From: Halobacteriales archaeon YIM A00013
GTDB lineage: Archaea; Halobacteriota; Halobacteria; Halobacteriales; Haloarculaceae
Direction: 5' to 3'
Assembly: GCA_025041195.1 (NCBI GenBank)
Contig: JAKCFM010000001.1
Location: forward strand, 2,418,001 to 2,482,000
DNA: 64,000 nucleotides
In this document: in pieces, positions 1 to 64,000 of the stretch
Numbering within the stretch: the first letter of the stretch is position 1
How the letters are laid out: every line of letters begins with the position of its first letter
Notes under the pieces: generated by a model
The model's database searches: none
Seen by the model: only the letters and a program-made list of their open reading frames with translations
Told to the model about the DNA's origin: nothing
Position numbers and translations under genes: made by a program

Positions 1-65
1 CACTGTGCACCCAGTGGGCGATACGCTGTCTGGGGGTGTAGACCGCCATCATGGGGGCGATACCA

Positions 66-317
66 ATGAGTTTGCTCACGGCCATCGTGATTTTTCTTGT
101 CGGCCTTGTCTCAGGCATCATCATCAGGGAGTTTGCGGGGATCGCCGCACTGGGGGCGTTGTTGCTCGTTGTGTTCGGCGTCACAACGCCGAACGTTGAG
201 ATCGTCGATTTCATCGTCTCACAGTACTACCAGAGCAACGAACTACTGTTTCTGGCGGGACTGCTGTTCGGACTTGACGCGAATCGGACCCGTCGTGTGA
301 TCACTCGGGGCGACTGA
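66..317 (+). CDS. small haloarchaeal membrane protein
   Basis: An 83-residue protein with two hydrophobic stretches (about residues 3-40, broken by a Gly-rich turn, and a shorter one near residues 60-72), so it is probably a small integral membrane protein with two or three helices. The C-terminus is short and charged. An in-frame ATG lies 15 bases upstream (position 51), but the ATG at 66 directly precedes the hydrophobic segment and is preferred. No catalytic motif is visible and I do not recognise a named family. It stands alone, convergent with the DUF1772-like gene downstream. Function unknown. Confidence 0.6.
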   Translation: MSLLTAIVIFLVGLVSGIIIREFAGIAALGALLLVVFGVTTPNVEIVDFIVSQYYQSNELLFLAGLLFGLDANRTRRVITRGD

Positions 318-382
318 CGGCGATCGGAGTATGCACACACGTCAGTAGTCTTTTCCAGCCGACCAGGTCGTCAGCGTTTCAC

Positions 383-889
383 TCACGCGATCAAAACCGT
401 CGCAATGAGAGAAGCCACAAAGGAGCCGACGGCAGCCGCCGTTCGAACGTGGTTCCACCGTGCCCACCGCAACCGGACGGATCGCCAGTCGTCCGGGGGT
501 GATTCGCCGTCCCACAATTCGATGGCGTCGTTCATCGGGATATGCATACTCGACGTAACGCCGACAGTCCCGACCAGGTAGACGAGTGACGCTCCAATGA
601 ACAACTGGCCGTACGTATGCATCCAGTGTCCACCACCAATTACGACAGCCGTACCCATGACCGGGACGATAGCCGCACCACCGAAGACGATTCCAAACAC
701 CGGGTTCAGGATCGTCTCGTTGATCGACTGCATCACTCGTGTGTACGTCGGCCCATTGAGCGTGTCGAGGGCCACCACCACGCTCACTGAGTAGGCGAAC
801 AACAGCCCGGCCAGCAGCCCAAACAGTAGGGTTGTCGTGGCAAAGAACACAATGAGATGCTGGTCAAACAGTCCGATCAGTCCAGTCAT
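383..889 (-). CDS. DUF1772-like integral membrane protein
   Basis: A 168-residue protein with four predicted membrane helices (about residues 10-38, 60-80, 88-108 and 148-167). A conserved-looking pattern of Asn-Glu-Thr and a His-Ile-Pro-Met-Asn segment sits between helices 3 and 4. This matches the DUF1772 (anthrone oxygenase-like) membrane family as I know it; in bacteria and archaea such proteins often sit beside NAD(P)-binding proteins of the NmrA type and an HxlR regulator. Its ATG overlaps the stop codon of the upstream fragment (ATGA, 886-889), so it was probably translated with it. The divergent HxlR gene is the likely regulator. The enzymatic role is not established. Confidence 0.7.
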   Translation of the reverse strand: MTGLIGLFDQHLIVFFATTTLLFGLLAGLLFAYSVSVVVALDTLNGPTYTRVMQSINETILNPVFGIVFGGAAIVPVMGTAVVIGGGHWMHTYGQLFIGASLVYLVGTVGVTSSMHIPMNDAIELWDGESPPDDWRSVRLRWARWNHVRTAAAVGSFVASLIATVLIA

Positions 890-1026
890 TGCTCCACTCC
901 TGGACGCCGAGCTACCGGTGTCGTCAGTTTCGAGGCGATCATTTCCCAGAGACGCTCACGGACCTCCTGGCCAATAGCGCCGCTTGCGCCCGTACCGAGG
1001 ACGTTCGGTGGAGTACGGTGGCTCAT
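886..1026 (-). pseudogene. remnant of NmrA-type NAD(P)-binding gene
   Basis: A 46-codon frame starting at ATG 1026. Residues 8-18 contain a Rossmann-type dinucleotide-binding motif (N-V-L-G-T-G-A-S-G-A-I-G), as at the start of NmrA/SDR-like NAD(P)-binding proteins, but the frame ends after another 26 residues instead of the roughly 280 expected. The position, 4-base overlap with the DUF1772-like gene and the divergent HxlR regulator fit a NAD(P)-binding protein/DUF1772 operon in which most of the first gene has been deleted. It could also be a short real peptide kept for translational coupling. Inference rests on one motif plus context. Confidence 0.45.
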
Positions 1027-1079
1027 ATCCTGGTACCTGTTTCGGCTGGCAATGTGAAATAATGTCAAGTTTCTGTTTT

Positions 1080-1092
1080 GAAAGTGACTTTC
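1080..1092. promoter_or_regulatory. 13-bp palindrome, candidate HxlR operator
   Basis: GAAAGTGACTTTC is a perfect inverted repeat of 6-base arms around one central base. It sits between the divergent HxlR gene (TATA at 1135-1141) and the fragment/DUF1772 operon, whose likely TATA is the AT-rich stretch at 1056-1064 on the reverse strand. This is where a dimeric winged-helix repressor would act on both promoters. Binding is inferred from position only. Confidence 0.4.
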
Positions 1093-1134
1093 GTGGAGGA
1101 AAGCGGGGTGTCAACTCGGTGGGTCGGTCCGCGG

Positions 1135-1141
1135 CTATATA
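1135..1141 (+). promoter_or_regulatory. TATA box of HxlR gene
   Basis: CTATATA lies 25-31 bases before the ATG at 1166. That spacing fits a leaderless or nearly leaderless haloarchaeal transcript and supports the chosen start. Confidence 0.5.
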
Positions 1142-1165
1142 CAACCATCATTCGTACTGTCACCT

Positions 1166-1615
1166 ATGGTAGAATCAGATGATGACGATTCTTCCTCGCC
1201 GACACCCGATCACGAGAGCGCTCGTTCAAAGGAACACAGCCCTGCGGATGTTGTTACCCAGTATTTTCACCTCCTCGACGGTGTGCCTCCCATCGACCAG
1301 ACGCCTGAGGAGCTGCATGTAACAGTGAGCGACCTCCTTGAACTGCTCACGAAGGCATACGCTATGGATATCCTCTTTCATCTCTTTTGCGAGCATGATG
1401 CGCTCCGGTTCACCGAAATCGAAGCGGCTACTGGTGCGTCCCCGAAGGTCCTTTCTCAGCGATTGAAGGAGTTCGTTGATGCGGGACTCATTACTCGGCG
1501 ATCCTACGACGAGATTCCGCCACACGTTGAGTATCAACCGACACGAATGGCGGAGGAACTCGATCCCGCATTCCAATTTCTCTACGCGTGGGCCGAACAC
1601 CACGACATCCAGTAA
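1166..1615 (+). CDS. HxlR-family winged-helix regulator
   Basis: A 149-residue DNA-binding protein. An acidic, Ser-rich tail of about 45 residues precedes an HxlR/MarR-like winged helix: the helix-turn-helix is around residues 87-110 (A-T-G-A-S-P-K-V-L-S-Q-R-L) and the wing near residues 112-130 (G-L-I-T-R-R-S-Y-D-E-I-P-P). The family responds to small electrophiles or redox stress and usually controls a neighbouring divergent oxidoreductase operon. Here the divergent unit is the DUF1772-like gene and its broken NAD(P)-binding partner, with a perfect palindrome in the shared promoter. The long acidic N-terminus is typical of halophile versions. Confidence 0.88.
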   Translation: MVESDDDDSSSPTPDHESARSKEHSPADVVTQYFHLLDGVPPIDQTPEELHVTVSDLLELLTKAYAMDILFHLFCEHDALRFTEIEAATGASPKVLSQRLKEFVDAGLITRRSYDEIPPHVEYQPTRMAEELDPAFQFLYAWAEHHDIQ

Positions 1616-1673
1616 TGATCGATCCGGTTGATCGCCCGATCGGATTCCACTGCGTCCACATCACGAATCTCTT

Positions 1674-4600
1674 CTACGCGGATTCGATCGCCTCGTCGAT
1701 CGCGGTGGTGAGCCGGTCGAGCGCCAGTTCGCGGTTGGTTGCCCAGTTCGGCGACCACACACGGTGAACCGTCCAGCCCAGTTGCTCTAACACCTCGCGG
1801 CGCAATCGATCTCGATCTCTGGCGGTATTGGAGCGTCGATACGCCACGCCGTCACACTCGACGCCGAGCACGTACGATCCCGGCCGTTCTGGATGCTCAA
1901 TAGCCAGATCAACGCTGTAGCCGCTACGATCTGCGGGCCGAACTACCGTGTAGCCATCCTTCGTGAGTGCTGTCTCGACGGCCGCCACGAACAGATCGGA
2001 ACTGTCGCCGTCTGCGTGTTCGAGCCCACATTGTTCGTTCTCCTCGCGTGCATACCTGAGATACCGCTTGAACAGCTCGACGCCCTTGCTGTCAGTCCGT
2101 GAACAATCGATCTCCTCCGGCAGAATCGAACTGACGACGGTGACCTGCGATTTTGCCCGGGTAATCGCCACATTGAGCCGCCGTTCCCCACCAGCTTCGT
2201 TGAGCGGGCCAAAATTCATCGAAAGCTGGCCGGTTTCGTCTGGACCATAGCCGACGCTAAACAGGAGTCGATCGCGTTCATCACCCTGAACGACCTCAAG
2301 ATTCTTGATGAAAAACTCGCTGAGTACATCATCACTGGCGACGAACGAATCGAGCGTGCTGTTCGACGCCCGCCGGCGATTGAGCGCTTCCTGGATTGCC
2401 CGCTGTTGTGCGCTGCTGAATGCGACTACGCCGAGGCTTTCGTCGGGTCGCGTTTCTGCGTGGGCTTCGATACAATCGACGACACGAACCGCCTCCGGAT
2501 GGTTTTGCCGTGTTCCGCCACGATCATACACACCATCCTCGACGTACTCGAACGTGACTCCCGTCGAATCCGCCGGCTCGCTCTCCGGAAACGTCTGTAG
2601 CCGGCCGTCGTAGAACTGCTCGTTCGAGAAGGCGATAAGTTCCTCTGCGTTGCTTCGGTAGTGCCAGCGGAGCGTCCGCTCGGGGAGCACGATTGCGGCC
2701 TCTTCCAGAATGCTGTCACTGTCTTCGCGCACTGCATCGTCGGTCGCGCTCTCGGCGGTGAAAAACGATGTCGGTGGAAGCTGCTTTCGATCACCAACGA
2801 TAATCGCTTGCTCGGCTCGCGCAATCGAACTCACCGCATCGTGTGGCTTGATCTGTGAGGCTTCATCGAAAATGACCGTATCAAACTGTATGGACGACGC
2901 CGGGCAGTACTGTGCGACAGACAGCGGACTCATCATGAAACACGGTGTGAGCGTCGTGATAAACGACCCTGCGGCATCAAATAGCGAACGCAGTGGCTCG
3001 CTCTGCTGGTCGATCTGTTGACGGAGATGCACCTCTTCTTCCCCAGGTGTGTGTCGTTCATCGAACGTTGGTTGGCGGTCTCGCACGCGCCGTTGGATCG
3101 CCGTGCGGGCTTGTTCGAGCTGTTCGGTGTCGAGCGCTCTGAACGACTCGATATATCGTTCAACTTCTGCAACGCTGAATCCCCCCAGATCGGTCTGTTC
3201 GTACACGCCATGCAGCCAATCGGTGTAAAATCCTTTCTCAAACGCAGGAACGAGCTCGGCAGGATCGTAGCTCCCTTCCAGAAACCGATCGACGTAGTCG
3301 GCAGCCACCGTCTCACGAACCGTCTCAAGCTGTGCCTCGAATGTGATGCGCTGTTGGAGTGCCGGCACGTCATCACGCCGCCCTTCGAAATATGACTGGA
3401 CCGCGGAGAACGGTGCGGCGTGTATTGGATCACCGTCAATTCGGATCTCGCTCGTATCCATCAGTGAGTCGAACGTTTTGTACGCCGTTTCGAATCGTTC
3501 GAGCAACTTGTCGGTCCGCTGTCGGATGGTTTTCACATCGGCGAGTCGATCGTCAAACAGCCGGTCTCGAACGGGAATGATCAGCTCGTCATCGAACGCA
3601 TCGAGGCCACCGATCCATTGTTGGGCCTGGATTAGCGTCTCCCAGTCCGTATCTGCGCCTGCATAAAGCGGTCCCAGTCGGTCGATTACGTCGCGATACT
3701 CCTCGCGCTCGGCTTCGATTCGCTGAATCTCTGCAAGCTGTCTGGTGTCGTCGAGGAGCTGCTCGTGGTCTGGATCGTACCCATCGCGCGCATGGTTCGT
3801 GATCGTTCGCTTCAGTGACCGATACGTGGGGTTAACGGATCGAAAGCTGCCGAATGCTGCCAGTTCATCGGTGAGCTCGATTCCATCCAGTGCGAAAAAG
3901 CTCCGCCGGTAGTTTGCTTCGAGCTCTCTGGTCTGGGTCTTTCGCGCTCGTTCGAGCGTTGCAAGCGCTTTGAGCCGTGACCCGTCGGTGACAAACGCTT
4001 CGTCGAACAGCGTGTCCCGCCAGGGGAGCTGTGGTCGATCATCGAGATGGGCAAGTAGATCGTTGACCGTTCTGAGCGTATCGATGGTTACTACTTCCAG
4101 CCCGATCGCCTCTGCTATCGATTCGCGGACAGTATCCATCTCCTTGACCGTCTCACAGAGCGTCTCAAGCGCGCGCTTGGCTTTCGTTCCAGTTTCGACA
4201 CCCCATTCTCGCAGCCGCGTGTGTCGCCACGGATTCGTCTCATAGCGGTTGATCTCCTCGTCGTACCGAGCCAGCGTCGCAAGCGCGTCGATTGCTGTGT
4301 TCACGGCCGATTCTGAAACCGCGAGCGGGTCGACGCTGCCACTGTCGATTCGTGGGGCATCAGATCGATCGGAGCGAATGCCAAACGCCTCGTAGACGGT
4401 CAGATCCCAGCCCTCTGGAGCAAACTGCAGCTGGTCGCCGTAGGCAGTGATCGCGTCTCGATGCTCGCTAAGCCGTTCGAGTGTGCTCTCTCGGTCCGGT
4501 TCGGATGCCGAGCTGGTGGTAGCGAGCGCCGTTTCGAGCGTTTCAAGCACTTGCGCTCTGTTCGCCTGCCTGCCATGAACTTCAAGACAGAACTTCTCGA

Positions 4601-7600
4601 GACCCACCTCCTGGAGCCGGCGTTTTACCACACCGAGCGCAGCCTGTTTTTCGCTCACGAATAACACCTGCTCACCAGCCGCGAGCTTCTCGGCGATAAT
4701 ATTGGCGATGGTCTGGGATTTTCCAGTCCCTGGAGGGCCCTGGAGGACGAAATTTGTCCCGCGCTTGGCTGCCTCAATAGCGGCCTGCTGGCTCGAATCA
4801 GCGTCGAGCACCTGAAACGTATCCGCAGGATCGACGGCCTGGTCGAGGCTCGCTGCGCCGGGCGGATCGATCGATTCGTGGGCAGATAGGAGGGCCGACT
4901 GGTTGCCGGCCAACGCCTGCACGACTGGATTCTCCGCAATCAGCGCTCGATTGCGCTCAAGATCGGTGTAGAGACTGAATTTCGAGGAGTCAAAACACCC
5001 GACTACGACGGTCGGTTCAATCGACGCGGTCGTGACGGCGGACAGTGCCTGAAAGACGGATTCGAACGCCGTGTCGATCGCCGAAAGCGAGAGCGCCTTG
5101 GCTGGTGGCAGCTTCACGTTGTGGGCTGTGGCCAGCTTCGTTCGGAGCGCCGGATTCAACTGGAGCCCATCCCCCCTGAGTTCGAGGCTGAATTCGCCCG
5201 AAGAGCGTGTGGCCGAGTGTGAGAGCTCGACTGGCACTAGAAACAGCGGCGATCGCATCTCACGAGCGTTTTCGTCGGGACTCCAGCACAGCATCCCGAG
5301 TGCGAGATAGAGCGACTCGACACCGCGTTCGCGACGGTGTCGTTTGGTAGCGCGCTCGATCGTCGACAAATCGCTCGACACGTTCTCAGCTACCAGCTCA
5401 CACGAGTGCGCTGGCGCGTCGGTTACACCAGGGGGCGCACTGTCAGTTTCGGTTTTCGTGGTGCCTATCCGCAGCGCACCCTCCGATTCGAGCGTTGTCG
5501 CGACGTGCGTCGGCTTCGCAGCCACAAACTTCAGCTGCGTATCTGAGGGCGCAAACGAGATCAGATCGTTTCGTCTGGAGAGATCGAGCAGCTGTGATTT
5601 GGCTTCCTCGATGAGTGCAGCAACTGCGCCGTCGTCAGCATCGGGCACTGATTGTGGTCGGTCTGAGACGACCTCGGTGATAGGCGTGGCCGCCCCGTCC
5701 CAGAACCGCTCGGTCGAGCCCTCGTTCGTCGGTGGATCGGTTACAGAGGCCGCATCGACGGCCGGTTCGCTGGGAAACTCCGCGAGCAGCGATCTAGCCG
5801 CCGCGAGTTCGTCCTCGGTGTCGACAGCGATCGGTAACGGTTCGTTCGATTCCGGCGCGATCGGACGGACCGTTTGATCGGGGAGTTTCGTAGTGTCGAT
5901 ACCAGCCAGATCCGCGTCGGTGATCGGGACGGTGTCGATGCACTGAAACTCGGTGACGGTACTGCCGTCGCCGAACAGCTCTCGATAGGAGGAAATCGTA
6001 AAATCGGTCCGATCACGCTGCTGGTCGCCGTAGCCGGCGGTGGCTCCGTCAAGGCCATCGCCATAGACGAGTGCTTCGAGGTCGGACTGCCACGCCACGA
6101 TCGGCTGTGACGCGGCGTCTTCATCGTTGAGCCCCCGGTTAGTCACAACGTACTGCACTGCGGTCTGAAAGCTCCGAAAGCACTCATAATGCTCAGCGAG
6201 CGGACTGCGTGCCTGCTCGCCTGCCGGGTGCTGCTGGTCGTCAGTTGGTTGTGGCTCAGTTGGCTGGGGATCGACTGGCTCCGGTTCGGTGGCCGCGTCC
6301 TCAAGGAACGCCCCAACTCGTGGTGCCATCTCGGCCGCGTGTTCGACGATCGTCTCTTGTGAGAGCAGGGTGGCAGCGTCGTCATCGGTTGCGTCTGCAA
6401 TGATCGATAGCGCCTCCTCGTGGAGCTCCTGCAGTGGATTTTCTCGATCGTCTGACGGCTCGATCCCGTCGGATGGGTACTCGCCAACGTGCTGCGCAAG
6501 CGCGCGACACTCCGCTTCGACCGACTCAGTGACGCGCCGAACGGTCTCCTGTGGGATGGCTGCAGCATCGAGCGCGTTCACAATTGGGCCGTCGATCGCT
6601 GATTCGTCGTCGGTTGGGGACGTCCCTTTCTCGGACGTCTCTGTCTCGGTCCCATTGTGTTGCCAGGTGTACTCCGTCCATGCGCCGAGCAACGCGGTCG
6701 CATTATCGGTGTCAGTCTCACACGCGCTTTTGAAGGCACTGAGATGGTCACGTTGGTCAGGCGCCACGGACCACGAAGTGGCCGGATCTCGTTCGAGCAG
6801 GTCGATAAACGCACTCCCCTCGGTAAGCAGTGACTCGAACAGCTCGGGATCGAGGCCGTCTGCCATCGAGAAACCAGGCAGGCGTTCGAATCGGTCACCG
6901 AGCGCACAGAAAGCGGCTGCGTGTTCGATGAGCCGCTTGCCATCCTCCCTCGGAACGGCTGCTGCTTGCGTTGGTGGGACGCCAACCACGTTGTAAAATG
7001 TTGCGTGCGTTGTGGTGTCGGTTGGATTCCGAAGAACGCGGCCAATCCGCTGGACGAGCGCCGGGTTAACGCCTCCCGTCGCCATGTTGATCGCGACCGA
7101 CGCGTGTTGCATATCCACACCCTCGCCGAGGAGATCACCGGTGCCGAGCAGGACCGAATTGGACGTTGGCGAATCGAACGCGTCGATCACCGCCCGTTGT
7201 TCGTCGCCGGTCTGCGTACTCGTCACGAGGAAGATCGATTCGGGATCCGAAAGCACGTCCTGCAGTCGTGTTTCGAGCGCCTCGACGCCGGCGTTGCTGT
7301 CGGCCAGCACAACGACGTTCTCGGACTCTGCGTGTTCGACAACGAGATCGACGATCGCATCCAACGAGGGGGTGAGATTCCACCGCTTCGTTTGTCGAGA
7401 AAACAGTCCTGTCACGAGGTTGCGAAACGTCTCATCGGTACGTTTCAACTCGTTGCCAGCGCTCGTGTGTGAGAACCGCCGCACGTCGTCGAACGTTCGT
7501 AACGGGGCGTCGGGTGCCTCGTCTATCGCTTCTTGTTCGAGCGTCGATTGGACCGTCTTGAATGCCGACGTGACGCGGTCGGTCAGCGTCTCGAGTGACG

Positions 7601-8795
7601 TTTCGACGAGCTCGTACGGCGCATACTGGACCTCCCAGTCGAACGACGGAATGACGCCATCGGCTCGGGCCTCGGCAACGGTGTAGCGTTCAAGTTCTGG
7701 ACCGACCGCATCAGAGAGCCGGGTTGTGAGCGCGGTACTGCCGTCTCCGGCCGTCCCGACCGATCCAGACAGCGCAAGGACGTTTCCAGAGAATGACTCA
7801 AGCAGCGACCCCCAGCCACTGGTTGTCGCGTAGTGGTGTGCCTCATCGAGCAACACGAGATCGTCATCGTGTCGAGGGGTATCGAGCAGTCCCTGGGGCG
7901 TCCGAAAGTGGAGTGTTCCCCACGTGAGAGTGGCGTCGTCGGCTGCGATCCGTTCCAGGGGAACGTTCAAATGTGTTGCAAACAGGCGTCGCCACTGCTC
8001 AAGCAACAGGTCATTGTGGGCAACGACCAGCACGTCCGTTCCCTCAATATCCGCCTGCAGGCCCTCCACACCCTGGTCCGTGGGATGGAGCGCGCCGTAC
8101 GCAAGCGCGATCGTCCCGAGTCCGAGGACGGTTTTTCCGGTGGCGGTTGCCATATCAACGTAACCACGCCCATCGTTCGTACACCACGCCGCAAGTGCCG
8201 ATCGCTGATGGTCCCACAACGGCACCATCATCTGGGGTTCGTCGATCAGCGCGCGCAACTCCGAACTGTTGCTGGCTGCGATCCCGTCGACGATCCGATC
8301 GATCTCCGACACCACTCCATCGTCACCGAACAGCTGCGTGGTAACATCTGCAACCGACCCGCCGGTGGCCGTGAGTGATCTCCCACCGTGTTTCAGGAGT
8401 AACTTTTCGATCACCGCCCCCGTTGCCGTCTGCACGTCCGCAATTTCGAAATTCGAAGTGCTCAATTGATAGCTCAGATCGTTCAGTTCATACACCAGTC
8501 CACCGATCGACCGGTCGGAGATATCCTCAAGCACCGACGGAACGTCGGTGTGGGTTCCCGTCGTCGTTTTCACGCCGCGACGGTAGAAGGGACCCAGTTC
8601 CCGACCGAAATTCGTCTTCGATAGATTCAGATCGCTGATCTGGATGTCCGCACTCAGATCCGTTGCAATCTCGTCGATGTAGGTGGCCCACTCCGTTTTC
8701 GGACGATCAATGAGAAACGAATCGTGGAATTTCTCTCCGGCTGATTGTAGATTCTGCGTCCGATCATCAGCGAGATCATCGATATTCCGCACCAT
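1674..8795 (-). CDS. giant SF2 helicase-DUF4011-SF1 helicase-PD-(D/E)XK nuclease
   Basis: A single 2373-residue frame with two motors and a nuclease. Part 1: SF2 helicase, Walker A with A-T-G-K-T near residue 215-220, D-E-A-H near 317, helicase C domain with motif VI Q-R-I-G-R-V-L-R near 585. Part 2 (about 600-1050): helical region and an acidic Pro/Thr linker (near 850), function unknown. Part 3: DUF4011-like segment from about 1060, then an SF1 Upf1/Dna2-like helicase with G-P-P-G-T-G-K-S near 1355, D-E-A-S-Q near 1975 and N-V-A-I-T-R-A-K near 2210. Part 4: a C-terminal Vsr/MTES_1575-type nuclease (about 2270-2373) with V-E-C-D-G near 2315 and an R-D-R-D-R-L-R segment. DUF4011-helicase-Vsr proteins are known antiviral candidates (Hhe-type, as I recall); the added N-terminal SF2 helicase is unusual. 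No methylase or other partner is adjacent. Start ATG is backed by a TATA-like stretch upstream. Confidence 0.9.
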   Translation of the reverse strand: MVRNIDDLADDRTQNLQSAGEKFHDSFLIDRPKTEWATYIDEIATDLSADIQISDLNLSKTNFGRELGPFYRRGVKTTTGTHTDVPSVLEDISDRSIGGLVYELNDLSYQLSTSNFEIADVQTATGAVIEKLLLKHGGRSLTATGGSVADVTTQLFGDDGVVSEIDRIVDGIAASNSSELRALIDEPQMMVPLWDHQRSALAAWCTNDGRGYVDMATATGKTVLGLGTIALAYGALHPTDQGVEGLQADIEGTDVLVVAHNDLLLEQWRRLFATHLNVPLERIAADDATLTWGTLHFRTPQGLLDTPRHDDDLVLLDEAHHYATTSGWGSLLESFSGNVLALSGSVGTAGDGSTALTTRLSDAVGPELERYTVAEARADGVIPSFDWEVQYAPYELVETSLETLTDRVTSAFKTVQSTLEQEAIDEAPDAPLRTFDDVRRFSHTSAGNELKRTDETFRNLVTGLFSRQTKRWNLTPSLDAIVDLVVEHAESENVVVLADSNAGVEALETRLQDVLSDPESIFLVTSTQTGDEQRAVIDAFDSPTSNSVLLGTGDLLGEGVDMQHASVAINMATGGVNPALVQRIGRVLRNPTDTTTHATFYNVVGVPPTQAAAVPREDGKRLIEHAAAFCALGDRFERLPGFSMADGLDPELFESLLTEGSAFIDLLERDPATSWSVAPDQRDHLSAFKSACETDTDNATALLGAWTEYTWQHNGTETETSEKGTSPTDDESAIDGPIVNALDAAAIPQETVRRVTESVEAECRALAQHVGEYPSDGIEPSDDRENPLQELHEEALSIIADATDDDAATLLSQETIVEHAAEMAPRVGAFLEDAATEPEPVDPQPTEPQPTDDQQHPAGEQARSPLAEHYECFRSFQTAVQYVVTNRGLNDEDAASQPIVAWQSDLEALVYGDGLDGATAGYGDQQRDRTDFTISSYRELFGDGSTVTEFQCIDTVPITDADLAGIDTTKLPDQTVRPIAPESNEPLPIAVDTEDELAAARSLLAEFPSEPAVDAASVTDPPTNEGSTERFWDGAATPITEVVSDRPQSVPDADDGAVAALIEEAKSQLLDLSRRNDLISFAPSDTQLKFVAAKPTHVATTLESEGALRIGTTKTETDSAPPGVTDAPAHSCELVAENVSSDLSTIERATKRHRRERGVESLYLALGMLCWSPDENAREMRSPLFLVPVELSHSATRSSGEFSLELRGDGLQLNPALRTKLATAHNVKLPPAKALSLSAIDTAFESVFQALSAVTTASIEPTVVVGCFDSSKFSLYTDLERNRALIAENPVVQALAGNQSALLSAHESIDPPGAASLDQAVDPADTFQVLDADSSQQAAIEAAKRGTNFVLQGPPGTGKSQTIANIIAEKLAAGEQVLFVSEKQAALGVVKRRLQEVGLEKFCLEVHGRQANRAQVLETLETALATTSSASEPDRESTLERLSEHRDAITAYGDQLQFAPEGWDLTVYEAFGIRSDRSDAPRIDSGSVDPLAVSESAVNTAIDALATLARYDEEINRYETNPWRHTRLREWGVETGTKAKRALETLCETVKEMDTVRESIAEAIGLEVVTIDTLRTVNDLLAHLDDRPQLPWRDTLFDEAFVTDGSRLKALATLERARKTQTRELEANYRRSFFALDGIELTDELAAFGSFRSVNPTYRSLKRTITNHARDGYDPDHEQLLDDTRQLAEIQRIEAEREEYRDVIDRLGPLYAGADTDWETLIQAQQWIGGLDAFDDELIIPVRDRLFDDRLADVKTIRQRTDKLLERFETAYKTFDSLMDTSEIRIDGDPIHAAPFSAVQSYFEGRRDDVPALQQRITFEAQLETVRETVAADYVDRFLEGSYDPAELVPAFEKGFYTDWLHGVYEQTDLGGFSVAEVERYIESFRALDTEQLEQARTAIQRRVRDRQPTFDERHTPGEEEVHLRQQIDQQSEPLRSLFDAAGSFITTLTPCFMMSPLSVAQYCPASSIQFDTVIFDEASQIKPHDAVSSIARAEQAIIVGDRKQLPPTSFFTAESATDDAVREDSDSILEEAAIVLPERTLRWHYRSNAEELIAFSNEQFYDGRLQTFPESEPADSTGVTFEYVEDGVYDRGGTRQNHPEAVRVVDCIEAHAETRPDESLGVVAFSSAQQRAIQEALNRRRASNSTLDSFVASDDVLSEFFIKNLEVVQGDERDRLLFSVGYGPDETGQLSMNFGPLNEAGGERRLNVAITRAKSQVTVVSSILPEEIDCSRTDSKGVELFKRYLRYAREENEQCGLEHADGDSSDLFVAAVETALTKDGYTVVRPADRSGYSVDLAIEHPERPGSYVLGVECDGVAYRRSNTARDRDRLRREVLEQLGWTVHRVWSPNWATNRELALDRLTTAIDEAIESA

Positions 8796-8823
8796 TCTTA
8801 CCTGGTGTTTGTGCGTCTATCTG

Positions 8824-8833
8824 ATAAATAAAT
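8824..8833 (-). promoter_or_regulatory. TATA-like stretch of the giant helicase gene
   Basis: On the reverse strand the sequence reads ATTTATTTAT, 29-38 bases before the ATG at 8795. The 8796-8880 stretch is far more AT-rich than its surroundings, as expected of a haloarchaeal promoter. Confidence 0.4.
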
Positions 8834-9002
8834 CTAAAATAGTTGGCCATCTTTATGATATGATTATAAACATATTTTCTGTGTAACTATAGTATGGGGC
8901 TCCGGTCTGGAGAATCATCCGCCATCGAACAGTGAGAACTATTCTCATTCGTATCTCCCATACCAACTGCTACGGCGTCACCCTGCTGTCGAACGGATTG
9001 TT

Positions 9003-10898
9003 GTGCAACAAACACGATTGAGACGGACGACAGTCCCGGTTCTGATCGCGCTGCTGGTGGTGGTACAACCGATAGGGGCGGCGGGTGGTGGGCCAGCGGA
9101 CCCATCTTCGACGGACACGACGACGGTGACCGTTATTTCCTACAATGACATTCAGACGGCGATGTCGGATCCATCAGCGATGGGGTCGCTGGTTGGTGCG
9201 ATTGAAGAACGTCGCGCGATGCATTCGAATCCGACGGTGGTGGTCGGCGGTGGTGATGAGGTGAGTCCGAGTTCGCTGTCGCCGGTGAGCAACTGGACGG
9301 TTCCGGTGGCGGTATTGAACGCCATCGATCCCGCGGCGGAGGTGGTCGGGAATCACGATCTGGACTATGGCTTCGATGCGGTGGCTTCGTTTGCGAACGC
9401 CTCATCGTTCCCGTGGTTGCTATCGAACGTTCGCGATTCTTCGGGCGAACCAGTCGAAGGGACGGAGAACTACACTATCGTCGAGCGCGACGGCGTGCGG
9501 ATTGGTGTGGTGGGGTTGGTCGATGGGGCGATCGACCCGAAGACGGCCGTCGATTTCGACGAAGCGGGATACAACATCGAGTCGTTCACCGAGCGCGGTG
9601 ATACGATCGCGCGCCAGCTCAAAACCCAGAACGACGTGGATGTGGTGATTGGGGCGGCGCATATTGGCGTGCCTGAATCGAAGGAGCTCGCGCGTTCGTC
9701 CGAGCACATCGACGTGATCGTCACGGGAGACGATGAGATCGAGTATGCGCCACAGGAAACGTCCGGGACGGTGATAATGGAGGCAGAGGCCCGCGGTGAG
9801 CATCTCGCGGAGGTCAATCTCACGGTCGGGGCAAACGGATCGGTGTCGATGCAGGACGGTCAGTTGCTCGATGTTGGTGGTCCAACCGCGCCGATGAACG
9901 ATTCCGTTCGCCAGCTCGTTGCGGACGCTCGGTCGCGCCAGTTGGACGAGACGATCGGCACGACGACCGGGCGCCTTGATTCGACGTTCACGGCAAACTA
10001 TCACGACGAGACCGCCTGGGGGAATCTCATCACCGATGCGTTCCGTAATCGGACAGGTGCTGACGTGGCAGTAACCAATGCGGGCGGTATTCGTGGCGAT
10101 TTCGTGATGGAACCTGGCCCGATCACGTACGATGACGTCTACACGTCGCTTCCGTTCGGGAACACGCTCGTCACGAAAGAACTGACTGGAGCTGAGCTCC
10201 GCTCACTGCTCGAAAGCCAGCTCGTCACGCTCGATTCACCCGATGGCGAACGGTACGGCCAGGAGCCGTCACTGCAGGTCAGTGGCGTTCGCTACGAGTA
10301 TCTCGCCCATGCGAACGTTTCCAATCGGATTCGAGACGTGACCGTCGGTGGTGAGCCGATTGATCCGGATGCGACCTACACGGTGACGGTTAACTCCTAC
10401 ATGGCCGGCTGGGACGATCTCAGCACGCAGCCGACGGTGTCCCACGACTACACGCTCTACGGGACGGCCGTCGCCGAGTACATTGCATCGAGAGGAACCA
10501 TCGATCCCCCCTCCGAGGATCGAATTCGCCGCGTTGACCGCGAAATCGCGCCTGGACAACAACGCGGTGCACCGCGGGGGACTGTTCCACTGCAGTTTTC
10601 GGTCCCCGAGAACGTAACAGCCGTCAACGAATCGACGGCGCGGATTCAGAACCGAACGTCGGGTGACATCTCCGCTGAACGCGTCCAGTTAGCAAACGAT
10701 CGACTGCTCGTTTTCGTGGATGGCGAGGCGTATCGGTCGCTCGCCAGCAACAGCGCATCGTTGCAGCTCTATGTCGAATACACCGATCGGACGTACGATT
10801 CTGAGCTGGTGTATTTCGAAAACAGCGTGCTCAATAGCGAGGTGCGAGGTTGGAACGAAACGGCGAGTAGCGTTTCGAATGGGAAGAGTGCAGGCTAA
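9003..10898 (+). CDS. secreted 5'-nucleotidase/UshA-like metallophosphatase
   Basis: A 631-residue exported protein. GTG start; residues 8-28 form a Sec-type signal peptide ending near A-A-G-G-G. The N-terminal calcineurin-like domain (about 40-290) has G-N-H-D around residue 118 and an A-H-I-G segment near 219; the C-terminal 5'-nucleotidase domain (about 315-510) carries N-A-G-G-I-R and the long substrate-stacking region. The family hydrolyses nucleotides or cyclic nucleotides outside the cell to recover phosphate and nucleoside. Two usual metal-ligand motifs differ: N-D-I-Q replaces N-D-x-H, and G-D-D-E replaces G-H-x-H/Q. I believe related haloarchaeal proteins share this, so it may be a lineage variant. 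A further domain of about 120 residues follows at the C-terminus. Monocistronic. Confidence 0.85.
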   Translation: MQQTRLRRTTVPVLIALLVVVQPIGAAGGGPADPSSTDTTTVTVISYNDIQTAMSDPSAMGSLVGAIEERRAMHSNPTVVVGGGDEVSPSSLSPVSNWTVPVAVLNAIDPAAEVVGNHDLDYGFDAVASFANASSFPWLLSNVRDSSGEPVEGTENYTIVERDGVRIGVVGLVDGAIDPKTAVDFDEAGYNIESFTERGDTIARQLKTQNDVDVVIGAAHIGVPESKELARSSEHIDVIVTGDDEIEYAPQETSGTVIMEAEARGEHLAEVNLTVGANGSVSMQDGQLLDVGGPTAPMNDSVRQLVADARSRQLDETIGTTTGRLDSTFTANYHDETAWGNLITDAFRNRTGADVAVTNAGGIRGDFVMEPGPITYDDVYTSLPFGNTLVTKELTGAELRSLLESQLVTLDSPDGERYGQEPSLQVSGVRYEYLAHANVSNRIRDVTVGGEPIDPDATYTVTVNSYMAGWDDLSTQPTVSHDYTLYGTAVAEYIASRGTIDPPSEDRIRRVDREIAPGQQRGAPRGTVPLQFSVPENVTAVNESTARIQNRTSGDISAERVQLANDRLLVFVDGEAYRSLASNSASLQLYVEYTDRTYDSELVYFENSVLNSEVRGWNETASSVSNGKSAG

Positions 10899-11002
10899 TA
10901 ATTCGTGTTTGCTTCAAACTAATTCGACACTGTATCGACCGCTAAACGTGCCAAGAAACGACAGAATTGCGTGTTGCATTAAATTCTAACATACGCCAAT
11001 TC

Positions 11003-11365
11003 TCAGCCGAACATCTCAGCACGAGTGGTTGGATGGTCGCCACTCATTTCCTCGATGAGTTCCACCCGCTCGTCAGCATTTGAGGCCACCCACCGCTCTA
11101 GGGGCTTGGAGTCCTGATTTTCGTACACTTCATACAATGTGAGTGAGTCCTCCCACAGATCGAAGAACACGTCCCGAAACCAGTTTTGCATCAGATCGAA
11201 CTCACCGGATGATTTTGTATGAACGAACATTGGGCTCGTTTCTCTCTGGTGTTCCCGTGGCTCACCATCCGGAGTAGCGATATTGTACCAGCCAATTCCG
11301 ACTGCGCTGTCTTCAATTTCGACCCCGTTGATGGATGCCGGATACGTGTAAATTCTGATGTTCAT
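11003..11365 (-). CDS. hypothetical protein, 120 aa
   Basis: An acidic soluble protein with no signal peptide, membrane helix or motif that I recognise. Base composition is more AT-rich than the neighbouring core genes, and it is paired in the same direction with another orphan (11402-11899), 36 bases apart, so the two probably form one transcript. The pair lies between two highly conserved haloarchaeal genes and looks like an accessory insertion. The ATG at 11365 is the only good start. Function unknown. Confidence 0.55.
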   Translation of the reverse strand: MNIRIYTYPASINGVEIEDSAVGIGWYNIATPDGEPREHQRETSPMFVHTKSSGEFDLMQNWFRDVFFDLWEDSLTLYEVYENQDSKPLERWVASNADERVELIEEMSGDHPTTRAEMFG

Positions 11366-11401
11366 ATGCTTCCATTCGTCAAAGAACGCAGGGGGGAGCG
11401 T

Positions 11402-11899
11402 TTATTCGACAAATTTCATTACTCTATTATTTATTTCTGGATTGTTAATTCCCGAAGAATCATCGAGTGTCGATGGATACTTCAGCAGCAAATAGATCTC
11501 GTATTCCTCTTCAACGGCTGTTGTAATCAGCTCTCTCGTCGTCCCATCTCTTCCAGTATAATTTATCACATAAAGATTTTTCTGGGAGATCTGTTCTGAC
11601 GGAAGATAAGAAGCGAACCGACGATACGCCTCTCGTGGAGTTTCCATCAGTTCGAATTCATTGTCCCGTTCGAGTTTGGATTCAATGTCGAACACCACTG
11701 ATTCGATAACCTCCAGGGACACCACAGCGACAACGACGAGAAAGAGAATATTCGCATTCGTAGAGGGGAGCGACGGGACAAACTCCACAAAAAACAACGA
11801 TATGACAACCAGCAGGACGACAACTCCCTTTGCAATTCTCCGAATCCGATTATTCCGATACCGATCGATGAAATCCGATAGATACGCACTTACTCCCAT
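11402..11899 (-). CDS. hypothetical membrane protein with two N-terminal helices
   Basis: A 165-residue protein: a basic amphipathic N-terminus (residues 8-22), two adjacent membrane helices (about 24-44 and 48-66), and a cytoplasmic domain of roughly 95 residues containing R-D-G-T-T-R-E-L-I-T-T and Y-E-I-Y-L-L-L strands. Low GC. The family is not recognised. It is upstream of, and probably cotranscribed with, the 120-aa orphan at 11003-11365. An AT-rich stretch right before its ATG (11900-11940) is a plausible promoter. The arrangement resembles small membrane-associated accessory pairs, but no function can be assigned. Confidence 0.5.
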   Translation of the reverse strand: MGVSAYLSDFIDRYRNNRIRRIAKGVVVLLVVISLFFVEFVPSLPSTNANILFLVVVAVVSLEVIESVVFDIESKLERDNEFELMETPREAYRRFASYLPSEQISQKNLYVINYTGRDGTTRELITTAVEEEYEIYLLLKYPSTLDDSSGINNPEINNRVMKFVE

Positions 11900-12122
11900 A
11901 TATCATAATTGTAGATATAATATAAAAATTTAACTACAGTTTTTACGTACGATTTATACTATTGCGAATACGAACCGGCTCCAAGATTTGTTGTCAGAAT
12001 AAATCACACTACAAACCAATTTTCAGATTCTCCCATAATGAGATGTCCACAATATGTAGTGTAACTGATCACCGGTGTCAGCGTCCAACACATCCATATC
12101 TCTCCGAACTGTATGCCCGTGG

Positions 12123-13403
12123 ATGACAACAACGAATGGATCTCTGGGACGGCTTTTCTCGCGGTATCGATCCGTCCCGATCGTGTATCGGTTGGCGATT
12201 GCGTTTGTGTTCGGAGTGATTGTTGCGTTCGTTGTCGGCCCGCCTGCCGAACGCCTCGCACCGATCGGCGATCTCTTCTTGCGGTTGTTGGAGATGATTG
12301 TCGTTCCAGTGGTGGTGTTCAGCCTGCTGGCAGGCGTTCGACGGCTCTCGCCCGCACAGATGGGACGCGTTGGCGTGTACGTTGTTGGGTTGTACGCCAT
12401 CACAACCACTATCGCTGGAATCATTGGACTGGGGCTGGCGAATCTCCTCCAGCCAGGACGCGGCGTCCAATTCACCGGTGGGGCAGCGAAATCAGCCGAG
12501 GCCCCAACCATCAAAGAGGTACTGCTGGGAATTGTCCCCACCAATCCAATCACCGCTCTGGCAGAAGGAAATCTCATCTCGATCATCTTCTTCGTGATCG
12601 TCTTTGGCATCGCTCTCGCGCTCGTTCTGGACCGAACTGACGATGATACGGTCGAAGCGGGGGCGAGCACGGTGTTTGCGATCGCACAGGCGGGAATGGA
12701 AGCAATGTTCACCCTGGTGTGGGGTGTGATGGAGTTCGGCGTCATCGGTGTGTTTGCGCTTGTCGCCGCCGAACTCGCCGGCCGCGACGTTGGAGCGATC
12801 CTGGCACTGGGATCGCTGGTTGGCGTGATCGCGCTCGCCATCGGCGTCCACATCGTCGTTACATACCTGCTCGTGATCGTGCTGGGGCTCATTGGCGAGT
12901 CACCGATCGCGTTCCTCCGCGGGGCGAAAAACGCGATGACGACCGCGTTCTCGATCCGGTCCTCAAGCGCAACGCTGCCGGTGACGATGACTGACGCAGA
13001 AGAACAACTCCGAATCGACGAACGAGTGTACGGCTTTGCGCTCCCACTTGGCTCGACCGCGAACATGGACGGCGCGGCGATCCGACAGGCCGTGACAGTG
13101 GTCTTCGCCGCCAACGTTGTTGGCCAGCCGCTGGCGCTGGGCGATCAGGCGGCCATCCTGTTGATCACCGTGCTCGTCTCGATCGGGACGGCCGGGGTCC
13201 CCGGTGCCGGACTGATCATGCTGACGATCGTGCTCCAGCAGGCGGGGCTTCCGCTGACGGTTGTTGGCTTTGTGGCCGCAGTGGATCCGATCCTGGGCCG
13301 CATCGCAACGATGAACAACGTCACCGGCGATCTTGCCGTCTCGACGCTTGTGGGCAAACTCACCGGCTCGATCGATCTCGACGACGGCGTCTGGGCCGAC
13401 TGA
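12123..13403 (+). CDS. dicarboxylate/amino acid:cation symporter (DAACS family)
   Basis: A 426-residue membrane transporter of the GltP/DctA family, which imports glutamate, aspartate or C4-dicarboxylates with sodium or protons. Eight membrane segments and the two re-entrant hairpins are evident. Diagnostic motifs are N-M-D-G-A-A at about residue 315, G-T-A-G-V-P-G-A-G near 355 and N-N-V-T-G-D-L-A near 405, which together make the substrate and cation site. An upstream in-frame ATG at 12075 would add 16 residues; the ATG at 12123 begins a normal short N-terminus and is preferred. Monocistronic, followed by an iron alcohol dehydrogenase. Confidence 0.9.
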   Translation: MTTTNGSLGRLFSRYRSVPIVYRLAIAFVFGVIVAFVVGPPAERLAPIGDLFLRLLEMIVVPVVVFSLLAGVRRLSPAQMGRVGVYVVGLYAITTTIAGIIGLGLANLLQPGRGVQFTGGAAKSAEAPTIKEVLLGIVPTNPITALAEGNLISIIFFVIVFGIALALVLDRTDDDTVEAGASTVFAIAQAGMEAMFTLVWGVMEFGVIGVFALVAAELAGRDVGAILALGSLVGVIALAIGVHIVVTYLLVIVLGLIGESPIAFLRGAKNAMTTAFSIRSSSATLPVTMTDAEEQLRIDERVYGFALPLGSTANMDGAAIRQAVTVVFAANVVGQPLALGDQAAILLITVLVSIGTAGVPGAGLIMLTIVLQQAGLPLTVVGFVAAVDPILGRIATMNNVTGDLAVSTLVGKLTGSIDLDDGVWAD

Positions 13404-13457
13404 ACCGCTCGCGACGACGGGCAGAGGGCTTTGGTGATTGCCGACGTATATTCCGAT

Positions 13458-14648
13458 ATGTCGACTGATGCGTTTCGATTCGAGTACGCACCGGGAGCCC
13501 TCCGATACGGCCGTGGCTGTGTCGAGCCCCTTGACGAGGAACTCGCCCAACAGGGCGCCAGCAACGCACTGCTCGTCACCGGCCAGACTGTTGGCACCAC
13601 CGAGGCAGTAATCGATCCGGTGCTCGAAGGCGGAGGCGATCGCATCGGGCCCGTGTTCGCTGAAACAACGCCACAAAAGCGCCTCGAAACTGTTCTCGAT
13701 GGGCTCTCTGTCGCCCGTACCGCAGAAGCCGACGCGATCGTGAGTCTGGGTGGCGGCAGCAGTCTCGATGTGGCTACGGCAATCCGGGCGCTCTCGGCCG
13801 ATGACCGCGACCCGGAGACGATTCGTGAAGCGTTCGAACGGAACCAGACGCTCTCGGTCACCGCAGAGCCACTGCTCCCCATGCTCGTGCTCCCAACGAC
13901 GCTCGCCGGCGCGGACTGCTCGATGGGAGCGGGAATCAACGCACACACGGAGGCTGGGGTGATCCGGGGTGGATGCTACGACGCCCGACTCATGCCGGAC
14001 GCGCTCTGCTACGATCCAGCACTGATCGAAACGACGCCCTCGACAGTTCTGTATGCGTCTGCGATGAACGGCTTCGATAAAGGGATTGAATCGCTCTATT
14101 CACCAGCGAGTACGCCGATCACCGATGCCACCGCCGCTCACGGACTGTCACTGCTCGCAGAAGGACTCCCCGCGCTGGGTGCTGGAAAACGCGACGATGA
14201 CACCCTCCACGACGCGATCGTCGGCACAATTCTGGTCCAGTACGGCGTCGCGCGCGCGGATGGATCAACGCTGTCAGTCATCCATGCGTTTGGCCACGGC
14301 ATCAATCGCGGGTTTGAAATCCAACAGGGGGCCGCACACGGAATCGTCGCGCCGCACGTGCTTGCGGCGGTGTTCGAACGGATCGATGGCAATAGAACCG
14401 AACTGGCCCGCGCGCTCGGCGTCGCGAACGCGTCGGACGATCACGCGTCGGCGGTCGTCACCGCTGTCACCGAAATTCGGGACGCACTCGGCCTTGCACA
14501 ATCACTTCGGTCGATCGATGACATGGACCGATCGGACCTTTCGAGCGTTGCAGCCACAATCGCGGCTGATGGACTGATCTCGAACACGCCACCCGGACTC
14601 GACCTCTCACAGTCTGCGATTGAGACGGTTCTTGAGCGCGCGTGGTGA
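13458..14648 (+). CDS. iron-containing alcohol dehydrogenase family protein
   Basis: A 396-residue NAD(P)-dependent dehydrogenase. The dinucleotide site G-G-G-S-S-L-D is around residue 100, and the metal-binding histidines are in H276-A-F-G-H280 and H294, the usual pattern for group III iron alcohol dehydrogenases and related glycerol dehydrogenases. It should interconvert an alcohol and an aldehyde or ketone; the substrate is not deducible. An in-frame GTG/ATG 27 bases upstream is less likely than the ATG at 13458, where homologous proteins begin M-S-T-x-x-F-x-F-x-Y. Directly downstream on the opposite strand is tRNA-Asn. Confidence 0.85.
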   Translation: MSTDAFRFEYAPGALRYGRGCVEPLDEELAQQGASNALLVTGQTVGTTEAVIDPVLEGGGDRIGPVFAETTPQKRLETVLDGLSVARTAEADAIVSLGGGSSLDVATAIRALSADDRDPETIREAFERNQTLSVTAEPLLPMLVLPTTLAGADCSMGAGINAHTEAGVIRGGCYDARLMPDALCYDPALIETTPSTVLYASAMNGFDKGIESLYSPASTPITDATAAHGLSLLAEGLPALGAGKRDDDTLHDAIVGTILVQYGVARADGSTLSVIHAFGHGINRGFEIQQGAAHGIVAPHVLAAVFERIDGNRTELARALGVANASDDHASAVVTAVTEIRDALGLAQSLRSIDDMDRSDLSSVAATIAADGLISNTPPGLDLSQSAIETVLERAW

Positions 14649-14666
14649 TGAAACCGACAGAATGAG

Positions 14667-14739
14667 CGCCACCACCAGGGCTTGAACCTGGGACAACCTC
14701 GTTAACAGCGAGGTGCTCTACCAGCTGAGCTATGGCGGC
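14667..14739 (-). tRNA. tRNA-Asn (GTT)
   Basis: A 73-base cloverleaf on the reverse strand. The acceptor stem GCCGCCA pairs with TGGTGGC (one G-T pair), the D arm is AGCTCAGCTGGTAGAGC-like, the anticodon stem CCTCG/CGAGG encloses a loop with anticodon GTT, and the T arm contains GGTTCAA. The discriminator base is G. There is no intron and the gene does not encode the terminal CCA, so the CCA-adding enzyme encoded 94 bases away on the other strand must complete it. Confidence 0.95.
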
Positions 14740-14832
14740 CCGTAACTGCACCCGAAGGTACTCGCAGTCCCTTGAAATTCCTTTCGTTTTCCACTCCGAT
14801 ATCCTTACCCACGACAGGAGCGTTCGATCGCT

Positions 14833-16182
14833 ATGAGCGATCAGTTCGAGGCGGTAATCGATCGGGTTCGCGACCGCTTCGATCCCGATCCAGACGAGCG
14901 TGCCCGCTTGGAGCAGGCGGCGGACGCGTTGCGAGAGCGCGCCCGCCGCGGCGTTTCCACACTTTCTGTATCGGCTGACGTCATCCAGGTTGGCTCAACG
15001 GCGAGAGAAACCTGGACCAGCGGCGACCGTGATATTGACGTGTTCGTCCGATTTCCACCCACTCTCTCACGATCCGAGCTCGAAACCCACGGACTGGCCG
15101 TCGGCTGGTCGGTGCTACCGGATGGCCGCGAAGAGTACGCCGAGCACCCCTACGTCACCGGCGAGTATGACGGCTTTGCGGTCGATGTGGTCCCCTGTTT
15201 TGCGGTTGAGTCCGCAGCTGAGATCCAGTCTGCCGTCGATCGAACCCCGTTCCACAACGCCTACGTCAGCGAACGGCTCGATGCCGAGCTCGCCGGGGAA
15301 GTGCGGCTCGCAAAGGGGTTCTGTAAGGCAATTGGCGTGTATGGGAGTGATCTCCGGACGAAAGGGCTCTCTGGCTACTGCACCGAGTTGCTCGTCATCG
15401 AGTATGGCGGCTTCGAGGCGTTCTGTCGAGCGATCGCAGAGTGGCAACTGCCGGTGGTGCTCGATCCAGAATCGCACGGCACAGAAACGTTCGACGACCC
15501 GCTGGTGGTGATCGACCCGACCGATCCCACGAGAAACGTCGCGTCGGTCTGTTCGACCACGAACGTAGCCAGACTGATTCACCACAGCCGGGCGCTCGTT
15601 TCGGATCCGAGCGTCGACCAGTTTACTCCCACCGACCCCGAGCCGCTGACAACGGCGGCGTACAGCGCACATATCGAGCGCCGCGGAACGATCCCGGTGG
15701 CCCTCCGGTTTGACGCGCCATCGATCGTGGACGACCAGCTCTATCCCCAGCTTGAGCGCTCACTTGCGGGACTCCACGCAGCACTCGAACGGCACGGCTT
15801 CGAGCCGATTCGTGCGGCCACGTTTGCGGACGAAACCGCCGTGCTCTTCGTAGAATGTGAACGCGCGACGCTGCCAGCGATCGAGTGCCACACCGGCCCC
15901 CCCGTGGATGTCGGCTCACACGCAGCGGATTTCGTGGAGAAATACGCCGAGAGCGACGCCTACGGCCCGTTCATCGACGGCAATCGCTACGTGGCAGAAC
16001 GGACCAGAGAAATTCAGACCATTGCGGAGCTGATCGAAGCGAAACTGTTCTCGATAAAACTCGGAGCGGCCGTCAAACGGACGCTCAAATCGGAGTACGA
16101 ACTGCTCGTTGGCCCGGAAACGACGGCCCTACTTCCCGAGTTCGAGCACGAACTCGCCCGGTATTTTTCACCGCATCCCTGA
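14833..16182 (+). CDS. cca: CCA-adding tRNA nucleotidyltransferase (archaeal class I)
   Basis: A 449-residue enzyme that adds or repairs the 3'-terminal CCA of tRNA using CTP and ATP. The nucleotidyltransferase head has G-S-T-A-R-E near residue 54 followed by D67-I-D69, the metal-binding aspartates, and a third acidic position in the D-G-F-A-V-D-V-V-P segment (about 115). Central and C-terminal tRNA-binding domains follow; the length equals that of characterised archaeal enzymes. The neighbouring tRNA-Asn gene lacks an encoded CCA. It is followed 47 bases later by a small haloarchaeal gene in the same direction. Confidence 0.95.
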   Translation: MSDQFEAVIDRVRDRFDPDPDERARLEQAADALRERARRGVSTLSVSADVIQVGSTARETWTSGDRDIDVFVRFPPTLSRSELETHGLAVGWSVLPDGREEYAEHPYVTGEYDGFAVDVVPCFAVESAAEIQSAVDRTPFHNAYVSERLDAELAGEVRLAKGFCKAIGVYGSDLRTKGLSGYCTELLVIEYGGFEAFCRAIAEWQLPVVLDPESHGTETFDDPLVVIDPTDPTRNVASVCSTTNVARLIHHSRALVSDPSVDQFTPTDPEPLTTAAYSAHIERRGTIPVALRFDAPSIVDDQLYPQLERSLAGLHAALERHGFEPIRAATFADETAVLFVECERATLPAIECHTGPPVDVGSHAADFVEKYAESDAYGPFIDGNRYVAERTREIQTIAELIEAKLFSIKLGAAVKRTLKSEYELLVGPETTALLPEFEHELARYFSPHP

Positions 16183-16229
16183 CAACCGCGAGGGGCAATC
16201 ACTTTGCGTGTCGATCCGTTGTGGCGGGT

Positions 16230-16700
16230 ATGGACACCGCAGACGAGGCCGTCACGGACAACTGGACGGCTGTCATTGACGACATGGAAGCCACGGCAAA
16301 CGAGTATCGGGCGGCCGGCTGGACGGTGATTGAACTCCACCCCGGCGACGTCACCGGCTCAACGGATGAGCCGGCTGGCTTCGACGTTGTCGTTCCCGAC
16401 AACGAATTTGCACAGCTCGAATCAGCGGTCGAAGACGCAGCGTTCGACGACACCGAACTGTTCGGAGCCACCCACGGCGGCACACGATTCGTTCTCTCGG
16501 TGACGTTCGACAGCGAGAACGAGTTTGCAGTCTGTTGTCCGCTGTATTTCGATGGGTCCGTGGCCCGATCACTGGCGCAAACGACTACTGACGGACTCGT
16601 AACCAGAATTCGACCGCTGACGAACGATCGCGCGGTTACCATCGAATACCACGACCCGGATCCACTGTTTCCCGAGGAGCTCACGGATCAATCGGCCTGA
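16230..16700 (+). CDS. haloarchaeal conserved protein, DUF7529-like
   Basis: A 156-residue acidic soluble protein. It has a helical N-terminus with W-x-x-V-I-x-D-M-E, then A-G-W-T-V-x-x-L-x-P-G-D, and an alpha/beta core. The same layout (W-x-x-x-x-x-D-M, G-W-x-x-x, aerobic-looking G-D-x-G/T, and Y/F-D strands) recurs in the 31795-32334 protein of this window, so they appear to be paralogues. I believe this is the DUF7529 family of haloarchaea, without known function. The position just after cca is suggestive of tRNA-related expression but is not proof. The C-terminus overlaps the convergent gene by 13 bases. Confidence 0.7.
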   Translation: MDTADEAVTDNWTAVIDDMEATANEYRAAGWTVIELHPGDVTGSTDEPAGFDVVVPDNEFAQLESAVEDAAFDDTELFGATHGGTRFVLSVTFDSENEFAVCCPLYFDGSVARSLAQTTTDGLVTRIRPLTNDRAVTIEYHDPDPLFPEELTDQSA

Positions 16701-17419
16701 TCGTCATCGTCATCGTCCGCGTCGTCGGCCAGCTCCTCGCTTCTGAGCTCGGCACTCGCTGTTCTGACTTCACGCATTATCTCCGAGATCCGCGCTTCGG
16801 CTTCGAGTTCCTGTTCGACGGTGAGATCAACCCCCTCGACCTCAAGTAAGAACTTCGCCACTTCCGTCGATTCGTACATGATGTCATCGAGTTCCTCTGC
16901 CGTGAAGAAATCACACATCGCCCCATAGAGAAACGTCGCGCCGGCCGTTCTGATCTTCTCCTCGAACGCAGCGCGCGCTTGATTGACCGCCTGTGGGGTG
17001 TACGTGTCCTCCATAAACGGCACGAGCTCGGGGAGATTCTCGCCAATTTTCGTCATCTCTACGCCGGTTTCCGTCCGGAAATCCGAACAGAGCCGGGCGA
17101 TCGCCCACTCGCGCGCGGTAATGTACGTCCGATCGCGAAGGAACTCGTTCGCGCGATCGTACTGACTCCCGTCAATCTTTTTGAACCGATCGTACTGGGC
17201 AATCTCCTCAGGAACGGTGTCTTCAGCATCGTCCACCTCGTCATCGTTTGATTCGGTCGCCTCCGATTCGGTGTCCCCACCGTGATCACCGTTCGAATCG
17301 TCGTGATCTGCTGTGGGGACATCAAACGTCGCCTGTGCACCGGTATCGGAACGGTTGCCGTGCGGATCGCTGGTTGGCTTCCCTGGCGCCTGCTCGTCAA
17401 TCCGTCCGTCGTCGTCCAT
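16688..17419 (-). CDS. haloarchaeal conserved protein, DUF5806-like
   Basis: A 243-residue protein with a disordered, Asp/His/Ser-rich first 85 residues and a highly conserved-looking helical core from about residue 88 (F-K-K-I-D-G, Y-I-T-A-R-E-W-A-I-A-R-L-C-S-D-F-R-T-E-T-G-V-E-M). The core matches the haloarchaeal DUF5806 family as I remember it. The conserved helix pair with T-A-R-E-W-A-I-A-R-L resembles a DNA- or RNA-binding helical fold, but no role is established. The acidic C-terminal tail (poly-Asp) is typical of halophiles. Its end overlaps the convergent DUF7529-like gene by 13 bases. Confidence 0.75.
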   Translation of the reverse strand: MDDDGRIDEQAPGKPTSDPHGNRSDTGAQATFDVPTADHDDSNGDHGGDTESEATESNDDEVDDAEDTVPEEIAQYDRFKKIDGSQYDRANEFLRDRTYITAREWAIARLCSDFRTETGVEMTKIGENLPELVPFMEDTYTPQAVNQARAAFEEKIRTAGATFLYGAMCDFFTAEELDDIMYESTEVAKFLLEVEGVDLTVEQELEAEARISEIMREVRTASAELRSEELADDADDDDDDQAD

Positions 17420-17494
17420 ACAGTGGGTGACTCGGGAGAGACGAAAAAGCGTGATGGCGAGAGGCTTTTGGTCGGCGCGGGCGAGCCACCAGTA

Positions 17495-17857
17495 ATGAGG
17501 ATCCTGGTAGGGATCGATCAGTCTGACCGGGTCGCGCCGGTGCTCTCTGGGGCGTGCCAGCGGCTCTCGGACGGCGATTCGATCACCGTCGCGGTGGTGG
17601 CCCCCACTGACGAGGCATCGATGGACGAACTCGAAATGGCCGTGTCGGACTATGTCGATGCGAACGAGCTGGGTGCGACGGTGACCACGCTTTCAGGCCA
17701 TCCGGGGAGTGAACTCGTCGAGCTCGCCGAGCGCAAGGGGTTCGATCGACTGGTGATCGATGGCGGCCGACGGAGCCCCCTCGGAAAGATTCAGCTTGCC
17801 GCGCTCACGGAGTTCGTGCTGTTGAACGCCACAATGACGGTCACACTGATACGATGA
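17495..17857 (+). CDS. UspA-like universal stress protein (minimal)
   Basis: A 120-residue alpha/beta protein beginning M-R-I-L-V-G-I-D with the Usp-type first strand. The C-terminus contains G-G-R-R-S-P-L-G-K-I and T-E-F-V-L-L-N-A-T-x-T-V, which I associate with a haloarchaeal Usp subgroup lacking the standard G-x2-G-x9-G-S/T ATP motif. It may bind a nucleotide or act by protein contact. The next gene (GNAT) starts inside its stop codon (ATGA, 17854-17857), so both are translationally coupled. Much longer upstream in-frame reading exists, but only this ATG yields the Usp fold. Confidence 0.75.
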   Translation: MRILVGIDQSDRVAPVLSGACQRLSDGDSITVAVVAPTDEASMDELEMAVSDYVDANELGATVTTLSGHPGSELVELAERKGFDRLVIDGGRRSPLGKIQLAALTEFVLLNATMTVTLIR

Positions 17858-18387
17858 CCCGGATCTACCCCGAGACGCCGGCCGGACCATTCGACCCGCC
17901 TCCGGCTGTCTTTACGGACGCCGAGAATCGACAGATCGAGATTCAGACGTACGACGACGGCTCAATCGAACCGTTCGTCACGATGTATCTCGCGTTCGAA
18001 CCGGCCGATCGAGCACAGGGAATCCCTCCGACGAACGAACCACGGATTCGCGAGTGGCTTGAGCAGATACTCATCGACGAATCGGTCAACGTTTACGCCA
18101 CCTACGACGGTGGCGTTATCGGGCATGCTACGCTCGTTCCGGACGGCAATGACGCGTACGAGCTGGCTATTTTCGTGCTGCGAGCCTACCAGCAGTCGGG
18201 TATCGGAACGCGGCTGATCTACTGTTTGCTCGGTGCTGGGCAAGCCCGTGGTGTCGAACGGGTGTGGCTCTCCGTCGAGCGGTGGAACGCCGCGGCGCGT
18301 GCGCTCTACCGAAACGTTGGCTTCGAGCCCACGGACGCAGATGGCTTTGAGTTCGAAATGTCGCTCCGACTCAGTGCTACACAGTGA
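17854..18387 (+). CDS. GNAT-family N-acetyltransferase
   Basis: A 177-residue acetyl-CoA-dependent acetyltransferase. The acceptor-independent acetyl-CoA loop lies in the strand L-A-I-F-V-L-R followed by A-Y-Q-Q-S-G-I-G-T-R-L (about residues 103-120, the Q-x-x-G-x-G/A motif), and the C-terminal R-A-L-Y-R-N-V-G-F-E motif is typical of GNAT proteins. Its substrate cannot be read from sequence; protein N-termini, lysine or small amines are possible. It is coupled by an ATGA overlap to the Usp-like gene. Its 3' end overlaps by 11 bases the convergent Usp gene. Confidence 0.87.
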   Translation: MTRIYPETPAGPFDPPPAVFTDAENRQIEIQTYDDGSIEPFVTMYLAFEPADRAQGIPPTNEPRIREWLEQILIDESVNVYATYDGGVIGHATLVPDGNDAYELAIFVLRAYQQSGIGTRLIYCLLGAGQARGVERVWLSVERWNAAARALYRNVGFEPTDADGFEFEMSLRLSATQ

Positions 18388-18772
18388 CGACGGGCGTTGA
18401 TGCGTATCGAACGACGTAGTCGGCGACCTCACCGAGCACGGCGGGTGCCTTGACGCGTGGCACGACGACGAGATCTGCACCGATATCGGATCGCACGTCG
18501 AGCACAACGCTTCCAGGATGCAGGCGGAGCTGCTCGGTAGAAAAGCCGTACATCAGCGAATGCGTGGTATCAATTGTGCGCTCGCTGATGCAGTCGTGTG
18601 CCCGCTCAAGCAGCGCGTTCCCCACCGCCTCGGGATCGTCGCGGTCGTGATCAACAATGAGCAACAGATGGAGCGTCGCGTCGTAGCCCTGCGCCAGGGC
18701 CGCTCCGTGATCGACGACGCGCTCTGTGTCAATATCGTCAGCGAGCGCGACCAGCACCGTATCGATCTCCAT
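18377..18772 (-). CDS. UspA-like universal stress protein
   Basis: A 131-residue Usp-fold protein starting M-E-I-D-T-V-L-V-A-L-A-D-D. The last segment (V-V-P-R-V-K-A-P-A-V-L-G-E-V, then Y-A-S-T-P-V-V-T-V) is the Usp C-terminal strand and helix, but the Gly-rich ATP-binding signature is mostly absent. Longer in-frame upstream reading runs into the divergent Usp gene's coding strand, so the ATG at 18772 is chosen. It is divergent from the 18841 Usp gene, with only 68 bases between them, which makes a shared promoter region likely. Confidence 0.75.
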   Translation of the reverse strand: MEIDTVLVALADDIDTERVVDHGAALAQGYDATLHLLLIVDHDRDDPEAVGNALLERAHDCISERTIDTTHSLMYGFSTEQLRLHPGSVVLDVRSDIGADLVVVPRVKAPAVLGEVADYVVRYASTPVVTV

Positions 18773-18840
18773 ACCGACCGTACCGTGAGCGAGCGGAAAA
18801 ACCCACGGAGTATTTGGCCACGCCGCCACAACCTCCCGCC

Positions 18841-19227
18841 ATGTTCGAGACGGTGGTGGTCGCAACTGACGGCAGTGAGCCGACCGAGCGGGCACTCGAA
18901 TCGGCGATCGATCTGGCCACTCGCTTCGAGAGCAGCCTCCATGCCGTCTCTGTGGTGGCACACGGTGATCACAGGGCCAGAGCAGACGCACAGTCGACGC
19001 TGTTGGCCCAAACTGCGCAGGTTGCGTGTCCGATCACCAGGGCTGTGCGCAGTGGCCCAACGGCAGAGACGATCATCGAATATGCCTCAACGACGGACGC
19101 AGATCTCATCGTGATGGGCGTCCGCGGTCGTGATGGCCCCTACGAGTATAATCTCGGCAGCGTGACCGATGCCGTCGTCGCCGATTCGCCAATACCTGTG
19201 TTGACGGTCCGTGGACGGGCGAACTGA
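18841..19227 (+). CDS. UspA-family universal stress protein
   Basis: A 128-residue canonical Usp: V-V-V-A-T-D-G-S-E at residues 4-12, and the ATP-binding signature G-V-R-G-x9-G-S-V-T near residues 98-113, matching G-x2-G-x9-G-S/T. It probably binds ATP and forms dimers. It is the only one of the three Usp proteins in this 2-kb cluster that keeps the complete ATP motif. A TATT-rich box at about 18811 is 30 bases before the ATG, consistent with a leaderless message divergent from the 18377-18772 gene. Confidence 0.87.
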   Translation: MFETVVVATDGSEPTERALESAIDLATRFESSLHAVSVVAHGDHRARADAQSTLLAQTAQVACPITRAVRSGPTAETIIEYASTTDADLIVMGVRGRDGPYEYNLGSVTDAVVADSPIPVLTVRGRAN

Positions 19228-19274
19228 GCTCCCCGAACCACGACCTTCATTGGTGACACCCTCCTCAAGTGGGT

Positions 19275-20411
19275 ATGGATGAGTCGCTTATCGATGCTGA
19301 TTCCTTGGCGCTGGGGCGCAAATCCGTGCTCCCCGGCACCGGTTTTTTCACTCCTGACGACGACGATGACGAGCTCTCTCCGGACCGGGTGGCTGCACTC
19401 GAAGCGGCGAGCGTCGTCGTCATAGCCGACAGCGACGCCGACGGCCTGGGATGTGCGGCGTTGCTCCGCACCCAGTACGACGATCCAATTCCTGATGAGA
19501 TCACTCCGGAGATGGATACCGAGGAGCTCCCCGACCACGAGGTGGCGTTGATTCCGGCCGCACCACACAGTCTCACGGAATCACAAGAGCAGATCATTGA
19601 ACACGCTCCTGCGGACGTGGCCGTCTATATCTGCGATCTCGCACCGGATCGTGACTCCGATATCGAACCACTCGGGGAGCTGGCCGACCACGCGAGTCAG
19701 GTCTCCTGGTTCGACCACCATCAGTGGGAGCAAACGTACGTTGACCAGGTCGAGGCGGCGGGTGTGAATCTCGTGCTCGGCGAGTCGGACGAAGAGTGTT
19801 CAACTGACGTGACGCTTCGGAGTCTCGAAACCGAATTTGACCAGTCGTTTACCGAACTCGCAGCGCTCACGAGAGATCACGACCTCTGGCTCAAAACTGA
19901 TCCTCGAAGCGACGATCTTGCGGATTTTGCAAACTGGACGCCACCGGAGCTCTACGTCGCAACCGTGCGCCGCCATGGCGTTTCGTTTCCGGACGCGGTG
20001 GAAGAATACATCACCGAGCGCCGGATCGAAAAAGAACGCCTGATCGAAAAAGCGATCGAGCGCGCCGAACTTCACGAGCTGTCCGTCGGTGGCGAACCTG
20101 TCACCGTTGGTGTGACCTACGGACGCTGTTCGCAGAACGAAGTCGCAGAAGGCCTCCGCGAACGAGGGGCTGATGCAGCCGTGGTTGTGAAACCGAGCGG
20201 CCCGGTGAGCCTGCGCGGCACGGATAATTTCGAACGCTGTCACGAAGTGGCGGCGACGCTCGGCGGTGGCGGCCATCCAAAGGCTGCGGGCTGTAAACCG
20301 GACATCTACGACGACATGCTCGATTATGCTCACCACTGGACGACGCGCGGTGCAATAGCCAAACGGCTGGCATTGAGTGCATTCAGCGAGCTTGAGCCGA
20401 CAGAGGAGTAA
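19275..20411 (+). CDS. DHH-family phosphoesterase (RecJ-like)
   Basis: A 378-residue protein of the DHH/DHHA1 superfamily. The DHH domain has A-D-S-D-A-D-G-L-G near residue 57, D-L-A-P-D near 122, and D-H-H-Q near 143, the metal-binding core; the DHHA1 domain ends with G-G-G-G-H-P-K-A-A-G near residue 336. Such proteins cleave single-stranded nucleic acid, nanoRNA or cyclic dinucleotides. The archaeal RecJ-like paralogues differ in role, so I do not choose between them. The ATG at 19275 is preferred over the GTG six bases earlier. The gene is followed four bases later by the convergent FAD oxidoreductase gene. Confidence 0.88.
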   Translation: MDESLIDADSLALGRKSVLPGTGFFTPDDDDDELSPDRVAALEAASVVVIADSDADGLGCAALLRTQYDDPIPDEITPEMDTEELPDHEVALIPAAPHSLTESQEQIIEHAPADVAVYICDLAPDRDSDIEPLGELADHASQVSWFDHHQWEQTYVDQVEAAGVNLVLGESDEECSTDVTLRSLETEFDQSFTELAALTRDHDLWLKTDPRSDDLADFANWTPPELYVATVRRHGVSFPDAVEEYITERRIEKERLIEKAIERAELHELSVGGEPVTVGVTYGRCSQNEVAEGLRERGADAAVVVKPSGPVSLRGTDNFERCHEVAATLGGGGHPKAAGCKPDIYDDMLDYAHHWTTRGAIAKRLALSAFSELEPTEE

Positions 20412-20414
20412 TCC

Positions 20415-21146
20415 TCACTGGTCGACGGACGGATGTTGTTCTGGTGGCGGTGACGAGTGCGCATCGAGCAACCGCTCTCTTCGCTTTCGGCCCTCGCGTT
20501 CGCGGTCGAGACGCTCCGGTTCGTCGATCTCCTCACAGCCCGGCGGTACGTCCCGGCCGCGACCTGTGAAATAGCCTGCTGGGGCAACCCAATCGTGGTA
20601 GAACGGCTCCGCACGGTCTTCGAGAAGGGTGATCGCCACTTCGCTCCCGTGTCCGGCTGCCACGATCGTCTGGTGTGGTTTTCCGGCCAACCGACCTGCG
20701 GCGTACAGTCCGTCCAGAGCCGTTCGACCACGGTTGTCCGTCGCGACGTACGACTTCCCCCGATCGACGATCTCGACGTCTGGCATCGAATCGAGATAGC
20801 CAACCTCATTTTTCGTGGCAAGAATCGCAGTTTCGGCCTGGTAGCGATCGTCTGCGGCCGTTGTGGCGAGAAATCCATCAGCGGTCCGCTCAAGTGTCTC
20901 GACCGTCGCCGTTTCGAACTGACAGCCAGCATCGACTGCTTGCTCGGTCATTCGCTCAAGAAGCACTCTCGCGTTGATTCCACCCGGGAGGCCGGGATAG
21001 TTCTCAAGATGAGCATTTCGTCTGAGCAACGACGATCCGTCGTCGAGCACGATCGTCTCCAGTCCGTTGCGGGCAGTAAACAGCCCGGCCGCGCGGCCTG
21101 CAACGCCACCGCCGACGATCACCACAGCCGTCTCCAACGCATCCAT
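20415..21146 (-). CDS. FAD-dependent NAD(P)/thioredoxin reductase-like oxidoreductase
   Basis: A 243-residue two-domain-like flavoprotein. The FAD-binding motif G-G-G-V-A-G-R-A-A occurs at residues 11-19, L-E-N-Y-P-G-L-P-G at about 45-53 as in thioredoxin reductases, and the C-terminal A-T-D-N-R-G-R-T...L-Y-A-A-G segment (about 138-155) binds the FAD again. The redox-active C-x-x-C and a separate NAD(P) domain are missing, so it is a shortened, TrxB-related enzyme rather than a normal thioredoxin reductase. The first 185 codons upstream of ATG 21146 are not coding; the divergent minD gene's TATA lies there. Confidence 0.8.
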   Translation of the reverse strand: MDALETAVVIVGGGVAGRAAGLFTARNGLETIVLDDGSSLLRRNAHLENYPGLPGGINARVLLERMTEQAVDAGCQFETATVETLERTADGFLATTAADDRYQAETAILATKNEVGYLDSMPDVEIVDRGKSYVATDNRGRTALDGLYAAGRLAGKPHQTIVAAGHGSEVAITLLEDRAEPFYHDWVAPAGYFTGRGRDVPPGCEEIDEPERLDREREGRKRRERLLDAHSSPPPEQHPSVDQ

Positions 21147-21200
21147 GTGTGTGAATCGTTCAGGTGGACAGCCGAAAAGTGCCGTCGATCCTGGCCAAGG

Positions 21201-21208
21201 TTTAAATA
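21201..21208 (+). promoter_or_regulatory. TATA box of minD-like gene
   Basis: TTTAAATA lies 25-32 bases before the ATG at 21233 and follows a purine-rich BRE-like CCAAGG. It supports a leaderless start for the MinD-type gene. Confidence 0.55.
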
Positions 21209-21232
21209 CGAAACCGGGACCAGACGGGTCCA

Positions 21233-22000
21233 ATGGTCGAAGCGTTCGCTGTAGCGAGTGGCAAAGGCGGGGTTGGAAAAACCACGAGCACGCTCGCGCT
21301 CGGAATGGCGCTCTCCGATCGCTACGACGTGACGGTGGTTGATGCAGACACCGGAATGGCGAATCTGCTCTTTCACACGGGATTGGACGGTGTCGAAACG
21401 ACACTCCACGACGTGCTCGGGAGCGACGTCCCGGTTTCTGCAGCCGTGTATGAACGGTTTGGCATGCGCGTGGTCCCGTGTGGAACGAGCCTGTCGGGCT
21501 TTCGCCGGGTTGATCCTGACCGACTCCGTGGCGTGGTAGCGACACTTGCGCGCGACACGGACGTGATGTTGCTCGATTCAGCCCCTGCGCTGGGCGCCAA
21601 AAGCGCGGTGTTACCGGTTGTGCTCGCGGATCGAGTCGTTGTCGTCGTTCAGCCGACGATTCCGTCGCTCTCGGACGCTCTGAAGGTACAGGAGTATGCA
21701 ACCGCCTACGGAACGTCGATCGCCGGCGTGCTGTTCAATCGCGTTCAGCCGACCGACCCGATCGAGCGGATCAGTGACTCCGCAAGCCGGTATTTTGATG
21801 GGCCAATCATCGGGCGCATTCCAGAACGTCCGAGTCCACAGGCAGCACGGCGTGCTGGAAAGCCGGTGCTGGCACACGCCCCGGAGTCGACGGTTGCGAT
21901 GGCGTATCGTGAGGCGGCTGAGCAGCTCGAAATCCGATCCGGTGATGGAACGAAGATCGCCGATCGATTCCAGAGCGCCGTCATCCCCGAGCAGCCATAA
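21233..22000 (+). CDS. MinD/ParA-family ATPase
   Basis: A 255-residue P-loop ATPase of the deviant Walker A class: K-G-G-V-G-K-T-T at residues 11-18, with signature lysine at 11, and a Walker B-like V-M-L-L-D-S-A-P near residue 108. The family positions cell-division, flagellar or chemosensory structures and partitions DNA by ATP-dependent dimerisation on membranes or nucleoid. The C-terminus lacks an obvious amphipathic membrane-targeting helix. The stop and next start share TAATG (22000), so the downstream 179-aa protein is translationally coupled and is likely its partner. Confidence 0.9.
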   Translation: MVEAFAVASGKGGVGKTTSTLALGMALSDRYDVTVVDADTGMANLLFHTGLDGVETTLHDVLGSDVPVSAAVYERFGMRVVPCGTSLSGFRRVDPDRLRGVVATLARDTDVMLLDSAPALGAKSAVLPVVLADRVVVVVQPTIPSLSDALKVQEYATAYGTSIAGVLFNRVQPTDPIERISDSASRYFDGPIIGRIPERPSPQAARRAGKPVLAHAPESTVAMAYREAAEQLEIRSGDGTKIADRFQSAVIPEQP

Positions 22001-22539
22001 TGCGGCTCCCACAGGGTCGGCTCTGTCGCTCCACTGTCGTCTCGACGGTCAGATCGGTGCTCGAACTCGCGCTTGATCTGTCGCTCACCGGCTACGGCGT
22101 CTTTGCGTCGCCAGAAACCCCTCGCGCTCCGCGCGGTCTGATCACGTTCGATCGCGGAATTCCGGGCTGTTGTTATCATCCACACGCCTCGTGGGATCCC
22201 TCGGCGGCGCTCTCACGAATCGCCTCGTATCGACCCTGTCGCGTGGATCTGTATCAGCTTTCTCGTCCAACCGTCCACAGGGTCCACGATCGCGCCCCAA
22301 AAACCGTTGAACCGACCTTTCTAGCGTCGCAGCTCGGCGGGGATTCGATACTTCTCCAGCGGACGAAACACCGCCACGCAAAACGCGACGCGAACACAGC
22401 ACCGACTAACACCGACACCGTCGTCTCGTTTCTTGAGGATAGTGATCGAATCAAGGCGCTTCAGGAAACCACTCGCCAGACTGTTCAGCTACGGGCCAGT
22501 CGATGGAATCTTGGGTCGTTGTTGCAGGATGATCACTGA
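22000..22539 (+). CDS. uncharacterised partner of the MinD-like ATPase
   Basis: A 179-residue protein with no family that I recognise. It has several Cys (C9, C50, C51, C73), a G-I-P-G-C-C-Y-H-P-H-A-S-W-D-P segment around residue 54, and a helical, charged C-terminus. Unlike its acidic neighbours it is fairly basic, which would suit nucleic acid or membrane contact. The one-base overlap with the MinD-like stop is the best clue to function: it probably acts with the ATPase. Its 3' end overlaps by seven bases the convergent gene at 22533-23027. Confidence 0.65.
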   Translation: MRLPQGRLCRSTVVSTVRSVLELALDLSLTGYGVFASPETPRAPRGLITFDRGIPGCCYHPHASWDPSAALSRIASYRPCRVDLYQLSRPTVHRVHDRAPKTVEPTFLASQLGGDSILLQRTKHRHAKRDANTAPTNTDTVVSFLEDSDRIKALQETTRQTVQLRASRWNLGSLLQDDH

Positions 22540-23027
22540 AACGTGACCGCTATTGAATCGAGACCAATTCCCTGGGCGGGTGTCTCTGCGCTACCAATCT
22601 GTGGGCCAAAGTCCGCTGTCGCCGTCCCAACCTCTGCGCTCGCGCCAAGCGTCGCCGACACGTAGAACAGATACTGCGTCCCCGCTTCGAGCGTGGTCGT
22701 TTGTGTCCGCTGGAATTCGGAACTGTACTGTTCAGCGCCGAATCGACGCCGGTCGTTCACCACCACCAAATTCTGGGTTCCTGACGGCGACTCCGTCACC
22801 ACACTCAGTTCGAGAAACGAGCCACTCAGCCCGAGTCCAGCGCTCAACTCCCCGTTGTATGATCCGGTAAACGTGATCTGTGCATCCTTACTTCCGGTTC
22901 CGTCGAACTCGACAGCCGTCCCGAGCAATCCAAACACCTGCCCAGATTGATTCGTAACGAGTCCATTCGCCTGGACACCAGCCGTAATGCGATTGTTCGC
23001 GTCTTCGACAGAAACACCCCCGGTCAC
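22533..23027 (-). CDS. secreted-type hypothetical protein, 5'-truncated or start-less
   Basis: With the GTG at 23027 this is a 164-residue protein. It is rich in Thr, Gly, Ser and Asn with beta-strand pattern, as in cell-surface or pilin-associated proteins of haloarchaea. Reading continues in the same frame upstream to a TAA at 23220-23222 (about 64 more codons) with the same acidic Thr-rich composition (G-T-T-S-V-A-A-T-T-T-A-Q-T), yet this stretch has no ATG, GTG or TTG. A normal gene would begin in it, with a signal peptide. Either the start was destroyed by mutation, or the gene is a truncated remnant. AT-rich noncoding sequence begins just upstream. Confidence 0.5.
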   Translation of the reverse strand: MTGGVSVEDANNRITAGVQANGLVTNQSGQVFGLLGTAVEFDGTGSKDAQITFTGSYNGELSAGLGLSGSFLELSVVTESPSGTQNLVVVNDRRRFGAEQYSSEFQRTQTTTLEAGTQYLFYVSATLGASAEVGTATADFGPQIGSAETPAQGIGLDSIAVTFQ

Positions 23028-23370
23028 GTTTCCGGACGAACTCTCCGACGCAAACGAGAGCGTCGTGAACGTGACATCCGTTCCAAGCGTCGGCGTTTGG
23101 GCCGTCGTGGTGGCGGCAACCGAAGTCGTTCCCGAAACCCTGCCATTCCAACTGCCATCGATGATCCGACCATCCGAAGGACCGTTGGTCGATCTGTTAG
23201 CCGTACCATGTACTATTATTTACTAACTAAATATATACTCATTTTCTAGAGTACTTTCTTATAAAAATAAAATTATAATCGAAGAACATTTCTATTTCAA
23301 CAATATGGGGTGCGATATCACAGACGAAATGGTACCAGATCCATTTAGTACAATGTGAGTAAATCTTTTG

Positions 23371-23376
23371 TATATT
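23371..23376 (+). promoter_or_regulatory. TATA box of gapN-pyk operon
   Basis: TATATT is 19-24 bases before the chosen ATG at 23395. The spacing supports a leaderless start and the choice of this ATG over the in-frame one nine bases upstream. Confidence 0.5.
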
Positions 23377-23394
23377 GGCCGTTGAGTGTCAACT

Positions 23395-24825
23395 ATGGCC
23401 ACCCACTCTGTGCGGTACGACGAGCACCTGTACGTAGACGGTGCCTGGGAGAGCACCCCAGACCACATTTCGGTTCCCGACCGGGCCCAGGATGGGACGT
23501 TCGCGCGGGTAGCAGCCGCGGACGCTGCGGATGCACGGGCTGCGCTTCGAGCCGCTGATCGCGCGACGGCGCCAATGTCAGAAACTTCGATCCCAGAGCG
23601 CGCGTCCTGGTGTGAACAAATCGCGAATGGTATTCGCGACCGATCCGAGGAGCTAGCGACGATCATCGTTCGTGAGGCGGGAAAACCAATCTCGGGTGCG
23701 CGTGGCGAAGTCGAGAGTGCTGCCGAGCGTTTCGATCGAGCGGCCTCGGAGATCCGCCATCTTCACGGTGAGTACCGGGAGGGAACGACCGCTGGGCACG
23801 AGGATTGGCAGGCGCTAATCAAACACGAGCCGGTCGGGACGGTGCTGTGTATCACGCCCTACAACTACCCGTTGGGAACGACCGCACTCCAGGTAGCACC
23901 GGCGCTTGCTGCCGGCAACAGCGTGGTGCTAACGCCATCCTCGAAGACGCCTGTCAGTGCGGCCATGCTCGCAGCCGTGATCAGTGAAATCGAACTGCCA
24001 ACTGGCGCGTTCAACTTCGTCCCCGGTCACGGCAGCGAGATCGGTGACGTTCTCGCCGGCGACGACCGCGTCAACACTGTTGCGATGACTGGCTCATCCA
24101 GCGCAGGAAACCACGTCGCGGACGTGAGTGGAATGGTGACGCTCCATATGGAGCTCGGCGGAAACGCGCCCGCCATCGTCTGTTCGGATGCTGCGCTTGA
24201 CGACGTAGCGCACGCGTGTGCGAAGGGTACACTCAAATACGCCGGCCAACGCTGTTCGGCCATCTCACGCGTGCTCGTTGCGGAATCCGTCCACGACGAG
24301 CTCGTCGAGATGCTGGCGACGGAGATGGAAACGTGGGAAGTTGGCGATCTGTTCGAGGAATCAACCGACATCGGGCCGCTGATCTCCGAATCACAGGCCG
24401 AGTGGGTCGACGAGCTCGTCCAGGACGCGATCGACCGCGGCGCAGAGCTGGTGTGTGGTGGCGAGTACGACGGTCGGACCTACGAACCCACCTTGCTGGC
24501 AGCCGTTCCACACGACGCGCGCATCATCCACGAAGAGCAGTTCGGTCCTGTCGCACCAGTCGCCTCGGTCGAAGACCCGGACGAGGCGCTGGCGATCGCG
24601 AACGGCTCCGATCTCGGGCTGGACGCGTGTGTGTTCACTGCCGACTACGACCGCGCACTCTCGATTGCAGACCGTCTTGCAGCCGGTGCCGTCCGTATCA
24701 ACGGTCCACCGAGCCATGGGATTGGTGACATCCCGTTCGGCGGAATCAAAGACTCGGGCATCGGTCGGGAAGGAATCGATGCCTCCATCCACGCCATGCT
24801 ACGGGAAAAGAGCGTTATTCTGTGA
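23395..24825 (+). CDS. aldehyde dehydrogenase, probable non-phosphorylating GAPDH (GapN)
   Basis: A 476-residue NAD(P)-dependent aldehyde dehydrogenase. The general base E253 (M-E-L-G-G-N) and nucleophile C287 (A-G-Q-R-C-S) are present, with the F-G-G-I-K-D-S-G-I-G-R-E-G C-terminal signature. It most resembles GapN, which oxidises glyceraldehyde 3-phosphate directly to 3-phosphoglycerate and makes NAD(P)H without ATP; this resemblance rests on memory of the family and on context. The pyruvate kinase gene follows 17 bases later, which fits joint expression of lower-glycolysis enzymes. Other aldehydes remain possible. The ATG at 23395 has a TATA box at the right distance. Confidence 0.85.
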   Translation: MATHSVRYDEHLYVDGAWESTPDHISVPDRAQDGTFARVAAADAADARAALRAADRATAPMSETSIPERASWCEQIANGIRDRSEELATIIVREAGKPISGARGEVESAAERFDRAASEIRHLHGEYREGTTAGHEDWQALIKHEPVGTVLCITPYNYPLGTTALQVAPALAAGNSVVLTPSSKTPVSAAMLAAVISEIELPTGAFNFVPGHGSEIGDVLAGDDRVNTVAMTGSSSAGNHVADVSGMVTLHMELGGNAPAIVCSDAALDDVAHACAKGTLKYAGQRCSAISRVLVAESVHDELVEMLATEMETWEVGDLFEESTDIGPLISESQAEWVDELVQDAIDRGAELVCGGEYDGRTYEPTLLAAVPHDARIIHEEQFGPVAPVASVEDPDEALAIANGSDLGLDACVFTADYDRALSIADRLAAGAVRINGPPSHGIGDIPFGGIKDSGIGREGIDASIHAMLREKSVIL

Positions 24826-24842
24826 GACCATGGCCCATATGT

Positions 24843-26606
24843 ATGCGAGCTACGTCCCTGGTTTGTACGCTTGGCCCCGCATCGAACGACGAATCGACGA
24901 TCCGTGCGCTGGCTGACGCCGGCATGGCGGTTGCGCGGATCAACACGAGCCACGGCAATCCACAACAGTACCGCGACACGATCGAGAACGTCCGGGCCGT
25001 CGAATCACGTCTCGACCGTCCGCTTTCGATCATCTTCGATTTGCAGGGGCCTGAAATCCGTACAGCGACGACCGAAGAGTCGATTGAGCTCACCTCGGGT
25101 GACACCGTCCGTCTCTCGTCGGGCACAGCGTTCTCCACCGACGAAATTGGCCTCTCTCGACCAATCGTTGACGGTGAGTCTGGCGCGAGCGTCTTCTTCG
25201 ATGATGGCCGTATCGAGGGCGTCGTCGAATCGCTCACGGCCGACGGCGACGAACTGACCACTACCATTCGAATCACGAGCGGTGGCACGCTTGGATCGAG
25301 AAAAAGTCTCGTCGCACCCGCGCTCTCGTTTGCTGGCTCGGTCGTCACCGAACGGGATGAGTCCGCGCTCGATGTCGGGCTCGATGCCGGCGTCGATTAC
25401 GTGGCAGCGAGCTTCGTGAAAGACGCGGCCGACGTGATGGCCGTCGCTGAAGCGATTGAAACCCGTGGCGCTGACACCCCGATTGTGGCGAAAATCGAGC
25501 GCCAGGAGGCGGTCGATTCGATCGATGAGATCCTCGATGTGACGGCTGCGGTGATGGTCGCACGCGGCGATCTGGGTGTCGAGTGTCCGATTGAATCCGT
25601 CCCGATGATACAAAAACGACTGGTACGACAGTGCCGTCAGGCAGGCACCCCTGTCATCATCGCGACCGAAATGCTCGATTCGATGATTTCTGCCAGTCGT
25701 CCAACGCGTGCGGAGGCCTCAGATGTTGCCAATGCAGTGCTCGATGGAGCAGATGCGGTCATGCTCTCCGGTGAGACTGCCGTCGGCGACAATCCCGTCA
25801 CGGTCGTCGAAACGATGGATCAGATCGTCCGCAGCGCAGAGCGCGAGGTCAAAGGCGAACAGCACGTGCCAAAGGCCAACGGCACCAGTACGGACGCCAT
25901 TGCGCGCTCGGCGCGCTATCTGGCACGGGATGCAGGCGCGCGCGCGATCGTTGTTGCCAGCGAGTCCGGATACACGGCGCGCAAAACCGCGAAATACCGC
26001 CCAGACGTGCCCGTCATCGCCTCAGCGCCAGATGCAGACGTCCGCCGACAGCTGTTGTTGTATCGAGGTATCATTCCGCGCGCAACCGAGTACACGACTG
26101 GCGGTGCCCAGACGATCATTGAGGGTGCCGTCGAAACTGCGCTGAACACGCCAGTTGTCGAGAGCGGCGACACTGTTGTGGTGCTCTCGGGGATGATGAC
26201 CGACCTTCCAGGAACGGATGCGACGAATCTATTGAAACTCCACGTGGCCAGCGAGGTGCTCACCACCGGCCAGTGTGTGGTCGAGGGGACCGTCATCGAC
26301 AGGGTCAAACGGATCACTGACGGCGATCTCTCATCGATCGAAGCGGGAACGATCGTCGCCACACCAGCGTCGTTCGACGGGCAGTTCACCGGCAATCTTT
26401 CGAAGATTGGTGGCATCATCGCCGAACAACGCGGCATGACCGGCTATCCCGCGATCGTCGCCCGCGAACTCGGCGTCCCGATGATCAGTGGCGCTGGGGT
26501 TGAGGCGCTTGATGGCCAGATTACGCTCGATGCAGAGCGCGGTGTCGTCTATCGCGGTGAAATCACCGGTTACACCACGGATCCATCGGACGAGCCGCGG
26601 CCGTAG
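24843..26606 (+). CDS. pyk: pyruvate kinase with C-terminal PEP-utilising domain
   Basis: A 587-residue enzyme transferring phosphate from phosphoenolpyruvate to ADP. The catalytic barrel has C-T-L-G-P-A-S near the N-terminus, then R-I-N-T-S-H-G, and the E-R-Q-E-A...A-R-G-D-L-G-V-E signature near residue 230; the allosteric C-terminal domain includes a G-T-A...S-E-S-G-Y-T-A-R region. Residues from about 480 form a PEP-utiliser mobile-type domain (I-G-G-I-I-A-E-Q-R-G-M, then G-V-P-M-I-S-G-A-G), as in many haloarchaeal and Bacillus pyruvate kinases. It follows gapN with 17 bases between, likely one transcript. The in-frame upstream ATG is inside the gapN end; ATG 24843 fits homologous starts. 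Confidence 0.94.
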   Translation: MRATSLVCTLGPASNDESTIRALADAGMAVARINTSHGNPQQYRDTIENVRAVESRLDRPLSIIFDLQGPEIRTATTEESIELTSGDTVRLSSGTAFSTDEIGLSRPIVDGESGASVFFDDGRIEGVVESLTADGDELTTTIRITSGGTLGSRKSLVAPALSFAGSVVTERDESALDVGLDAGVDYVAASFVKDAADVMAVAEAIETRGADTPIVAKIERQEAVDSIDEILDVTAAVMVARGDLGVECPIESVPMIQKRLVRQCRQAGTPVIIATEMLDSMISASRPTRAEASDVANAVLDGADAVMLSGETAVGDNPVTVVETMDQIVRSAEREVKGEQHVPKANGTSTDAIARSARYLARDAGARAIVVASESGYTARKTAKYRPDVPVIASAPDADVRRQLLLYRGIIPRATEYTTGGAQTIIEGAVETALNTPVVESGDTVVVLSGMMTDLPGTDATNLLKLHVASEVLTTGQCVVEGTVIDRVKRITDGDLSSIEAGTIVATPASFDGQFTGNLSKIGGIIAEQRGMTGYPAIVARELGVPMISGAGVEALDGQITLDAERGVVYRGEITGYTTDPSDEPRP

Positions 26607-26644
26607 CCATTGACGTTATCTGTCATCGGCGTCTGCAAACGGCT

Positions 26645-26893
26645 ATGGAGCCAGCTGCAGTCGAGACGCTCATCGAGGAGGGTATCGAGGGCGCGAGTGC
26701 GACAGTCCGCCGACAGCGGGGCGAACACGACGACGACCATCTCGCGGCGACGGTCGTTGCGGACGCATTCGACGGCGAATCTCTCGTCGCACAGCATCAA
26801 CTCGTCTACGACGCTCTCGGCGACCATATGACGACCGACATTCACGCGCTGGAGCTGTCGACGTACACGCCCGAAGCGTACGAGAACGCGTAG
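26645..26893 (+). CDS. BolA-family protein
   Basis: An 82-residue BolA/YrbA-type protein. The class II KH-like fold is indicated by the E-x-x-I-E-E-G-I-E-G-A first helix, the H-D-D-D-H-L-A-A strand (residues 28-34), and the V-A-Q-H-Q-L-V-Y motif with conserved His near residue 50. BolA proteins associate with monothiol glutaredoxins and handle iron-sulfur clusters or regulate transcription. It stands alone between pyk and cysE, in the same direction as both. Confidence 0.85.
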   Translation: MEPAAVETLIEEGIEGASATVRRQRGEHDDDHLAATVVADAFDGESLVAQHQLVYDALGDHMTTDIHALELSTYTPEAYENA

Positions 26894-26940
26894 ACCGATC
26901 CCGTCGGGTGGTTCTGTCCCGACTGAATCGAACCGACAAG

Positions 26941-26948
26941 CTATATGC
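26941..26948 (+). promoter_or_regulatory. TATA box of cysE
   Basis: CTATATGC lies 26-33 bases before the ATG at 26974, with normal spacing for a short-leader transcript. Confidence 0.5.
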
Positions 26949-26973
26949 ATCGGCAACCCAGTAACAGACTGTC

Positions 26974-27531
26974 ATGCTCGAGTGGATCCGCGAAGATATC
27001 CAGACGGCCTTCGACCGCGACCCGGCCGCAACGAGCACTGCGGAGGTCGTGTTGCTCTATTCGGGCCTCCACGCCATCTGGATCTATCGCATCGCCCACT
27101 GGCTGCACACCCGCGGATTCACCTTTGTGGCGCGGCTGTGCTCACAGATTGGGCGATTTCTCACCGGCGTCGAGATTCATCCGGGCGCACGAATCGGCCG
27201 CCGATTCTTCATCGATCACGGCATGGGCGTCGTGATTGGCGAGACCGCAGAGATTGGCAACGACGTCATGCTCTATCATGGCGTCACGTTAGGTGGCGAC
27301 TCGCTAGAGCCAACAAAGCGCCATCCAACACTCGAAGATGAGGTGACAATCGGGGCGAATGCCACGCTGCTTGGTCCGATCACGATTGGGCACAACTCCA
27401 GCGTCGGTTCGGGCTCCGTGGTGTTAGAATCGGTGCCAGCGAACTGTACGGTCGTGGGGATTCCGGCCGAACGCGTCGATGACTGTGGCCCCGACTATCT
27501 CGCCGACATCACTGAAGGGCTCGGCAAGTGA
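26974..27531 (+). CDS. cysE: serine O-acetyltransferase
   Basis: A 185-residue acyltransferase with the left-handed beta-helix (hexapeptide repeat) fold from about residue 70. It converts serine and acetyl-CoA to O-acetylserine, the first step of cysteine synthesis. Signature features are I-H-P-G-A-R-I-G and [15 protein letters not shown], with the catalytic His in G-H. It is shorter than the bacterial type because the N-terminal helical domain is reduced, as in other archaeal enzymes. It is monocistronic and convergent with the FAD-linked oxidase gene. Confidence 0.93.
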
Positions 27532-27549
27532 GGCGCATCGAGCGAGATC

Positions 27550-28941
27550 TCACTCTTCTGGAAATATTTTCCCCGGATTCAGCGTGTTCGTCGGATCCAA
27601 CGCTCGTTTGAGCCGTTGCATTGTTTCGACACCGTCTGATTCGTGTTCTGTCACCAAGAATTGGCGTTTGCCGATCCCGATCCCGTGTTCGCCCGTTGCG
27701 GTGCCACCGTACTCGATCGCCCGCTCAACGAGCTCGCGATAGAGCGCTTCTCCCCGCTCAACCATCCGTTCGTCGTCCGGATCGACGAAGACGGTGTAAT
27801 GCACGTTGCCGTCGCCGGCGTGGCCGAAACACGGCACGAGGAGGTCGTATTTCTCACCCAGCGATTTCGCATCTGCGATGATATCGGGATAGTGGCTGAT
27901 CGGCACGGTTACGTCGCCAGGATGTAACGGCCTCCGCGTGGAATCGTACAGTTGCATGGCAACAGCCAGCTCTCGCCGTGCTGCCCAGAGCTCGTCCATT
28001 CGCTCGTCATCAGATGCAAGCGAGATCGAACTCGCCTCATTCTCCTCGAAGATCGCTTTCAGCTGCGAAAGTGCATGCTCGCCGGCGACGCCGTGGCACT
28101 CGAAAAACACCGCCGGATTGTCTGCCAGTCCGGCCCCAACGTGTGCGTTTGCAATCTCCGCACTCACTGAATCGATCAGTTCGAGTGTCGCCACGTCGAT
28201 TCCTGCCTGCACGGCCGCGGTGACCGCGCTACTCGCCCCTTCGAGCGTCGGGAATACTGCTCGCCCGCCCCGTTTTTCTGTGGGCGCAGTCGTGAGCTCA
28301 AGCGTCGCCCGGGTGATCACCCCGAGTGTTCCCTCGCTCCCGACGAACAGCGATTTCAGATTGTAGCCGCTTGAGGTTTTGCTCGCCTTTGATCCGGCCG
28401 TGAGCACGGTGCCGTCGGCAAGGACGACTTCGAGTTCGAGAATCCAGTCGTGGACCTCGCCGTACTGCACTGTTGTCATCCCGCTGGCGTCGTTGGCGAT
28501 CATCCCACCGATCGTCGCGATGTCGTTTGCCGCCGGCATTGGCGGAAAGTAACAGCCGTGGTCGGCGGCTACCTCGTTGATTCGCGACCCGATGACGCCG
28601 GGTTCCACGTCGATCTGGAGATCATCGGGTCGGATGGCGAGCACGTCGTCCATCGCCATCATGTTCATGCTGATCCCGCCCTCGGTTGGCACAGGATTTC
28701 CCTCAAGACTCGTCCCTGCAGCGTATGGCGTCACCGGGACGCCGTGGTCGGTCGCTGCCGCAAGGACGGTCGCCACTTCGGCTGTCGTCTTCGGGCGAAC
28801 GACTGCGTCGGGTGCAGACCGCTCGCCAATGGCCTCCGTCCCAAAATCCGAACTGTGACGATCCCTCGCGTCGGAATCGAACGATGACGACACGTCGAGC
28901 GCCGACAGAAATGAGCAATCATGTCCCATGGTGCCTGTCAT
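27550..28941 (-). CDS. FAD-linked oxidase (D-lactate/glycolate oxidase GlcD type)
   Basis: A 463-residue flavoprotein of the GlcD/DLD family. The FAD-binding PCMH domain is seen in Y-A-A-G-T-S-L-E-G (near residue 72) and G-G-M-I-A-N-D-A-S-G (about 140), with S-E-G-T-L-G-V-I-T near 205. The substrate-binding domain has the C-terminal G-H-A-G-D-G-N-V-H, G-E-H-G-I-G and N-P-G-K-I-F signatures. It probably oxidises D-lactate or glycolate and passes electrons to a quinone or cytochrome. The TTG-start frame from 28956 is less likely than ATG 28941; ATG 28929 (M-G-H-D) is also possible. It is convergent with cysE. Confidence 0.9.
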   Translation of the reverse strand: MTGTMGHDCSFLSALDVSSSFDSDARDRHSSDFGTEAIGERSAPDAVVRPKTTAEVATVLAAATDHGVPVTPYAAGTSLEGNPVPTEGGISMNMMAMDDVLAIRPDDLQIDVEPGVIGSRINEVAADHGCYFPPMPAANDIATIGGMIANDASGMTTVQYGEVHDWILELEVVLADGTVLTAGSKASKTSSGYNLKSLFVGSEGTLGVITRATLELTTAPTEKRGGRAVFPTLEGASSAVTAAVQAGIDVATLELIDSVSAEIANAHVGAGLADNPAVFFECHGVAGEHALSQLKAIFEENEASSISLASDDERMDELWAARRELAVAMQLYDSTRRPLHPGDVTVPISHYPDIIADAKSLGEKYDLLVPCFGHAGDGNVHYTVFVDPDDERMVERGEALYRELVERAIEYGGTATGEHGIGIGKRQFLVTEHESDGVETMQRLKRALDPTNTLNPGKIFPEE

Positions 28942-29056
28942 CACCCACGACGGCAAACATCTATCGGACAGTGTGAATTTGCACTGTGTTGCTATTCCTC
29001 GCGGAGGGGAAGCTATTCAATCGTAGAGGCATAGGTGGGATCAAGGGAGATTCCCA

Positions 29057-30124
29057 GTGAGTGAGGAGTATTTCGATCGTCTCGTCGATACGGATCGCCT
29101 CGAACAGTATCTGACCGACACACTCGGTCCGGCCGACCGATACGAGCTTGAACACCACCAGGAGGGCCACTCGAATGAGACAATCTTCGTGACGTGGGGT
29201 GACCACGAGCTGGTTGTTCGTCGGCCACCGCCAGGAGAAACCGCAGAGACTGCCCACGACGTGCTTCGCGAGTATCGTGTGATCGATGCGCTCTCTGAAA
29301 CTCCCGTTCCGGTAGCGCCGACAGTGTCGGCCTGCTCCGACCATGAGATCATTGGCAGCGATTTCTACGTGATGGAACGCCTCTCGGGCGACGTGTTGCG
29401 AACGACGGTTCCGGAACGGTTCCAGAACAATGCTGCTCGCGAGACGCTCGGGACGGAGCTGGTCGAGACGCTCGCAGCGATTCACTCGGTCGATCCCGAA
29501 ACGGTTGGCCTCTCGGAGCTTGGCCGGCCCGACGGATTCACCGGCCGACAGGTACATCGGTGGCGAAAACAGATCGAGTGGGCGCGCGCGGTGACGGCCG
29601 ACGAACGGACGGTCGAGACGCTCACGGACGTTGGCGAGTGGCTCGGGGCGAACGTTCCCGAAACGGCGCCGTCAACACTGGTGCACGGCGATTATAAGCT
29701 TGACAACGTGATGTACGGCCCTGGCGATGACCCGAAAATCGTCGGCGTCTTCGACTGGGAAATGAGCACGCTGGGCGATCCGCTCACGGATCTGGGCTGG
29801 ATGCTTTCGTACTGGTGGGACCCTGACGATCCAGCACCCCCATCGGCGACCGAGTCGCTCTCGAATACGTTCATGGACCATCCAGGATACTCCACACGAA
29901 ACGAACTGGTTGCGCGTTACGAGTCGGCGACGGGCATTACGTACAGCAACGATCGGTTCTACCGTGCGCTTGCCGTGTACAAACTCGCCGCGCTGGGTGA
30001 GATGTTCTTCCGTCGGTATCTTGAGGGTAACTCCGACGATCCGATGTATCCTCGGATGCGCGATGGCGTCCCCCAGCTTGCAGCTCGCGCCAAGCGGATC
30101 ATCGACGGCGACGAACCACTCTGA
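29057..30124 (+). CDS. APH/choline-kinase-type phosphotransferase
   Basis: A 355-residue kinase-like protein of the aminoglycoside phosphotransferase superfamily, close to the ACAD10/11 N-terminal group. Start is GTG at 29057. Conserved residues include the strand before H-G-D-Y-K-L-D-N-V (near residue 212-220) with the catalytic Asp, and V-F-D-W-E-M, in which the Asp binds metal. The natural substrate is probably a hydroxy-acyl compound or other small alcohol rather than an antibiotic. The gene stands alone; the downstream rhomboid starts 43 bases later. Confidence 0.85.
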   Translation: MSEEYFDRLVDTDRLEQYLTDTLGPADRYELEHHQEGHSNETIFVTWGDHELVVRRPPPGETAETAHDVLREYRVIDALSETPVPVAPTVSACSDHEIIGSDFYVMERLSGDVLRTTVPERFQNNAARETLGTELVETLAAIHSVDPETVGLSELGRPDGFTGRQVHRWRKQIEWARAVTADERTVETLTDVGEWLGANVPETAPSTLVHGDYKLDNVMYGPGDDPKIVGVFDWEMSTLGDPLTDLGWMLSYWWDPDDPAPPSATESLSNTFMDHPGYSTRNELVARYESATGITYSNDRFYRALAVYKLAALGEMFFRRYLEGNSDDPMYPRMRDGVPQLAARAKRIIDGDEPL

Positions 30125-30166
30125 GCCACCATCGATTATTCCGTGCTGGAACCCGATCCCCGTAGT

Positions 30167-31792
30167 ATGGCAGCGCAGCTCGGGGCCTGGTCTGCTGACA
30201 GCGCGTCGCTCGCGTTGCTCGCCGTTGTGCTCGTCTGTTCGACCGTCGTCGCCGTTCGCCACCGTGGAGTGACGATCCATCGACACTGCCGTGAGCGCCT
30301 GTTCTGGGGCGTCCCAATCGGCACGCTGAGCATCTCCATTGGGTTGTGTGTGTTTTTCTGGACCGTCCAACAGGGATGGGCCACCCCGCCAACGACGATT
30401 CCGTTTCGCTCGTGGTCGTATTTCGATCCGGAGGGAATGGTTAGCTCCTCGTTTGCTCACTCGTCGGTTCGCCATCTGCTGGGAAACCTGCTGGGGACCC
30501 TCACGGTTGGAACGTTTGCGGAGTATCATTGGGGCCATTATCCACGGTCGCCACACCGAACCGGCGGCCGGCTCCGTCGCTGGCTCCTGGACACGGTTCC
30601 AGGGCGAATCTGCTGTTTCGTCGGTGGGTCACTGCTCGTTGGACTGCTATCGGGGCTGTTCTCGCTCGGGCCGACGATTGGCTACTCTGGCGTCGTCTTC
30701 GCGTACGTTGGATTCACCCTGCTCGGTCGACCGATCGGGACGGTGTTGGCCTTACTGAGCAGTCGCGTGCTCGATCTGTGCTATCGGGCGATCGTGTCTC
30801 CAGTGGTGACCAGTGGTGGCCACTCAAGCTACGTCACGCCGTGGTGGGCGAGCATCTCCATTCATGGCCATCTTCTGGGGCTGTTTCTCGGCGTCGTGCT
30901 GGGCCTCTGGGTCCTCGGCCGGAGAAATCGAACACCGCGACCGGTCGTCGTCTGGGGTGCGACGCTGCTTCTCATCGCGATGGAGGGGCTGTGGGCACTC
31001 TATCTGCCGGTTGGTGGTGGGCAGTTCACGTTGTATCGCGCCGCAGGCGTCGCCGGTGGAGTGCTAATGGGGCTTTGCTTTGCGCTCGCAGTCAATCGCT
31101 CCGCTACCCTCCGCCCGAATCGCCGGGTCGGTTCGGCCCTCGTGGTGTCTGTGCTGGTCGTACTCGCGCTCATGGCCGTGCCGTACGGATTCACGTCGGT
31201 GCCAGCCGGCACGGCCGGCTTCACAGACAACAGTTCGATTGACGTGGATGGCTACACGATCGGCTACGCTGAGGAGGTTCCACACCAGTACATCAACAGC
31301 GTTCGCCTCCCGTTCGTTGGGCAGCTCGCGAACGTCACCACCGGCGGCGTGATCGTCGTCAACGAAAACAAAGAACTCTGGTGGCCAGAACGAACGACCC
31401 GTGAACTCTCACACCGGGGGACAACGACAATACGGATCGGTGACGTTGGCTGGCAGACACCGGTAACTGCCTCCCGCCGCGCGTGGTCGCCGGTTGGCAA
31501 CCGCTCGACGTATACGGTCGAGCTAGAAAGCGGCCAGACCCACCAGCTCGTGCATACGGAACCGCCGAGCACGGCATCGCCCGTCATCGACGGCCGCCGT
31601 GTCAGAATCGCCGCCGGCAATCAGTTCAGTCTCAGCGTGATCGAGAACGGGACGCCGATCGATCGCACTCTGCTTCCACAACCGAATGAGTCGATAACCG
31701 CCGGCGGGCTGACGTTCAGTCGGACGAACGACTCGCTGTTTGCGATGACAAATGCTACCCGCGTTCGCGTCGCAACGTATGAGCCACCGTAG
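30167..31792 (+). CDS. rhomboid-family intramembrane serine protease with C-terminal domain
   Basis: A 541-residue membrane protein. The rhomboid core has the H-L-L-G-N segment near residue 107, catalytic Ser174 in G-Y-S-G, and catalytic His235 in H-G-H-L-L-G-L-F-L-G. Several more helices follow to about residue 355, then an extracytoplasmic domain of about 180 residues, Thr/Asn-rich with beta pattern. The catalytic dyad is intact, though the usual G-A/S-S-G reads G-Y-S-G. It probably cleaves transmembrane proteins at the cell surface. The C-terminal domain may select substrate; its function is not known. ATG 30167 is preferred over the ATG 24 bases earlier. Confidence 0.87.
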   Translation: MAAQLGAWSADSASLALLAVVLVCSTVVAVRHRGVTIHRHCRERLFWGVPIGTLSISIGLCVFFWTVQQGWATPPTTIPFRSWSYFDPEGMVSSSFAHSSVRHLLGNLLGTLTVGTFAEYHWGHYPRSPHRTGGRLRRWLLDTVPGRICCFVGGSLLVGLLSGLFSLGPTIGYSGVVFAYVGFTLLGRPIGTVLALLSSRVLDLCYRAIVSPVVTSGGHSSYVTPWWASISIHGHLLGLFLGVVLGLWVLGRRNRTPRPVVVWGATLLLIAMEGLWALYLPVGGGQFTLYRAAGVAGGVLMGLCFALAVNRSATLRPNRRVGSALVVSVLVVLALMAVPYGFTSVPAGTAGFTDNSSIDVDGYTIGYAEEVPHQYINSVRLPFVGQLANVTTGGVIVVNENKELWWPERTTRELSHRGTTTIRIGDVGWQTPVTASRRAWSPVGNRSTYTVELESGQTHQLVHTEPPSTASPVIDGRRVRIAAGNQFSLSVIENGTPIDRTLLPQPNESITAGGLTFSRTNDSLFAMTNATRVRVATYEPP

Positions 31793-31794
31793 GC

Positions 31795-32334
31795 CTACTC
31801 GTCGCCGAGCGTTTCGACGATGCGATCGGCCTCGGGGAAGAACTTCTCGTAGCCGTCGTGCTCGAACGATCCAAGATGTGTTCCATCGAGTTTCTGCACG
31901 TGGGTGTACATCTGCTCTCGGGCACGCGCTTCGACGGCAAGCTCTCTGGCCTCGATCGCCATGAAACTCCCCGCGATGTAGATTGCCGTTTCCGTCCCCG
32001 GATCGAGCAGCTCAGTCACGAGAAAGGCCCACGATTCCGTGGTCCCACGGTAGACGTCGTATCGGGGGAACTCACCGCGCCCAAACGCGTCGCGAAACGC
32101 GTCTGCATCGTTGCCCGGAATCACGTGAACGAGCCCGTATCGATCGGTGTTGCCGGCGTCTGGCGTTTCCGTCCCGGTGTCACCGGCCGCAATACAGACG
32201 GTTTCCCAGCCGAGCTCTTCGCGTCTGGTGGCGAGCCCGTTCATATCCTCAAGCGTCTGCTGCCAGGCGTCACTGCCACGGGCAGCGCTCTTTGCGATGG
32301 CTTCTGTCTGGTCGTTCTCGGAGATTTCTGGCAT
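31795..32334 (-). CDS. haloarchaeal conserved protein, DUF7529-like paralogue
   Basis: A 179-residue acidic protein. It matches the 16230-16700 protein in its ordered features: an N-terminal helix with W-x-x-x-L-E-D-M, E-L-G-W-E-T-V-x-I-A-x-G-D, and a strand-rich core with repeated aromatic residues. The two are paralogues in this genome. It ends with a Phe-Glu-His-Asp-Gly-Tyr and acidic tail. No catalytic motif is visible; the conserved D-M/G-W pair may form a binding pocket. It lies downstream of the ABC permeases in the same direction but with a 56-base gap, so joint transcription is possible. Confidence 0.7.
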   Translation of the reverse strand: MPEISENDQTEAIAKSAARGSDAWQQTLEDMNGLATRREELGWETVCIAAGDTGTETPDAGNTDRYGLVHVIPGNDADAFRDAFGRGEFPRYDVYRGTTESWAFLVTELLDPGTETAIYIAGSFMAIEARELAVEARAREQMYTHVQKLDGTHLGSFEHDGYEKFFPEADRIVETLGDE

Positions 32335-32390
32335 GGATGGGTATTTGATAACGATTGTGGTAAGGGTTCTGGACGTTCGTTGATTACGAT

Positions 32391-33863
32391 TCAGGCACCA
32401 CCGCCTGCTGCGCCGCCCTCACCATGGTGGCTTTCGCTTTCTGGGTCGATCGCGTCGCGAATGCCATCTCCCAGCGCGTTGAACCCAACACAGAGGATCG
32501 TGATCAGGATGCCGGGAATCAACGAAATGTGCCAGGAGGCCTGTGCGACGAACGGCTGTCCCGCATTGATCGCCCGACCCCACGACGGCGTCGGTGCGTT
32601 GATCCCGAATCCGATGAACGAGAGCCCGGCAGTGCTGATGATGACGCCGGCAAAGCTCATCGAGGCGTAGACGAGAAGATACCCCATGATGTAGGGTAGC
32701 ATGTGTGTTCGCATGAGCCGCAGCGGCCGCTGGCCGTAGCTCCGTGCCGCATCAACCCACTCCTCCTGAGCGACCTGGAACGACGGTCCGCGGATCGCCC
32801 GCCACATTCCCGGCCAGTAGATCAACGCAAACAGCAGAGCAAGCAACACTGCACCATCATACAGCGTTGCAACCCAGGTGTCCGAGAACAAATATCCGGC
32901 CGCGATCAACAACATGAGCGACGGAACTGACTGGATCGAATCGCTCACCAGCACCACAGTCAGGTCGGCCAATCCCTTGAAATACGCGGTCGTGAGCGCG
33001 AGCAATGTGGCGATCGTTCCCGCGAGTGAAATCGCCGTCACGCCGATGAAGAGACTGATCCGCGACCCAAACGCGATGATGGTGAACAGATCCTTCCCGT
33101 TGTTCATCGTTCCGAACGGATGGAACCGCCCGAAGTCGTCGGACTGCATGATGCCGACGTTCTGGTCGGGGTTTCCTTTCGATACGGACTGGAAGTTCGC
33201 ATCACCGACCAGTATCGTCGATACCTGCCCCAGATCGTCGTTCCAGTAGGAGATTTCGTAGCTGTATGGTTCCTGGATGTTCTGATCGATGGTTGTCGGA
33301 CTCATCGCGGGGGCGAACGCCGCCATGATCAAAAACAGGATGACGACGGTCAGTCCGAACATTCCCCAGTTGTTGTGCCGGAGCCGCCGGAGCTGGTCGT
33401 CTCTGGGCGTCCAGTCCATCGTTCGATACGCAGAGCGGTAGGTGAGATAACCATACCACAGTGCGAGCACGAACAGACAGCTATAGAGGTAGATCAACGC
33501 TACCCGAAGACCCCAGGCCTGTGCCGGTTCGAGGCCGGCGAACGTACCGACCCACTCCGATCCGTTCCAATGTCCCTGGTTCGGAATCGTCTCCCGTGAG
33601 AGCAGCGTCGGGACCGTCTGCGCCTTCCAGGCGAGCCAGGTTGCCGTCTCGATGCCAGGCGTTCCGGGTAGATTCTCCGCGATCGCGACGAGCAATCGTC
33701 CGATCGTCTGAAAGAGTGCGCCGGCCTCGGCGATGAACAGGAGGAACATCCCCGCCATCCACCGGAGTGCCGGTCCGGGGTTCTCCCGAATTCTGGCCCG
33801 GAGTGGCCGGTCATCTTCAGTTTCGCTGTGCGATTTCGTTGATGAAGCGTGTGAGACACCCAT
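32391..33863 (-). CDS. oligopeptide/dipeptide ABC transporter permease (DppC type)
   Basis: A 490-residue inner-membrane permease, longer than the usual 300 because of an N-terminal membrane segment (about residues 33-60) and a long extracytoplasmic loop between helices (near residues 175-260, D-N-I-Q-E-P-Y-S-Y). The C-terminal region carries the BPD-transport signature with the E-A-A-like loop (W-V-D-A-A-R-S-Y-G near residue 367). The stop-start gap with DppB is 3 bases, so the two are cotranscribed. The pair should form the membrane channel of a peptide or nickel/glycan importer. Confidence 0.9.
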   Translation of the reverse strand: MGVSHASSTKSHSETEDDRPLRARIRENPGPALRWMAGMFLLFIAEAGALFQTIGRLLVAIAENLPGTPGIETATWLAWKAQTVPTLLSRETIPNQGHWNGSEWVGTFAGLEPAQAWGLRVALIYLYSCLFVLALWYGYLTYRSAYRTMDWTPRDDQLRRLRHNNWGMFGLTVVILFLIMAAFAPAMSPTTIDQNIQEPYSYEISYWNDDLGQVSTILVGDANFQSVSKGNPDQNVGIMQSDDFGRFHPFGTMNNGKDLFTIIAFGSRISLFIGVTAISLAGTIATLLALTTAYFKGLADLTVVLVSDSIQSVPSLMLLIAAGYLFSDTWVATLYDGAVLLALLFALIYWPGMWRAIRGPSFQVAQEEWVDAARSYGQRPLRLMRTHMLPYIMGYLLVYASMSFAGVIISTAGLSFIGFGINAPTPSWGRAINAGQPFVAQASWHISLIPGILITILCVGFNALGDGIRDAIDPESESHHGEGGAAGGGA

Positions 33864-33866
33864 GCG

Positions 33867-34928
33867 TTAGTCCTCCTGGTACCCCACCCGTGGATCGATC
33901 ACGGTGTAGAGGAAATCTTGTGTGATATTGATCACGATCAGCAACACTGAAAAGAGGAAGATCAGCGTTCCAGCCAGTGGCAGATCGCCCGAGATGATCG
34001 ACTGCAAGAACAGGTAGCCGATTCCGTTGATGGCAAACACAAGCTCGACGAGCACGGACCCACCAAGCAGCAGGTATGCCTCGGAGGTGATGATCGGCAC
34101 CAGCGGAATCATCGCGTTTCTGAACACGTGTTTCCAGACGATTACACGGCGCGTCAACCCCTTCGCACGGGCCGTCTCGATGTAGTTCGAGTTGATCGTC
34201 TCAAGGACTGCTGTCCGGCCGATACGCATTTCGTTGCCCATCGAGGCAGAGCCGAGCACGAGCGCAGCTGGCAGAATCTGCTTGAGCGCGCCCACAAACG
34301 AGCCGTCGTCGCCAGGCGTCCACCAGAACGACGCTGGCTCGAACAGTGCGTCAGCTGGCGAGGCGAGAAACGCCAGATCCGGTGGGGTCACGATATCCGT
34401 GGGGACGAGCCACGCCGCCCAATCAAAGCCAAACAGTGCATCGGATTTGGATAAAATCGTCATGAGGATGACTGCCAGCCAGAAGTTTGGCATGGCACGC
34501 CAGACGATCCCCCCGAACGAGGTGAGATAGTCGTTCCACGAGTTCGAGTTCAGACCAGCGTAGAACCCCATCGGGATGCCGATAAACAACGGTACAAGGA
34601 CGGCCCAGAAGCCGAGCCAGATCGTCCGTGGCGTGTAACTCCAGATCACGTTTTTGGCCGACTGTCCCGGGTTGATCACCCAGGACTGTCCGAGATCGAG
34701 AGTGAACATGCTCGTCATGAAGTTAATATACTGCCCCCACAACGGCTTGTTCATCCCGAGATTTTCTCGGATTTGGGCCGCGGCTTCCGGCGTATACTGC
34801 TGGCCGAGAATTGCCACCACCGGATCAATTGGCCCCAGATACACCATCGCGAAGGCAATGGTGCCGGCGATGATCAACACCGGAAATGAGAGCAGTATTC
34901 GCCGTGCGAGATATTGGTGGCGACTCAT
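33867..34928 (-). CDS. oligopeptide/dipeptide ABC transporter permease (DppB type)
   Basis: A 353-residue permease with the typical DppB N-terminus (R-R-I-L-L-S-F-P-V-L-I-I-A-G) and six membrane helices. The EAA loop occurs as Y-I-E-T-A-R-A-K-G-L near residue 235. It forms the channel with the DppC protein, whose gene lies 3 bases downstream. The solute-binding protein gene lies 134 bases upstream. The D-N-V-like insert between helices 2 and 4 (about residues 140-210) is larger than in bacterial DppB, as in other haloarchaeal transporters. Confidence 0.92.
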   Translation of the reverse strand: MSRHQYLARRILLSFPVLIIAGTIAFAMVYLGPIDPVVAILGQQYTPEAAAQIRENLGMNKPLWGQYINFMTSMFTLDLGQSWVINPGQSAKNVIWSYTPRTIWLGFWAVLVPLFIGIPMGFYAGLNSNSWNDYLTSFGGIVWRAMPNFWLAVILMTILSKSDALFGFDWAAWLVPTDIVTPPDLAFLASPADALFEPASFWWTPGDDGSFVGALKQILPAALVLGSASMGNEMRIGRTAVLETINSNYIETARAKGLTRRVIVWKHVFRNAMIPLVPIITSEAYLLLGGSVLVELVFAINGIGYLFLQSIISGDLPLAGTLIFLFSVLLIVINITQDFLYTVIDPRVGYQED

Positions 34929-35062
34929 GGCGTGTTGCTCCCCCGTGATTGTTCGTGATGCGACAGTGCAGCGTTGCTACTGCCGACCCGACTGTTCCCC
35001 CGTTGCGTGTGATACTGATCGATCATAGAACTACAAGAGACGAGTACGCGACGCGCCCGGTG

Positions 35063-36940
35063 TTATTCGGGCCGTGCGTCAGATTCGTGAACTTTGTACT
35101 GGTTTTTCATCTGTCGGGAGATTCCCATCGAGCCGGGTTTTGGGAAGTCCAGCCAGTCGTACCAGAAGGTGTAGCCTTTGTCGTGGGAGAAGTTGATGAA
35201 ACCAACATCCTCCCAGTTGGCCTCCTCGATCTCGAGATACGCCTGCTCACGCTTTTGCTGTGCGTCGTCGCCCGGACCCGTGTTGTTCATCACGGTTTCA
35301 TATGCCTGGGTAGCCACGTCGGCAGCGTCACCGTTCTCAGACGACCAGTTGATGTACGACGACGGTGCTTCCGAGCTCGTGTCCGTCCGTGGTGGGTAGA
35401 GCAACGCAAGGAAGTTGTCCGGCGCCGGCCAGTCAGCAATCCATCCGAGCGTGTACATGTCGAGATTGCCGTTGAGACCGTTTTCGAGCATCGTGGAGAA
35501 CTCCATCTCCTTGACGGTAATGTCGATGAACGCCGAGGCCGTCTTATCCCGGATCTTCCCGGCGAGGTTCTTCCAGGAGGCAGATTTGTAGTGGGACAGG
35601 GTGAGCTCAGCCTTGTTGTTTTCGCCGTAACCGGCGTCCTGCATCACCTGTTTCGCCTCGTCCATCATCGTCTTGTTGTAGCCGTACGGATAGCCGTCCT
35701 TTCCGTACTCGGTGGCTGAGCCCTCACCGGATTCGGCGTGGGCGGTGTACGAATCGGGGCCGCCTGGGAAGGCCGCTTTTGGCGTCAGGTGATAGCCTGG
35801 CGTTTTCCGCTGTCTGAACACGCTCTCGCTGATCTCCTTGTGGTTCATGACGTAGGCGATCGCCTGGCGAACCGGTTTGGGGACGTTGTCCATGTTGAAC
35901 CCCAGATAGCGCGTGTTAACAACCGGTCGGACCATCACGTTGACGCGTTCGTCGACCTCCGAAGCCTCGTACGTCCCCGTCTTTCGACCGAGATCGTCGG
36001 CTTCACCATCGAGGTTCATCTTCTTTGGGTCAAACTTCGAGGTTGGGATGCTGAAGTGGTCGTGTTTCTTCTCCATCGCGGTGGTGAAGCTCGCATCGTC
36101 GTCCTCGATCACGGTCCAGTGGATCCCGGCGTTCGTGGCGACCTCACCGTGGTAGTCGTCGAAGCGGGCAACCGAGGCCTCGGTGCCCTGTTTCCATTCT
36201 TCGAACTGGTATGGGCCAGCGCCGATCGGATTGGACGAGGCAAACTCCTCGTAGTCCATCTCGCCGTCGTAGCCGTCGATATCGCCGACTACACCCTCAG
36301 GAATTGCGGAGAAGGAGGTGTAGGCAAGCAGCTGAAGCGCCGCGTGGAACGGCTGTGAGAGCTGGATCTCCAGGGTGGTCTCGTCTTGTGCCGTGACACC
36401 GATCGTTCCTGGTTCGTAGTTCCCTTCGCTGTCGGTTTCGTGGGTGACGCCGAGATCGTCGAGCAGGAAGTACGCACGCTGGGAGTTCTCCGAGGCTGCC
36501 AGCCGCTCGAAGGAGTAGACGAAGTCGTTCGCGGTGACTTTGTCCCCGTTGTGGAACGTGGCCTCTTTGAGCGTGAACGTGTAGGTCGTCTCGTCGTCGG
36601 ACGTTTCGTAGTCCGAGGCGAGCAGCGCTTCGGCCGTCTTTTCCCCGTTCACGTAGTTCGTCAGTGAGTCGAACAGCTGCTGGATCACACGTCCCGACGC
36701 CGTGTCTGCGGCGTGGATCGGATCGAACGTCGTGATTGTCGAGTTGTTCGCTCGAACGACGAGATCCTCGTTCACTTCGCCGATGTCGGTTGGGCCACTT
36801 GCGCCGCCACCGTCGCCGTCGGTGCCACCATCATCGCTACCACCGGAGTCACCGGAACAGCCAGCGAGTGCGGCCGCCGCTGCGACACCTCCCGTTGCTT
36901 TCAAAAATCCTCTTCGTGATACTGATTCTCTACCGGACAT
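35063..36940 (-). CDS. TAT-exported ABC transporter peptide-binding lipoprotein
   Basis: A 625-residue solute-binding protein of cluster C (family 5, peptide/nickel). The N-terminus has a twin-arginine signal S-R-R-G-F-L-K (residues 7-13) and a lipobox L-A-G-C (Cys28), then an acidic Gly/Asp linker. The mature part has the usual family-5 core from about residue 60. Twin-arginine export with lipid anchoring is typical of haloarchaeal binding proteins. The start at 36940 is chosen because it gives this signal; the 37 in-frame codons upstream are not conserved-looking. It begins the operon with the DppB and DppC permeases. No ATPase gene is nearby. Confidence 0.93.
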   Translation of the reverse strand: MSGRESVSRRGFLKATGGVAAAAALAGCSGDSGGSDDGGTDGDGGGASGPTDIGEVNEDLVVRANNSTITTFDPIHAADTASGRVIQQLFDSLTNYVNGEKTAEALLASDYETSDDETTYTFTLKEATFHNGDKVTANDFVYSFERLAASENSQRAYFLLDDLGVTHETDSEGNYEPGTIGVTAQDETTLEIQLSQPFHAALQLLAYTSFSAIPEGVVGDIDGYDGEMDYEEFASSNPIGAGPYQFEEWKQGTEASVARFDDYHGEVATNAGIHWTVIEDDDASFTTAMEKKHDHFSIPTSKFDPKKMNLDGEADDLGRKTGTYEASEVDERVNVMVRPVVNTRYLGFNMDNVPKPVRQAIAYVMNHKEISESVFRQRKTPGYHLTPKAAFPGGPDSYTAHAESGEGSATEYGKDGYPYGYNKTMMDEAKQVMQDAGYGENNKAELTLSHYKSASWKNLAGKIRDKTASAFIDITVKEMEFSTMLENGLNGNLDMYTLGWIADWPAPDNFLALLYPPRTDTSSEAPSSYINWSSENGDAADVATQAYETVMNNTGPGDDAQQKREQAYLEIEEANWEDVGFINFSHDKGYTFWYDWLDFPKPGSMGISRQMKNQYKVHESDARPE

Positions 36941-36960
36941 TATGGATGTATCATAATTCG

Positions 36961-36965
36961 TATAC
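36961..36965 (-). promoter_or_regulatory. TATA-like element of the dpp operon
   Basis: A GTATA-type element (TATAC on the + strand) sits 21-25 bases before the ATG at 36940, within a markedly AT-rich stretch (36945-36975). Spacing is slightly short, so the exact box is uncertain. Confidence 0.35.
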
Positions 36966-37087
36966 ACCTTAAGTTCTCTGGTAACAACAATCGCGATTTT
37001 TCTTAATGACTGGATGCAACTTCCTCTGTTTACACCCACATCAAGGTACATACTCAGACAGTAATGGACAAAAACGTCCGCTACTGT

Positions 37088-37357
37088 TTACTCGACGTCC
37101 TCAGAATCGAGTTGTTCGAGGAGTTTTGCCGATCCAGTGTGTTCATCGTCGTCGAAGCTGGTGATTTCGACGATTGCCCGCGTCCCAGCGAGTTCGGGTG
37201 TGGCGTCTTCAATGAACAGCTTCGTATCGCCGACGCTTGCGACTGGCGTGCCATCGATGACATCGAACACGAACAGCTCGACCGACTCGCCCGGCTCGAA
37301 CGCCGGCGTGTTCGTTCTGAACTGCCAGCCTTTGAGATATTTGCTGAGCAAGCTCAT
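37088..37357 (-). CDS. TRAM-like small OB-fold protein (DUF7513-like)
   Basis: An 89-residue protein, S-L-L-S-K-Y-L-K-G-W then an all-beta region (P-G-E-S-V-E-L-F-V, V-G-D-T-K-L-F-I, A-I-V-E-I-T-S-F-D), which looks like the OB-fold TRAM/DUF7513 domain used by haloarchaea as a small RNA- or protein-binding module. Its start overlaps the stop of the NhaC-like antiporter by four bases (ATGA), so it is translated with it. Why a transporter should be coupled to an OB-fold protein is unknown; a regulatory or accessory role is inferred. Confidence 0.65.
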   Translation of the reverse strand: MSLLSKYLKGWQFRTNTPAFEPGESVELFVFDVIDGTPVASVGDTKLFIEDATPELAGTRAIVEITSFDDDEHTGSAKLLEQLDSEDVE

Positions 37358-38919
37358 ACCCTGGTCACCTCCGTGGACTCACGGTCGGTAACGTACTCCA
37401 GTCCGAAGCCGGTGACCGCCGCCACCAGAAAGACGCCGAACAGGAGCCAACCGTGGAAGACGTACGGAACAACTCTCGCCGGATTGACGACCATCGCCTG
37501 GGTAAACCAGTCGAACTGCCCCGGAAGATTCTGGATCGCGGCGTAGCCAACGAGCACGCCACCCGCCCACGGGAAGATGTAGCCCATCGCCGTGGTGTTT
37601 GCATCGAGGATGTTCGCGCGTCGATAGCCGTTGATGTTGAACCGTTCTCCAATCCGTGCGATGTACGGCGCGATCGTGATCTCTGCGGCGGTGTTGATCG
37701 TGATCATCGCGTTGACGATCCCGGTGCCGATAACCATCACAACCTCAGCCCGACGGACGGTGGTGGCAACGCGTGTGAGCAACCACTCCTGGAGCGCTTC
37801 GAATGCACCCCCACGGATCATGATTCGAGAGCCAGCGACGATCAATAGCACCAGCATTGCCAGCGGGAAAAAGCCCTCAGCGCCGCTGTAGATGCTCCCC
37901 CCGACGCCGGTGTTTGCGGGTGCAACCAGCTCGACCATCGGCAACCCAGAGAGCGACTGCCCGAGCGCAAACTGATTCGACACCTTGAACACGACCATGT
38001 CGCTGACCGATGCCAGCCCCAGGACGAGATTCAACACAACTGCCACGATCAGTCCCAGCGAAATCGCTTCAATGATGTGTCGGCCCATGATCGCCGTTGC
38101 GATCACAACAAGCATCGAGAGCAGATGCACGAGACCAATCGGCTCGCTGTTTTGCACGAACAGATCCTGGGCACTCTGTGCGATCTCCTGTCCCCCCATA
38201 AACTGTCCGGCCACGAGATACGCTATAAATGCCAGCACGGCTGCGACAATGGCGTATTTGAATCGGGAGGCAACCACCCCGCCGATATCCGATTCCTGGG
38301 TGACGGCACTCACGATCGTGGTGTCACTCACCGGCGCAAGGTTGTCACCGAACGCGGCTCCAGAGAGGATCGATCCGAACAACAGCGTTGGATTCGCTCC
38401 CAGAAGCACCCCAGCCGGAAAGATCAACGTCGAGAACGCAACGGTCGTCCCGTAGCCCGTGCCGATCCCCGTCGCGAGCAACGCCGCCAACACGAACGTC
38501 ACCGCCGGGAATAGCGCCGGCCCGACGTTCAACACGTCGGCTGCCCAGACGAGCCCCGAAACGAATCCACCGACCTGGATCGTCTCAGAAAACATGCCCG
38601 CCCACAGCCAGGCGACGATCGCCGTCGCAGCCACGCGCTGGGTCATCCCATCAAACACCGTGTTGGCGTAGGTCTTCCAGTCCCCACGCACGAACAACAT
38701 CCCCACGATCAGACTGAGCAACATCCCCGCCACCAGTCCCGTGGTGTCGCTGATTCGTAAAATTCCACTTTGGACGATCGCCCACAGGATAAACAGCGCG
38801 ATGGGCAATCCACTCATCCATTTTCCCCCGTAGAACTCGATCCGCGGATCGGATCGAGCCTGTTGGGCCTGTGCCAACTCCTCGGTTACATCACTCGACT
38901 CATCAGCATCCCCACTCAT
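37354..38919 (-). CDS. Na+/H+ antiporter, NhaC family
   Basis: A 521-residue membrane protein with about 11-12 helices and an acidic first 40 residues. It fits the NhaC/arginine-ornithine-like ion transporter family: G-A-A-F-G-D-N-L-A-P-V-S-D-T near residue 205 is the family signature (polar Asp/Ser residues in helix breaks), with N-T-A-A-E-I near 430. It probably extrudes sodium in exchange for protons, important in a high-salt cell. The ATG at 38919 starts an M-S-G-D acidic N-terminus; an upstream in-frame ATG at 38961 is less likely. It is coupled to the downstream TRAM-like gene by an ATGA overlap. Confidence 0.87.
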   Translation of the reverse strand: MSGDADESSDVTEELAQAQQARSDPRIEFYGGKWMSGLPIALFILWAIVQSGILRISDTTGLVAGMLLSLIVGMLFVRGDWKTYANTVFDGMTQRVAATAIVAWLWAGMFSETIQVGGFVSGLVWAADVLNVGPALFPAVTFVLAALLATGIGTGYGTTVAFSTLIFPAGVLLGANPTLLFGSILSGAAFGDNLAPVSDTTIVSAVTQESDIGGVVASRFKYAIVAAVLAFIAYLVAGQFMGGQEIAQSAQDLFVQNSEPIGLVHLLSMLVVIATAIMGRHIIEAISLGLIVAVVLNLVLGLASVSDMVVFKVSNQFALGQSLSGLPMVELVAPANTGVGGSIYSGAEGFFPLAMLVLLIVAGSRIMIRGGAFEALQEWLLTRVATTVRRAEVVMVIGTGIVNAMITINTAAEITIAPYIARIGERFNINGYRRANILDANTTAMGYIFPWAGGVLVGYAAIQNLPGQFDWFTQAMVVNPARVVPYVFHGWLLFGVFLVAAVTGFGLEYVTDRESTEVTRV

Positions 38920-39096
38920 ACGATATCCATGGAAATGAGAAGCAACCACTTCAACCTTCATAGTTTTAAATGAATTATAAAATCATCCTGTGATATCACA
39001 AACTTTGAATTTCATTGTTCGATGGCAGTTGTGGCCACCAGAATATCGGACTGGTTCGAAGGGTTTATTCACAGTCTGGGCGTGATCTAGCGTACT

Positions 39097-39627
39097 ATGG
39101 CCGATAAGCCCGCCACGATGTACCGGGATATCGATAAGCCGTCGTACACGCGACGGGAGTACATCACAGGCATTCCCGGTTCGAAGATCGCACAGTATAA
39201 GATGGGCGCAATTGACGCCGAACCGGCGTCGTATCCGGTTCAGGTCAGTCTCACCGTCGAAGAGGCGGTGCAGGTTCGTCACGGTTCGATGGAGGCAGCG
39301 CGTCTCTCTGCGAACCGACATCTGATCAAAGAGCTTGGTGAGAAAAACTACAAGATGATTCTCCGGAAGTTCCCTCACCAGGTGCTTCGAGAGAACAAAC
39401 AGGCAACGGGTGCCGGTGCAGACCGTGTTTCCGATGGAATGCGCCAGGCGTTCGGCAAGATCGTCGGCACGGCCGCACGCATCCAAAACGGCGAACGGCT
39501 GTTTACGATCTGGTGTGAGCCCGATCAGGCGCCAGTCGCCAAGGAAGCACTCCGCCGTGCGTACAACAAGCTCTCACCGCCATGCCGAGTCGTCGTCGAG
39601 CGTGGCGAGAATCTGCTCGTCGCCTGA
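39097..39627 (+). CDS. rpl10e: 50S ribosomal protein L10e (uL16 family)
   Basis: A 176-residue ribosomal protein of the L16/L10e family that contacts 23S rRNA near the tRNA sites. It has the archaeal/eukaryotic N-terminus with [14 protein letters not shown], the [17 protein letters not shown] core, and the C-terminal W-C-E segment. Full length for the family. It is monocistronic; the short convergent gene begins after 14 bases. Confidence 0.97.
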
Positions 39628-39641
39628 GAGCGGGCGTTGTA

Positions 39642-39914
39642 TTAGGCTTCGTCGATCGCTCGGATCTGAAACCGTTCGTAGCCACCATAGGCGACGGTCA
39701 GAGAACCGACCCACCAGTTCCACCGATCGACAAGTGACTCCTCCGGTGCATCACGCAGATCTCCTTCGATCACCGAGATAGTGAGTTCGTGGCCGGTGTC
39801 TGCCGCATACCGTCCTGAGTCCGCCAGATCGATCGCCTGTCGAACGACGACACGCCGTTCGGGCGGTGTTGGGGCAAACGCATCGAGTGCGCTGTGCAGC
39901 CGATCGCGGTCCAT
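39642..39914 (-). CDS. small haloarchaeal conserved protein, 90 aa
   Basis: A 90-residue acidic protein beginning [10 protein letters not shown]. It has a [14 protein letters not shown] helix, a helical middle and a conserved W-N-W-W-V-G-S-L-x-V-A-Y-G-G-Y-E aromatic patch near residues 68-82. This W-rich stretch suggests a packed hydrophobic core or protein contact. I know no assigned function. It is convergent with rpl10e. An in-frame ATG 42 bases upstream is outside the conserved part. Confidence 0.65.
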
Positions 39915-40006
39915 ATCTCGTCCTCGGAGAGCATACTCTTGTCTTTGACGACACATTGACGCTTCGTTTCAGTACGCTTTTGGGTCCTGACCGACTCACG
40001 AACGAT

Positions 40007-40396
40007 ATGGCTGAATTTCAGGTTGCCGTCGCTGATCCAGATGCCGGGGCGACCTACCAGTTCGATGTCGATGGACAGACCGCAAACCGATTTATTGGCC
40101 GTGAACTCGGCGACGAAGTCGATGCCGGTGCTGTCGGTCTCGATGGCTACTCGGTCGAGCTCACTGGCGGGTCGGACAACGCCGGTCGCCCAATGCGCGC
40201 TGACGTTTCCGGGCCGAGTCTCTCGAAGCTGCTGCTCACTGACGGCGTCGGATTCAACCCGTCGGTCGAGGGCGAGCGCAAACGCGTGACCGTTCGCGGC
40301 AGTGAGATCAGTGACGAGACCCGCCAGATCAACGCGAAGATCACCGAGCGCGGCGAAACGTCGATCGACGAGCTGCTCGGCGACGACGAGGAGTAA
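40007..40396 (+). CDS. rps6e: 30S ribosomal protein S6e
   Basis: A 129-residue protein of the archaeal and eukaryotic S6 family. It contains [19 protein letters not shown] near residue 22, [20 protein letters not shown] near 50, and the [11 protein letters not shown] motif near 90, as expected. The ATG at 40007 gives the standard N-terminus; the longer frame upstream is noncoding. The two following genes lie in the same direction, 14 and 34 bases apart, a set that I believe is conserved in haloarchaea. Confidence 0.96.
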
Positions 40397-40410
40397 GTTA
40401 CTTTTTCATT

Positions 40411-40842
40411 GTGTCTGCGCGCATTCAACACGATCATCCCTCGATAGAGTCCGTCCGGGCGACGATCGAACGAGCGGGATCGACTGCCCATCCACGGCTG
40501 GTCCTCCCCGAAGAGCCCTCGCTCTTTCCCGAAGGGCTGATTCACGTGACACTTTCTGAGAGTCGGTATCGTGGGCTCCTTGACCACAGTTTCGAGGGCG
40601 TTCCACAGCTGCGGAGCGTCTACGACAACGCACGGCTCGCACGCAGTCGTGATCCAGACGCGTCGAACCGGCTCCGTGAGTGGTTTGCCACGAGCGATCT
40701 CGAGTTCGGTCGGTCGGTCCACGTTGACGTTATCGAGCCCGGCCATCAGTACGGCATTCGGGTGCCGGGTGCGTCTGCGGTGTACACCCCCATAGAGAAA
40801 CCCGATGACTCGCTCGCCGCAATCGCCGAGGATCTTGAGTAG
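40411..40842 (+). CDS. haloarchaeal conserved protein, DUF7112-like
   Basis: A 143-residue acidic protein with GTG start. The middle has a strand L-I-H-V-T-L-S-E-S-R-Y-R, then D-N-A-R-L-A-R, and S-V-H-V-D-V-I-E-P-G-H-Q-Y-G-I-R-V-P-G. This matches the DUF7112 family of haloarchaea as I remember it. Position directly behind rps6e (14 bases) suggests translation-linked expression, but the role is unknown. Confidence 0.75.
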   Translation: MSARIQHDHPSIESVRATIERAGSTAHPRLVLPEEPSLFPEGLIHVTLSESRYRGLLDHSFEGVPQLRSVYDNARLARSRDPDASNRLREWFATSDLEFGRSVHVDVIEPGHQYGIRVPGASAVYTPIEKPDDSLAAIAEDLE

Positions 40843-40876
40843 GTCGGCTTTTCCGTTCTGGACCGGTAGCGCTCGT

Positions 40877-41305
40877 ATGAACGAGCGACGACGATCGTTT
40901 CTGGCGGGTGAGCGTCTGGACGACGTACTGCTCTACCTGTCCGATGCGGTGGTGTCGAACGCCGAAGAGCTAGCCGAGTACGGTGACACCGTCGACGATG
41001 GTGTCGTCTTGGTCCTCTCCGGAGAGAAGGGTCGTACCGTTTTCGAGCAGGCGGTTGGCGTGCCGGCGATGACGTTCGCAAGCGGCGCAATGGAGACGGA
41101 AGGAACGATCGAACACGACTGCACGCACGGGGAGTGTCCCGTGGCCGACCCGAGCGATCCACACGAGCTCCGATTCGTGCTCGCGTTCGGTGAGGCACAG
41201 AACGATGACGTTGGCGGCATCTACGCGGAGGGTGACGTGATCCACGCCTACGGAGCCTGCACGTGTGGTGAATCCTACTCCGATCGCTGGCTCGCTACCG
41301 AGTGA
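40877..41305 (+). CDS. haloarchaeal conserved protein, DUF5807-like
   Basis: A 142-residue acidic protein, M-N-E-R-R-R-S-F-L-A-G-E-R-L-D-D at the start. Two Cys pairs (C-T-H-G-E-C near residue 80 and A-C-T-C-G near 130) could bind a metal. I believe it is DUF5807, a haloarchaeal family without known function. It follows the DUF7112-like gene and overlaps the convergent glutathione transferase-like gene by 11 bases. The start is set by the M-N-E-R-R-R motif; the 24 upstream in-frame codons lie in the previous gene's tail. Confidence 0.75.
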   Translation: MNERRRSFLAGERLDDVLLYLSDAVVSNAEELAEYGDTVDDGVVLVLSGEKGRTVFEQAVGVPAMTFASGAMETEGTIEHDCTHGECPVADPSDPHELRFVLAFGEAQNDDVGGIYAEGDVIHAYGACTCGESYSDRWLATE

Positions 41306-42284
41306 GCCCTGGGGGCGGGCCACCAGCGAGTCGATCGCGATCGTGTGGCGCCTCGAAATCGTGATTCGGTCCCACGGCGACAATTCCTTTCGGGTTGATA
41401 TCGGTGTGGGTTCGGTAGTAGTGTTCTCGGATGTGCTCTAGGTTCACCGTTTGTGCCACGCCTGGAAGCTGATAGAGCTCCTTACAGTAGTTCCACAGCG
41501 CGTCGTACTCGCTGATTTTTCGCCGGTTACAGAAAAAATGCGTGTGGTAGACGTCGTCGAATCGGACGAGCGTCGTGAACATCGCCACGTCGGCTTCGGT
41601 GAGCCGATCGCCGGCCAGATACCGCTGCGTTGAGAGCAATTCGTTGTACTGATCGAGTGCGTCAAACAGTTCGTCTACTGCCGATTCGTAGGCCGATTGG
41701 GTCGTCGCAAAGCCGGCCCGGTAGACGCCATTGTTGATCGGCTCGTAGATCGCGTCGATCAATCGATCGATCTCTTCTCGGTAGCCCTCAGGGAAGAGTG
41801 TCACCGACGAGCGCCCGAACTCAGCAAACGCCGTATCAAACATCCGCATGATCTCTGCGGATTCGTTGTTGACGATCGTCTCCGTTTTCGTGTCCCACAA
41901 CACCGGGACAGTCACCCGTCCCGTGTAGTTCGGATCGGCCGCCACGTACAGCTCACGGAGATATGACGCCCCGGTGGCGGTGTCGGGGGTACAGCCTGCC
42001 TTTTCCGGCGTGAACTGCCAGCCGTTTTCATCGCGATACGGATCGACCACGCTGACATCGATCACGTCCGCAAGCCCCCGGAGCGCTCGTGTGATGAGCG
42101 TCCGGTGTGCCCACGGACAGGCGAGCGAGACGTACAGGTGATACCGACCGCTCTCTGCCGGAAACTCAGCAGTCGCATCGGCCGACACCCGCGACCGAAA
42201 CGTGGTCGGTTCCCGCTCAAAATCCCCCGATTCGTCCGTCAACTCCGCTGGATCGCCCCACTCACCATCGACGAACTGGTACAT
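41295..42284 (-). CDS. Xi-class glutathione transferase-like reductase (YqjG/ECM4 family)
   Basis: A 329-residue protein of the glutathionyl-hydroquinone reductase family. The N-terminal thioredoxin-like domain holds the active-site Cys in S-L-A-C-P-W-A-H-R near residue 56, and the C-terminal helical domain contains the Y-x-x-x-W pattern and an aromatic substrate pocket (Y-R-T-H-T-D-I-N-P-K-G near 295). It removes a thiol from quinone conjugates, using glutathione in bacteria; haloarchaea use gamma-glutamylcysteine instead, which is likely the cofactor here (inference). It is monocistronic and convergent with the DUF5807-like gene. Confidence 0.9.
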   Translation of the reverse strand: MYQFVDGEWGDPAELTDESGDFEREPTTFRSRVSADATAEFPAESGRYHLYVSLACPWAHRTLITRALRGLADVIDVSVVDPYRDENGWQFTPEKAGCTPDTATGASYLRELYVAADPNYTGRVTVPVLWDTKTETIVNNESAEIMRMFDTAFAEFGRSSVTLFPEGYREEIDRLIDAIYEPINNGVYRAGFATTQSAYESAVDELFDALDQYNELLSTQRYLAGDRLTEADVAMFTTLVRFDDVYHTHFFCNRRKISEYDALWNYCKELYQLPGVAQTVNLEHIREHYYRTHTDINPKGIVAVGPNHDFEAPHDRDRLAGGPPPGLTR

Positions 42285-42354
42285 GCTGATGGAACGGGCG
42301 CTACGCGGAATAAGATTCGTCTAGAAATCATTGAAATTAATACTTGGCGGCCGT

Positions 42355-43530
42355 TCAGACGCCGATTACGTATTTGAAGACGAAATACGCGGCGACGGCC
42401 GCAAACGACGGCGTGAGCATCCAGAGGACGAACACCCTGGCGGTGGCGGACGGATCGAACAGCTCTCTGGCAGTGAACGTGTTCGGATCGGGATCGCCGA
42501 TGTCAGGCACCTCGCGTGGGCCGATTTCAACCGACGACTCTGCATGTGCGCCGTGACTGGATGGATCACGAATCGCTTCCGCTGCGACGTGTGAGAGCGT
42601 CACGGTTCTCGTCGCGCGTCCCCATCCCAGTCCGACGATACACATCGTGGCGCTCACGGCGAGCGAAGCCGGAATCCCCAGATTCGAGAGCGTCGTGATG
42701 ATCGTCGCACTGACGATTTCGACGATTAGCGCCGCGAGTATTGGGAGGTCTGTGAGGTCGTTCCCAACCGTATCCAGCGTTCTGCGGGCGATCGAAAACG
42801 CACCAATTCCAATGGCAACCGATCCGAGCACGACGCCGACGTTCATGCTCAGTGCATTGTTGGCGATCAACGGAGCCACTGCGTTCGCGACGTTCGATGC
42901 TCCAGCCGAGAACGCCATATAACAGGCAACCACGACGACGAGCACGTTGCCCAGCAGCTCCATCCGGTCAGTGTTCGGTCCGAGTCTGGGGATCGGGACC
43001 GCTCCCGATCGATCAAACACGATGAGTGGTCCCTCGCTGTTATCAAGTGGAAATCTGACGGCCAGGTGAGGATAGAGATACCGACCAATGACGGCACAGA
43101 CCCAGAAGGCCACGATCGGGGCAATCAGCCACCAGACGACGATCTCGCCGAGGACCGCCCAGCGGAGCGTCTCAGTGGCAACGCCGAGGCCAGCAATCGC
43201 ACCGACCGCCGTCATCGATGTCGAGGCCGGCACCCCGAACAGGTTCGAGATGAGCAACGCGATCCCAACGAACAACAGCACCCCGGCAGCCCCCTCAAGC
43301 GTGTACACCTCACGAGGGACGACGTCGACACTCATCGTTTTAATGACGTTTTTGCCCGTTGTGAACCCACCCAGGAATGCGAACACGGTCATCAGCGTGG
43401 CGGCACCCAGTTTCGACACCGACCGCGAACCGACGGCAGGGCCGAATGCAACGCCGGTGGAAGAGCCCCCGATGTTGAATCCGACGAACACCGCCGTCGC
43501 TATCCCGAAGACGAGCAAAAGACTGACCAT
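42355..43530 (-). CDS. inorganic phosphate transporter, PiT family
   Basis: A 391-residue membrane transporter with the duplicated PiT signature: F-N-I-G-G-S-S-T-G-V near residue 18 and S-A-G-A-S-N-V-A-N-A-V-A-P near residue 205, each part of a cation- and phosphate-binding half. About ten membrane helices. It imports phosphate with sodium or protons. Monocistronic; the next genes lie on the opposite sides. The ATG at 43530 fits the start of the first helix. Confidence 0.93.
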   Translation of the reverse strand: MVSLLLVFGIATAVFVGFNIGGSSTGVAFGPAVGSRSVSKLGAATLMTVFAFLGGFTTGKNVIKTMSVDVVPREVYTLEGAAGVLLFVGIALLISNLFGVPASTSMTAVGAIAGLGVATETLRWAVLGEIVVWWLIAPIVAFWVCAVIGRYLYPHLAVRFPLDNSEGPLIVFDRSGAVPIPRLGPNTDRMELLGNVLVVVVACYMAFSAGASNVANAVAPLIANNALSMNVGVVLGSVAIGIGAFSIARRTLDTVGNDLTDLPILAALIVEIVSATIITTLSNLGIPASLAVSATMCIVGLGWGRATRTVTLSHVAAEAIRDPSSHGAHAESSVEIGPREVPDIGDPDPNTFTARELFDPSATARVFVLWMLTPSFAAVAAYFVFKYVIGV

Positions 43531-43583
43531 ACGGAATATATGAAATCCTGCCTATTTTTACTTCGTGGTTGTTGTGGCTTTGT

Positions 43584-44174
43584 TCACCGCCGGCGTTTGA
43601 TAACGTTCGCTGCCTCCTCTGCGGCCTGCTTCCAGCCGTAGCCGCGCACGTAGACGTGTCGCTTTCCCGTGACGACGGCTTCGGGTGATTCTTCTTCGAA
43701 GCCGCCCCGTTCCCACGTGCCAGAATCACGGAGCCAGTCGGTAACGCGTTCGCGTGTTTCTGGCCAGGAGAGTCCGACCATTTCGTAGTAGGCGACGAGC
43801 GCGAACACGGCGTGGTCGTGACAGCCCGGCACGCTGCCGTGTTCGTAGATCGTTTGGAGCGAATCGTGTGTCGGCACCGCAACTTGCTCGCTGAACTCCT
43901 CGGGTGAAAGGAGTTCAAGCGCACCGCTTTCGGTTTCTTGGATTCGCTGGTCGTGTCGGAGTCGGCTGAGTGCGGCCGAGTGGAGGCGGTCCCAGCGAAC
44001 GGGGATGGCTTCACGGAGGCGTCCCTCCCGGAGCGGTCCGTCAGTGAGCGTGCTGAGGATGTTCACGTACGCCCGCTCGATCGTTGTCCAGTCGGTTCCG
44101 TCGAATCGGCAGTCGCTTTTGTGGAGGCTGCTCGTTGTTCGACAGTCCGGACAGGGATACTCAAACCGTGCCAC
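43584..44174 (-). CDS. zinc-ribbon conserved protein opposite priL
   Basis: A 196-residue protein starting GTG at 44174. The first 20 residues contain Y-P-C-P-D-C and K-S-D-C, a treble-clef or zinc-ribbon-like site. The rest is mainly helical with G-S-V-P-G-C-H-D-H-A-V-F-A-L-V-A-Y-Y-E near residue 133 and a W-L-R-D-S-G-T-W segment, somewhat reminiscent of helical primase-associated (PriCT-like) domains. The longer frame to 44384 overlaps priL and is rejected. It is divergent from priL, 90 bases away, so a DNA-replication connection is plausible but unproven. Confidence 0.65.
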   Translation of the reverse strand: MARFEYPCPDCRTTSSLHKSDCRFDGTDWTTIERAYVNILSTLTDGPLREGRLREAIPVRWDRLHSAALSRLRHDQRIQETESGALELLSPEEFSEQVAVPTHDSLQTIYEHGSVPGCHDHAVFALVAYYEMVGLSWPETRERVTDWLRDSGTWERGGFEEESPEAVVTGKRHVYVRGYGWKQAAEEAANVIKRRR

Positions 44175-44234
44175 GGTGGTGAGTAGGCTGTGAGATACAG
44201 AAAGCGTTCGGATTCGAGCGCTCGGACCGCCGTG

Positions 44235-44240
44235 TTTATT
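44235..44240 (+). promoter_or_regulatory. TATA-like box of priL
   Basis: TTTATT lies 25-30 bases before the ATG at 44265, in the 90-base region shared with the divergent zinc-ribbon gene. Confidence 0.4.
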
Positions 44241-44264
44241 CTTCGGCACGTCCAACTCGATTGC

Positions 44265-45263
44265 ATGGAGGCGATCCACGCGCGCTATCCGTTTCTCGAC
44301 CCGGCTCGCACGGCCGTCGCAGAGGCGGATGTGGATCTCGCCGCGCTTATTCGTGAGGATGATCCGGCCGTTGCCCGGAGTCACGATCGCGTCACAACAG
44401 CCCTGACCGAGGGGACCATCGCGGTCGATCGTCGGGTACCGACCCGCACTGAATTACTGTCCTATCCACTCAGTCGGGTGCTGATTTCGTTGATCGACGT
44501 GCCTGGTGCGATGGATAAGTACGCCGAGGCAGAAGCGAACACCGCCTATGAGCGCATTCGCGAGGACTGTTCACGGGAGGATCGCTCGATAACGCTCGAG
44601 GCCATTGCAACGGATCTCGGTCTTGGTGAGTCGATCGAGTGGCCAACCGGCGACGGCGGTCACCAGCGCATTGCTGTCGAGCGGTATCTCGAACTCGCTC
44701 CCGACGATGATTCGTGGTCGCTCGCGGTGCGCGAACTGGCCGATGGGTACGTCACGCTCGCTCGCGAGGAGTTACTTGCGTTGCTCCGTCGGACGATCGA
44801 ACGCCAGGTTCGTGCGGGGTTGCCGTTCGACGTTCCGCCGACGATTGAGGACGCGCTTGCACCAACTGTGGCCGCAATCGAAACACAGCTTTCGGGGGTT
44901 ACCTATCCAGCCTCGATTGATCGGTTCGAGCCAGACGCGTTTCCGTCGTGTATTCGGTCGCTGTTCGAGCGAGCGCCATCGGAACCACTCGATCCGATCG
45001 AACGGTTCGCGCTCATCACCTGCTGTAGCGCGGTTGGGCTTGACGCCGACGAGATCGTCCAGCGCTGTGGTCGCGACGACGAGGCGTTCGTCTACGCCAC
45101 CGAACGACTCGCCGGCGAGACGCTGCCATTCCCGCCACCGAGTTTCGAGATGCTTCAGGAGGCTGGCATCTGCACTGGGGAACACGATGGATACGAGCAC
45201 CCGCTTGCAGCGTATGCGGACTCGCTTTCCGATTCGTCCGCCGCTGTTTCTCGGACCGAATGA
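44265..45263 (+). CDS. priL: DNA primase large subunit
   Basis: A 332-residue accessory subunit of archaeal primase, which regulates RNA primer start with PriS. The N-terminal helical domain and the C-terminal iron-sulfur domain are recognisable; the first cluster Cys is C229 in F-P-S-C-I. Other cysteines are C253/C254, C268 and C303. In family members I recall P-P-S-C-x-x-M and a C before H-P-L-x-Y-Y; here these read P-P-S-F and Y-E-H-P-L-A-A-Y, so two usual cluster ligands appear replaced. It may be a variant family member. ATG 44265 is preferred over 44190, as the extra residues are not conserved-looking. Confidence 0.88.
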   Translation: MEAIHARYPFLDPARTAVAEADVDLAALIREDDPAVARSHDRVTTALTEGTIAVDRRVPTRTELLSYPLSRVLISLIDVPGAMDKYAEAEANTAYERIREDCSREDRSITLEAIATDLGLGESIEWPTGDGGHQRIAVERYLELAPDDDSWSLAVRELADGYVTLAREELLALLRRTIERQVRAGLPFDVPPTIEDALAPTVAAIETQLSGVTYPASIDRFEPDAFPSCIRSLFERAPSEPLDPIERFALITCCSAVGLDADEIVQRCGRDDEAFVYATERLAGETLPFPPPSFEMLQEAGICTGEHDGYEHPLAAYADSLSDSSAAVSRTE

Positions 45264-45411
45264 GAAGCATGGGGCGCATTCGTCCCGCGTGAACTCCCCA
45301 CACAACCCCTTCGTTTCGACTGGAGATACTGTATAAACACATGATGGGAATTCACCGGAACACTACCAGTTTCGGTCTTCTACACCGATTTTAATTGCAG
45401 TGTGCAAGCCA

Positions 45412-45834
45412 TCAGACGCTCAGTCGAACGCCCAGCTCGTTCTCATAGGCGAACTCACAGAGTGGGAGTATCGTGACCTTAATCTGCGTGTCCCACTCGT
45501 TCGATTCACTCTCTTGATTTTTCTCCCGTAGATAATCAATGAACGTACGGATATCATCATTGTATATCGTTTCATCAGCGTAGGAAAATAATCTGTCCAT
45601 TTCTGGGGTTAATAAATCATATGGGAGATGTTCACATATTGGATATTTTTCATCGTCCTTCTTTTTAAGTTCCTTCAACATCCATTCCCGTTCTGAGTTA
45701 ACATATAGATCTTCGGGAGAGTCTTCAGGGAAAAATTTCATCTCTTTCTCGGCTCTATAATCGTAATACTTATTCAAAATATTTTCCCCAAATCTATTAT
45801 CATCCGGATTTCCTAGACAAATTTGCATACCCAT
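45412..45834 (-). CDS. candidate immunity protein beside exported toxin
   Basis: A 140-residue cytosolic protein, low GC, with charged helices, no signal and no membrane segment. Its sequence is not recognised. It follows the exported nuclease-like protein 42 bases downstream in the same direction and shares its unusual AT-rich composition, the arrangement of polymorphic toxins with cognate immunity proteins. Acidic charge would suit blocking a nucleic acid-binding toxin surface. This assignment is inference from context; an unrelated accessory gene is the alternative. Confidence 0.5.
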   Translation of the reverse strand: MGMQICLGNPDDNRFGENILNKYYDYRAEKEMKFFPEDSPEDLYVNSEREWMLKELKKKDDEKYPICEHLPYDLLTPEMDRLFSYADETIYNDDIRTFIDYLREKNQESESNEWDTQIKVTILPLCEFAYENELGVRLSV

Positions 45835-45876
45835 ATTATATCTTATTCCATCGCACTTTTTAAGAGTATGGGTGGG

Positions 45877-47835
45877 TCACGGGTTATTCTCCCGTATCAC
45901 ACCTAATAGAGCATCCAATTCTTTGCTAGTTAGTCCGAACTCTTTATCATAACTAGAATCGTCCTGCGGACCAACTGTATAGTGGTGAATGTTATTCAAA
46001 TTTGATTCAAAATCACTTACACTCACTCCTTGTGACTCTTCCAAATGATCAACAGTATTGTTGTTAAATGCATCTTTTTCACTTTTGATCTGGCTTTGCG
46101 CGTCACTATGTTTTCCTTTACCACTTTTTACTTGAAATGTTGCAATCACTTCATTACTTTCATCATTTGCTACAACCCAATCTATCTCGGTTATATCCAT
46201 ATCATTTTTATCTTTCAATTCTACTTCTGGTATATATCTATGGCCTTCAGTAGATGGATACATATCCGTAATAACATCTTTTGCAACTATTTCACCAAAC
46301 TTTCCTTGAGCTCCACTTTTCGAATTGGGTAATCGTTTACCGGAGTTCTGATATTGTTCGAGAGCCTTGTTCATTCCCTGGACATTATATTCCTTATTGT
46401 TACTCCATTCGATGACTGTCTCCCGCGGGACACCCTTGTCTATGAGATCATTCATAGCCTGGTGATCCTCTTTCTTTCCGCCACCGTCTGAAAGAAGCCG
46501 AGACCCATTTTGGATTTTCCGACGTGGCGTCTTCTCTTCATCATTCTCTTCCTGTTGGTGTTGCTCGTGCTCGTACTGGGCCGACTCGTCGTTTTTGACC
46601 TCTTCCATTTCCTCCGTGGTCCCTTTGACCACGTACCCTTCGTAGATCCAGAGCGTGATTTCGCCGTTACCATGTGGGTTATCCCCAACGACGACCGTGT
46701 ACCCATCCTCGGAACGGACTTTGTTTGGCTGTTTTAGAATTTCACCAACAGCAGTTGGTGTATTTTTGCGGGTAAAACCAGGCAGCTGGGTGAGCTGTTC
46801 GATCCCAAAGATCCGTTCATTTCCGCTGGGTGTCTCATATCCACCCGCACCAGTTGGAAGCCGGAGCGGCGAAGTGAACTGTCCTCCTGTCGCATCCGGT
46901 GGATACACGGCGAGTGTCGTCAGCGCTCCATGGGTTGTTGCCGGTCCACCTGCTGGCTGGGAGCCGTGCTCCAGGAGCATGATACCGCTCGCTAGAACTA
47001 CCGTTCCCTTCCGCAGAACCCACGAACCACTCCGGAAGACGTAGGTCTCTGAATTCCCCGGGAGGGTTCTGCTCACGGTGGATGTGACGGTGCCAGCAAC
47101 ACCAATGAGTTTGTCACCGAGACTATTATCGTCGTTTTTGGGCTCCTCTGCCAGCTCCGAATGCAACTCTCCCATTCGGGTTTTCATATCTCCGGACAGC
47201 TCTGGCGAACCACCGGGCATCGCCGGCCCGGTGATGGAATCGTCGGTTTCGGGGTTTGAATTTTCACTTCTGGATTGATTCCCCGTGGGATCGCTAGAAC
47301 TGTCATCCACTGCCGGACCTGTTCCGTCCGAACTCGCATGGATGGTCATCGATGACAGAAGCGTCTCCGCTTTTCCTGTGTATCCACGGGTGTCAACGCG
47401 GATACCCACTGCCTGTTGCTCTCCAGATGTGAGCTCCATTGCGTTCTCTGACCGATCAATCGGCCCGTTCTCGGTTTCGAACGTCACCCGGTCGCTGCTA
47501 TCGTTTAGCCAGACTGTGACCGGACCAGTACCCTGGTTGGTAATCGTAAAAACATCGGAGACAACTGTTACTGCGTTAGAATTGACGCCATCCCCCAAAG
47601 ATTCCGTTTGCGATGGCGAAAGTGATACGCGTAATTTACCGTTAACTTGTGATGCGTACGCTCCGTTGGGTCCCTCGGCCGGTGTGAGCGCAAGATAACT
47701 GCTCGCATCACCTACAACATCGACGCTCGCATCTCGCTGAGTGGATGCCGAATCGAACGCACCAGTTCCGTATACGACGCTAAGGACGATCCCAAGAACG
47801 ATCAGAATACTGGCGAGCTGACGGGACTGGTTCAT
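45877..47835 (-). CDS. exported protein with C-terminal PD-(D/E)XK-like nuclease (candidate polymorphic toxin)
   Basis: A 652-residue protein. A Sec-type signal or anchor (residues 8-26) leads into a beta-rich domain (about 27-170) resembling haloarchaeal SipW/DUF1102-type secreted domains. A Ser/Asp/Gly-rich linker (about 170-215) follows, then an alpha/beta region with W-I-Y-E-G-Y near residue 395 and a highly charged linker. The C-terminus (about 505-605) has G-K-F-G-E-I-V-A-K, then I-T-E-I-D-W-V-V and F-Q-V-K-S-G-K, the alpha-beta pattern of a PD-(D/E)XK nuclease (E...D...Q-x-K). This is the layout of a polymorphic toxin: export head, linker, swappable toxic tip. Base composition falls steeply towards the tip. 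A small gene of the same composition follows as possible immunity. No family match could be searched. Confidence 0.75.
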   Translation of the reverse strand: MNQSRQLASILIVLGIVLSVVYGTGAFDSASTQRDASVDVVGDASSYLALTPAEGPNGAYASQVNGKLRVSLSPSQTESLGDGVNSNAVTVVSDVFTITNQGTGPVTVWLNDSSDRVTFETENGPIDRSENAMELTSGEQQAVGIRVDTRGYTGKAETLLSSMTIHASSDGTGPAVDDSSSDPTGNQSRSENSNPETDDSITGPAMPGGSPELSGDMKTRMGELHSELAEEPKNDDNSLGDKLIGVAGTVTSTVSRTLPGNSETYVFRSGSWVLRKGTVVLASGIMLLEHGSQPAGGPATTHGALTTLAVYPPDATGGQFTSPLRLPTGAGGYETPSGNERIFGIEQLTQLPGFTRKNTPTAVGEILKQPNKVRSEDGYTVVVGDNPHGNGEITLWIYEGYVVKGTTEEMEEVKNDESAQYEHEQHQQEENDEEKTPRRKIQNGSRLLSDGGGKKEDHQAMNDLIDKGVPRETVIEWSNNKEYNVQGMNKALEQYQNSGKRLPNSKSGAQGKFGEIVAKDVITDMYPSTEGHRYIPEVELKDKNDMDITEIDWVVANDESNEVIATFQVKSGKGKHSDAQSQIKSEKDAFNNNTVDHLEESQGVSVSDFESNLNNIHHYTVGPQDDSSYDKEFGLTSKELDALLGVIRENNP

Positions 47836-47860
47836 ATATTGATACTTCCATTATCATTCA

Positions 47861-47872
47861 CATATACTTATA
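47861..47872 (-). promoter_or_regulatory. TATA-like element of the toxin gene
   Basis: A TATAAGTATATG-type stretch on the reverse strand, 26-37 bases before the ATG at 47835, in a very AT-rich leader (47836-47945). Confidence 0.4.
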
Positions 47873-47947
47873 TTGTAGTGATTTCCAAATTTATATCTTA
47901 AAAGATATATTTCATTATCGAATGAATTTCATTCTAATCTTAATTGG

Positions 47948-48562
47948 TCACAGAGTTATTGGTTGTAGTCGGATGAGAAGCAGTACTGGGATCAACACGG
48001 CGATGAACGCGCGTCGTACAGAGATATTGCATGTATGTTTGACCACGAACACCCAGATGTAACACCCCCATAGGATCGTTGCTGCATAGAGATACAGTGC
48101 GGCGGTCACAATTGGATCTGATTTCACCAATTGTACGTGGAACGATAGTTGGGAAATGGTTGGGTCCTGCCCTACTGGTATCCCCTGAACAGCCACTACT
48201 ATGGAAAGGAAAAGAAAACTGAGACTTATGAGAAACGGGAGAAAGCCAAAGCTCAGAAGGACTAACTGCCGACGGAACGGGCCCGAACCGCCTAGCACGG
48301 AGGAAATCCCCCATGTAATGGCTCCAAGCAGGAACCATTTAACGAGAATAACGGGCACCGACGTGACACTCATACCAACAACCATGGAGATTTTTGCCGC
48401 CGTATCTATAGAAAAATTAAATATAATAGGAACGATAACCATAATGGTCAACAGCATATACGCGACCAAGATACTGATTGGATCCAGTAGCTGTACTTCG
48501 GAGTCGTCACCAGCAAAATATTCGTCCGGATGGAACAGTACGGTCCGAAGCGTCGAGATCAT
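47948..48562 (-). CDS. YIP1-like integral membrane protein
   Basis: A 204-residue protein with about five membrane helices. Features of Yip1/YIPF-like archaeal and bacterial membrane proteins are a helix-loop pattern with P-D-E-Y-F-A-G-D-D near the start and a final V-V-V-x-H-T-C segment. The ATG at 48562 gives M-I-S-T-L-R-T-V-L-F-H-P-D-E-Y; this reading is preferred over a frame extending to 48694. Function in archaea is unknown. It lies directly upstream of the toxin-immunity pair in the same direction (112 bases), so it may belong to that accessory set, for instance as an export or membrane partner (inference). Confidence 0.7.
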   Translation of the reverse strand: MISTLRTVLFHPDEYFAGDDSEVQLLDPISILVAYMLLTIMVIVPIIFNFSIDTAAKISMVVGMSVTSVPVILVKWFLLGAITWGISSVLGGSGPFRRQLVLLSFGFLPFLISLSFLFLSIVVAVQGIPVGQDPTISQLSFHVQLVKSDPIVTAALYLYAATILWGCYIWVFVVKHTCNISVRRAFIAVLIPVLLLIRLQPITL

Positions 48563-48767
48563 ACTCGATACATGTCCAAATAAAATATATGGTTTGCTAT
48601 GTTGCTGTATATGAATAATATTAACAATGATATTAAATGTCTGAGTTGTGCAATCGATCGAATGCTCCTCCCGAACCCAATCTACAACCCTCACCCAACC
48701 GTCAACTGACCGATATCAGCCTTCCATGCCACAGACCACACACCCACAGCACCACCCACACTCTGGG

Positions 48768-49199
48768 TCAGTTTGTTCGTGAGAACTCTTCGATCGTCGT
48801 TTTCGTCGAGTTGCCGGTGAGCTCTTTGATATCCGTACCGTCTGCGAGCGCCGTTTCGCGTTTGACGCGGTAGTTGCCGCCATCGGTCGTGTAGCAGTCA
48901 CCCGGATGGAAGAAATACCAGTCCTCTCGGTCGAATCGCACCCCAATTCGGGGCTTTGCGCCGAAGTTCTGGGCGAAAAACACCAGCCCCTCAACCTCCT
49001 CGCCCGTCAGATAGATCGGATCGCCGCTGGATGACTTCGCCTCAATTGCGAAAAACGACGTTCCGTCACCCGCCAGCACGTCGGGAAGCTCCCGGTCGGT
49101 GGCGGACCCACTCGCTGGCGCGCGCATCACCGCGAATCCGTGGTCGTCCAGCCGATTGACGAGCTCTCGCTCCCGGCGCTCTCCCTTTCGATTGGCCAT
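48768..49199 (-). CDS. hjc: Holliday junction resolvase Hjc
   Basis: A 143-residue archaeal junction-resolving endonuclease. The basic N-terminus (K-G-E-R-R-E-R-E-L, residues 4-12, with a conserved Glu), the A-S-G-S[10 protein letters not shown] segment (about residues 29-43) and the F-F-A-I-E-A-K-S catalytic Glu-x-Lys (about 50-57) form the PD-(D/E)XK active site. It cuts four-way junctions during recombination. The ATG at 49199 is chosen because the conserved basic motif begins there; eight residues more are possible from 49223. Confidence 0.93.
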
Positions 49200-49547
49200 A
49201 CCCTCCGCTTCACTCGGCACCACCTAAAGTGCTGGCGGTCGCAACCGCAGGAAGGCACTGGATTCCTTTAGGGCGATTAAAGCATTTAGAATTATTAATA
49301 ATTATGTTTATCACGTTGGACGACAATCACTGAGATACGCCATGATGGAGTACACTGACACCGAGAACGTCGGCGCACCGGCGGTCCCGCTACTGAACGG
49401 CGATGACAGCATCGAAACGATGGGCGAGATCGTCTGGCGGCGATAGACGCGTTCATTCTGACAACAGTTCGTGCATACCCAGGCCACTGCGTTGTCAGTG
49501 GCGACGAATCCGACCAACGCACAGTCCCCTGATTGAGTGGCCCTTTT
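49200..49547. other. intergenic stretch with an ambiguous small coding region
   Basis: This 348-base gap holds no confident gene. On the + strand 49342-49446 encodes a 34-residue acidic peptide (M-M-E-Y-T-D-T-E-N-V-G-A-P...) with good halophile codon use. On the minus strand, 49311-49547 gives an open frame directly behind the broken GIDE-like gene, with a C-T-N-C-C motif but no strong start. Both strands are G/C-rich at codon position three, so composition cannot decide. Either could be a small zinc-finger-like protein or a decayed fragment. An AT-rich spot lies at about 49275-49312. Confidence 0.35.
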
Positions 49548-50330
49548 TCACTGAATGAGCCACGGCCAGGCCATGAAGAACGCTGACCCACAGATCACAG
49601 CGATTCCGAGCACGATCCGTTCGTTCCCCTTTCGTCGCCGTCGCTTGATGAACGCCTCCTTCGTTCGCTCGGAGAGAATGCAATCGCCGGATTATGTTGG
49701 TGAATCAACCAGTACGCGTCGTCCGCCCTGCTCCGTTTGGATTTCACGGCCTGCACCATGTAGATAGACGCTGTCACCTGGCTTAACGACGCGTTCAGAG
49801 AAGCGACGAGAATCGCCGATCCCGATCGGTCCGTACTGCCGCCGGGTCGCTGCTTCGAGGGTCGGCTCAGTTGCAACGTATCGGCTGATCCGTTCTGAAG
49901 GCTCATCGAAACTATCGACCTCCGTTTGGACGGGATCGACGGCGAGTTCTCCACTCTCGGGGAACTCAACACGGACAGAGGACGCTCCCGTGTCGATGAG
50001 AATCGGCTCGCTGTGGAAATCTTCGTGAATGAGCTTCCAGCTCCCTCCCTCCCCATTGCTGACGTATTTTTCCACCTCCACATGGCAGAGTACTGCCTCC
50101 CGCTCCTCGAATGGAGATTCCAGTATTGTCGCGTCCGACGCCGGTCTAACGGTTCCTTCAACGTCAATCGTTCCCGCCTGAAGATCATCACCTGTCGTTC
50201 GCTCGGTGTTTGCAACTCGACTGACGACGCCGCGTTTTGTGTATCCAGTGATGATGAGGAAACCACCACCACTGGCAATGGTCACACCTCCAACAATCCA
50301 CAACAGTGTGGATACTGAGACAGCGCTCAT
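49548..50330 (-). pseudogene. GIDE-domain-like membrane protein interrupted by a stop codon
   Basis: The intact frame (49692-50330, 212 aa) has an N-terminal membrane helix (about residues 8-28), then a beta-rich domain with T-I-D-V-E-G-T-V and A-V-L-C-H-V-E-V-E-K, as in GIDE-like haloarchaeal proteins. It ends at TAA 49692-49694. In the same frame the next 47 codons (49548-49691) still read as coding: S-G-D-C-I-L-S-E-R-T-K-E, a basic R-R-R-R-K segment, then a hydrophobic helix (I-V-L-G-I-A-V-I-C-G-S-A-F-F) and TGA. Members of the family usually have this second C-terminal helix. So a nonsense mutation, a sequencing error, or stop read-through splits the gene. Without the tail it lacks its second membrane anchor. 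Confidence 0.65.
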
Positions 50331-50485
50331 TTCTGGACCCTTGTTCCCTCTGCAGATAATTCACGTTCGTTTTGATAACGGCGTTCGACGTGGGACTGCT
50401 CACTCGACCCCAAAATTCAATCACAAACTGCTTGTTTACTGGCGGGTACGCACTCCCATGGAGCAATTCAGCGGGGGTTGGACCA

Positions 50486-50725
50486 ATGCCTGATCCGTTT
50501 TCGCAGACACCAAACTTCAGAAAGTTCGCGCTGTATCGCCACGACGACAGCTCTGGCGTCTCCGGAACGGGCGTCGTCGCATACGGGGTTCAGTTCCCGC
50601 AACCGAACGGCAAATGTGTCGTCGGCTGGACTACCGACGTTGGCAGTGTCGGCGTCTACGACAACATCGAGGATGTACAGGCGATTCACGGCCACGAAGG
50701 CGGCACTGACGTGATTTGGGAGTAA
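50486..50725 (+). CDS. small conserved protein, 79 aa
   Basis: A 79-residue protein with F-A-L-Y-R-H-D-D-S-S-G-V-S-G-T-G-V-V-A near residue 12 and a following V-V-G-W-T-T-D, ending in A-I-H-G-H-E-G-G-T-D-V-I-W. I recognise this Y-R-H-x-D-x-S-G-V-S-G-T-G pattern from small haloarchaeal and viral proteins, but not a function. The chosen ATG at 50486 fits the conserved start; an in-frame ATG at 50372 adds a poorly conserved head. It lies upstream of the SDR gene in the same direction. Confidence 0.7.
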   Translation: MPDPFSQTPNFRKFALYRHDDSSGVSGTGVVAYGVQFPQPNGKCVVGWTTDVGSVGVYDNIEDVQAIHGHEGGTDVIWE

Positions 50726-50750
50726 ACTTTCATAGCTATCTTGTGTGAAT

Positions 50751-50757
50751 TTTATAT
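50751..50757 (+). promoter_or_regulatory. TATA box of the SDR gene
   Basis: TTTATAT is 28-34 bases before the ATG at 50785. It is too close to the in-frame GTG at 50761 to serve that start, which supports ATG 50785. Confidence 0.5.
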
Positions 50758-50784
50758 CCGGTGGCTGAGAACGTCATTCCGACG

Positions 50785-51561
50785 ATGGCAGAGCTACTCT
50801 CCGATGCGGTTGCAGTCGTCACGGGTGGATCGAGTGGTGTTGGCCGAGAAATTGCACTCCAGTTTGCGTCCCACGGTGCTGACGTAGTGATTGCGGACAT
50901 CCAATCCGACCCACGGACCGGGGGGACGCCCACGCACGAGAAGATCAACACGGAAACCGACCAGCAGGCTGATTACGTCGAAAGCGACGTGACCGATAAA
51001 TCATCGCTCGAATCGGCTGTCGATGTCGCAGAAACCTTCGGTCCGCTCTCGGTGATGGTGAACAACGCGGGCATGTTTCGGTCCGAAGACGTGCTCACAC
51101 TCTCCGAATCAGACTACGATCAGCTGATGGATCTCAACGTAAAAGGGGTGTTCTTTGGCTCGCAAGTGGCAGGTGAACGAATGCGTTCAACAGGAACCGA
51201 GGGATGTATCATCAATCTTTCCAGCGTGGCCGGCCTCCAGGGGTCGGGCGAACACGCCAGCTACTGCACCGCAAAGGGTGGTGTCCGGCTGTTCACCTAC
51301 GCGCTTGCTGACGCGCTCGGTAGTGATGGCATCCGGGTCAACGCACTCCATCCGGGCTTTGTCGAAACCGCGATGACAACTGAGGACGTCCCCGTCGTAG
51401 GCACCGACTCGGAACAGCAGTACAACGCGCTCGTTCCACTCGGTCGATTGGCCCAGCCCGAGGATGTCGCCAACTGCGCAGTGTTTCTTGCGAGTGAGCT
51501 CGCTAGTTATGTGACGGGCGAATCGCTCCTGGTTGATGGTGGCCTGATTAACTGCGGATGA
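50785..51561 (+). CDS. short-chain dehydrogenase/reductase
   Basis: A 258-residue SDR enzyme. The cofactor site T-G-G-S-S-G-V-G (residues 12-19), N-N-A-G near 94, the catalytic Ser in L-S-S-V-A-G and Y-C-T-A-K near 162 are all present, with C-terminal D-G-G. It oxidises or reduces an alcohol/carbonyl; it resembles glucose 1-dehydrogenase and 3-oxoacyl-ACP reductase. D-I-Q after the second strand (V-V-I-A-D-I-Q) suggests NAD rather than NADP. The substrate cannot be fixed. Confidence 0.9.
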   Translation: MAELLSDAVAVVTGGSSGVGREIALQFASHGADVVIADIQSDPRTGGTPTHEKINTETDQQADYVESDVTDKSSLESAVDVAETFGPLSVMVNNAGMFRSEDVLTLSESDYDQLMDLNVKGVFFGSQVAGERMRSTGTEGCIINLSSVAGLQGSGEHASYCTAKGGVRLFTYALADALGSDGIRVNALHPGFVETAMTTEDVPVVGTDSEQQYNALVPLGRLAQPEDVANCAVFLASELASYVTGESLLVDGGLINCG

Positions 51562-51691
51562 GTATCGTGAATCAACTGCTCATTTGTGGCTCCGGGACGT
51601 TTTATATCGCACTCAACTGCACCTAGCACCACTGGGTGATCGAATCACAGCCCTGAATCGGGTGCTGTATTCTACCCCAGTCCTACGAACC

Positions 51692-51916
51692 ATGACAACG
51701 AAACTCCGAACCGCACTGACCGCGGTGTTGTTGTTGGGCTTGCTTGCTGGTGCCACGGGATCTGCTGTGGCAGAACAAACGGCGATTAACAGCGGCGATA
51801 CGACGGTCGTCTCGAATGACGACATCGTCGAGTTTGATGAGTTTGCAAACAACATCAGTGCGAACGTGCTCGGCGTGCAGGTTGACGACGGCGAGCTCGA
51901 TCTGCTGTCATCGTAA
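51692..51916 (+). CDS. small secreted protein, 74 aa
   Basis: A 74-residue precursor. M-T-T-K-L-R then a hydrophobic segment (residues 8-25, A-L-T-A-V-L-L-L-G-L-L-A-G-A) is a Sec-type signal peptide with A-x-A cleavage near residue 26. The mature part of about 47 residues is acidic (D/E/N-rich), with no Cys, no lipobox and no recognised family. An earlier in-frame ATG (51584) would put a long basic head before the signal and is unlikely. Stands alone, with a T-run terminator close behind. A small exported signal or surface protein is possible, but nothing identifies it. Confidence 0.6.
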   Translation: MTTKLRTALTAVLLLGLLAGATGSAVAEQTAINSGDTTVVSNDDIVEFDEFANNISANVLGVQVDDGELDLLSS

Positions 51917-51931
51917 CGAAACTAATCTAAA

Positions 51932-51938
51932 TTTTTTT
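51932..51938 (+). terminator. oligo-T terminator
   Basis: Seven T on the + strand begin 15 bases after the stop of the 74-aa secreted protein, as expected for archaeal oligo-T transcription termination. No hairpin is needed or seen. Confidence 0.45.
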
Positions 51939-52045
51939 CATGTTCTACTGGATAGAATCCAGCTCACATCGAACACGTACCACATTCTGACGAAGAAGGT
52001 AGAGAGGGCGACATTCTCTTAACCCAGGGTGGAGTATCAATCGAT

Positions 52046-52480
52046 ATGATTGAGGCCACGAGCGCCGGAGCAATCTTGTTCCGTGATACACGTGGCCGTC
52101 GAGAGTATCTGCTCCTTAAAAGCCGCACCGGTGATTGGGAGTTTCCCAAGGGCGGCGTCGAGGGCTCTGAGGAATTACAGCAGACGGCCATTCGCGAAGT
52201 CGGCGAGGAAGCGGGCATCGACGACATTCGACTCATCGACGGTTTCAGAGAAGATTACGACTACGTCTTTCAGGCGGGCAACGACACGATTCACAAGACG
52301 GTCCACCTGTTCATCGCCAAGTCGTTCGAGGCGAGCGCGGAGCTCTCCTCTGAACACAACGATCTCCAGTGGCGAGACTACGATCAGGCGATCAACACCC
52401 TGACACAGGACGGACCACGGGTAGTGCTCAAACACGCCCACACGTTTCTCAACAACGGAGGGCTCCACGGAGAACTGTAA
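52046..52480 (+). CDS. Nudix hydrolase, probable Ap4A pyrophosphatase
   Basis: A 144-residue Nudix enzyme with the full box, G-x5-E-x7-R-E-V-G-E-E-A-G-I, at about residues 36-58. Diadenosine-tetraphosphate hydrolases of archaea have this size and start (S-A-G-A-I-L-F-R). It probably cleaves Ap4A or other nucleoside diphosphate derivatives. The ATG at 52046 is the normal start. Followed 51 bases later by a DUF5787 gene in the same direction. Confidence 0.92.
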   Translation: MIEATSAGAILFRDTRGRREYLLLKSRTGDWEFPKGGVEGSEELQQTAIREVGEEAGIDDIRLIDGFREDYDYVFQAGNDTIHKTVHLFIAKSFEASAELSSEHNDLQWRDYDQAINTLTQDGPRVVLKHAHTFLNNGGLHGEL

Positions 52481-52531
52481 CGGTGAGCCCAAACGGTCTT
52501 TGGCATTCACGCCAATGGCTTCGACAACGAC

Positions 52532-53563
52532 GTGTCTGAGTTTCCGTTCGAACTCCGCGTTTGTCAGTGGGCCGAACGAGCCTGGCCGCCAGCGAACGCC
52601 ACGGCAGACGCTGCGATCGTCGCCAGACAGCTAGGCACCCGCAATCGTCGATGGGACACGATTGTCGTTGAGAGCACCGATGCGGGGCTCCGATCGCGCG
52701 CCCGATTCGGTCGCCAGCGACTCACCGAGCTTCAGCTGTACGTGCTCACCAACGCGCCCGAATCGTGGCAATACTACCGGGATGCGTTGGAAGATCCCCC
52801 AACCAGCTGGCGATATATCCGCGAGACGATCAACGAGGCCGCCGATCGAGCCGTTCTGGATCGGCGCAAACGGGGCGGTCGGATCGAAATCAAACGAAAA
52901 TGGCCCTATCCAGACTGGATTGATAGCCTCGTGGCGATCGAAAACAAGCCGGATCTGACGGCGAGCGCGGCCGATCAACTCACAGACCAGCTTGAGTTTG
53001 ACGTTGCACTCGGGCTTGCAGACACCGTCTGGGTCGCAACGGAATCAACCAACGAACGGGTCGAACCAGTGCTGTTGGAATCACTGCCGGTCGCGGTCGG
53101 TATCCTCACGTTCGACTGGAATGAAACGCCCCCAGCAACGGTATCCTGGCGTCCTCGTCGATTGCGAGCATCGACGGGGACCCGAATTCTTGAGCGGGCT
53201 GTGGCCGGCGAACACACACAGCAAGCCGCCCGATTCGAGTACGTTTCGAACGACTGGCTCCGCTTGAAACGGCTTGCAATAGCCGAACGCGTCTACGAAC
53301 GGGGGTGGCGAAGCTACATCGAATCAGTGCGTCCTGACTGTCGGTGGTTTACCCTGTCAACTAATGGGAGGCAAACGATGCCCGACTGTCGTGCGCTTTC
53401 GCGGGATCCCACGCCACAGCACTGTGGACAGCACTGTCAGGCGTTCGAACCCGAACCACCGGGATGGCGAACACAGGGCTGGCCGATCGATGGCGGGCCA
53501 GGAGCGGCCCTCCAGCGGCTACTCGACCGTCGGCGAAGCCAGCAACGTCCCGGCCTGGAGTGA
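52532..53563 (+). CDS. DUF5787-like haloarchaeal protein, nuclease-like
   Basis: A 343-residue protein with GTG start. I recognise the DUF5787 family of haloarchaea. A PD-(D/E)XK-like core is suggested: D-T-I-V-V-E-S-T-D near residue 42, and L-V-A-I-E-N-K-P-D near residue 134, with a following A-A-D-Q-L helix, matching D...E-x-K. The C-terminus (about 280-310) has Cys and His residues (M-P-D-C, H-C-G-Q-H-C-Q-A-F) that could form a zinc site. So a metal-dependent nuclease or structural protein is possible; activity is unproven. It is followed seven bases later by the convergent DUF5797 gene. Confidence 0.75.
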   Translation: MSEFPFELRVCQWAERAWPPANATADAAIVARQLGTRNRRWDTIVVESTDAGLRSRARFGRQRLTELQLYVLTNAPESWQYYRDALEDPPTSWRYIRETINEAADRAVLDRRKRGGRIEIKRKWPYPDWIDSLVAIENKPDLTASAADQLTDQLEFDVALGLADTVWVATESTNERVEPVLLESLPVAVGILTFDWNETPPATVSWRPRRLRASTGTRILERAVAGEHTQQAARFEYVSNDWLRLKRLAIAERVYERGWRSYIESVRPDCRWFTLSTNGRQTMPDCRALSRDPTPQHCGQHCQAFEPEPPGWRTQGWPIDGGPGAALQRLLDRRRSQQRPGLE

Positions 53564-53570
53564 TGGTGGC

Positions 53571-54041
53571 TCACTCGATTCGTTCGATCTCTAGCTCCGC
53601 GCGATCAATGGCGAGTTTGAACAGCGGCACGGTCGACTGCTCGGTAGTAACGATCCCCCGGTCCTGGAGCTTTCTGAGCGCCGTCCGCACCGAATCGACA
53701 TCAGTGTTCTCGCCCGTCGCCTCCACGGCATGCAAGACGGCAACGACACTCTGGGCGGATTCTTCGGGTCCGGCGAGCACGTCGACGACCGTCGCCTGTA
53801 ACGGTGGCACTGAAACGGCCGTCTCGTCGGTTTCGATGCCGACGAAAGATGCTGCCTCTGGAGTTGCCCTGATCAGGCTGTTTTCGTCTCGGTAGTAATA
53901 TTCTTTGAGCTCAGATTCGAGATACTGGTGAATCTCGCTTCCGCTGTCGATTCCCCAGCGCTCCTGGAGCTCTTTGTTCTTCGTTGGTTGCAACTCGACG
54001 ATATCGGCCAATCGCTCTTTGGCTTGGTCTGAGAGGGACAC
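53571..54041 (-). CDS. DUF5797-like winged-helix protein
   Basis: A 156-residue acidic protein starting M-S-L-S-D-Q-A-K-E-R-L-A-D-I-V-E-L-Q-P-T-K-N, the mark of DUF5797 as I remember it. The helix-turn-helix-like N-terminus (N-K-E-L-Q-E-R-W-G-I-D-S-G-S-E-I-H-Q-Y-L) suggests a DNA-binding winged helix; a second similar unit may occupy residues 85-130 (T-A-L-R-K-L-Q-D-R-G-I-V). A transcription factor role is inferred only from the fold. It is convergent with the DUF5787 gene. Confidence 0.8.
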   Translation of the reverse strand: MSLSDQAKERLADIVELQPTKNKELQERWGIDSGSEIHQYLESELKEYYYRDENSLIRATPEAASFVGIETDETAVSVPPLQATVVDVLAGPEESAQSVVAVLHAVEATGENTDVDSVRTALRKLQDRGIVTTEQSTVPLFKLAIDRAELEIERIE

Positions 54042-54092
54042 TGCGTCCCACTACGAAACCCGGATACATCCTGATTGCGACATCGGCCCTGG

Positions 54093-55124
54093 TCATTTGG
54101 TGGCGACCGATTGGCGGGCCGATTCGACCCAGCCGTCGATGTTCTCGGCAATGTACTCCTTCGAGCCGAGTGCGCCCCCAACGCCAACGGCGACGATGAA
54201 CGCGAGCGCTAACGCACCCACGACTGCCGTTGTCACGATCATCAACAGCGTGCTCAGTATCCCCGCATCGAAGCCGGCCGTCTGTAGTGCAATCGTCACC
54301 ACGAGATAGTAGACGAACCCCTTCACTGCGAGTGAGCTAGCGCGGGCAAACGAACCGGCTTCGTTGGCGATCGCTGCTCCAAGCCAGTCTCCCAGCCAGA
54401 TGCCCACGAGCAACACCACTGCGCCGCCAACGAGCTGGGGCAGATAGTGCGTGATCGTCGAGAGCATTGAGGAGAGGACGCCAATGTTGAGCGCGTCGGC
54501 TGCCGCGAGCAGCGCGACAACGTACACATACACTGCGACAAGTCGCCCAACGAGCCATCCGAACGACCGATCTCCCGTCAGTTTTGCAAGCGGGGTTCCG
54601 GCTAGCTCTTTGTCGATTCCCATCCCATCAAGCAGATCGACGATGACCGCTTCGAGAAGTCGACCAACGATCACACCCACAACGAGGACGAGGGCTGCGC
54701 CGAACAACACCGGCAGGTACGCACCGATCTGTGAGAGCAGGTCCGTTACGATCCGGATCCTGAGGATGTCAGCCGCCGAAACGACTGCAAGATAGTAGAT
54801 GTAGTAGGTGATGAGCGTGCCGACAGCACTCGCAATTCCAGCCGTGTCCGTGTGTACCGGCGTGGAATCGTCGGCTTGTTCGTCCTCATCACTGACTGAT
54901 CGATCACCAGGAGTTACCCGCCCGAGGTCGGCCCGCGAAAGAATCCGCGTCACAATTCGCCCGATGAACTTCCCAACGAGCCAGCCCACGAGCAAAACGA
55001 GCAACGCACCGATCAGCCGCGGTACGTACGCGACGACCTCGACGATCGTTGCCCCGATTGCACTTGTATCACTTAATTGGAGAATATCCTGCGCAACATA
55101 CTGGATGTTTGATTCTATTGTCAT
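54093..55124 (-). CDS. conserved TM-helix repeat protein (MscS/CmpX-like)
   Basis: A 343-residue membrane protein made of repeated pairs of helices: V-P-R-L-I-G-A-L-L-V-L-L-V-G-W, Y-L-P-V-L-F-G-A-A-L-V-L-V-V-G, and Y-L-P-Q-L-V-G-G-A-V-V-L-L-V-G are three copies of the same TM-helix motif (PF05552 type). Such proteins are related to the transmembrane part of small mechanosensitive channels, but the MscS beta domain is missing. An acidic loop (about residues 72-88) is between repeats 1 and 2. Role in pressure or osmotic response is possible; it is not shown. Confidence 0.83.
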   Translation of the reverse strand: MTIESNIQYVAQDILQLSDTSAIGATIVEVVAYVPRLIGALLVLLVGWLVGKFIGRIVTRILSRADLGRVTPGDRSVSDEDEQADDSTPVHTDTAGIASAVGTLITYYIYYLAVVSAADILRIRIVTDLLSQIGAYLPVLFGAALVLVVGVIVGRLLEAVIVDLLDGMGIDKELAGTPLAKLTGDRSFGWLVGRLVAVYVYVVALLAAADALNIGVLSSMLSTITHYLPQLVGGAVVLLVGIWLGDWLGAAIANEAGSFARASSLAVKGFVYYLVVTIALQTAGFDAGILSTLLMIVTTAVVGALALAFIVAVGVGGALGSKEYIAENIDGWVESARQSVATK

Positions 55125-55278
55125 TGTTCTGTCTCGTTAGCAGTGACGTTTCGCCTGGTATGCTTGGCGAATACGTCGATACGACAGTTTGAACCTCTCC
55201 ATTATGAAACGTGGTGATAGGCACTCAAAACTATAGTTGGGAAAATGAAACAAACGTGAAAACGGAGGCGAATTTGTG

Positions 55279-56145
55279 CTATAGTTCGACGACCGCGCCG
55301 GCGTACAGCACGACCACGAGGAAGATCCAGACCGCATCAACAAAGTGCCAGTACATCGAGACGGTACTGACCGAGACGTGTCGTTCCTGGGAGTACTGAC
55401 CGTAGAGTGCGCGAATGAAGACAATTCCGAGCAACACGGCACCGAGCGAGACGTGGAGTCCGTGCAGACCGGTGAGTCCGAAAAATGCACTCGAGAAAAC
55501 ACCACCGGTGAGCGTTAGCTCGCCGTGGCTGATGAACTCGTAGTACTCATACACCTGTCCGCCAATGAAAATGACCCCGAGAACGAGCGTCACGAACAGC
55601 CACCGCACGAACCGTGTGTGGTTGCCCTTCAACAGCGCATGATGCGCGAAATGCAGCGTGATACTGCTTATGACCAGGATCACCGTGTTGGCGATGACGA
55701 GCGTGCCAAGCAGTCCGTGTGGAACTGATGCGCTCGCCCAGCTCGTGCCGGCGCGAACGAAAAAGTAATAGACGAATCCGGCACCAAACGTGGCGATTTC
55801 GCTACCCAGGAAGAACAACATTCCCATGCGCAGCCCGCGCCCGCTGGATTCTGTCGCTTCGCCGTCCCAGAAATCGACGACAAACGCGTGATACAACCAG
55901 CCGTACAGTCCAATCAAGAACACGAGCGTTGCGCCGACGAAAACACCCGGTCCGGCGAGTGGCCCGACGAGCGGCTCTTCTCCGTGTCCAAGGAGATACA
56001 GTGCAGCACCGATGTAGAGCCCAGCAGCCCCGATTGCCGCGATGAAGGGCCACCAGCTCGCCTCACCGAATCCCCGCGGCCAGTCCTCGACAGCGGGCAA
56101 ATGATGGTGGTGGTCACCGTGCTCTTCGGAACTCTCCATTGCCAT
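55279..56145 (-). CDS. cytochrome c/quinol oxidase subunit III
   Basis: A 288-residue membrane protein of the subunit III family of haem-copper oxidases: seven helices, H-F-A-H-H-A-L near residue 180, G-L-H-G-L-H-V near 235 and W-H-F-V-D-A-V-W near 265 as the family ends. It stabilises the proton-pumping terminal oxidase. The N-terminus has an H-G-D-H-H-H-H-L stretch. No other oxidase subunit gene is within the window, unlike the usual cox cluster. The ATG at 56145 is chosen; 56139 is also possible. Confidence 0.88.
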   Translation of the reverse strand: MAMESSEEHGDHHHHLPAVEDWPRGFGEASWWPFIAAIGAAGLYIGAALYLLGHGEEPLVGPLAGPGVFVGATLVFLIGLYGWLYHAFVVDFWDGEATESSGRGLRMGMLFFLGSEIATFGAGFVYYFFVRAGTSWASASVPHGLLGTLVIANTVILVISSITLHFAHHALLKGNHTRFVRWLFVTLVLGVIFIGGQVYEYYEFISHGELTLTGGVFSSAFFGLTGLHGLHVSLGAVLLGIVFIRALYGQYSQERHVSVSTVSMYWHFVDAVWIFLVVVLYAGAVVEL

Positions 56146-56557
56146 ACCCCCGCTTTTGGGCGCGACGGCAAAAAGCCTCTCAAACGTCACAGCGAGGCAA
56201 CTTTCGACAGAACCGTTCAAATCGAGTGCGCTGATGAAAAATGGCTCACTGGACCAAGAGCCTGGGGAGGGGCACCAACCTCCCGAACCACTGACCATGA
56301 ACCGCTGAATGCACGAAGTAGACAACGCGGGGAAAGCCGGTGGGGCTCTCCCTATCCACTAGCGTGTGTCTAGGATTGCTCGTCCGTCGGTGTGTCCTGG
56401 AATATCCTCCCGGAGCGCAACGCGCTTCATTCGTAGGTATCTCACACAATAATAAAAATGTTGCTACAGTTGATAATATGAATATAAAAGTTAATGATAG
56501 GAATATGGGAATAAAAAGAACCGTTGTCGGAGTCGACAAGCGGGCTGTGGCGCGTGT
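56146..56557. other. intergenic region between coxC and gltB
   Basis: A 412-base region with no supported gene. The segment 56455-56525 is AT-rich and could be part of the gltB 3' end or a regulatory stretch. A minus-strand frame with a hydrophobic start (56246-56539) and a + frame (56340-56669) exist, but their codon use is poor and neither has support, so they are not called. Confidence 0.6.
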
Positions 56558-59500
56558 TCAGTCGGCACCGCCCCTGATGGGCGCGGTGTCCTCACAGATC
56601 GGCGTTGAGCTGTCGGGCAGCTCAGAGCGCACATCTTCTGACTCGCGGTTTGCGATCACATCGGCGTAGGCGTCCGGCATCACTTTCACGAAGTTATTGA
56701 TTGCCGTTTCGAAATTGTCGAGGATTGCCGCTCCACGGTCGCTGTCGGTGTATGCCACGTGATTTTCGATCAATCGGCGTACCATGCGCCTGTCTTTTTC
56801 ATCGAGTTCGTGGGTTGTCGAGATCATCCCGCGGTTGACGCGGTCATCGAACGTGTCGTTCCGATCGAGGACGTACGCGACCCCGCCGGACATGCCTGCT
56901 GCGAAGTTTCTCCCGGTTTCACCAAGCACTGCGACGACGCCGCCGGTCATATACTCACAGCCGTGATCGCCGACGCTTTCGACGACGGCCTTGACGCCGG
57001 AGTTTCTGACCGCAAAGCGTTCGCCGGCCATGCCGTTGATGTAACACTCGCCGTCAGTTGCGCCATACAGCGCGACGTTGCCGATGAGCGTGTTCTCTTC
57101 TGGCTCGAACTGCGCCTCTGGTGGCGTCGACACGATGAGCTTTCCGCCAGAGAGCCCCTTGCCGACGTAATCGTTGGCGGTGCCGGTCAGCGCCATCGTC
57201 ACACCACGCGGAACGAACGCCCCGAAGCTCTGTCCGGCAACGCCATCGAAATCAACGGTGATGGTGTCGTCGTCCAGCCCATCCGTCCCGTATTCGCTAG
57301 AGAGCGTATAGCCGAGCAGGGCCCCGACCGCGCGGTGATTGTTATCGATGTTCGCGTCGATATACACCGGCTCCTTGCGTTCAATCGCTGGCGTCGCCCG
57401 ATCGATGAGCTCGTGGTCGAGCGCTTCGTCCACTTCGTGTGACTGCTCGGTCGTTTTCGTTCGTGGCCCCTCCGTCTCTGCGAGGATTGCACCAAGATCG
57501 AGTTGGCGTGCCTTCTCGTGGGTAACGTCCTCGCGCTGTCGGAGGTGTTCAACCCGGCCGATCATCGATTCGAGCGATGCAAAGCCGAGCTCGGCCATGA
57601 TCTCACGGAGCTCCTGGGCGATGAACGTCATGTAGTTGATCACGTGCTGTGGCTCACCGGGGAACCGCTCGCGGAGCGATTCCTTCTGGGTGGCCACGCC
57701 GACCGGACACGTGTTCTCGTGACACTGTCGTGCCATCACACAGCCGGACGTGACGAGACTTGACGTACCAAAGACGTACTCTTCTGCGCCGAGCAACGCG
57801 GCAACGGCGACATCACGGCCGGTTTTCATGCCACCGTCGGCCGTGACCGTGATTCGCGACCGGAGCCCCGTGTGAGAGAGCAGCTGGTTCGCCTCTGCGA
57901 GCCCAAGCTCCCACGGGAGGCCGGCGCTTTTGATCGAGGTTTTCGGCGACGCACCGGTCCCGCCGGAGTGTCCCGAAATGTGAACGACGTCAGCGTTCGC
58001 CTTGGCGACGCCGGCCGCGATCGTTCCGATTCCGGCCTCAGAAACCAGCTTCACGTTGATGTCGGCCTCGGGATTGGCGGTTTTGAGGTCGTGAATCAGC
58101 TGCTTGAGATCCTCGATCGAGTAGATGTCGTGGAGTGGTGGCGGCGAGATGAGCCCCACACCCGGCGTCGAACAGCGTACGTGTGCAATCATCTCGTTTA
58201 CCTTCTCGCCGGGGAGATGGCCACCTTCACCGGGTTTTGACCCCTGGGCCATTTTGATCTGGATCTCATCCGCCGACGCGAGATAGGCGCTCGTCACGCC
58301 GAATCGGCCGGAGGCCACCTGCTTGACGGTGCACTCCTTTTCGGTGTCGAAGCGCTCCGGTGGCTCGCCACCCTCGCCAGTGTTCGATTTCCCGCCGAGA
58401 CGGTTCATCGCAATGGCGTTGTTCTCGTGCGCCTCGGGCGAGAGCGAGCCCAGGCTCATCGCTGCCGTCCCAAACCGGGTGACGATTTCGTGGACGGGAT
58501 CGACATCCTCGATCGGAATTGGCTCGCGGTCGCTGTCGAATTCGAGCAGCCCACGAAGCGTTTGCAGGGATTCGTTCTGTTCGTTGATCTGGGCGGCAAA
58601 CTCCTGGTACGTTTCGTAGTCACCGTTGCGAACGGACTTTTGGAGCGTTCGGACCGTCTGTGGATTCCACTGGTGGGTCATTCCCGACGAGCGGTGCTCG
58701 AATTCTCCCTGTCGTTCGAGCGTAGCGCTCTCATCGTCGTCAGGAAATGCCACGTCGAACCGATTGCGCAGATCCCGTTCGACGCCGTCGATTCCGATCC
58801 CACCAGTGCGGGCGGTGGTTCCCTCGAAATATTCGGCCACGAACCCAGCGTCCAGGCCAACCGCCTCGAAGATCTGTGCTCCTCGGTAGCTCTCGACGGT
58901 CGAGATTCCCATTTTGGCCATCGTTTTCAACAGGCCGTCTTCGAGCGCGGTGAGGTAGGATTCGATTGCCGTTTCCAGATCGGCACCGTCCGGGCCGGCA
59001 ACGATATCCTCGATCGTCTGGAACGCGAGATACGGATTGACAGCTCCCGCACCGTAGCCGACGAGCGTGGCCATCTGATGAACGGTTCGTGGATCGCCCG
59101 ATTCGACGACAATGCCAACCCGATTTCGCTGGCCGGTGCGGACGAGATGATGGTGGACGGCTCCCGTCGCGAGCAGGCTCGGAATCGCAAGCCGGTCCGG
59201 TCCAACGGTGCGATCTGAGAGAACGATGATGTCGTGGTCGTCGGCGCGATCGCTCACCTGCTCACGAACGGTCTCGATGGCGCGTTCGAGTGACGTCTCC
59301 GGATCGAACGTGATATCGACGACAGTGCTCGAAATCGGGCCATCGAGCTCGGCGATCGATGCCGTTTCAGCGTCCGTGAGAAACGGCGAGTCAATCACCA
59401 GTTGTCGTGCGTGTGCGGGAGACTCATCGAGGAGATTTCGCTGTTCGCCTAGCCGACACTCCATCGAGGTGACGAGCTCTTCGCGGATGTAATCCAGTGG

Positions 59501-61093
59501 CGGATTCGTCACCTGGGCAAACAGCTGCTTGAAATACGACGACAGCGGCCGATTCGTCTCTCCAAGCACCGACAGCGGCGTGTCGTCACCCATCGAGCCG
59601 ACGGGATCTTTTCCGTCGCGTGCCATTGGCTCGATGAGATGGTCTAGCTCGTCGTGCGAGTAGCCAAACAGGGCCTGGTGTGACCGAAGCCGCTCAACTG
59701 GGGCGGTGATCTCGGCGCCGTCGGACAGATCGTCTGGCAAGCGCTGTTGTTCAGTCGCCACCCACTCGCCGTATCGATCGTCGACAAGTGACTCAAACAC
59801 CTCATCGTCGGGAATGATTCTCCCTTCCTCCGGATCGGCGAGAAACAGCTGTCCAGGCTTGAGCCGGCCGCGCGTTTCGATCCGAGAGGCGTCGTGTTGG
59901 GCCTCTAGCGCGCCGACTTCGCTCGACATGACGAGCGTCCGATCGTCGAGGACGTCGTACCGACACGGTCGGAGTCCGTTCCTGTCGAGCACTGCTCCGA
60001 CCCGCTCGCCATCGGTTGCAGCAACGAGGGCCGGTCCATCCCACGGCTCGATCAGCGAGGCGTGAAAATCATACCACTCCTTGCGTTGGTCATCGAGACC
60101 AGTTGCAGCTCCCCGCCAGGCTTCCGGGATCAACATCCGCAATGCGTGACCGAGATCGCGCCCCGTGTTCAACAACAGCTCAAGCGCGTTATCAACGCTC
60201 GCCGTATCCGACTGCGTTTCGTCGTTGATAATCGGCAAGAGCGCCTCCAGATCGTCGGCATACGCCGGATCAGCGAGATCGTTCTCCCGTGCGCGCATCC
60301 AGTTGATATTCCCCTGAATCGTGTTGAACTCCCCATTGTGGATCACGCGGTGGTACGGATGGGCGAGATGCCACGCGCCGAGCGTGTTCGTCGAATAGCG
60401 GGCGTGGACCATCGCGAACGTAGAGGCAACTCGCTCATCGTGCAGCTCCGGGTAGTACGTTGCCAACTGCTCTGCGGTTAACAGGCCTTTATAAACGATC
60501 GTCTGTCGATCCAGCGAACAGATGGAAAACTGACCGGTTTCATCGAGCTCTCGTGAGTCGATCGTCGTTTCGACTGCCCGACGAGCCACGTAGAGGCGCC
60601 GATCGAAGGCCTCGTCCGACGGGTCGTCACTCGGGGTGACGAACACCTGCTTGACGGTGGGCTCAGCGTCCCGAGCGGTTTTCCCAAGCCCTGCCGCGTC
60701 GGTCGGCACCGTCCGCCAACCGACTACCGACAGCTCGTGGCGATCGAAGACGGTCGCTATCGTTGCTTCGAGGCGCTCGATGACTGTCTCATCCTGTGGG
60801 AAAAAGATCGATCCCACCGCGTATTGGGTCGGAAGGTCGAAATCGACTGCCGCCGCGAAGAACTCGTGCGGAGTCTGGAGCAAAATTCCGGCCCCATCAC
60901 CGGTGTTTTCCTCTGCTCCCGTCGTTCCACGATGTTCGAGATTGGCGAGCAAATCGAGCCCGTCGGCGATCGGCTGGTGGCTGGTGTCACCGTCGAGGTC
61001 CATGACGACACCGACACCACAGCTCCCACGGGTGTCTGTTGGATCCGCGAGCCCGGCACCGCTCGCGAACGTTGCTGGCTGTTGCTGGCTCAT
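56558..61093 (-). CDS. gltB: glutamate synthase, large subunit
   Basis: A 1511-residue enzyme that makes two glutamates from glutamine and 2-oxoglutarate. An N-terminal propeptide of about 24 residues precedes the nucleophile C25 (G-S-C-G-V-G-V-V) of the class II glutamine amidotransferase. The central domain and FMN-binding synthase domain follow (G-G-K-S-N-T-G-E-G-G, G-H-S-G-G-T-G-A-S). The 3Fe-4S cysteines occur as C-x5-C-x4-C near residue 1119 (C-V-M-A-R-Q-C-H-E-N-T-C). The beta-helical GXGXG domain ends the protein. No small subunit gene lies beside it, so electrons may come from ferredoxin or a separate subunit. ATG 61093 has a TATA-like box and palindrome upstream. Confidence 0.95.
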   Translation of the reverse strand: MSQQQPATFASGAGLADPTDTRGSCGVGVVMDLDGDTSHQPIADGLDLLANLEHRGTTGAEENTGDGAGILLQTPHEFFAAAVDFDLPTQYAVGSIFFPQDETVIERLEATIATVFDRHELSVVGWRTVPTDAAGLGKTARDAEPTVKQVFVTPSDDPSDEAFDRRLYVARRAVETTIDSRELDETGQFSICSLDRQTIVYKGLLTAEQLATYYPELHDERVASTFAMVHARYSTNTLGAWHLAHPYHRVIHNGEFNTIQGNINWMRARENDLADPAYADDLEALLPIINDETQSDTASVDNALELLLNTGRDLGHALRMLIPEAWRGAATGLDDQRKEWYDFHASLIEPWDGPALVAATDGERVGAVLDRNGLRPCRYDVLDDRTLVMSSEVGALEAQHDASRIETRGRLKPGQLFLADPEEGRIIPDDEVFESLVDDRYGEWVATEQQRLPDDLSDGAEITAPVERLRSHQALFGYSHDELDHLIEPMARDGKDPVGSMGDDTPLSVLGETNRPLSSYFKQLFAQVTNPPLDYIREELVTSMECRLGEQRNLLDESPAHARQLVIDSPFLTDAETASIAELDGPISSTVVDITFDPETSLERAIETVREQVSDRADDHDIIVLSDRTVGPDRLAIPSLLATGAVHHHLVRTGQRNRVGIVVESGDPRTVHQMATLVGYGAGAVNPYLAFQTIEDIVAGPDGADLETAIESYLTALEDGLLKTMAKMGISTVESYRGAQIFEAVGLDAGFVAEYFEGTTARTGGIGIDGVERDLRNRFDVAFPDDDESATLERQGEFEHRSSGMTHQWNPQTVRTLQKSVRNGDYETYQEFAAQINEQNESLQTLRGLLEFDSDREPIPIEDVDPVHEIVTRFGTAAMSLGSLSPEAHENNAIAMNRLGGKSNTGEGGEPPERFDTEKECTVKQVASGRFGVTSAYLASADEIQIKMAQGSKPGEGGHLPGEKVNEMIAHVRCSTPGVGLISPPPLHDIYSIEDLKQLIHDLKTANPEADINVKLVSEAGIGTIAAGVAKANADVVHISGHSGGTGASPKTSIKSAGLPWELGLAEANQLLSHTGLRSRITVTADGGMKTGRDVAVAALLGAEEYVFGTSSLVTSGCVMARQCHENTCPVGVATQKESLRERFPGEPQHVINYMTFIAQELREIMAELGFASLESMIGRVEHLRQREDVTHEKARQLDLGAILAETEGPRTKTTEQSHEVDEALDHELIDRATPAIERKEPVYIDANIDNNHRAVGALLGYTLSSEYGTDGLDDDTITVDFDGVAGQSFGAFVPRGVTMALTGTANDYVGKGLSGGKLIVSTPPEAQFEPEENTLIGNVALYGATDGECYINGMAGERFAVRNSGVKAVVESVGDHGCEYMTGGVVAVLGETGRNFAAGMSGGVAYVLDRNDTFDDRVNRGMISTTHELDEKDRRMVRRLIENHVAYTDSDRGAAILDNFETAINNFVKVMPDAYADVIANRESEDVRSELPDSSTPICEDTAPIRGGAD

Positions 61094-61115
61094 ACCCCTC
61101 TCTGGCCGATAGCTT

Positions 61116-61121
61116 CTTAAG
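61116..61121 (-). promoter_or_regulatory. TATA-like box of gltB
   Basis: CTTAAG lies 23-28 bases before the ATG at 61093. It is a weak TATA match but the spacing is right. Confidence 0.4.
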
Positions 61122-61127
61122 TGGTTT

Positions 61128-61139
61128 CCCCTCAAGGGG
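61128..61139. promoter_or_regulatory. CCCCTCAAGGGG palindrome at gltB promoter
   Basis: A 12-base inverted repeat (CCCCT and AGGGG around CA), placed just upstream of the TATA-like box where BRE and operator sites lie. A regulator of nitrogen genes such as an Lrp- or winged-helix-type protein could bind it. This is inferred from position and symmetry only. Confidence 0.35.
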
Positions 61140-61281
61140 TAAGGCCATGTTGAAGTCACATAAGGGCATATAATTAGTACCCACGTCTGGGGTAGTCCAA
61201 CGACGGTGTATACATTCGCAGTATATTTTCAGAAATATGAATATAGATATCAATTAATTATTGTCTAGAAATTTACAACGG

Positions 61282-62730
61282 TCAGTACGTTTTGGCAAAG
61301 TACGCTGTCGTCTCTGCTGGTTCGCCACAGACGCCACAGTCGTCATGGATTGGTTCGTCGTCGAACGGCACCATAACGATCTCTGCTGCGATCTGGTCTT
61401 TGATCTCGGTTTCACAGTCTTGCTCGCCACACCAGCCGGTTTTCACGTAGCCGCCGTGTTGGCCGATGGTGCCGAGGATTTCGTTTCGCGAGCTGGCTTC
61501 ACGGACGTTTTCTTCGCGGAGTTGTTCAGCGGCGGCGTAGAGTTTCGCATACACCGTTTCGAGGTGGTCATCAACGGTGTCAGCCAGTGCCGTTCGCGAT
61601 TCGGTCGTCGTTTCGCCGTCCGGTCGGTGCACGAGCGACACCTGATCGTCAGCCACTTCGTTGGGACCGACCTCGATCCGCAGCGGAACGCCGTTGAGCT
61701 CCCACTCATTGAATTTGAATCCGGGGTTCCGTTCGTCGCGGTCGTCGAGATGGACGCGGACGCCGTCGTCGTCAAGCGTCGCCCGGAGCTCTTCTGCGTA
61801 GCCAAGCACCGTCTCTCTGTTATCTTCCTGGAAGATCGGGACGATGACGACCTGCGTGGGTGCCATCGGTGGGGGCAATACCAGTCCCTGATCGTCTGCG
61901 TGCGTCATAATCAGCGCGCCGAGTGCTCGCCAGGAGAGCCCCCAGGAGGTGGTGTGGGCGGTCCGTTCGGCCTCGTCTTCATCAAGGAAGGTGATATCGA
62001 ACGCTTCGGCGAAGCTCTCGCCCAGATAGTGGCTCGTGGCGCCCTGGACGCTCTTTCCGTCCGGCATCATCACTTCGATCGTGGTGGTGGTGTCAGCGCC
62101 AGGGAATTTGTCGTGATCGGGCTTTTTCCCACGAAGCGGTGCCAGCGCCATCACGTCGGTGTAGAGCCGTTCGTACTGGTCCAGTCTGAGCATCGTTTCA
62201 TCCCAGGCATCGTCGCGATCGTGGTGGGCGGTGTGGCCCTCCTGCCAGAGGAACTCCTTGGTCCGGAAGAACGGCTTCGTGTCGGTTGCTTCCCAGCGAA
62301 CGACCGAACACCACTGGTTGATGCGCATCGGGAGGTCGCGGTGGCTGCGCACCCACTGAGAAATAAACGGCGTGATGATCGACTCGCTGGTTGGCCGCAC
62401 CGCAAGCCGCTCATCGAGTTCGTCGTGGCCGCCCTGGGTCACCCACGCCACTTCCGGGTCGAACCCTTCCACGATCTCCTTTTCCTGTTCGAGATACGAC
62501 TCTGGAATGAACATCGGGAAGTAGGCGTTCTGCACGCCGCTGTCTTTGAACCACCCATCGAGATGGTTCTGGACGGCTTCCCAGAGTGCATACCCGCGTG
62601 GCCGGGTGACGATGAACCCGCCCATGGGTGCATACTCCGCCAGGCCGCTTTTCTGGACGACCTGCGAGTACCACTCGCCAGTCTCGTGTTCTTTGCTGGC
62701 GGTGATGCCGAGATCCTGATCGCCGGTCAT
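61282..62730 (-). CDS. proS: prolyl-tRNA synthetase (archaeal/eukaryotic type)
   Basis: A 482-residue class II aminoacyl-tRNA synthetase. Motif 2 (R-W-E-A-T-D-T-K-P-F-F-R-T-K-E-F-L-W-Q-E-G-H-T) near residue 145-165 and motif 3 near residue 280 (W-G-L-S-W-R) are present, with an anticodon domain (V-V-I-V-P-I-F) and the C-terminal zinc-like segment with C-G-V-C-G near the end, typical of the archaeal-type enzyme. It charges tRNA-Pro. The ATG at 62730 has a TATA box 23-29 bases upstream. Not linked to neighbours in an obvious operon. Confidence 0.96.
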   Translation of the reverse strand: MTGDQDLGITASKEHETGEWYSQVVQKSGLAEYAPMGGFIVTRPRGYALWEAVQNHLDGWFKDSGVQNAYFPMFIPESYLEQEKEIVEGFDPEVAWVTQGGHDELDERLAVRPTSESIITPFISQWVRSHRDLPMRINQWCSVVRWEATDTKPFFRTKEFLWQEGHTAHHDRDDAWDETMLRLDQYERLYTDVMALAPLRGKKPDHDKFPGADTTTTIEVMMPDGKSVQGATSHYLGESFAEAFDITFLDEDEAERTAHTTSWGLSWRALGALIMTHADDQGLVLPPPMAPTQVVIVPIFQEDNRETVLGYAEELRATLDDDGVRVHLDDRDERNPGFKFNEWELNGVPLRIEVGPNEVADDQVSLVHRPDGETTTESRTALADTVDDHLETVYAKLYAAAEQLREENVREASSRNEILGTIGQHGGYVKTGWCGEQDCETEIKDQIAAEIVMVPFDDEPIHDDCGVCGEPAETTAYFAKTY

Positions 62731-62752
62731 GTAGGAACGAGACGGCTACCCC

Positions 62753-62759
62753 TAATAAG
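62753..62759 (-). promoter_or_regulatory. TATA box of proS
   Basis: CTTATTA on the reverse strand (TAATAAG on the + strand), 23-29 bases before the ATG at 62730. Confidence 0.5.
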
Positions 62760-62781
62760 CTCGACGTGTCCAACTCCCGTG

Positions 62782-63462
62782 TCAGTAGCTCCACAGCCGG
62801 GTGAATCGGTCGGAAAGCGCTGGTTCGTTTCGTTCGATCGCGTCAGCCGTTCGCGATCCGTCCACGTTGATGAGTTGGAGGCGTCCCCTCTCGTCGCTAT
62901 ACACGTTCTGGAAGTCATACACCAGCCCGGCGACACTGACATCGTCTGGGACAACATCGCTTTCGAGCAACAGCTCGACCTGCCGGTCGACATTGTACTC
63001 CACCAGGTGGTTGATTGTGCTTTCCTCATCGAGTCCATCCGGCAGTGCGTCGACTCCTGGCGCGAGACGATCTTTCAACAGATCGATTGCGTACTGAATC
63101 CCGTCGGGTTCGTCAACGCCGTCGGTCAGATCCTGATACGTTGCGGTGACGGCTCCACAGCCGGTGTGGCCGATCACTGCTGCAGTGGTCGTTCCGGCGT
63201 GGACGAGCGGATAGAGCACGTCGCCGGAGATGGTCGCGCCGTCGTCCGTTCGTTCACAGACGCGATTGCCGATGACACCAACGGTGAACACGTCGCCTGG
63301 TGTCTCGTTTGTGAGCAGTTCGTCCTGTAGCACGCGTGAATCCGAACAACAGACGGTGACCAGCTCCGGGGACTGTCCGTCCTGGACCGCATCGAATCGA
63401 TCGTTCGAAAACTCACTGACGTGGCGGTCGTTCCGTTCGAGCAGCTCGTGTAGCTCCATCAT
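62782..63462 (-). CDS. beta-class carbonic anhydrase
   Basis: A 226-residue enzyme converting CO2 and bicarbonate. The beta-class zinc site is C39 in C-S-D-S-R (with the D41/R43 dyad), H99 and C102 in G-H-T-G-C-G. The core has the usual long helices around these motifs. It probably supplies bicarbonate to carboxylation reactions in the cytosol. The start at 63462 (M-M-E-L) is preferred; an upstream ATG at 63474 adds four residues. It runs in the same direction as proS. Confidence 0.92.
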   Translation of the reverse strand: MMELHELLERNDRHVSEFSNDRFDAVQDGQSPELVTVCCSDSRVLQDELLTNETPGDVFTVGVIGNRVCERTDDGATISGDVLYPLVHAGTTTAAVIGHTGCGAVTATYQDLTDGVDEPDGIQYAIDLLKDRLAPGVDALPDGLDEESTINHLVEYNVDRQVELLLESDVVPDDVSVAGLVYDFQNVYSDERGRLQLINVDGSRTADAIERNEPALSDRFTRLWSY

Positions 63463-63526
63463 TCGGCCCTCCACGCGGGATCGATAAACGCGTTATGACC
63501 GCGGCCGGTCAGTTGTGCGGATCCCG

Positions 63527-64000
63527 TCATGAACGGATCTCCCTGAGCAGTTCGTCAGTTGTTCGTATCGTCGCGAACTCTCCGGCCAGCTGTGCGAGTG
63601 CTGTTTTGTGGGTACAGTCTGCGTCGTAGCACGTCCCATCGAGCGTCCGATCGAACGTCGCACAGGCCGTCCGTGCGACTGTCACCGCAAATCCCCTGTT
63701 TTCTGCCATCCTGGCTGTCGTCGAGACGCAGTGATCAGTCGTCAATCCGGCGATAACCAGGGTTCCGTCACTGTGCTCGCGGAGCAACGGTTCGAGATTC
63801 GTTCCAACGAACGCACCGTTGACACGCTTTCGAATCGTATGCTCGCCCGGAGCCGGTTTGAGCTGCCGTTTGAACTGATATCCTGGACAGCCGTTGCGAA
63901 GTGGTGAGGGGGGCTCGGTCGAATCGTGGCGAACGTGGATGATCGGCCATCCCATTTCGCGCCAGCTCTCAAGCAAGCGAGCGGCGGAGGCTTCAGCATC
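63527..64000 (-). CDS. isochorismatase-family cysteine hydrolase (N-terminus outside window)
   Basis: The C-terminal 157 residues of a cysteine hydrolase, open to the window edge, so the first part with the catalytic Asp is not seen. Key residues visible are the conserved basic segment ([11 protein letters not shown]) near position 48 of the fragment and the nucleophile Cys in [13 protein letters not shown]. The family hydrolyses amides or ether-like bonds in small molecules, such as nicotinamide or isochorismate; the substrate is not clear. Confidence 0.88.

What the first reader, a model, noticed from the sequence alone, without database searches (positions are those of the whole stretch)
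1674..8795. Single 2373-aa protein fusing an SF2 helicase, a DUF4011/SF1 helicase and a PD-(D/E)XK nuclease
Seen: two complete helicase motor sets and a C-terminal nuclease in one frame (Walker A near 215 and 1355, D-E-A-H near 317, D-E-A-S-Q near 1975, V-E-C-D-G near 2315). Known: DUF4011-helicase-Vsr proteins are antiviral candidates in other prokaryotes. The extra SF2 helicase at the N-terminus, in a haloarchaeon and without a methylase or partner gene, looks like a distinct one-gene defence architecture. Residues 600-1050 have no recognisable domain.
Basis: partly seen in the sequence, partly recalled or inferred. Interest (0 to 1): 0.85.

Follow-up and report, generated by a model that had tools for sequence, protein, structure and literature searches.

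The report
Two-helicase, one-nuclease haloarchaeal fusion protein
A salt-loving archaeon carries one very large gene whose protein joins two different DNA motors, a previously undescribed linker domain and a DNA-cutting domain; the same fusion occurs patchily in other salt-loving archaea, and it is probably a one-gene defence against viruses or plasmids, though no test has shown this.

Summary
It is not an assembly artefact. A second Halocatena genome has it at 85% identity, with syntenic flanks and overall dN/dS 0.18. I found the fusion in 10 haloarchaeal genomes of four families, monophyletic in the N-half tree (99/99) and weakly so in the C-half tree (88/77).

The C-half belongs to the DUF4011-helicase-nuclease kind (PDC-S37, ProA, Gao Hhe). 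The N-half is a haloarchaeal module not annotated as one family. Elsewhere it is a separate gene, usually followed directly by a DNA-binding-repeat protein or by an AddAB-like nuclease-helicase pair. The 'blank' middle contains a confidently folded ~155-aa domain (MID, residues 861-1016) with no Pfam or PDB match. MID recurs beside Pbe, BREX and Druantia/BrxHI-like genes.

Two residues conserved in the relatives' nuclease (Gln at 2287, His at 2320) are Pro and Arg in both Halocatena copies, so cutting by this copy is uncertain.

Best reading: a one-gene, modification-independent DNA-surveillance helicase-nuclease, probably defence. New variant of a known kind; function inferred, not shown.

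The parts
1674..8795 (-). complete gene, 2373 aa, single frame
   Evidence: conserved full length in a second Halocatena genome, 85% identity, dN/dS 0.18
8241..8795 (-). residues 1-185: all-helical N-terminal domain without Pfam match, conserved in the N-module family; no HKD (PLD) motif
6876..8240 (-). residues 186-640: SF2 motor, XPB/Rad25-like (ResIII + Helicase_C; motifs I, II, VI intact)
6231..6875 (-). residues 641-855: helical segment then fast-evolving, low-confidence linker; in eight related fusions this stretch is longer, with DUF5797 and HNH_repeat in the one scanned
5748..6215 (-). residues 861-1016: MID, a folded domain with no Pfam family or PDB fold match, recurrent in haloarchaeal proteins near defence genes
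5133..5594 (-). residues 1068-1221: DUF4011
2127..4790 (-). residues 1336-2223: SF1 (UPF1/SMUBP2-like) motor split by a long insert; motifs I, II, VI intact
1698..1991 (-). residues 2269-2366: MTES_1575 (Vsr-like) PD-(D/E)XK domain; D2296 and E2313 kept, family Gln and His replaced by P2287 and R2320

Best explanation
A one-gene DNA-surveillance and DNA-processing machine, most likely defence against viruses or plasmids. Inferred steps: (1) the XPB-like SF2 module with its helical N-domain engages and translocates on double-stranded DNA; (2) MID, and in most relatives extra DNA-binding repeats in the linker, helps recognise or hold a foreign or replication-type DNA structure; (3) the DUF4011-SF1 motor is loaded on the exposed strand, and (4) the C-terminal Vsr-like domain cuts or nicks. 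As no methylase or other modification gene is linked, self/non-self choice would rest on DNA structure (ends, forks, nicks) rather than on a modification mark. Shown: domain anatomy, intact motor motifs, one origin of the fusion (strong on the N-half), purifying selection, patchy distribution, pairing of the same N-module elsewhere with separate helicase-nuclease operons. Inferred: the defence role, the order of action, and cutting by this copy.
For: C-half matches antiphage and defence-candidate profiles over its whole length (PDC-S37 1213 bits; ProA 1163 bits, sub-cutoff; Hhe), and its homologues lie on many plasmids (338 records). Fusion patchy: 8 of 391 Halobacteria, 2 of 7 Halocatena. Fusion clade one branch in the N tree (99/99, 100% of bootstraps) and in the C tree (88/77). 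When not fused, the same N-module is followed on the same strand by HNH_repeat DNA-binding proteins in 10 loci, or by an AddB-like PD-(D/E)XK nuclease plus UvrD helicase (G337, G201, G090, and an annotated operon on Haloferax plasmid pSVX82-3). MID and N-module genes sit beside PbeA/PbeC and BrxB/BrxC. SF2 closest to XPB by sequence and fold. dN/dS 0.07-0.23 in all folded domains except DUF4011 (0.49).
Against: No defence assay exists. The window locus is not in a defence island: flanks are an HxlR regulator, a 5'-nucleotidase, a dicarboxylate symporter, Fe-ADH and a CCA-adding enzyme. Two family-conserved nuclease residues are changed in both Halocatena copies. The profile matches cover the C-half only, and ProA and Hhe are below their curated cut-offs. 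No N-module relative was found in viral contigs, so no link to mobile viruses was seen.
Confidence: 0.55

Rival explanations
1. A lineage-specific DNA-repair or recombination helicase-nuclease (XPB-Bax1 or AddAB analogue) without an immune role.
For: SF2 half is closest to archaeal XPB, which works with the nuclease Bax1; N-module relatives pair with AddAB-like helicase-nucleases; the Halocatena copy is in a housekeeping neighbourhood kept in two species and under purifying selection.
Against: Very patchy across the class; related modules on plasmids and next to Pbe and BREX genes; C-half matches anti-phage families.
Confidence: 0.2
2. An RNA- or transcript-directed defence like Mokosh: the SF1 half acts on viral RNA or R-loops.
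For: SF1 half is UPF1/SMUBP2/SEN1-like and weakly matches MkoA/MkoC.
Against: SF2 half is XPB-like (DNA), companions are DNA-binding HNH_repeat/HHH proteins, nuclease is of the Vsr-like kind.
Confidence: 0.12
3. A defence protein whose nuclease is weakened or dead in Halocatena: it blocks replication or strips proteins with its two motors instead of cutting DNA (as reported for DndCDEA-PbeABCD, which halts viral replication without degradation, PMC6459918). This overlaps with the best explanation; it differs only in the last step.
For: Gln2287Pro and His2320Arg at positions conserved in relatives, both Halocatena copies; N-module resembles PbeA (70 bits).
Against: D2296, E2313 and D2315 remain, and REase dN/dS is 0.16, which argues against decay.
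Confidence: 0.25

Closest known systems
PADLOC PDC-S37 / NCBIfam NF058533 anti-phage protein ProA
   Same: DUF4011, SF1 motor and MTES_1575-type REase, aligned over residues 1046-2372
   Different: below ProA's equivalog cut-off (1163 vs 1500 bits); those models do not cover the SF2-MID half, and the Halocatena protein ends at profile position 1344 of 1550 (PDC-S37)
Hhe (Gao Hhe, DUF4011-helicase-Vsr; 'Gao' label as listed in PMC11291487, architecture from my own knowledge)
   Same: same three-part order in the C-half
   Different: 717 bits against a 2000-bit cut-off; no SF2-MID half in the model match
PbeA of PbeABCD (PLD nuclease + SF2; PMC6459918, PMC10853773)
   Same: SF2 core residues 188-622 match PbeA profile 248-647 (70 bits); related N-modules lie beside pbe genes
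   Different: N-terminal domain is all-helical without HKD motif; no pbeBCD or dnd gene at the window locus; effector is SF1-REase in the same chain
Archaeal XPB-Bax1 and Hachiman HamAB (PMC12278908)
   Same: SF2 DNA motor coupled to a nuclease
   Different: separate subunits and unrelated nucleases; no second motor
Own-genome paralogue on contig C3 (168781-172872; 1641 aa)
   Same: C-half 44% identical, DUF4011-SF1-REase
   Different: no SF2, no MID; family-typical QV and YH in the nuclease

Membership tests
DUF4011-SF1-REase kind (PDC-S37 / ProA / Hhe) | DUF4011, then SF1 motor, then MTES_1575/Vsr-like nuclease in one chain | tested here: met
ProA (NF058533 equivalog) | whole-protein score at or above 1500 bits | tested here: not met
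   1163.5 bits; may work like it, but is not an equivalog
Hhe (NF042953 equivalog) | whole-protein score at or above 2000 bits | tested here: not met
   717.4 bits
DUF4011-SF1-REase kind (PDC-S37 / ProA / Hhe) | family-typical nuclease site (Q..D..ExD..H in the homologues aligned here; a pattern seen here, not a published criterion) | tested here: inconclusive
   D2296, E2313 and D2315 present; Gln is P2287 and His is R2320 in both Halocatena copies; the other fusions checked keep both
DUF4011-SF1-REase kind (PDC-S37 / ProA / Hhe) | protects against phage or virus | not testable with these tools
   needs a plaque assay
PbeA | N-terminal PLD (HKD) nuclease fused to SF2 | tested here: not met
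   no HxKx4D in residues 1-185; all-helical model
PbeABCD system | pbeB, pbeC, pbeD adjacent | tested here: not met
   window flanks are housekeeping genes
XPB/Rad25 SF2 subfamily | sequence and fold closest to XPB | tested here: met
   profile E 1.2e-16 to RAD25 chains; Foldseek top hits XPB, E 5.6e-13
Restriction-modification | linked methylase or other modification gene | tested here: not met
   none among the flanking proteins scanned at the window locus; fused homologues lack a conserved close partner

The most novel reading that the evidence does not exclude
The helical-SF2 module plus MID is a shared sensor/adaptor platform of haloarchaeal immunity: one conserved front end that has been joined, as gene neighbours or as fusions, to different back ends (HNH_repeat DNA-binding scaffolds, AddAB-like nuclease-helicases, Pbe genes, DUF4011-SF1-REase). 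The window gene is the form in which the whole machine has become one polypeptide.
Probability: 0.35. Interest if true: 0.7.

Novelty: new variant of a known kind. Interest (0 to 1): 0.5.

Why it matters
It links two defence-type helicase classes that are usually separate, gives a single-gene candidate that could be moved and tested in a haloarchaeal host, and exposes a domain (MID) with no database entry that may mark haloarchaeal defence genes. Because the same N-module occurs both as a fusion and as an operon partner of helicase-nucleases, it gives a testable prediction about which proteins work together.

Tried and rejected
Assembly or frameshift fusion: rejected, a second genome has the same chain. 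N-terminal PLD nuclease as in PbeA: rejected, no HKD motif and all-helical model. MID as a known fold: no Pfam family matched convincingly in any of 23 members and no PDB hit better than E 2.5. Empty-site comparison in other Halocatena species: not possible, the flanks are not orthologous there. Fusion on viruses: viral-contig scan with the N-module found no relative. Recent transfer by composition: GC of the gene (57-61%) is that of the window. Paper searches for PDC-S37 and for ProA with DUF4011 gave nothing, so the source of the ProA name was not read.

Full report
WHAT IS THERE. The window comes from a Halocatena genome (G000; its nearest held relative is CP071306, whose genus NCBI taxonomy gives as Halocatena). 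Window 1674-8795 is one 2373-aa frame on the minus strand. Pfam places ResIII and Helicase_C (SF2) in residues 193-590, DUF4011 at 1068-1221, the split SF1 motor (AAA_11/AAA_12) up to 2222 and the MTES_1575 REase at 2269-2366. A second Halocatena genome carries the whole chain at 85% identity with the same flanks at 93% each. dN/dS is 0.18 overall: 0.12 in SF2, 0.17 in MID, 0.07-0.23 in the SF1 parts, 0.16 in the REase, but 0.49 in both the linker and DUF4011. So it is a real, maintained gene.

THE C-HALF. It aligns end to end with PADLOC PDC-S37 (1213 bits) and NCBIfam anti-phage ProA (1163 bits, cut-off 1500), and more weakly with Hhe. Related genes are common on plasmids (338 records, mostly bacterial), and the genome has its own SF2-less paralogue on contig C3 (44%). 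The kind is therefore known; the equivalog cut-offs are not met, so I do not file it as ProA or Hhe.

THE N-HALF. Residues 1-640 form a module conserved as a unit in Halobacteria: 48 of 391 sampled genomes match at E <= 1e-30, some of them only over the SF2 core. In a phylum-wide sample the non-halobacterial hits cover only the SF2 core or slightly more, never the whole module. The AlphaFold model (pLDDT 80) shows an all-helical residue 1-185 domain and an SF2 motor whose closest solved relatives are XPB/Rad25. The SF2 core also matches PbeA, but the PLD nuclease that defines PbeA (PMC10853773, PMC6459918) is absent.

THE MIDDLE. Residues 641-855 are a variable linker. In eight other fusions it is longer, and in the one scanned it holds DUF5797 and two HNH_repeat units. 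Residues 861-1016 (MID) are a conserved domain: 48 of 391 Halobacteria have it at E <= 1e-10. Its model is confident (pLDDT 84, pTM 0.80), no Pfam family fits and there is no PDB fold match. MID is also found with HNH_repeat/HHH proteins, with a calcineurin-like phosphoesterase next to BrxB/BrxC, next to PbeC, and next to ~1576-aa helicases, one of which matched DruE/BrxHI models.

DISTRIBUTION AND ORIGIN. I found the fusion in 10 genomes of four families (G000, G001, G058, G097, G161, G169, G206, G215, G303, G330). In trees the fused genes form one branch for the N-module (99/99, all bootstraps) and, less firmly, for the C-half (88/77). One fusion followed by spread or loss fits. The Halocatena form is the shortest; the others carry the longer linker and C-terminal extensions (one scanned example has zinc-finger-like and PH-like matches).

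CONTEXT. Where the N-module is a separate gene, it is followed on the same strand by an HNH_repeat protein in 10 loci (gaps -4 to 257 nt), or by an AddB-like PD-(D/E)XK protein and a UvrD helicase in G337, G201, G090 and an annotated operon on Haloferax plasmid pSVX82-3 (G201 assigned by matching gene sizes and starts). The fused genes stand alone, without a conserved close partner. The window locus itself lies among housekeeping genes, so the defence context comes from relatives, not from the window. Gene boundaries in these loci come from my own ORF caller, not from curated annotation.

THE NUCLEASE CAVEAT. In the homologues compared, the REase reads Q(V/I/L)..D..(I/V)ECDG..YH (one divergent homologue, L067, has VGS and LCDG). 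D2296, E2313 and D2315 are kept here, but the Gln is Pro2287 and the His is Arg2320. Both Halocatena copies carry the Arg and the same RPAD stretch; the eight other fusions keep Gln and His. The His lies seven residues after the Glu, the spacing of the catalytic His in Vsr (my own knowledge; a paper search did not confirm it). Purifying selection on the domain (0.16) argues against simple decay. Whether this copy cuts is open.

MECHANISM. The most economical reading is a one-chain DNA surveillance machine: an XPB-like dsDNA motor and MID find and hold a target structure, the DUF4011-SF1 motor is loaded, and the Vsr-like domain cuts or nicks. Pairing of the same front end with separate helicase-nucleases is the main evidence that the halves work together. 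The anti-viral role is an inference from family and context, at about 0.55.

NOVELTY. The kind (DUF4011-SF1-REase defence candidate) is known; the XPB-like front end, the MID domain and the fusion are not described in any library or paper I could search. Hence 'new variant of a known kind'.

Noticed in passing
G000 contig C3 168781-172872 (locus L009: 8086-13011): SF2-less paralogue of the C-half (1641 aa) on what may be a plasmid contig, with a 1542-aa gene ~1.1 kb upstream on the same strand that weakly matches TraG-D_C.
   Followed up: partly
L163, L164, L172: A ~400-438-aa MID protein, fused to a calcineurin-like phosphoesterase in the one scanned, lies divergently next to BrxB/BrxC genes in haloarchaea; possibly a BREX accessory.
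   Followed up: partly
L065, L110, L111, L115, L118, L166: A ~413-aa TGT-like protein paired with a ~518-aa HATPase protein recurs near N-module or MID genes; could be a deazaguanine-type DNA modification pair (Pfam on L115 only).
   Followed up: no
L166, L170, L171, L118: A ~1576-aa helicase (one scanned: DruE/BrxHI/SngC/DpdJ-like matches) with ~980-aa and ~278-aa partners recurs beside MID genes; looks like an unclassified haloarchaeal defence operon.
   Followed up: no
window 46001-48000: GC drops to 48.5% against about 58-60% in most of the window.
   Followed up: no
L060 6063-9746, L061 2806-7749: Proteins with 9 and 11 tandem HNH_repeat (homing-endonuclease-associated) units directly downstream of N-module genes; no nuclease domain recognised.
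   Followed up: partly

Follow-up and report, generated by a model that had tools for sequence, protein, structure and literature searches.

A haloarchaeal GIDE-family membrane protein gene interrupted by an in-frame TAA codon, probably through a young nonsense lesion

In human MAPL the BAM/GIDE domain sits between two membrane helices, and in the available part of the same study none of the prokaryotic sequences used carries a C-terminal RING (PMC4457424). Closer to the locus described here are the GIDE proteins of Halostagnicola larsenii XH-48 (plasmid NZ_CP007058) and Haloterrigena salina JCM 13891, whose frames run uninterrupted over 257 residues. As to the decoding of stop codons, the available text of a 2021 recoding review gives selenocysteine (UGA) and pyrrolysine (UAG) as the only cases in which archaeal readthrough has been demonstrated, and the term UAA does not occur in that text (PMC8211752).

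The window analysed here is a stretch of 64,000 nucleotides on contig 1 (bases 2418001-2482000) of a genome with haloarchaea as its named relatives. One of its genes belongs to the same domain family as human MAPL/MULAN/MUL1 (BAM/GIDE plus RING) and has the domain in the same position between two membrane helices. Unlike the human protein, however, it has no RING finger: the frame stops directly past the last helix and GIDE was the only Pfam family found, so that no ubiquitin-ligase role can be read from the comparison. The proteins of H. larsenii and H. salina are 44-45% identical to it over residues 1-212 or 6-212, and they share its two-helix layout and have a homologous tail, whereas the frame in the window is interrupted by a stop codon.

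The interrupted frame and its family assignment

Translation of positions 49540-50330 revealed a GIDE-family frame on the minus strand, starting at ATG 50330-50328 and running for 212 residues to TAA 49694-49692. This open part (49692..50330, minus strand) encodes the N-terminal membrane helix together with the larger part of the BAM/GIDE domain, and its closest homologues are 45% identical over residues 6-212. Past the in-frame TAA (49692..49694, minus strand), the same frame continues for 47 codons to TGA 49550-49548. The continuation (49548..49691, minus strand) has the sequence SGDCILSERTKEAFIKRRRRKGNERIVLGIAVICGSAFFMAWPWLIQ and is homologous to the C-terminus of intact relatives. It comprises the last beta strand, the basic segment KRRRRKGNER and a C-terminal membrane helix, in which a 19-residue window reaches a mean hydropathy of 1.90, compared with 2.0 for the N-terminal helix. 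Translation and hydropathy thus bear out the original prediction, in coordinates and in description, that an in-frame stop is followed by 47 codons with a basic segment and a membrane helix before a TGA. The chance of finding 47 open codons is about 28% in random sequences with the dinucleotide content of the window; such a run is common by chance, and homology must therefore decide. Separate translation of the tail was considered and rejected: no in-frame ATG or TTG precedes the helix, whose own sequence contains the first GTG, so that a tail with the whole helix cannot be made alone.

The read-through frame scored 27.2 bits against the Pfam GIDE family (PF12483; cut-off 23.6), covering profile positions 15-156 of 160, and the GIDE-like label given to the gene at the outset is therefore correct. 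Scores of three close intact homologues were 51.2, 50.6 and 52.7 bits; a distant homologue reached 32.7 bits. The 212-residue piece alone matched no Pfam family at E ≤ 1, and a scan of the host's own genome with the GIDE model gave no match. The arrangement of a domain between two membrane helices is seen in the window gene only when the tail is counted, the second helix being absent from the product of the standard code. This carries a warning for annotation, as the 212-residue ORF is not a natural member of the family.

Conservation, divergence and predicted structure of the tail

Relatives of the 212-residue piece are widespread and mostly distant: at family level 87 of 146 genomes have a match, as do 212 of 392 drawn from the order, the host's own genome counted. 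Among the matches listed, none except the gene itself is more than 45% identical. Extending the search to 391 genomes of the class (E ≤ 1e-40) brought no relative closer than 45%, and none that could date the stop or show its fixation; the stop is known from one genome sequence. An alignment search of genome contigs returned five named relatives, the best of them 44% identical. Seven plasmid records hold relatives, all below 60% identity, and three of these seven are annotated as 'GIDE domain-containing protein'. One scan of viral contigs found no relatives.

The best 19 homologues by E-value (L002, L003, L031-L045, L084 and L085) were taken as the close-homologue set, the query being the frame with X at the stop. 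At the stop column all 19 have a sense codon (E in nine, P in three, D in two, G in two, and Q, A and S in one each). Past this column, 18 of the 19 carry the same tail, around the motif DFILSDKS...G...PW. The comparison with intact homologues had been set beforehand as the test of the original prediction that the tail after the stop looked conserved; its outcome was the opposite of a refuting one, since these homologues keep the tail instead of ending at the stop. The distance from the stop column to the C-terminal end is 47 residues in 15 of the 18 intact close homologues and 45 residues in the other three. The window tail aligns gap-free and at equal length to those 15, which end at the position of TGA 49550-49548, and exceeds the remaining three by two residues. 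No second lesion was seen in the 260-codon frame when it was aligned end to end with intact homologues, the tail being fully open and in register.

In a wider set of 54 homologue frames (L002-L053, L084 and L085), none ends at the point where the window frame stops, and 52 have a hydrophobic end helix, defined as a 19-residue window with a mean hydropathy of at least 1.6. The two exceptions are L031, borderline at 1.59, and the frameshifted L003. The start codons of L013, L027 and L028 are approximate in this set, which leaves the measured C-termini unaffected. Judged from these alignments, the tail is part of the gene.

L003, from the halophilic archaeon J07HX64, is also the sole exception among the 19 close homologues. 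Its frame breaks a few residues past the stop column and its helix lies in another frame. With it (G101, about 2094-2245), the subclade has two members with a broken tail, the frameshift of L003 lying near the same place. As the sequence is metagenome-assembled, the break may well be an assembly error.

With its frameshifted tail, L003 was not counted in the comparisons of identity and branch length. Between the window gene and its homologues, mean identity is 38.6% on the N-terminal side of the stop and 26.1% on the C-terminal side; for the other 153 pairs the two values are 53.4% and 48.4%. The tail identity of the window gene lies 0.07 below the regression on pre-stop identity, the lowest of 19. 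On a fixed tree, the branch of the window gene is 1.89 times as long for the tail as for the pre-stop part; the ratio is 1.42 tree-wide and ranges from 0 to 2.4 on the other terminal branches. These values suggest that any relaxation of the tail is mild at most. They neither prove decay nor point to any added constraint of the kind that might be seen in a functional readthrough tail.

The structure of the closest homologue, L031, was modelled from an alignment of 37 sequences (mean pLDDT 87.9). In this model the stop column is residue 212 of 257, and downstream of it lie a strand (217-219) and a 34-residue helix (223-256). The window product should therefore end without the last strand of the domain and without the C-terminal helix, a loss that would probably leave it misfolded, unstable or otherwise inactive. 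When the L031 model was compared by fold with the PDB, no structure passed E ≤ 0.001. The highest-ranking entries, MCM and SSB replication proteins with OB folds, had TM-scores by query of at most 0.23, and no function was therefore read from the comparison.

The genomic slot

The gene occupies a variable slot (49440..50417) whose flanks are 94-95% identical to the sister species G039. The matches to G039 cover 48665-49439 (94%) and 50418-50723 (95%), with about 600 bp of unrelated sequence between them in G039. One flank holds the gene for the Hjc Holliday-junction resolvase (48768-49223; Pfam PF01870), and the other a stretch conserved in the genus (50486-50725) with a small ORF that has no Pfam match. 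The other members of the genus compared (G041-G044) have a shorter spacing at the slot and no relative of the gene. The GIDE-family gene is present in one of the seven genomes of the genus, the other six having no relative at E ≤ 0.001. Its absence from these six genomes and the presence of other DNA in the slot of G039 are as expected for a dispensable gene.

No neighbour gene is common to the window and the homologue loci (11 loci and the window, with L080/L131 and L082/L132 representing the same places twice). Apparent common ORFs in L081, L082, L083, L132 and L134 were rejected, as they run antisense and overlap either the homologue gene itself or its 3' end. A mobile element was likewise considered and rejected: the borders of the slot have no clear repeats, and the repeat search gave three families of short direct repeats (12-14 bases) and no inverted repeats. 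The GIDE-family gene is an accessory gene that stands on its own, either acquired in this genome or lost from others.

Three further observations were made during the comparison within the genus. In G039 the slot of the GIDE gene is taken by a short frame (L074, about 1232-1834) that has hydrophobic stretches as well as CxxC motifs and may be a small membrane gene of a different kind. The short-chain dehydrogenase gene at 50761-51561 of the window is mostly missing in G039, which keeps a remnant of its 3' end and thus appears to have lost the gene. In addition, the matches in G040 and G041, two genomes listed separately in the genus, lie at identical coordinates on contig 1, which has the same length in both (3,915,224), so that one of these assemblies seems to contain the other.

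Explanations for the stop codon

We propose, with a probability of about 0.74, that a single nonsense lesion, the TAA, interrupts an accessory gene that is otherwise intact and patchily distributed; the gene would then be an early single-lesion pseudogene or at best a truncated allele. Compared with the intact homologues, the frame has one nonsense codon ahead of the final strand and helix, and we infer that this codon is disabling. The starting point would have been an accessory gene for a BAM/GIDE membrane protein, with two helices flanking a beta domain and no RING, located between conserved chromosomal genes. A point change in this lineage would then have created the in-frame stop after codon 212. 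The stop may be fairly young, because no other frame lesion is visible. Ribosomes would terminate at the TAA and release the truncated protein described above. Counting against decay are the lack of a second lesion, the tail that is open in register, and the small size of its excess divergence. If the proposal is correct, the locus would be a clean example of early gene loss, with one lesion and the remainder intact, in a patchy haloarchaeal gene within a variable slot. The original prediction had left two outcomes side by side, inactivation of the gene or readthrough of the stop. Its description of a gene split by an in-frame stop ahead of a conserved tail has stood, and the evidence favours inactivation; readthrough has not fared as well, given a UAA codon, no tRNA with the matching anticodon among the 45 genes found (canonical reading), no stable RNA structure downstream and a tail that is not unusually conserved.

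The best surviving alternative, though an unlikely one, is a sequencing or assembly error or a mixed culture at this position, the real gene being intact and the stop absent from the organism. It accords with the stop being the only lesion in a frame that otherwise aligns from end to end, seen in one genome sequence only, in an assembly of three contigs with an estimated completeness of 96.5% and contamination of 3.3%. The frame break of L003, at nearly the same place and itself possibly an assembly error, also fits. However, no repeat runs across the stop site itself, and a single substitution in a non-repetitive stretch is an untypical assembly artefact.

Slightly less probable again is that the 212-residue form is a working product, the lineage having moved to a shortened single-helix version with the tail left over. 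The N-terminal helix is retained in full, as is most of the domain, and relative to the tree the tail diverges slightly more than the rest, which would suit such a history. The homologues speak against it, since nearly all close ones retain the tail and not one of the 54 frames ends at this point, and in the model the final strand of the domain lies past the stop.

Programmed or leaky readthrough of the UAA, yielding a two-helix form of the GIDE membrane protein alongside the one-helix form, is very improbable: although the frame stays open and homologous as far as the normal end of the family, the stop is not kept in the orthologues, the canonical reading gives no UAA-decoding tRNA among the genes found, and conservation is no higher in the tail than in the remainder of the protein. 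No stable RNA structure was found around or after the stop, and the stretch from just before the stop to 49570 is less stable than the mean of its shuffles (z +1.47). We know of no earlier case of natural UAA readthrough in an archaeal chromosome, and one at this locus would, if true, be the first to our knowledge. The gene gives no evidence for a new decoding mechanism.

The tRNA search found 45 genes, 43 of them read directly by ARAGORN, and no tRNA with a UUA anticodon on the canonical reading. The set lacks tRNA-Trp and is therefore incomplete, the missing genes probably being those with long introns. ARAGORN run with introns gave two intron-bearing tRNA genes, one for Glu-CTC and the other (L126; G000:C1:1816812-1816915) labelled 'tRNA-Stop (tta)'. 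L126 was examined as a suppressor tRNA and rejected, as the label places the intron inside the anticodon. The usual site of archaeal tRNA introns is after position 37, and with the intron placed there the loop reads CTTTGGA and the anticodon TTG, that of tRNA-Gln. No other Gln-TTG gene is among the listed tRNA genes. L126 is best read as an intron-containing tRNA-Gln (TTG), and it represents a possible trap for automatic suppressor searches.
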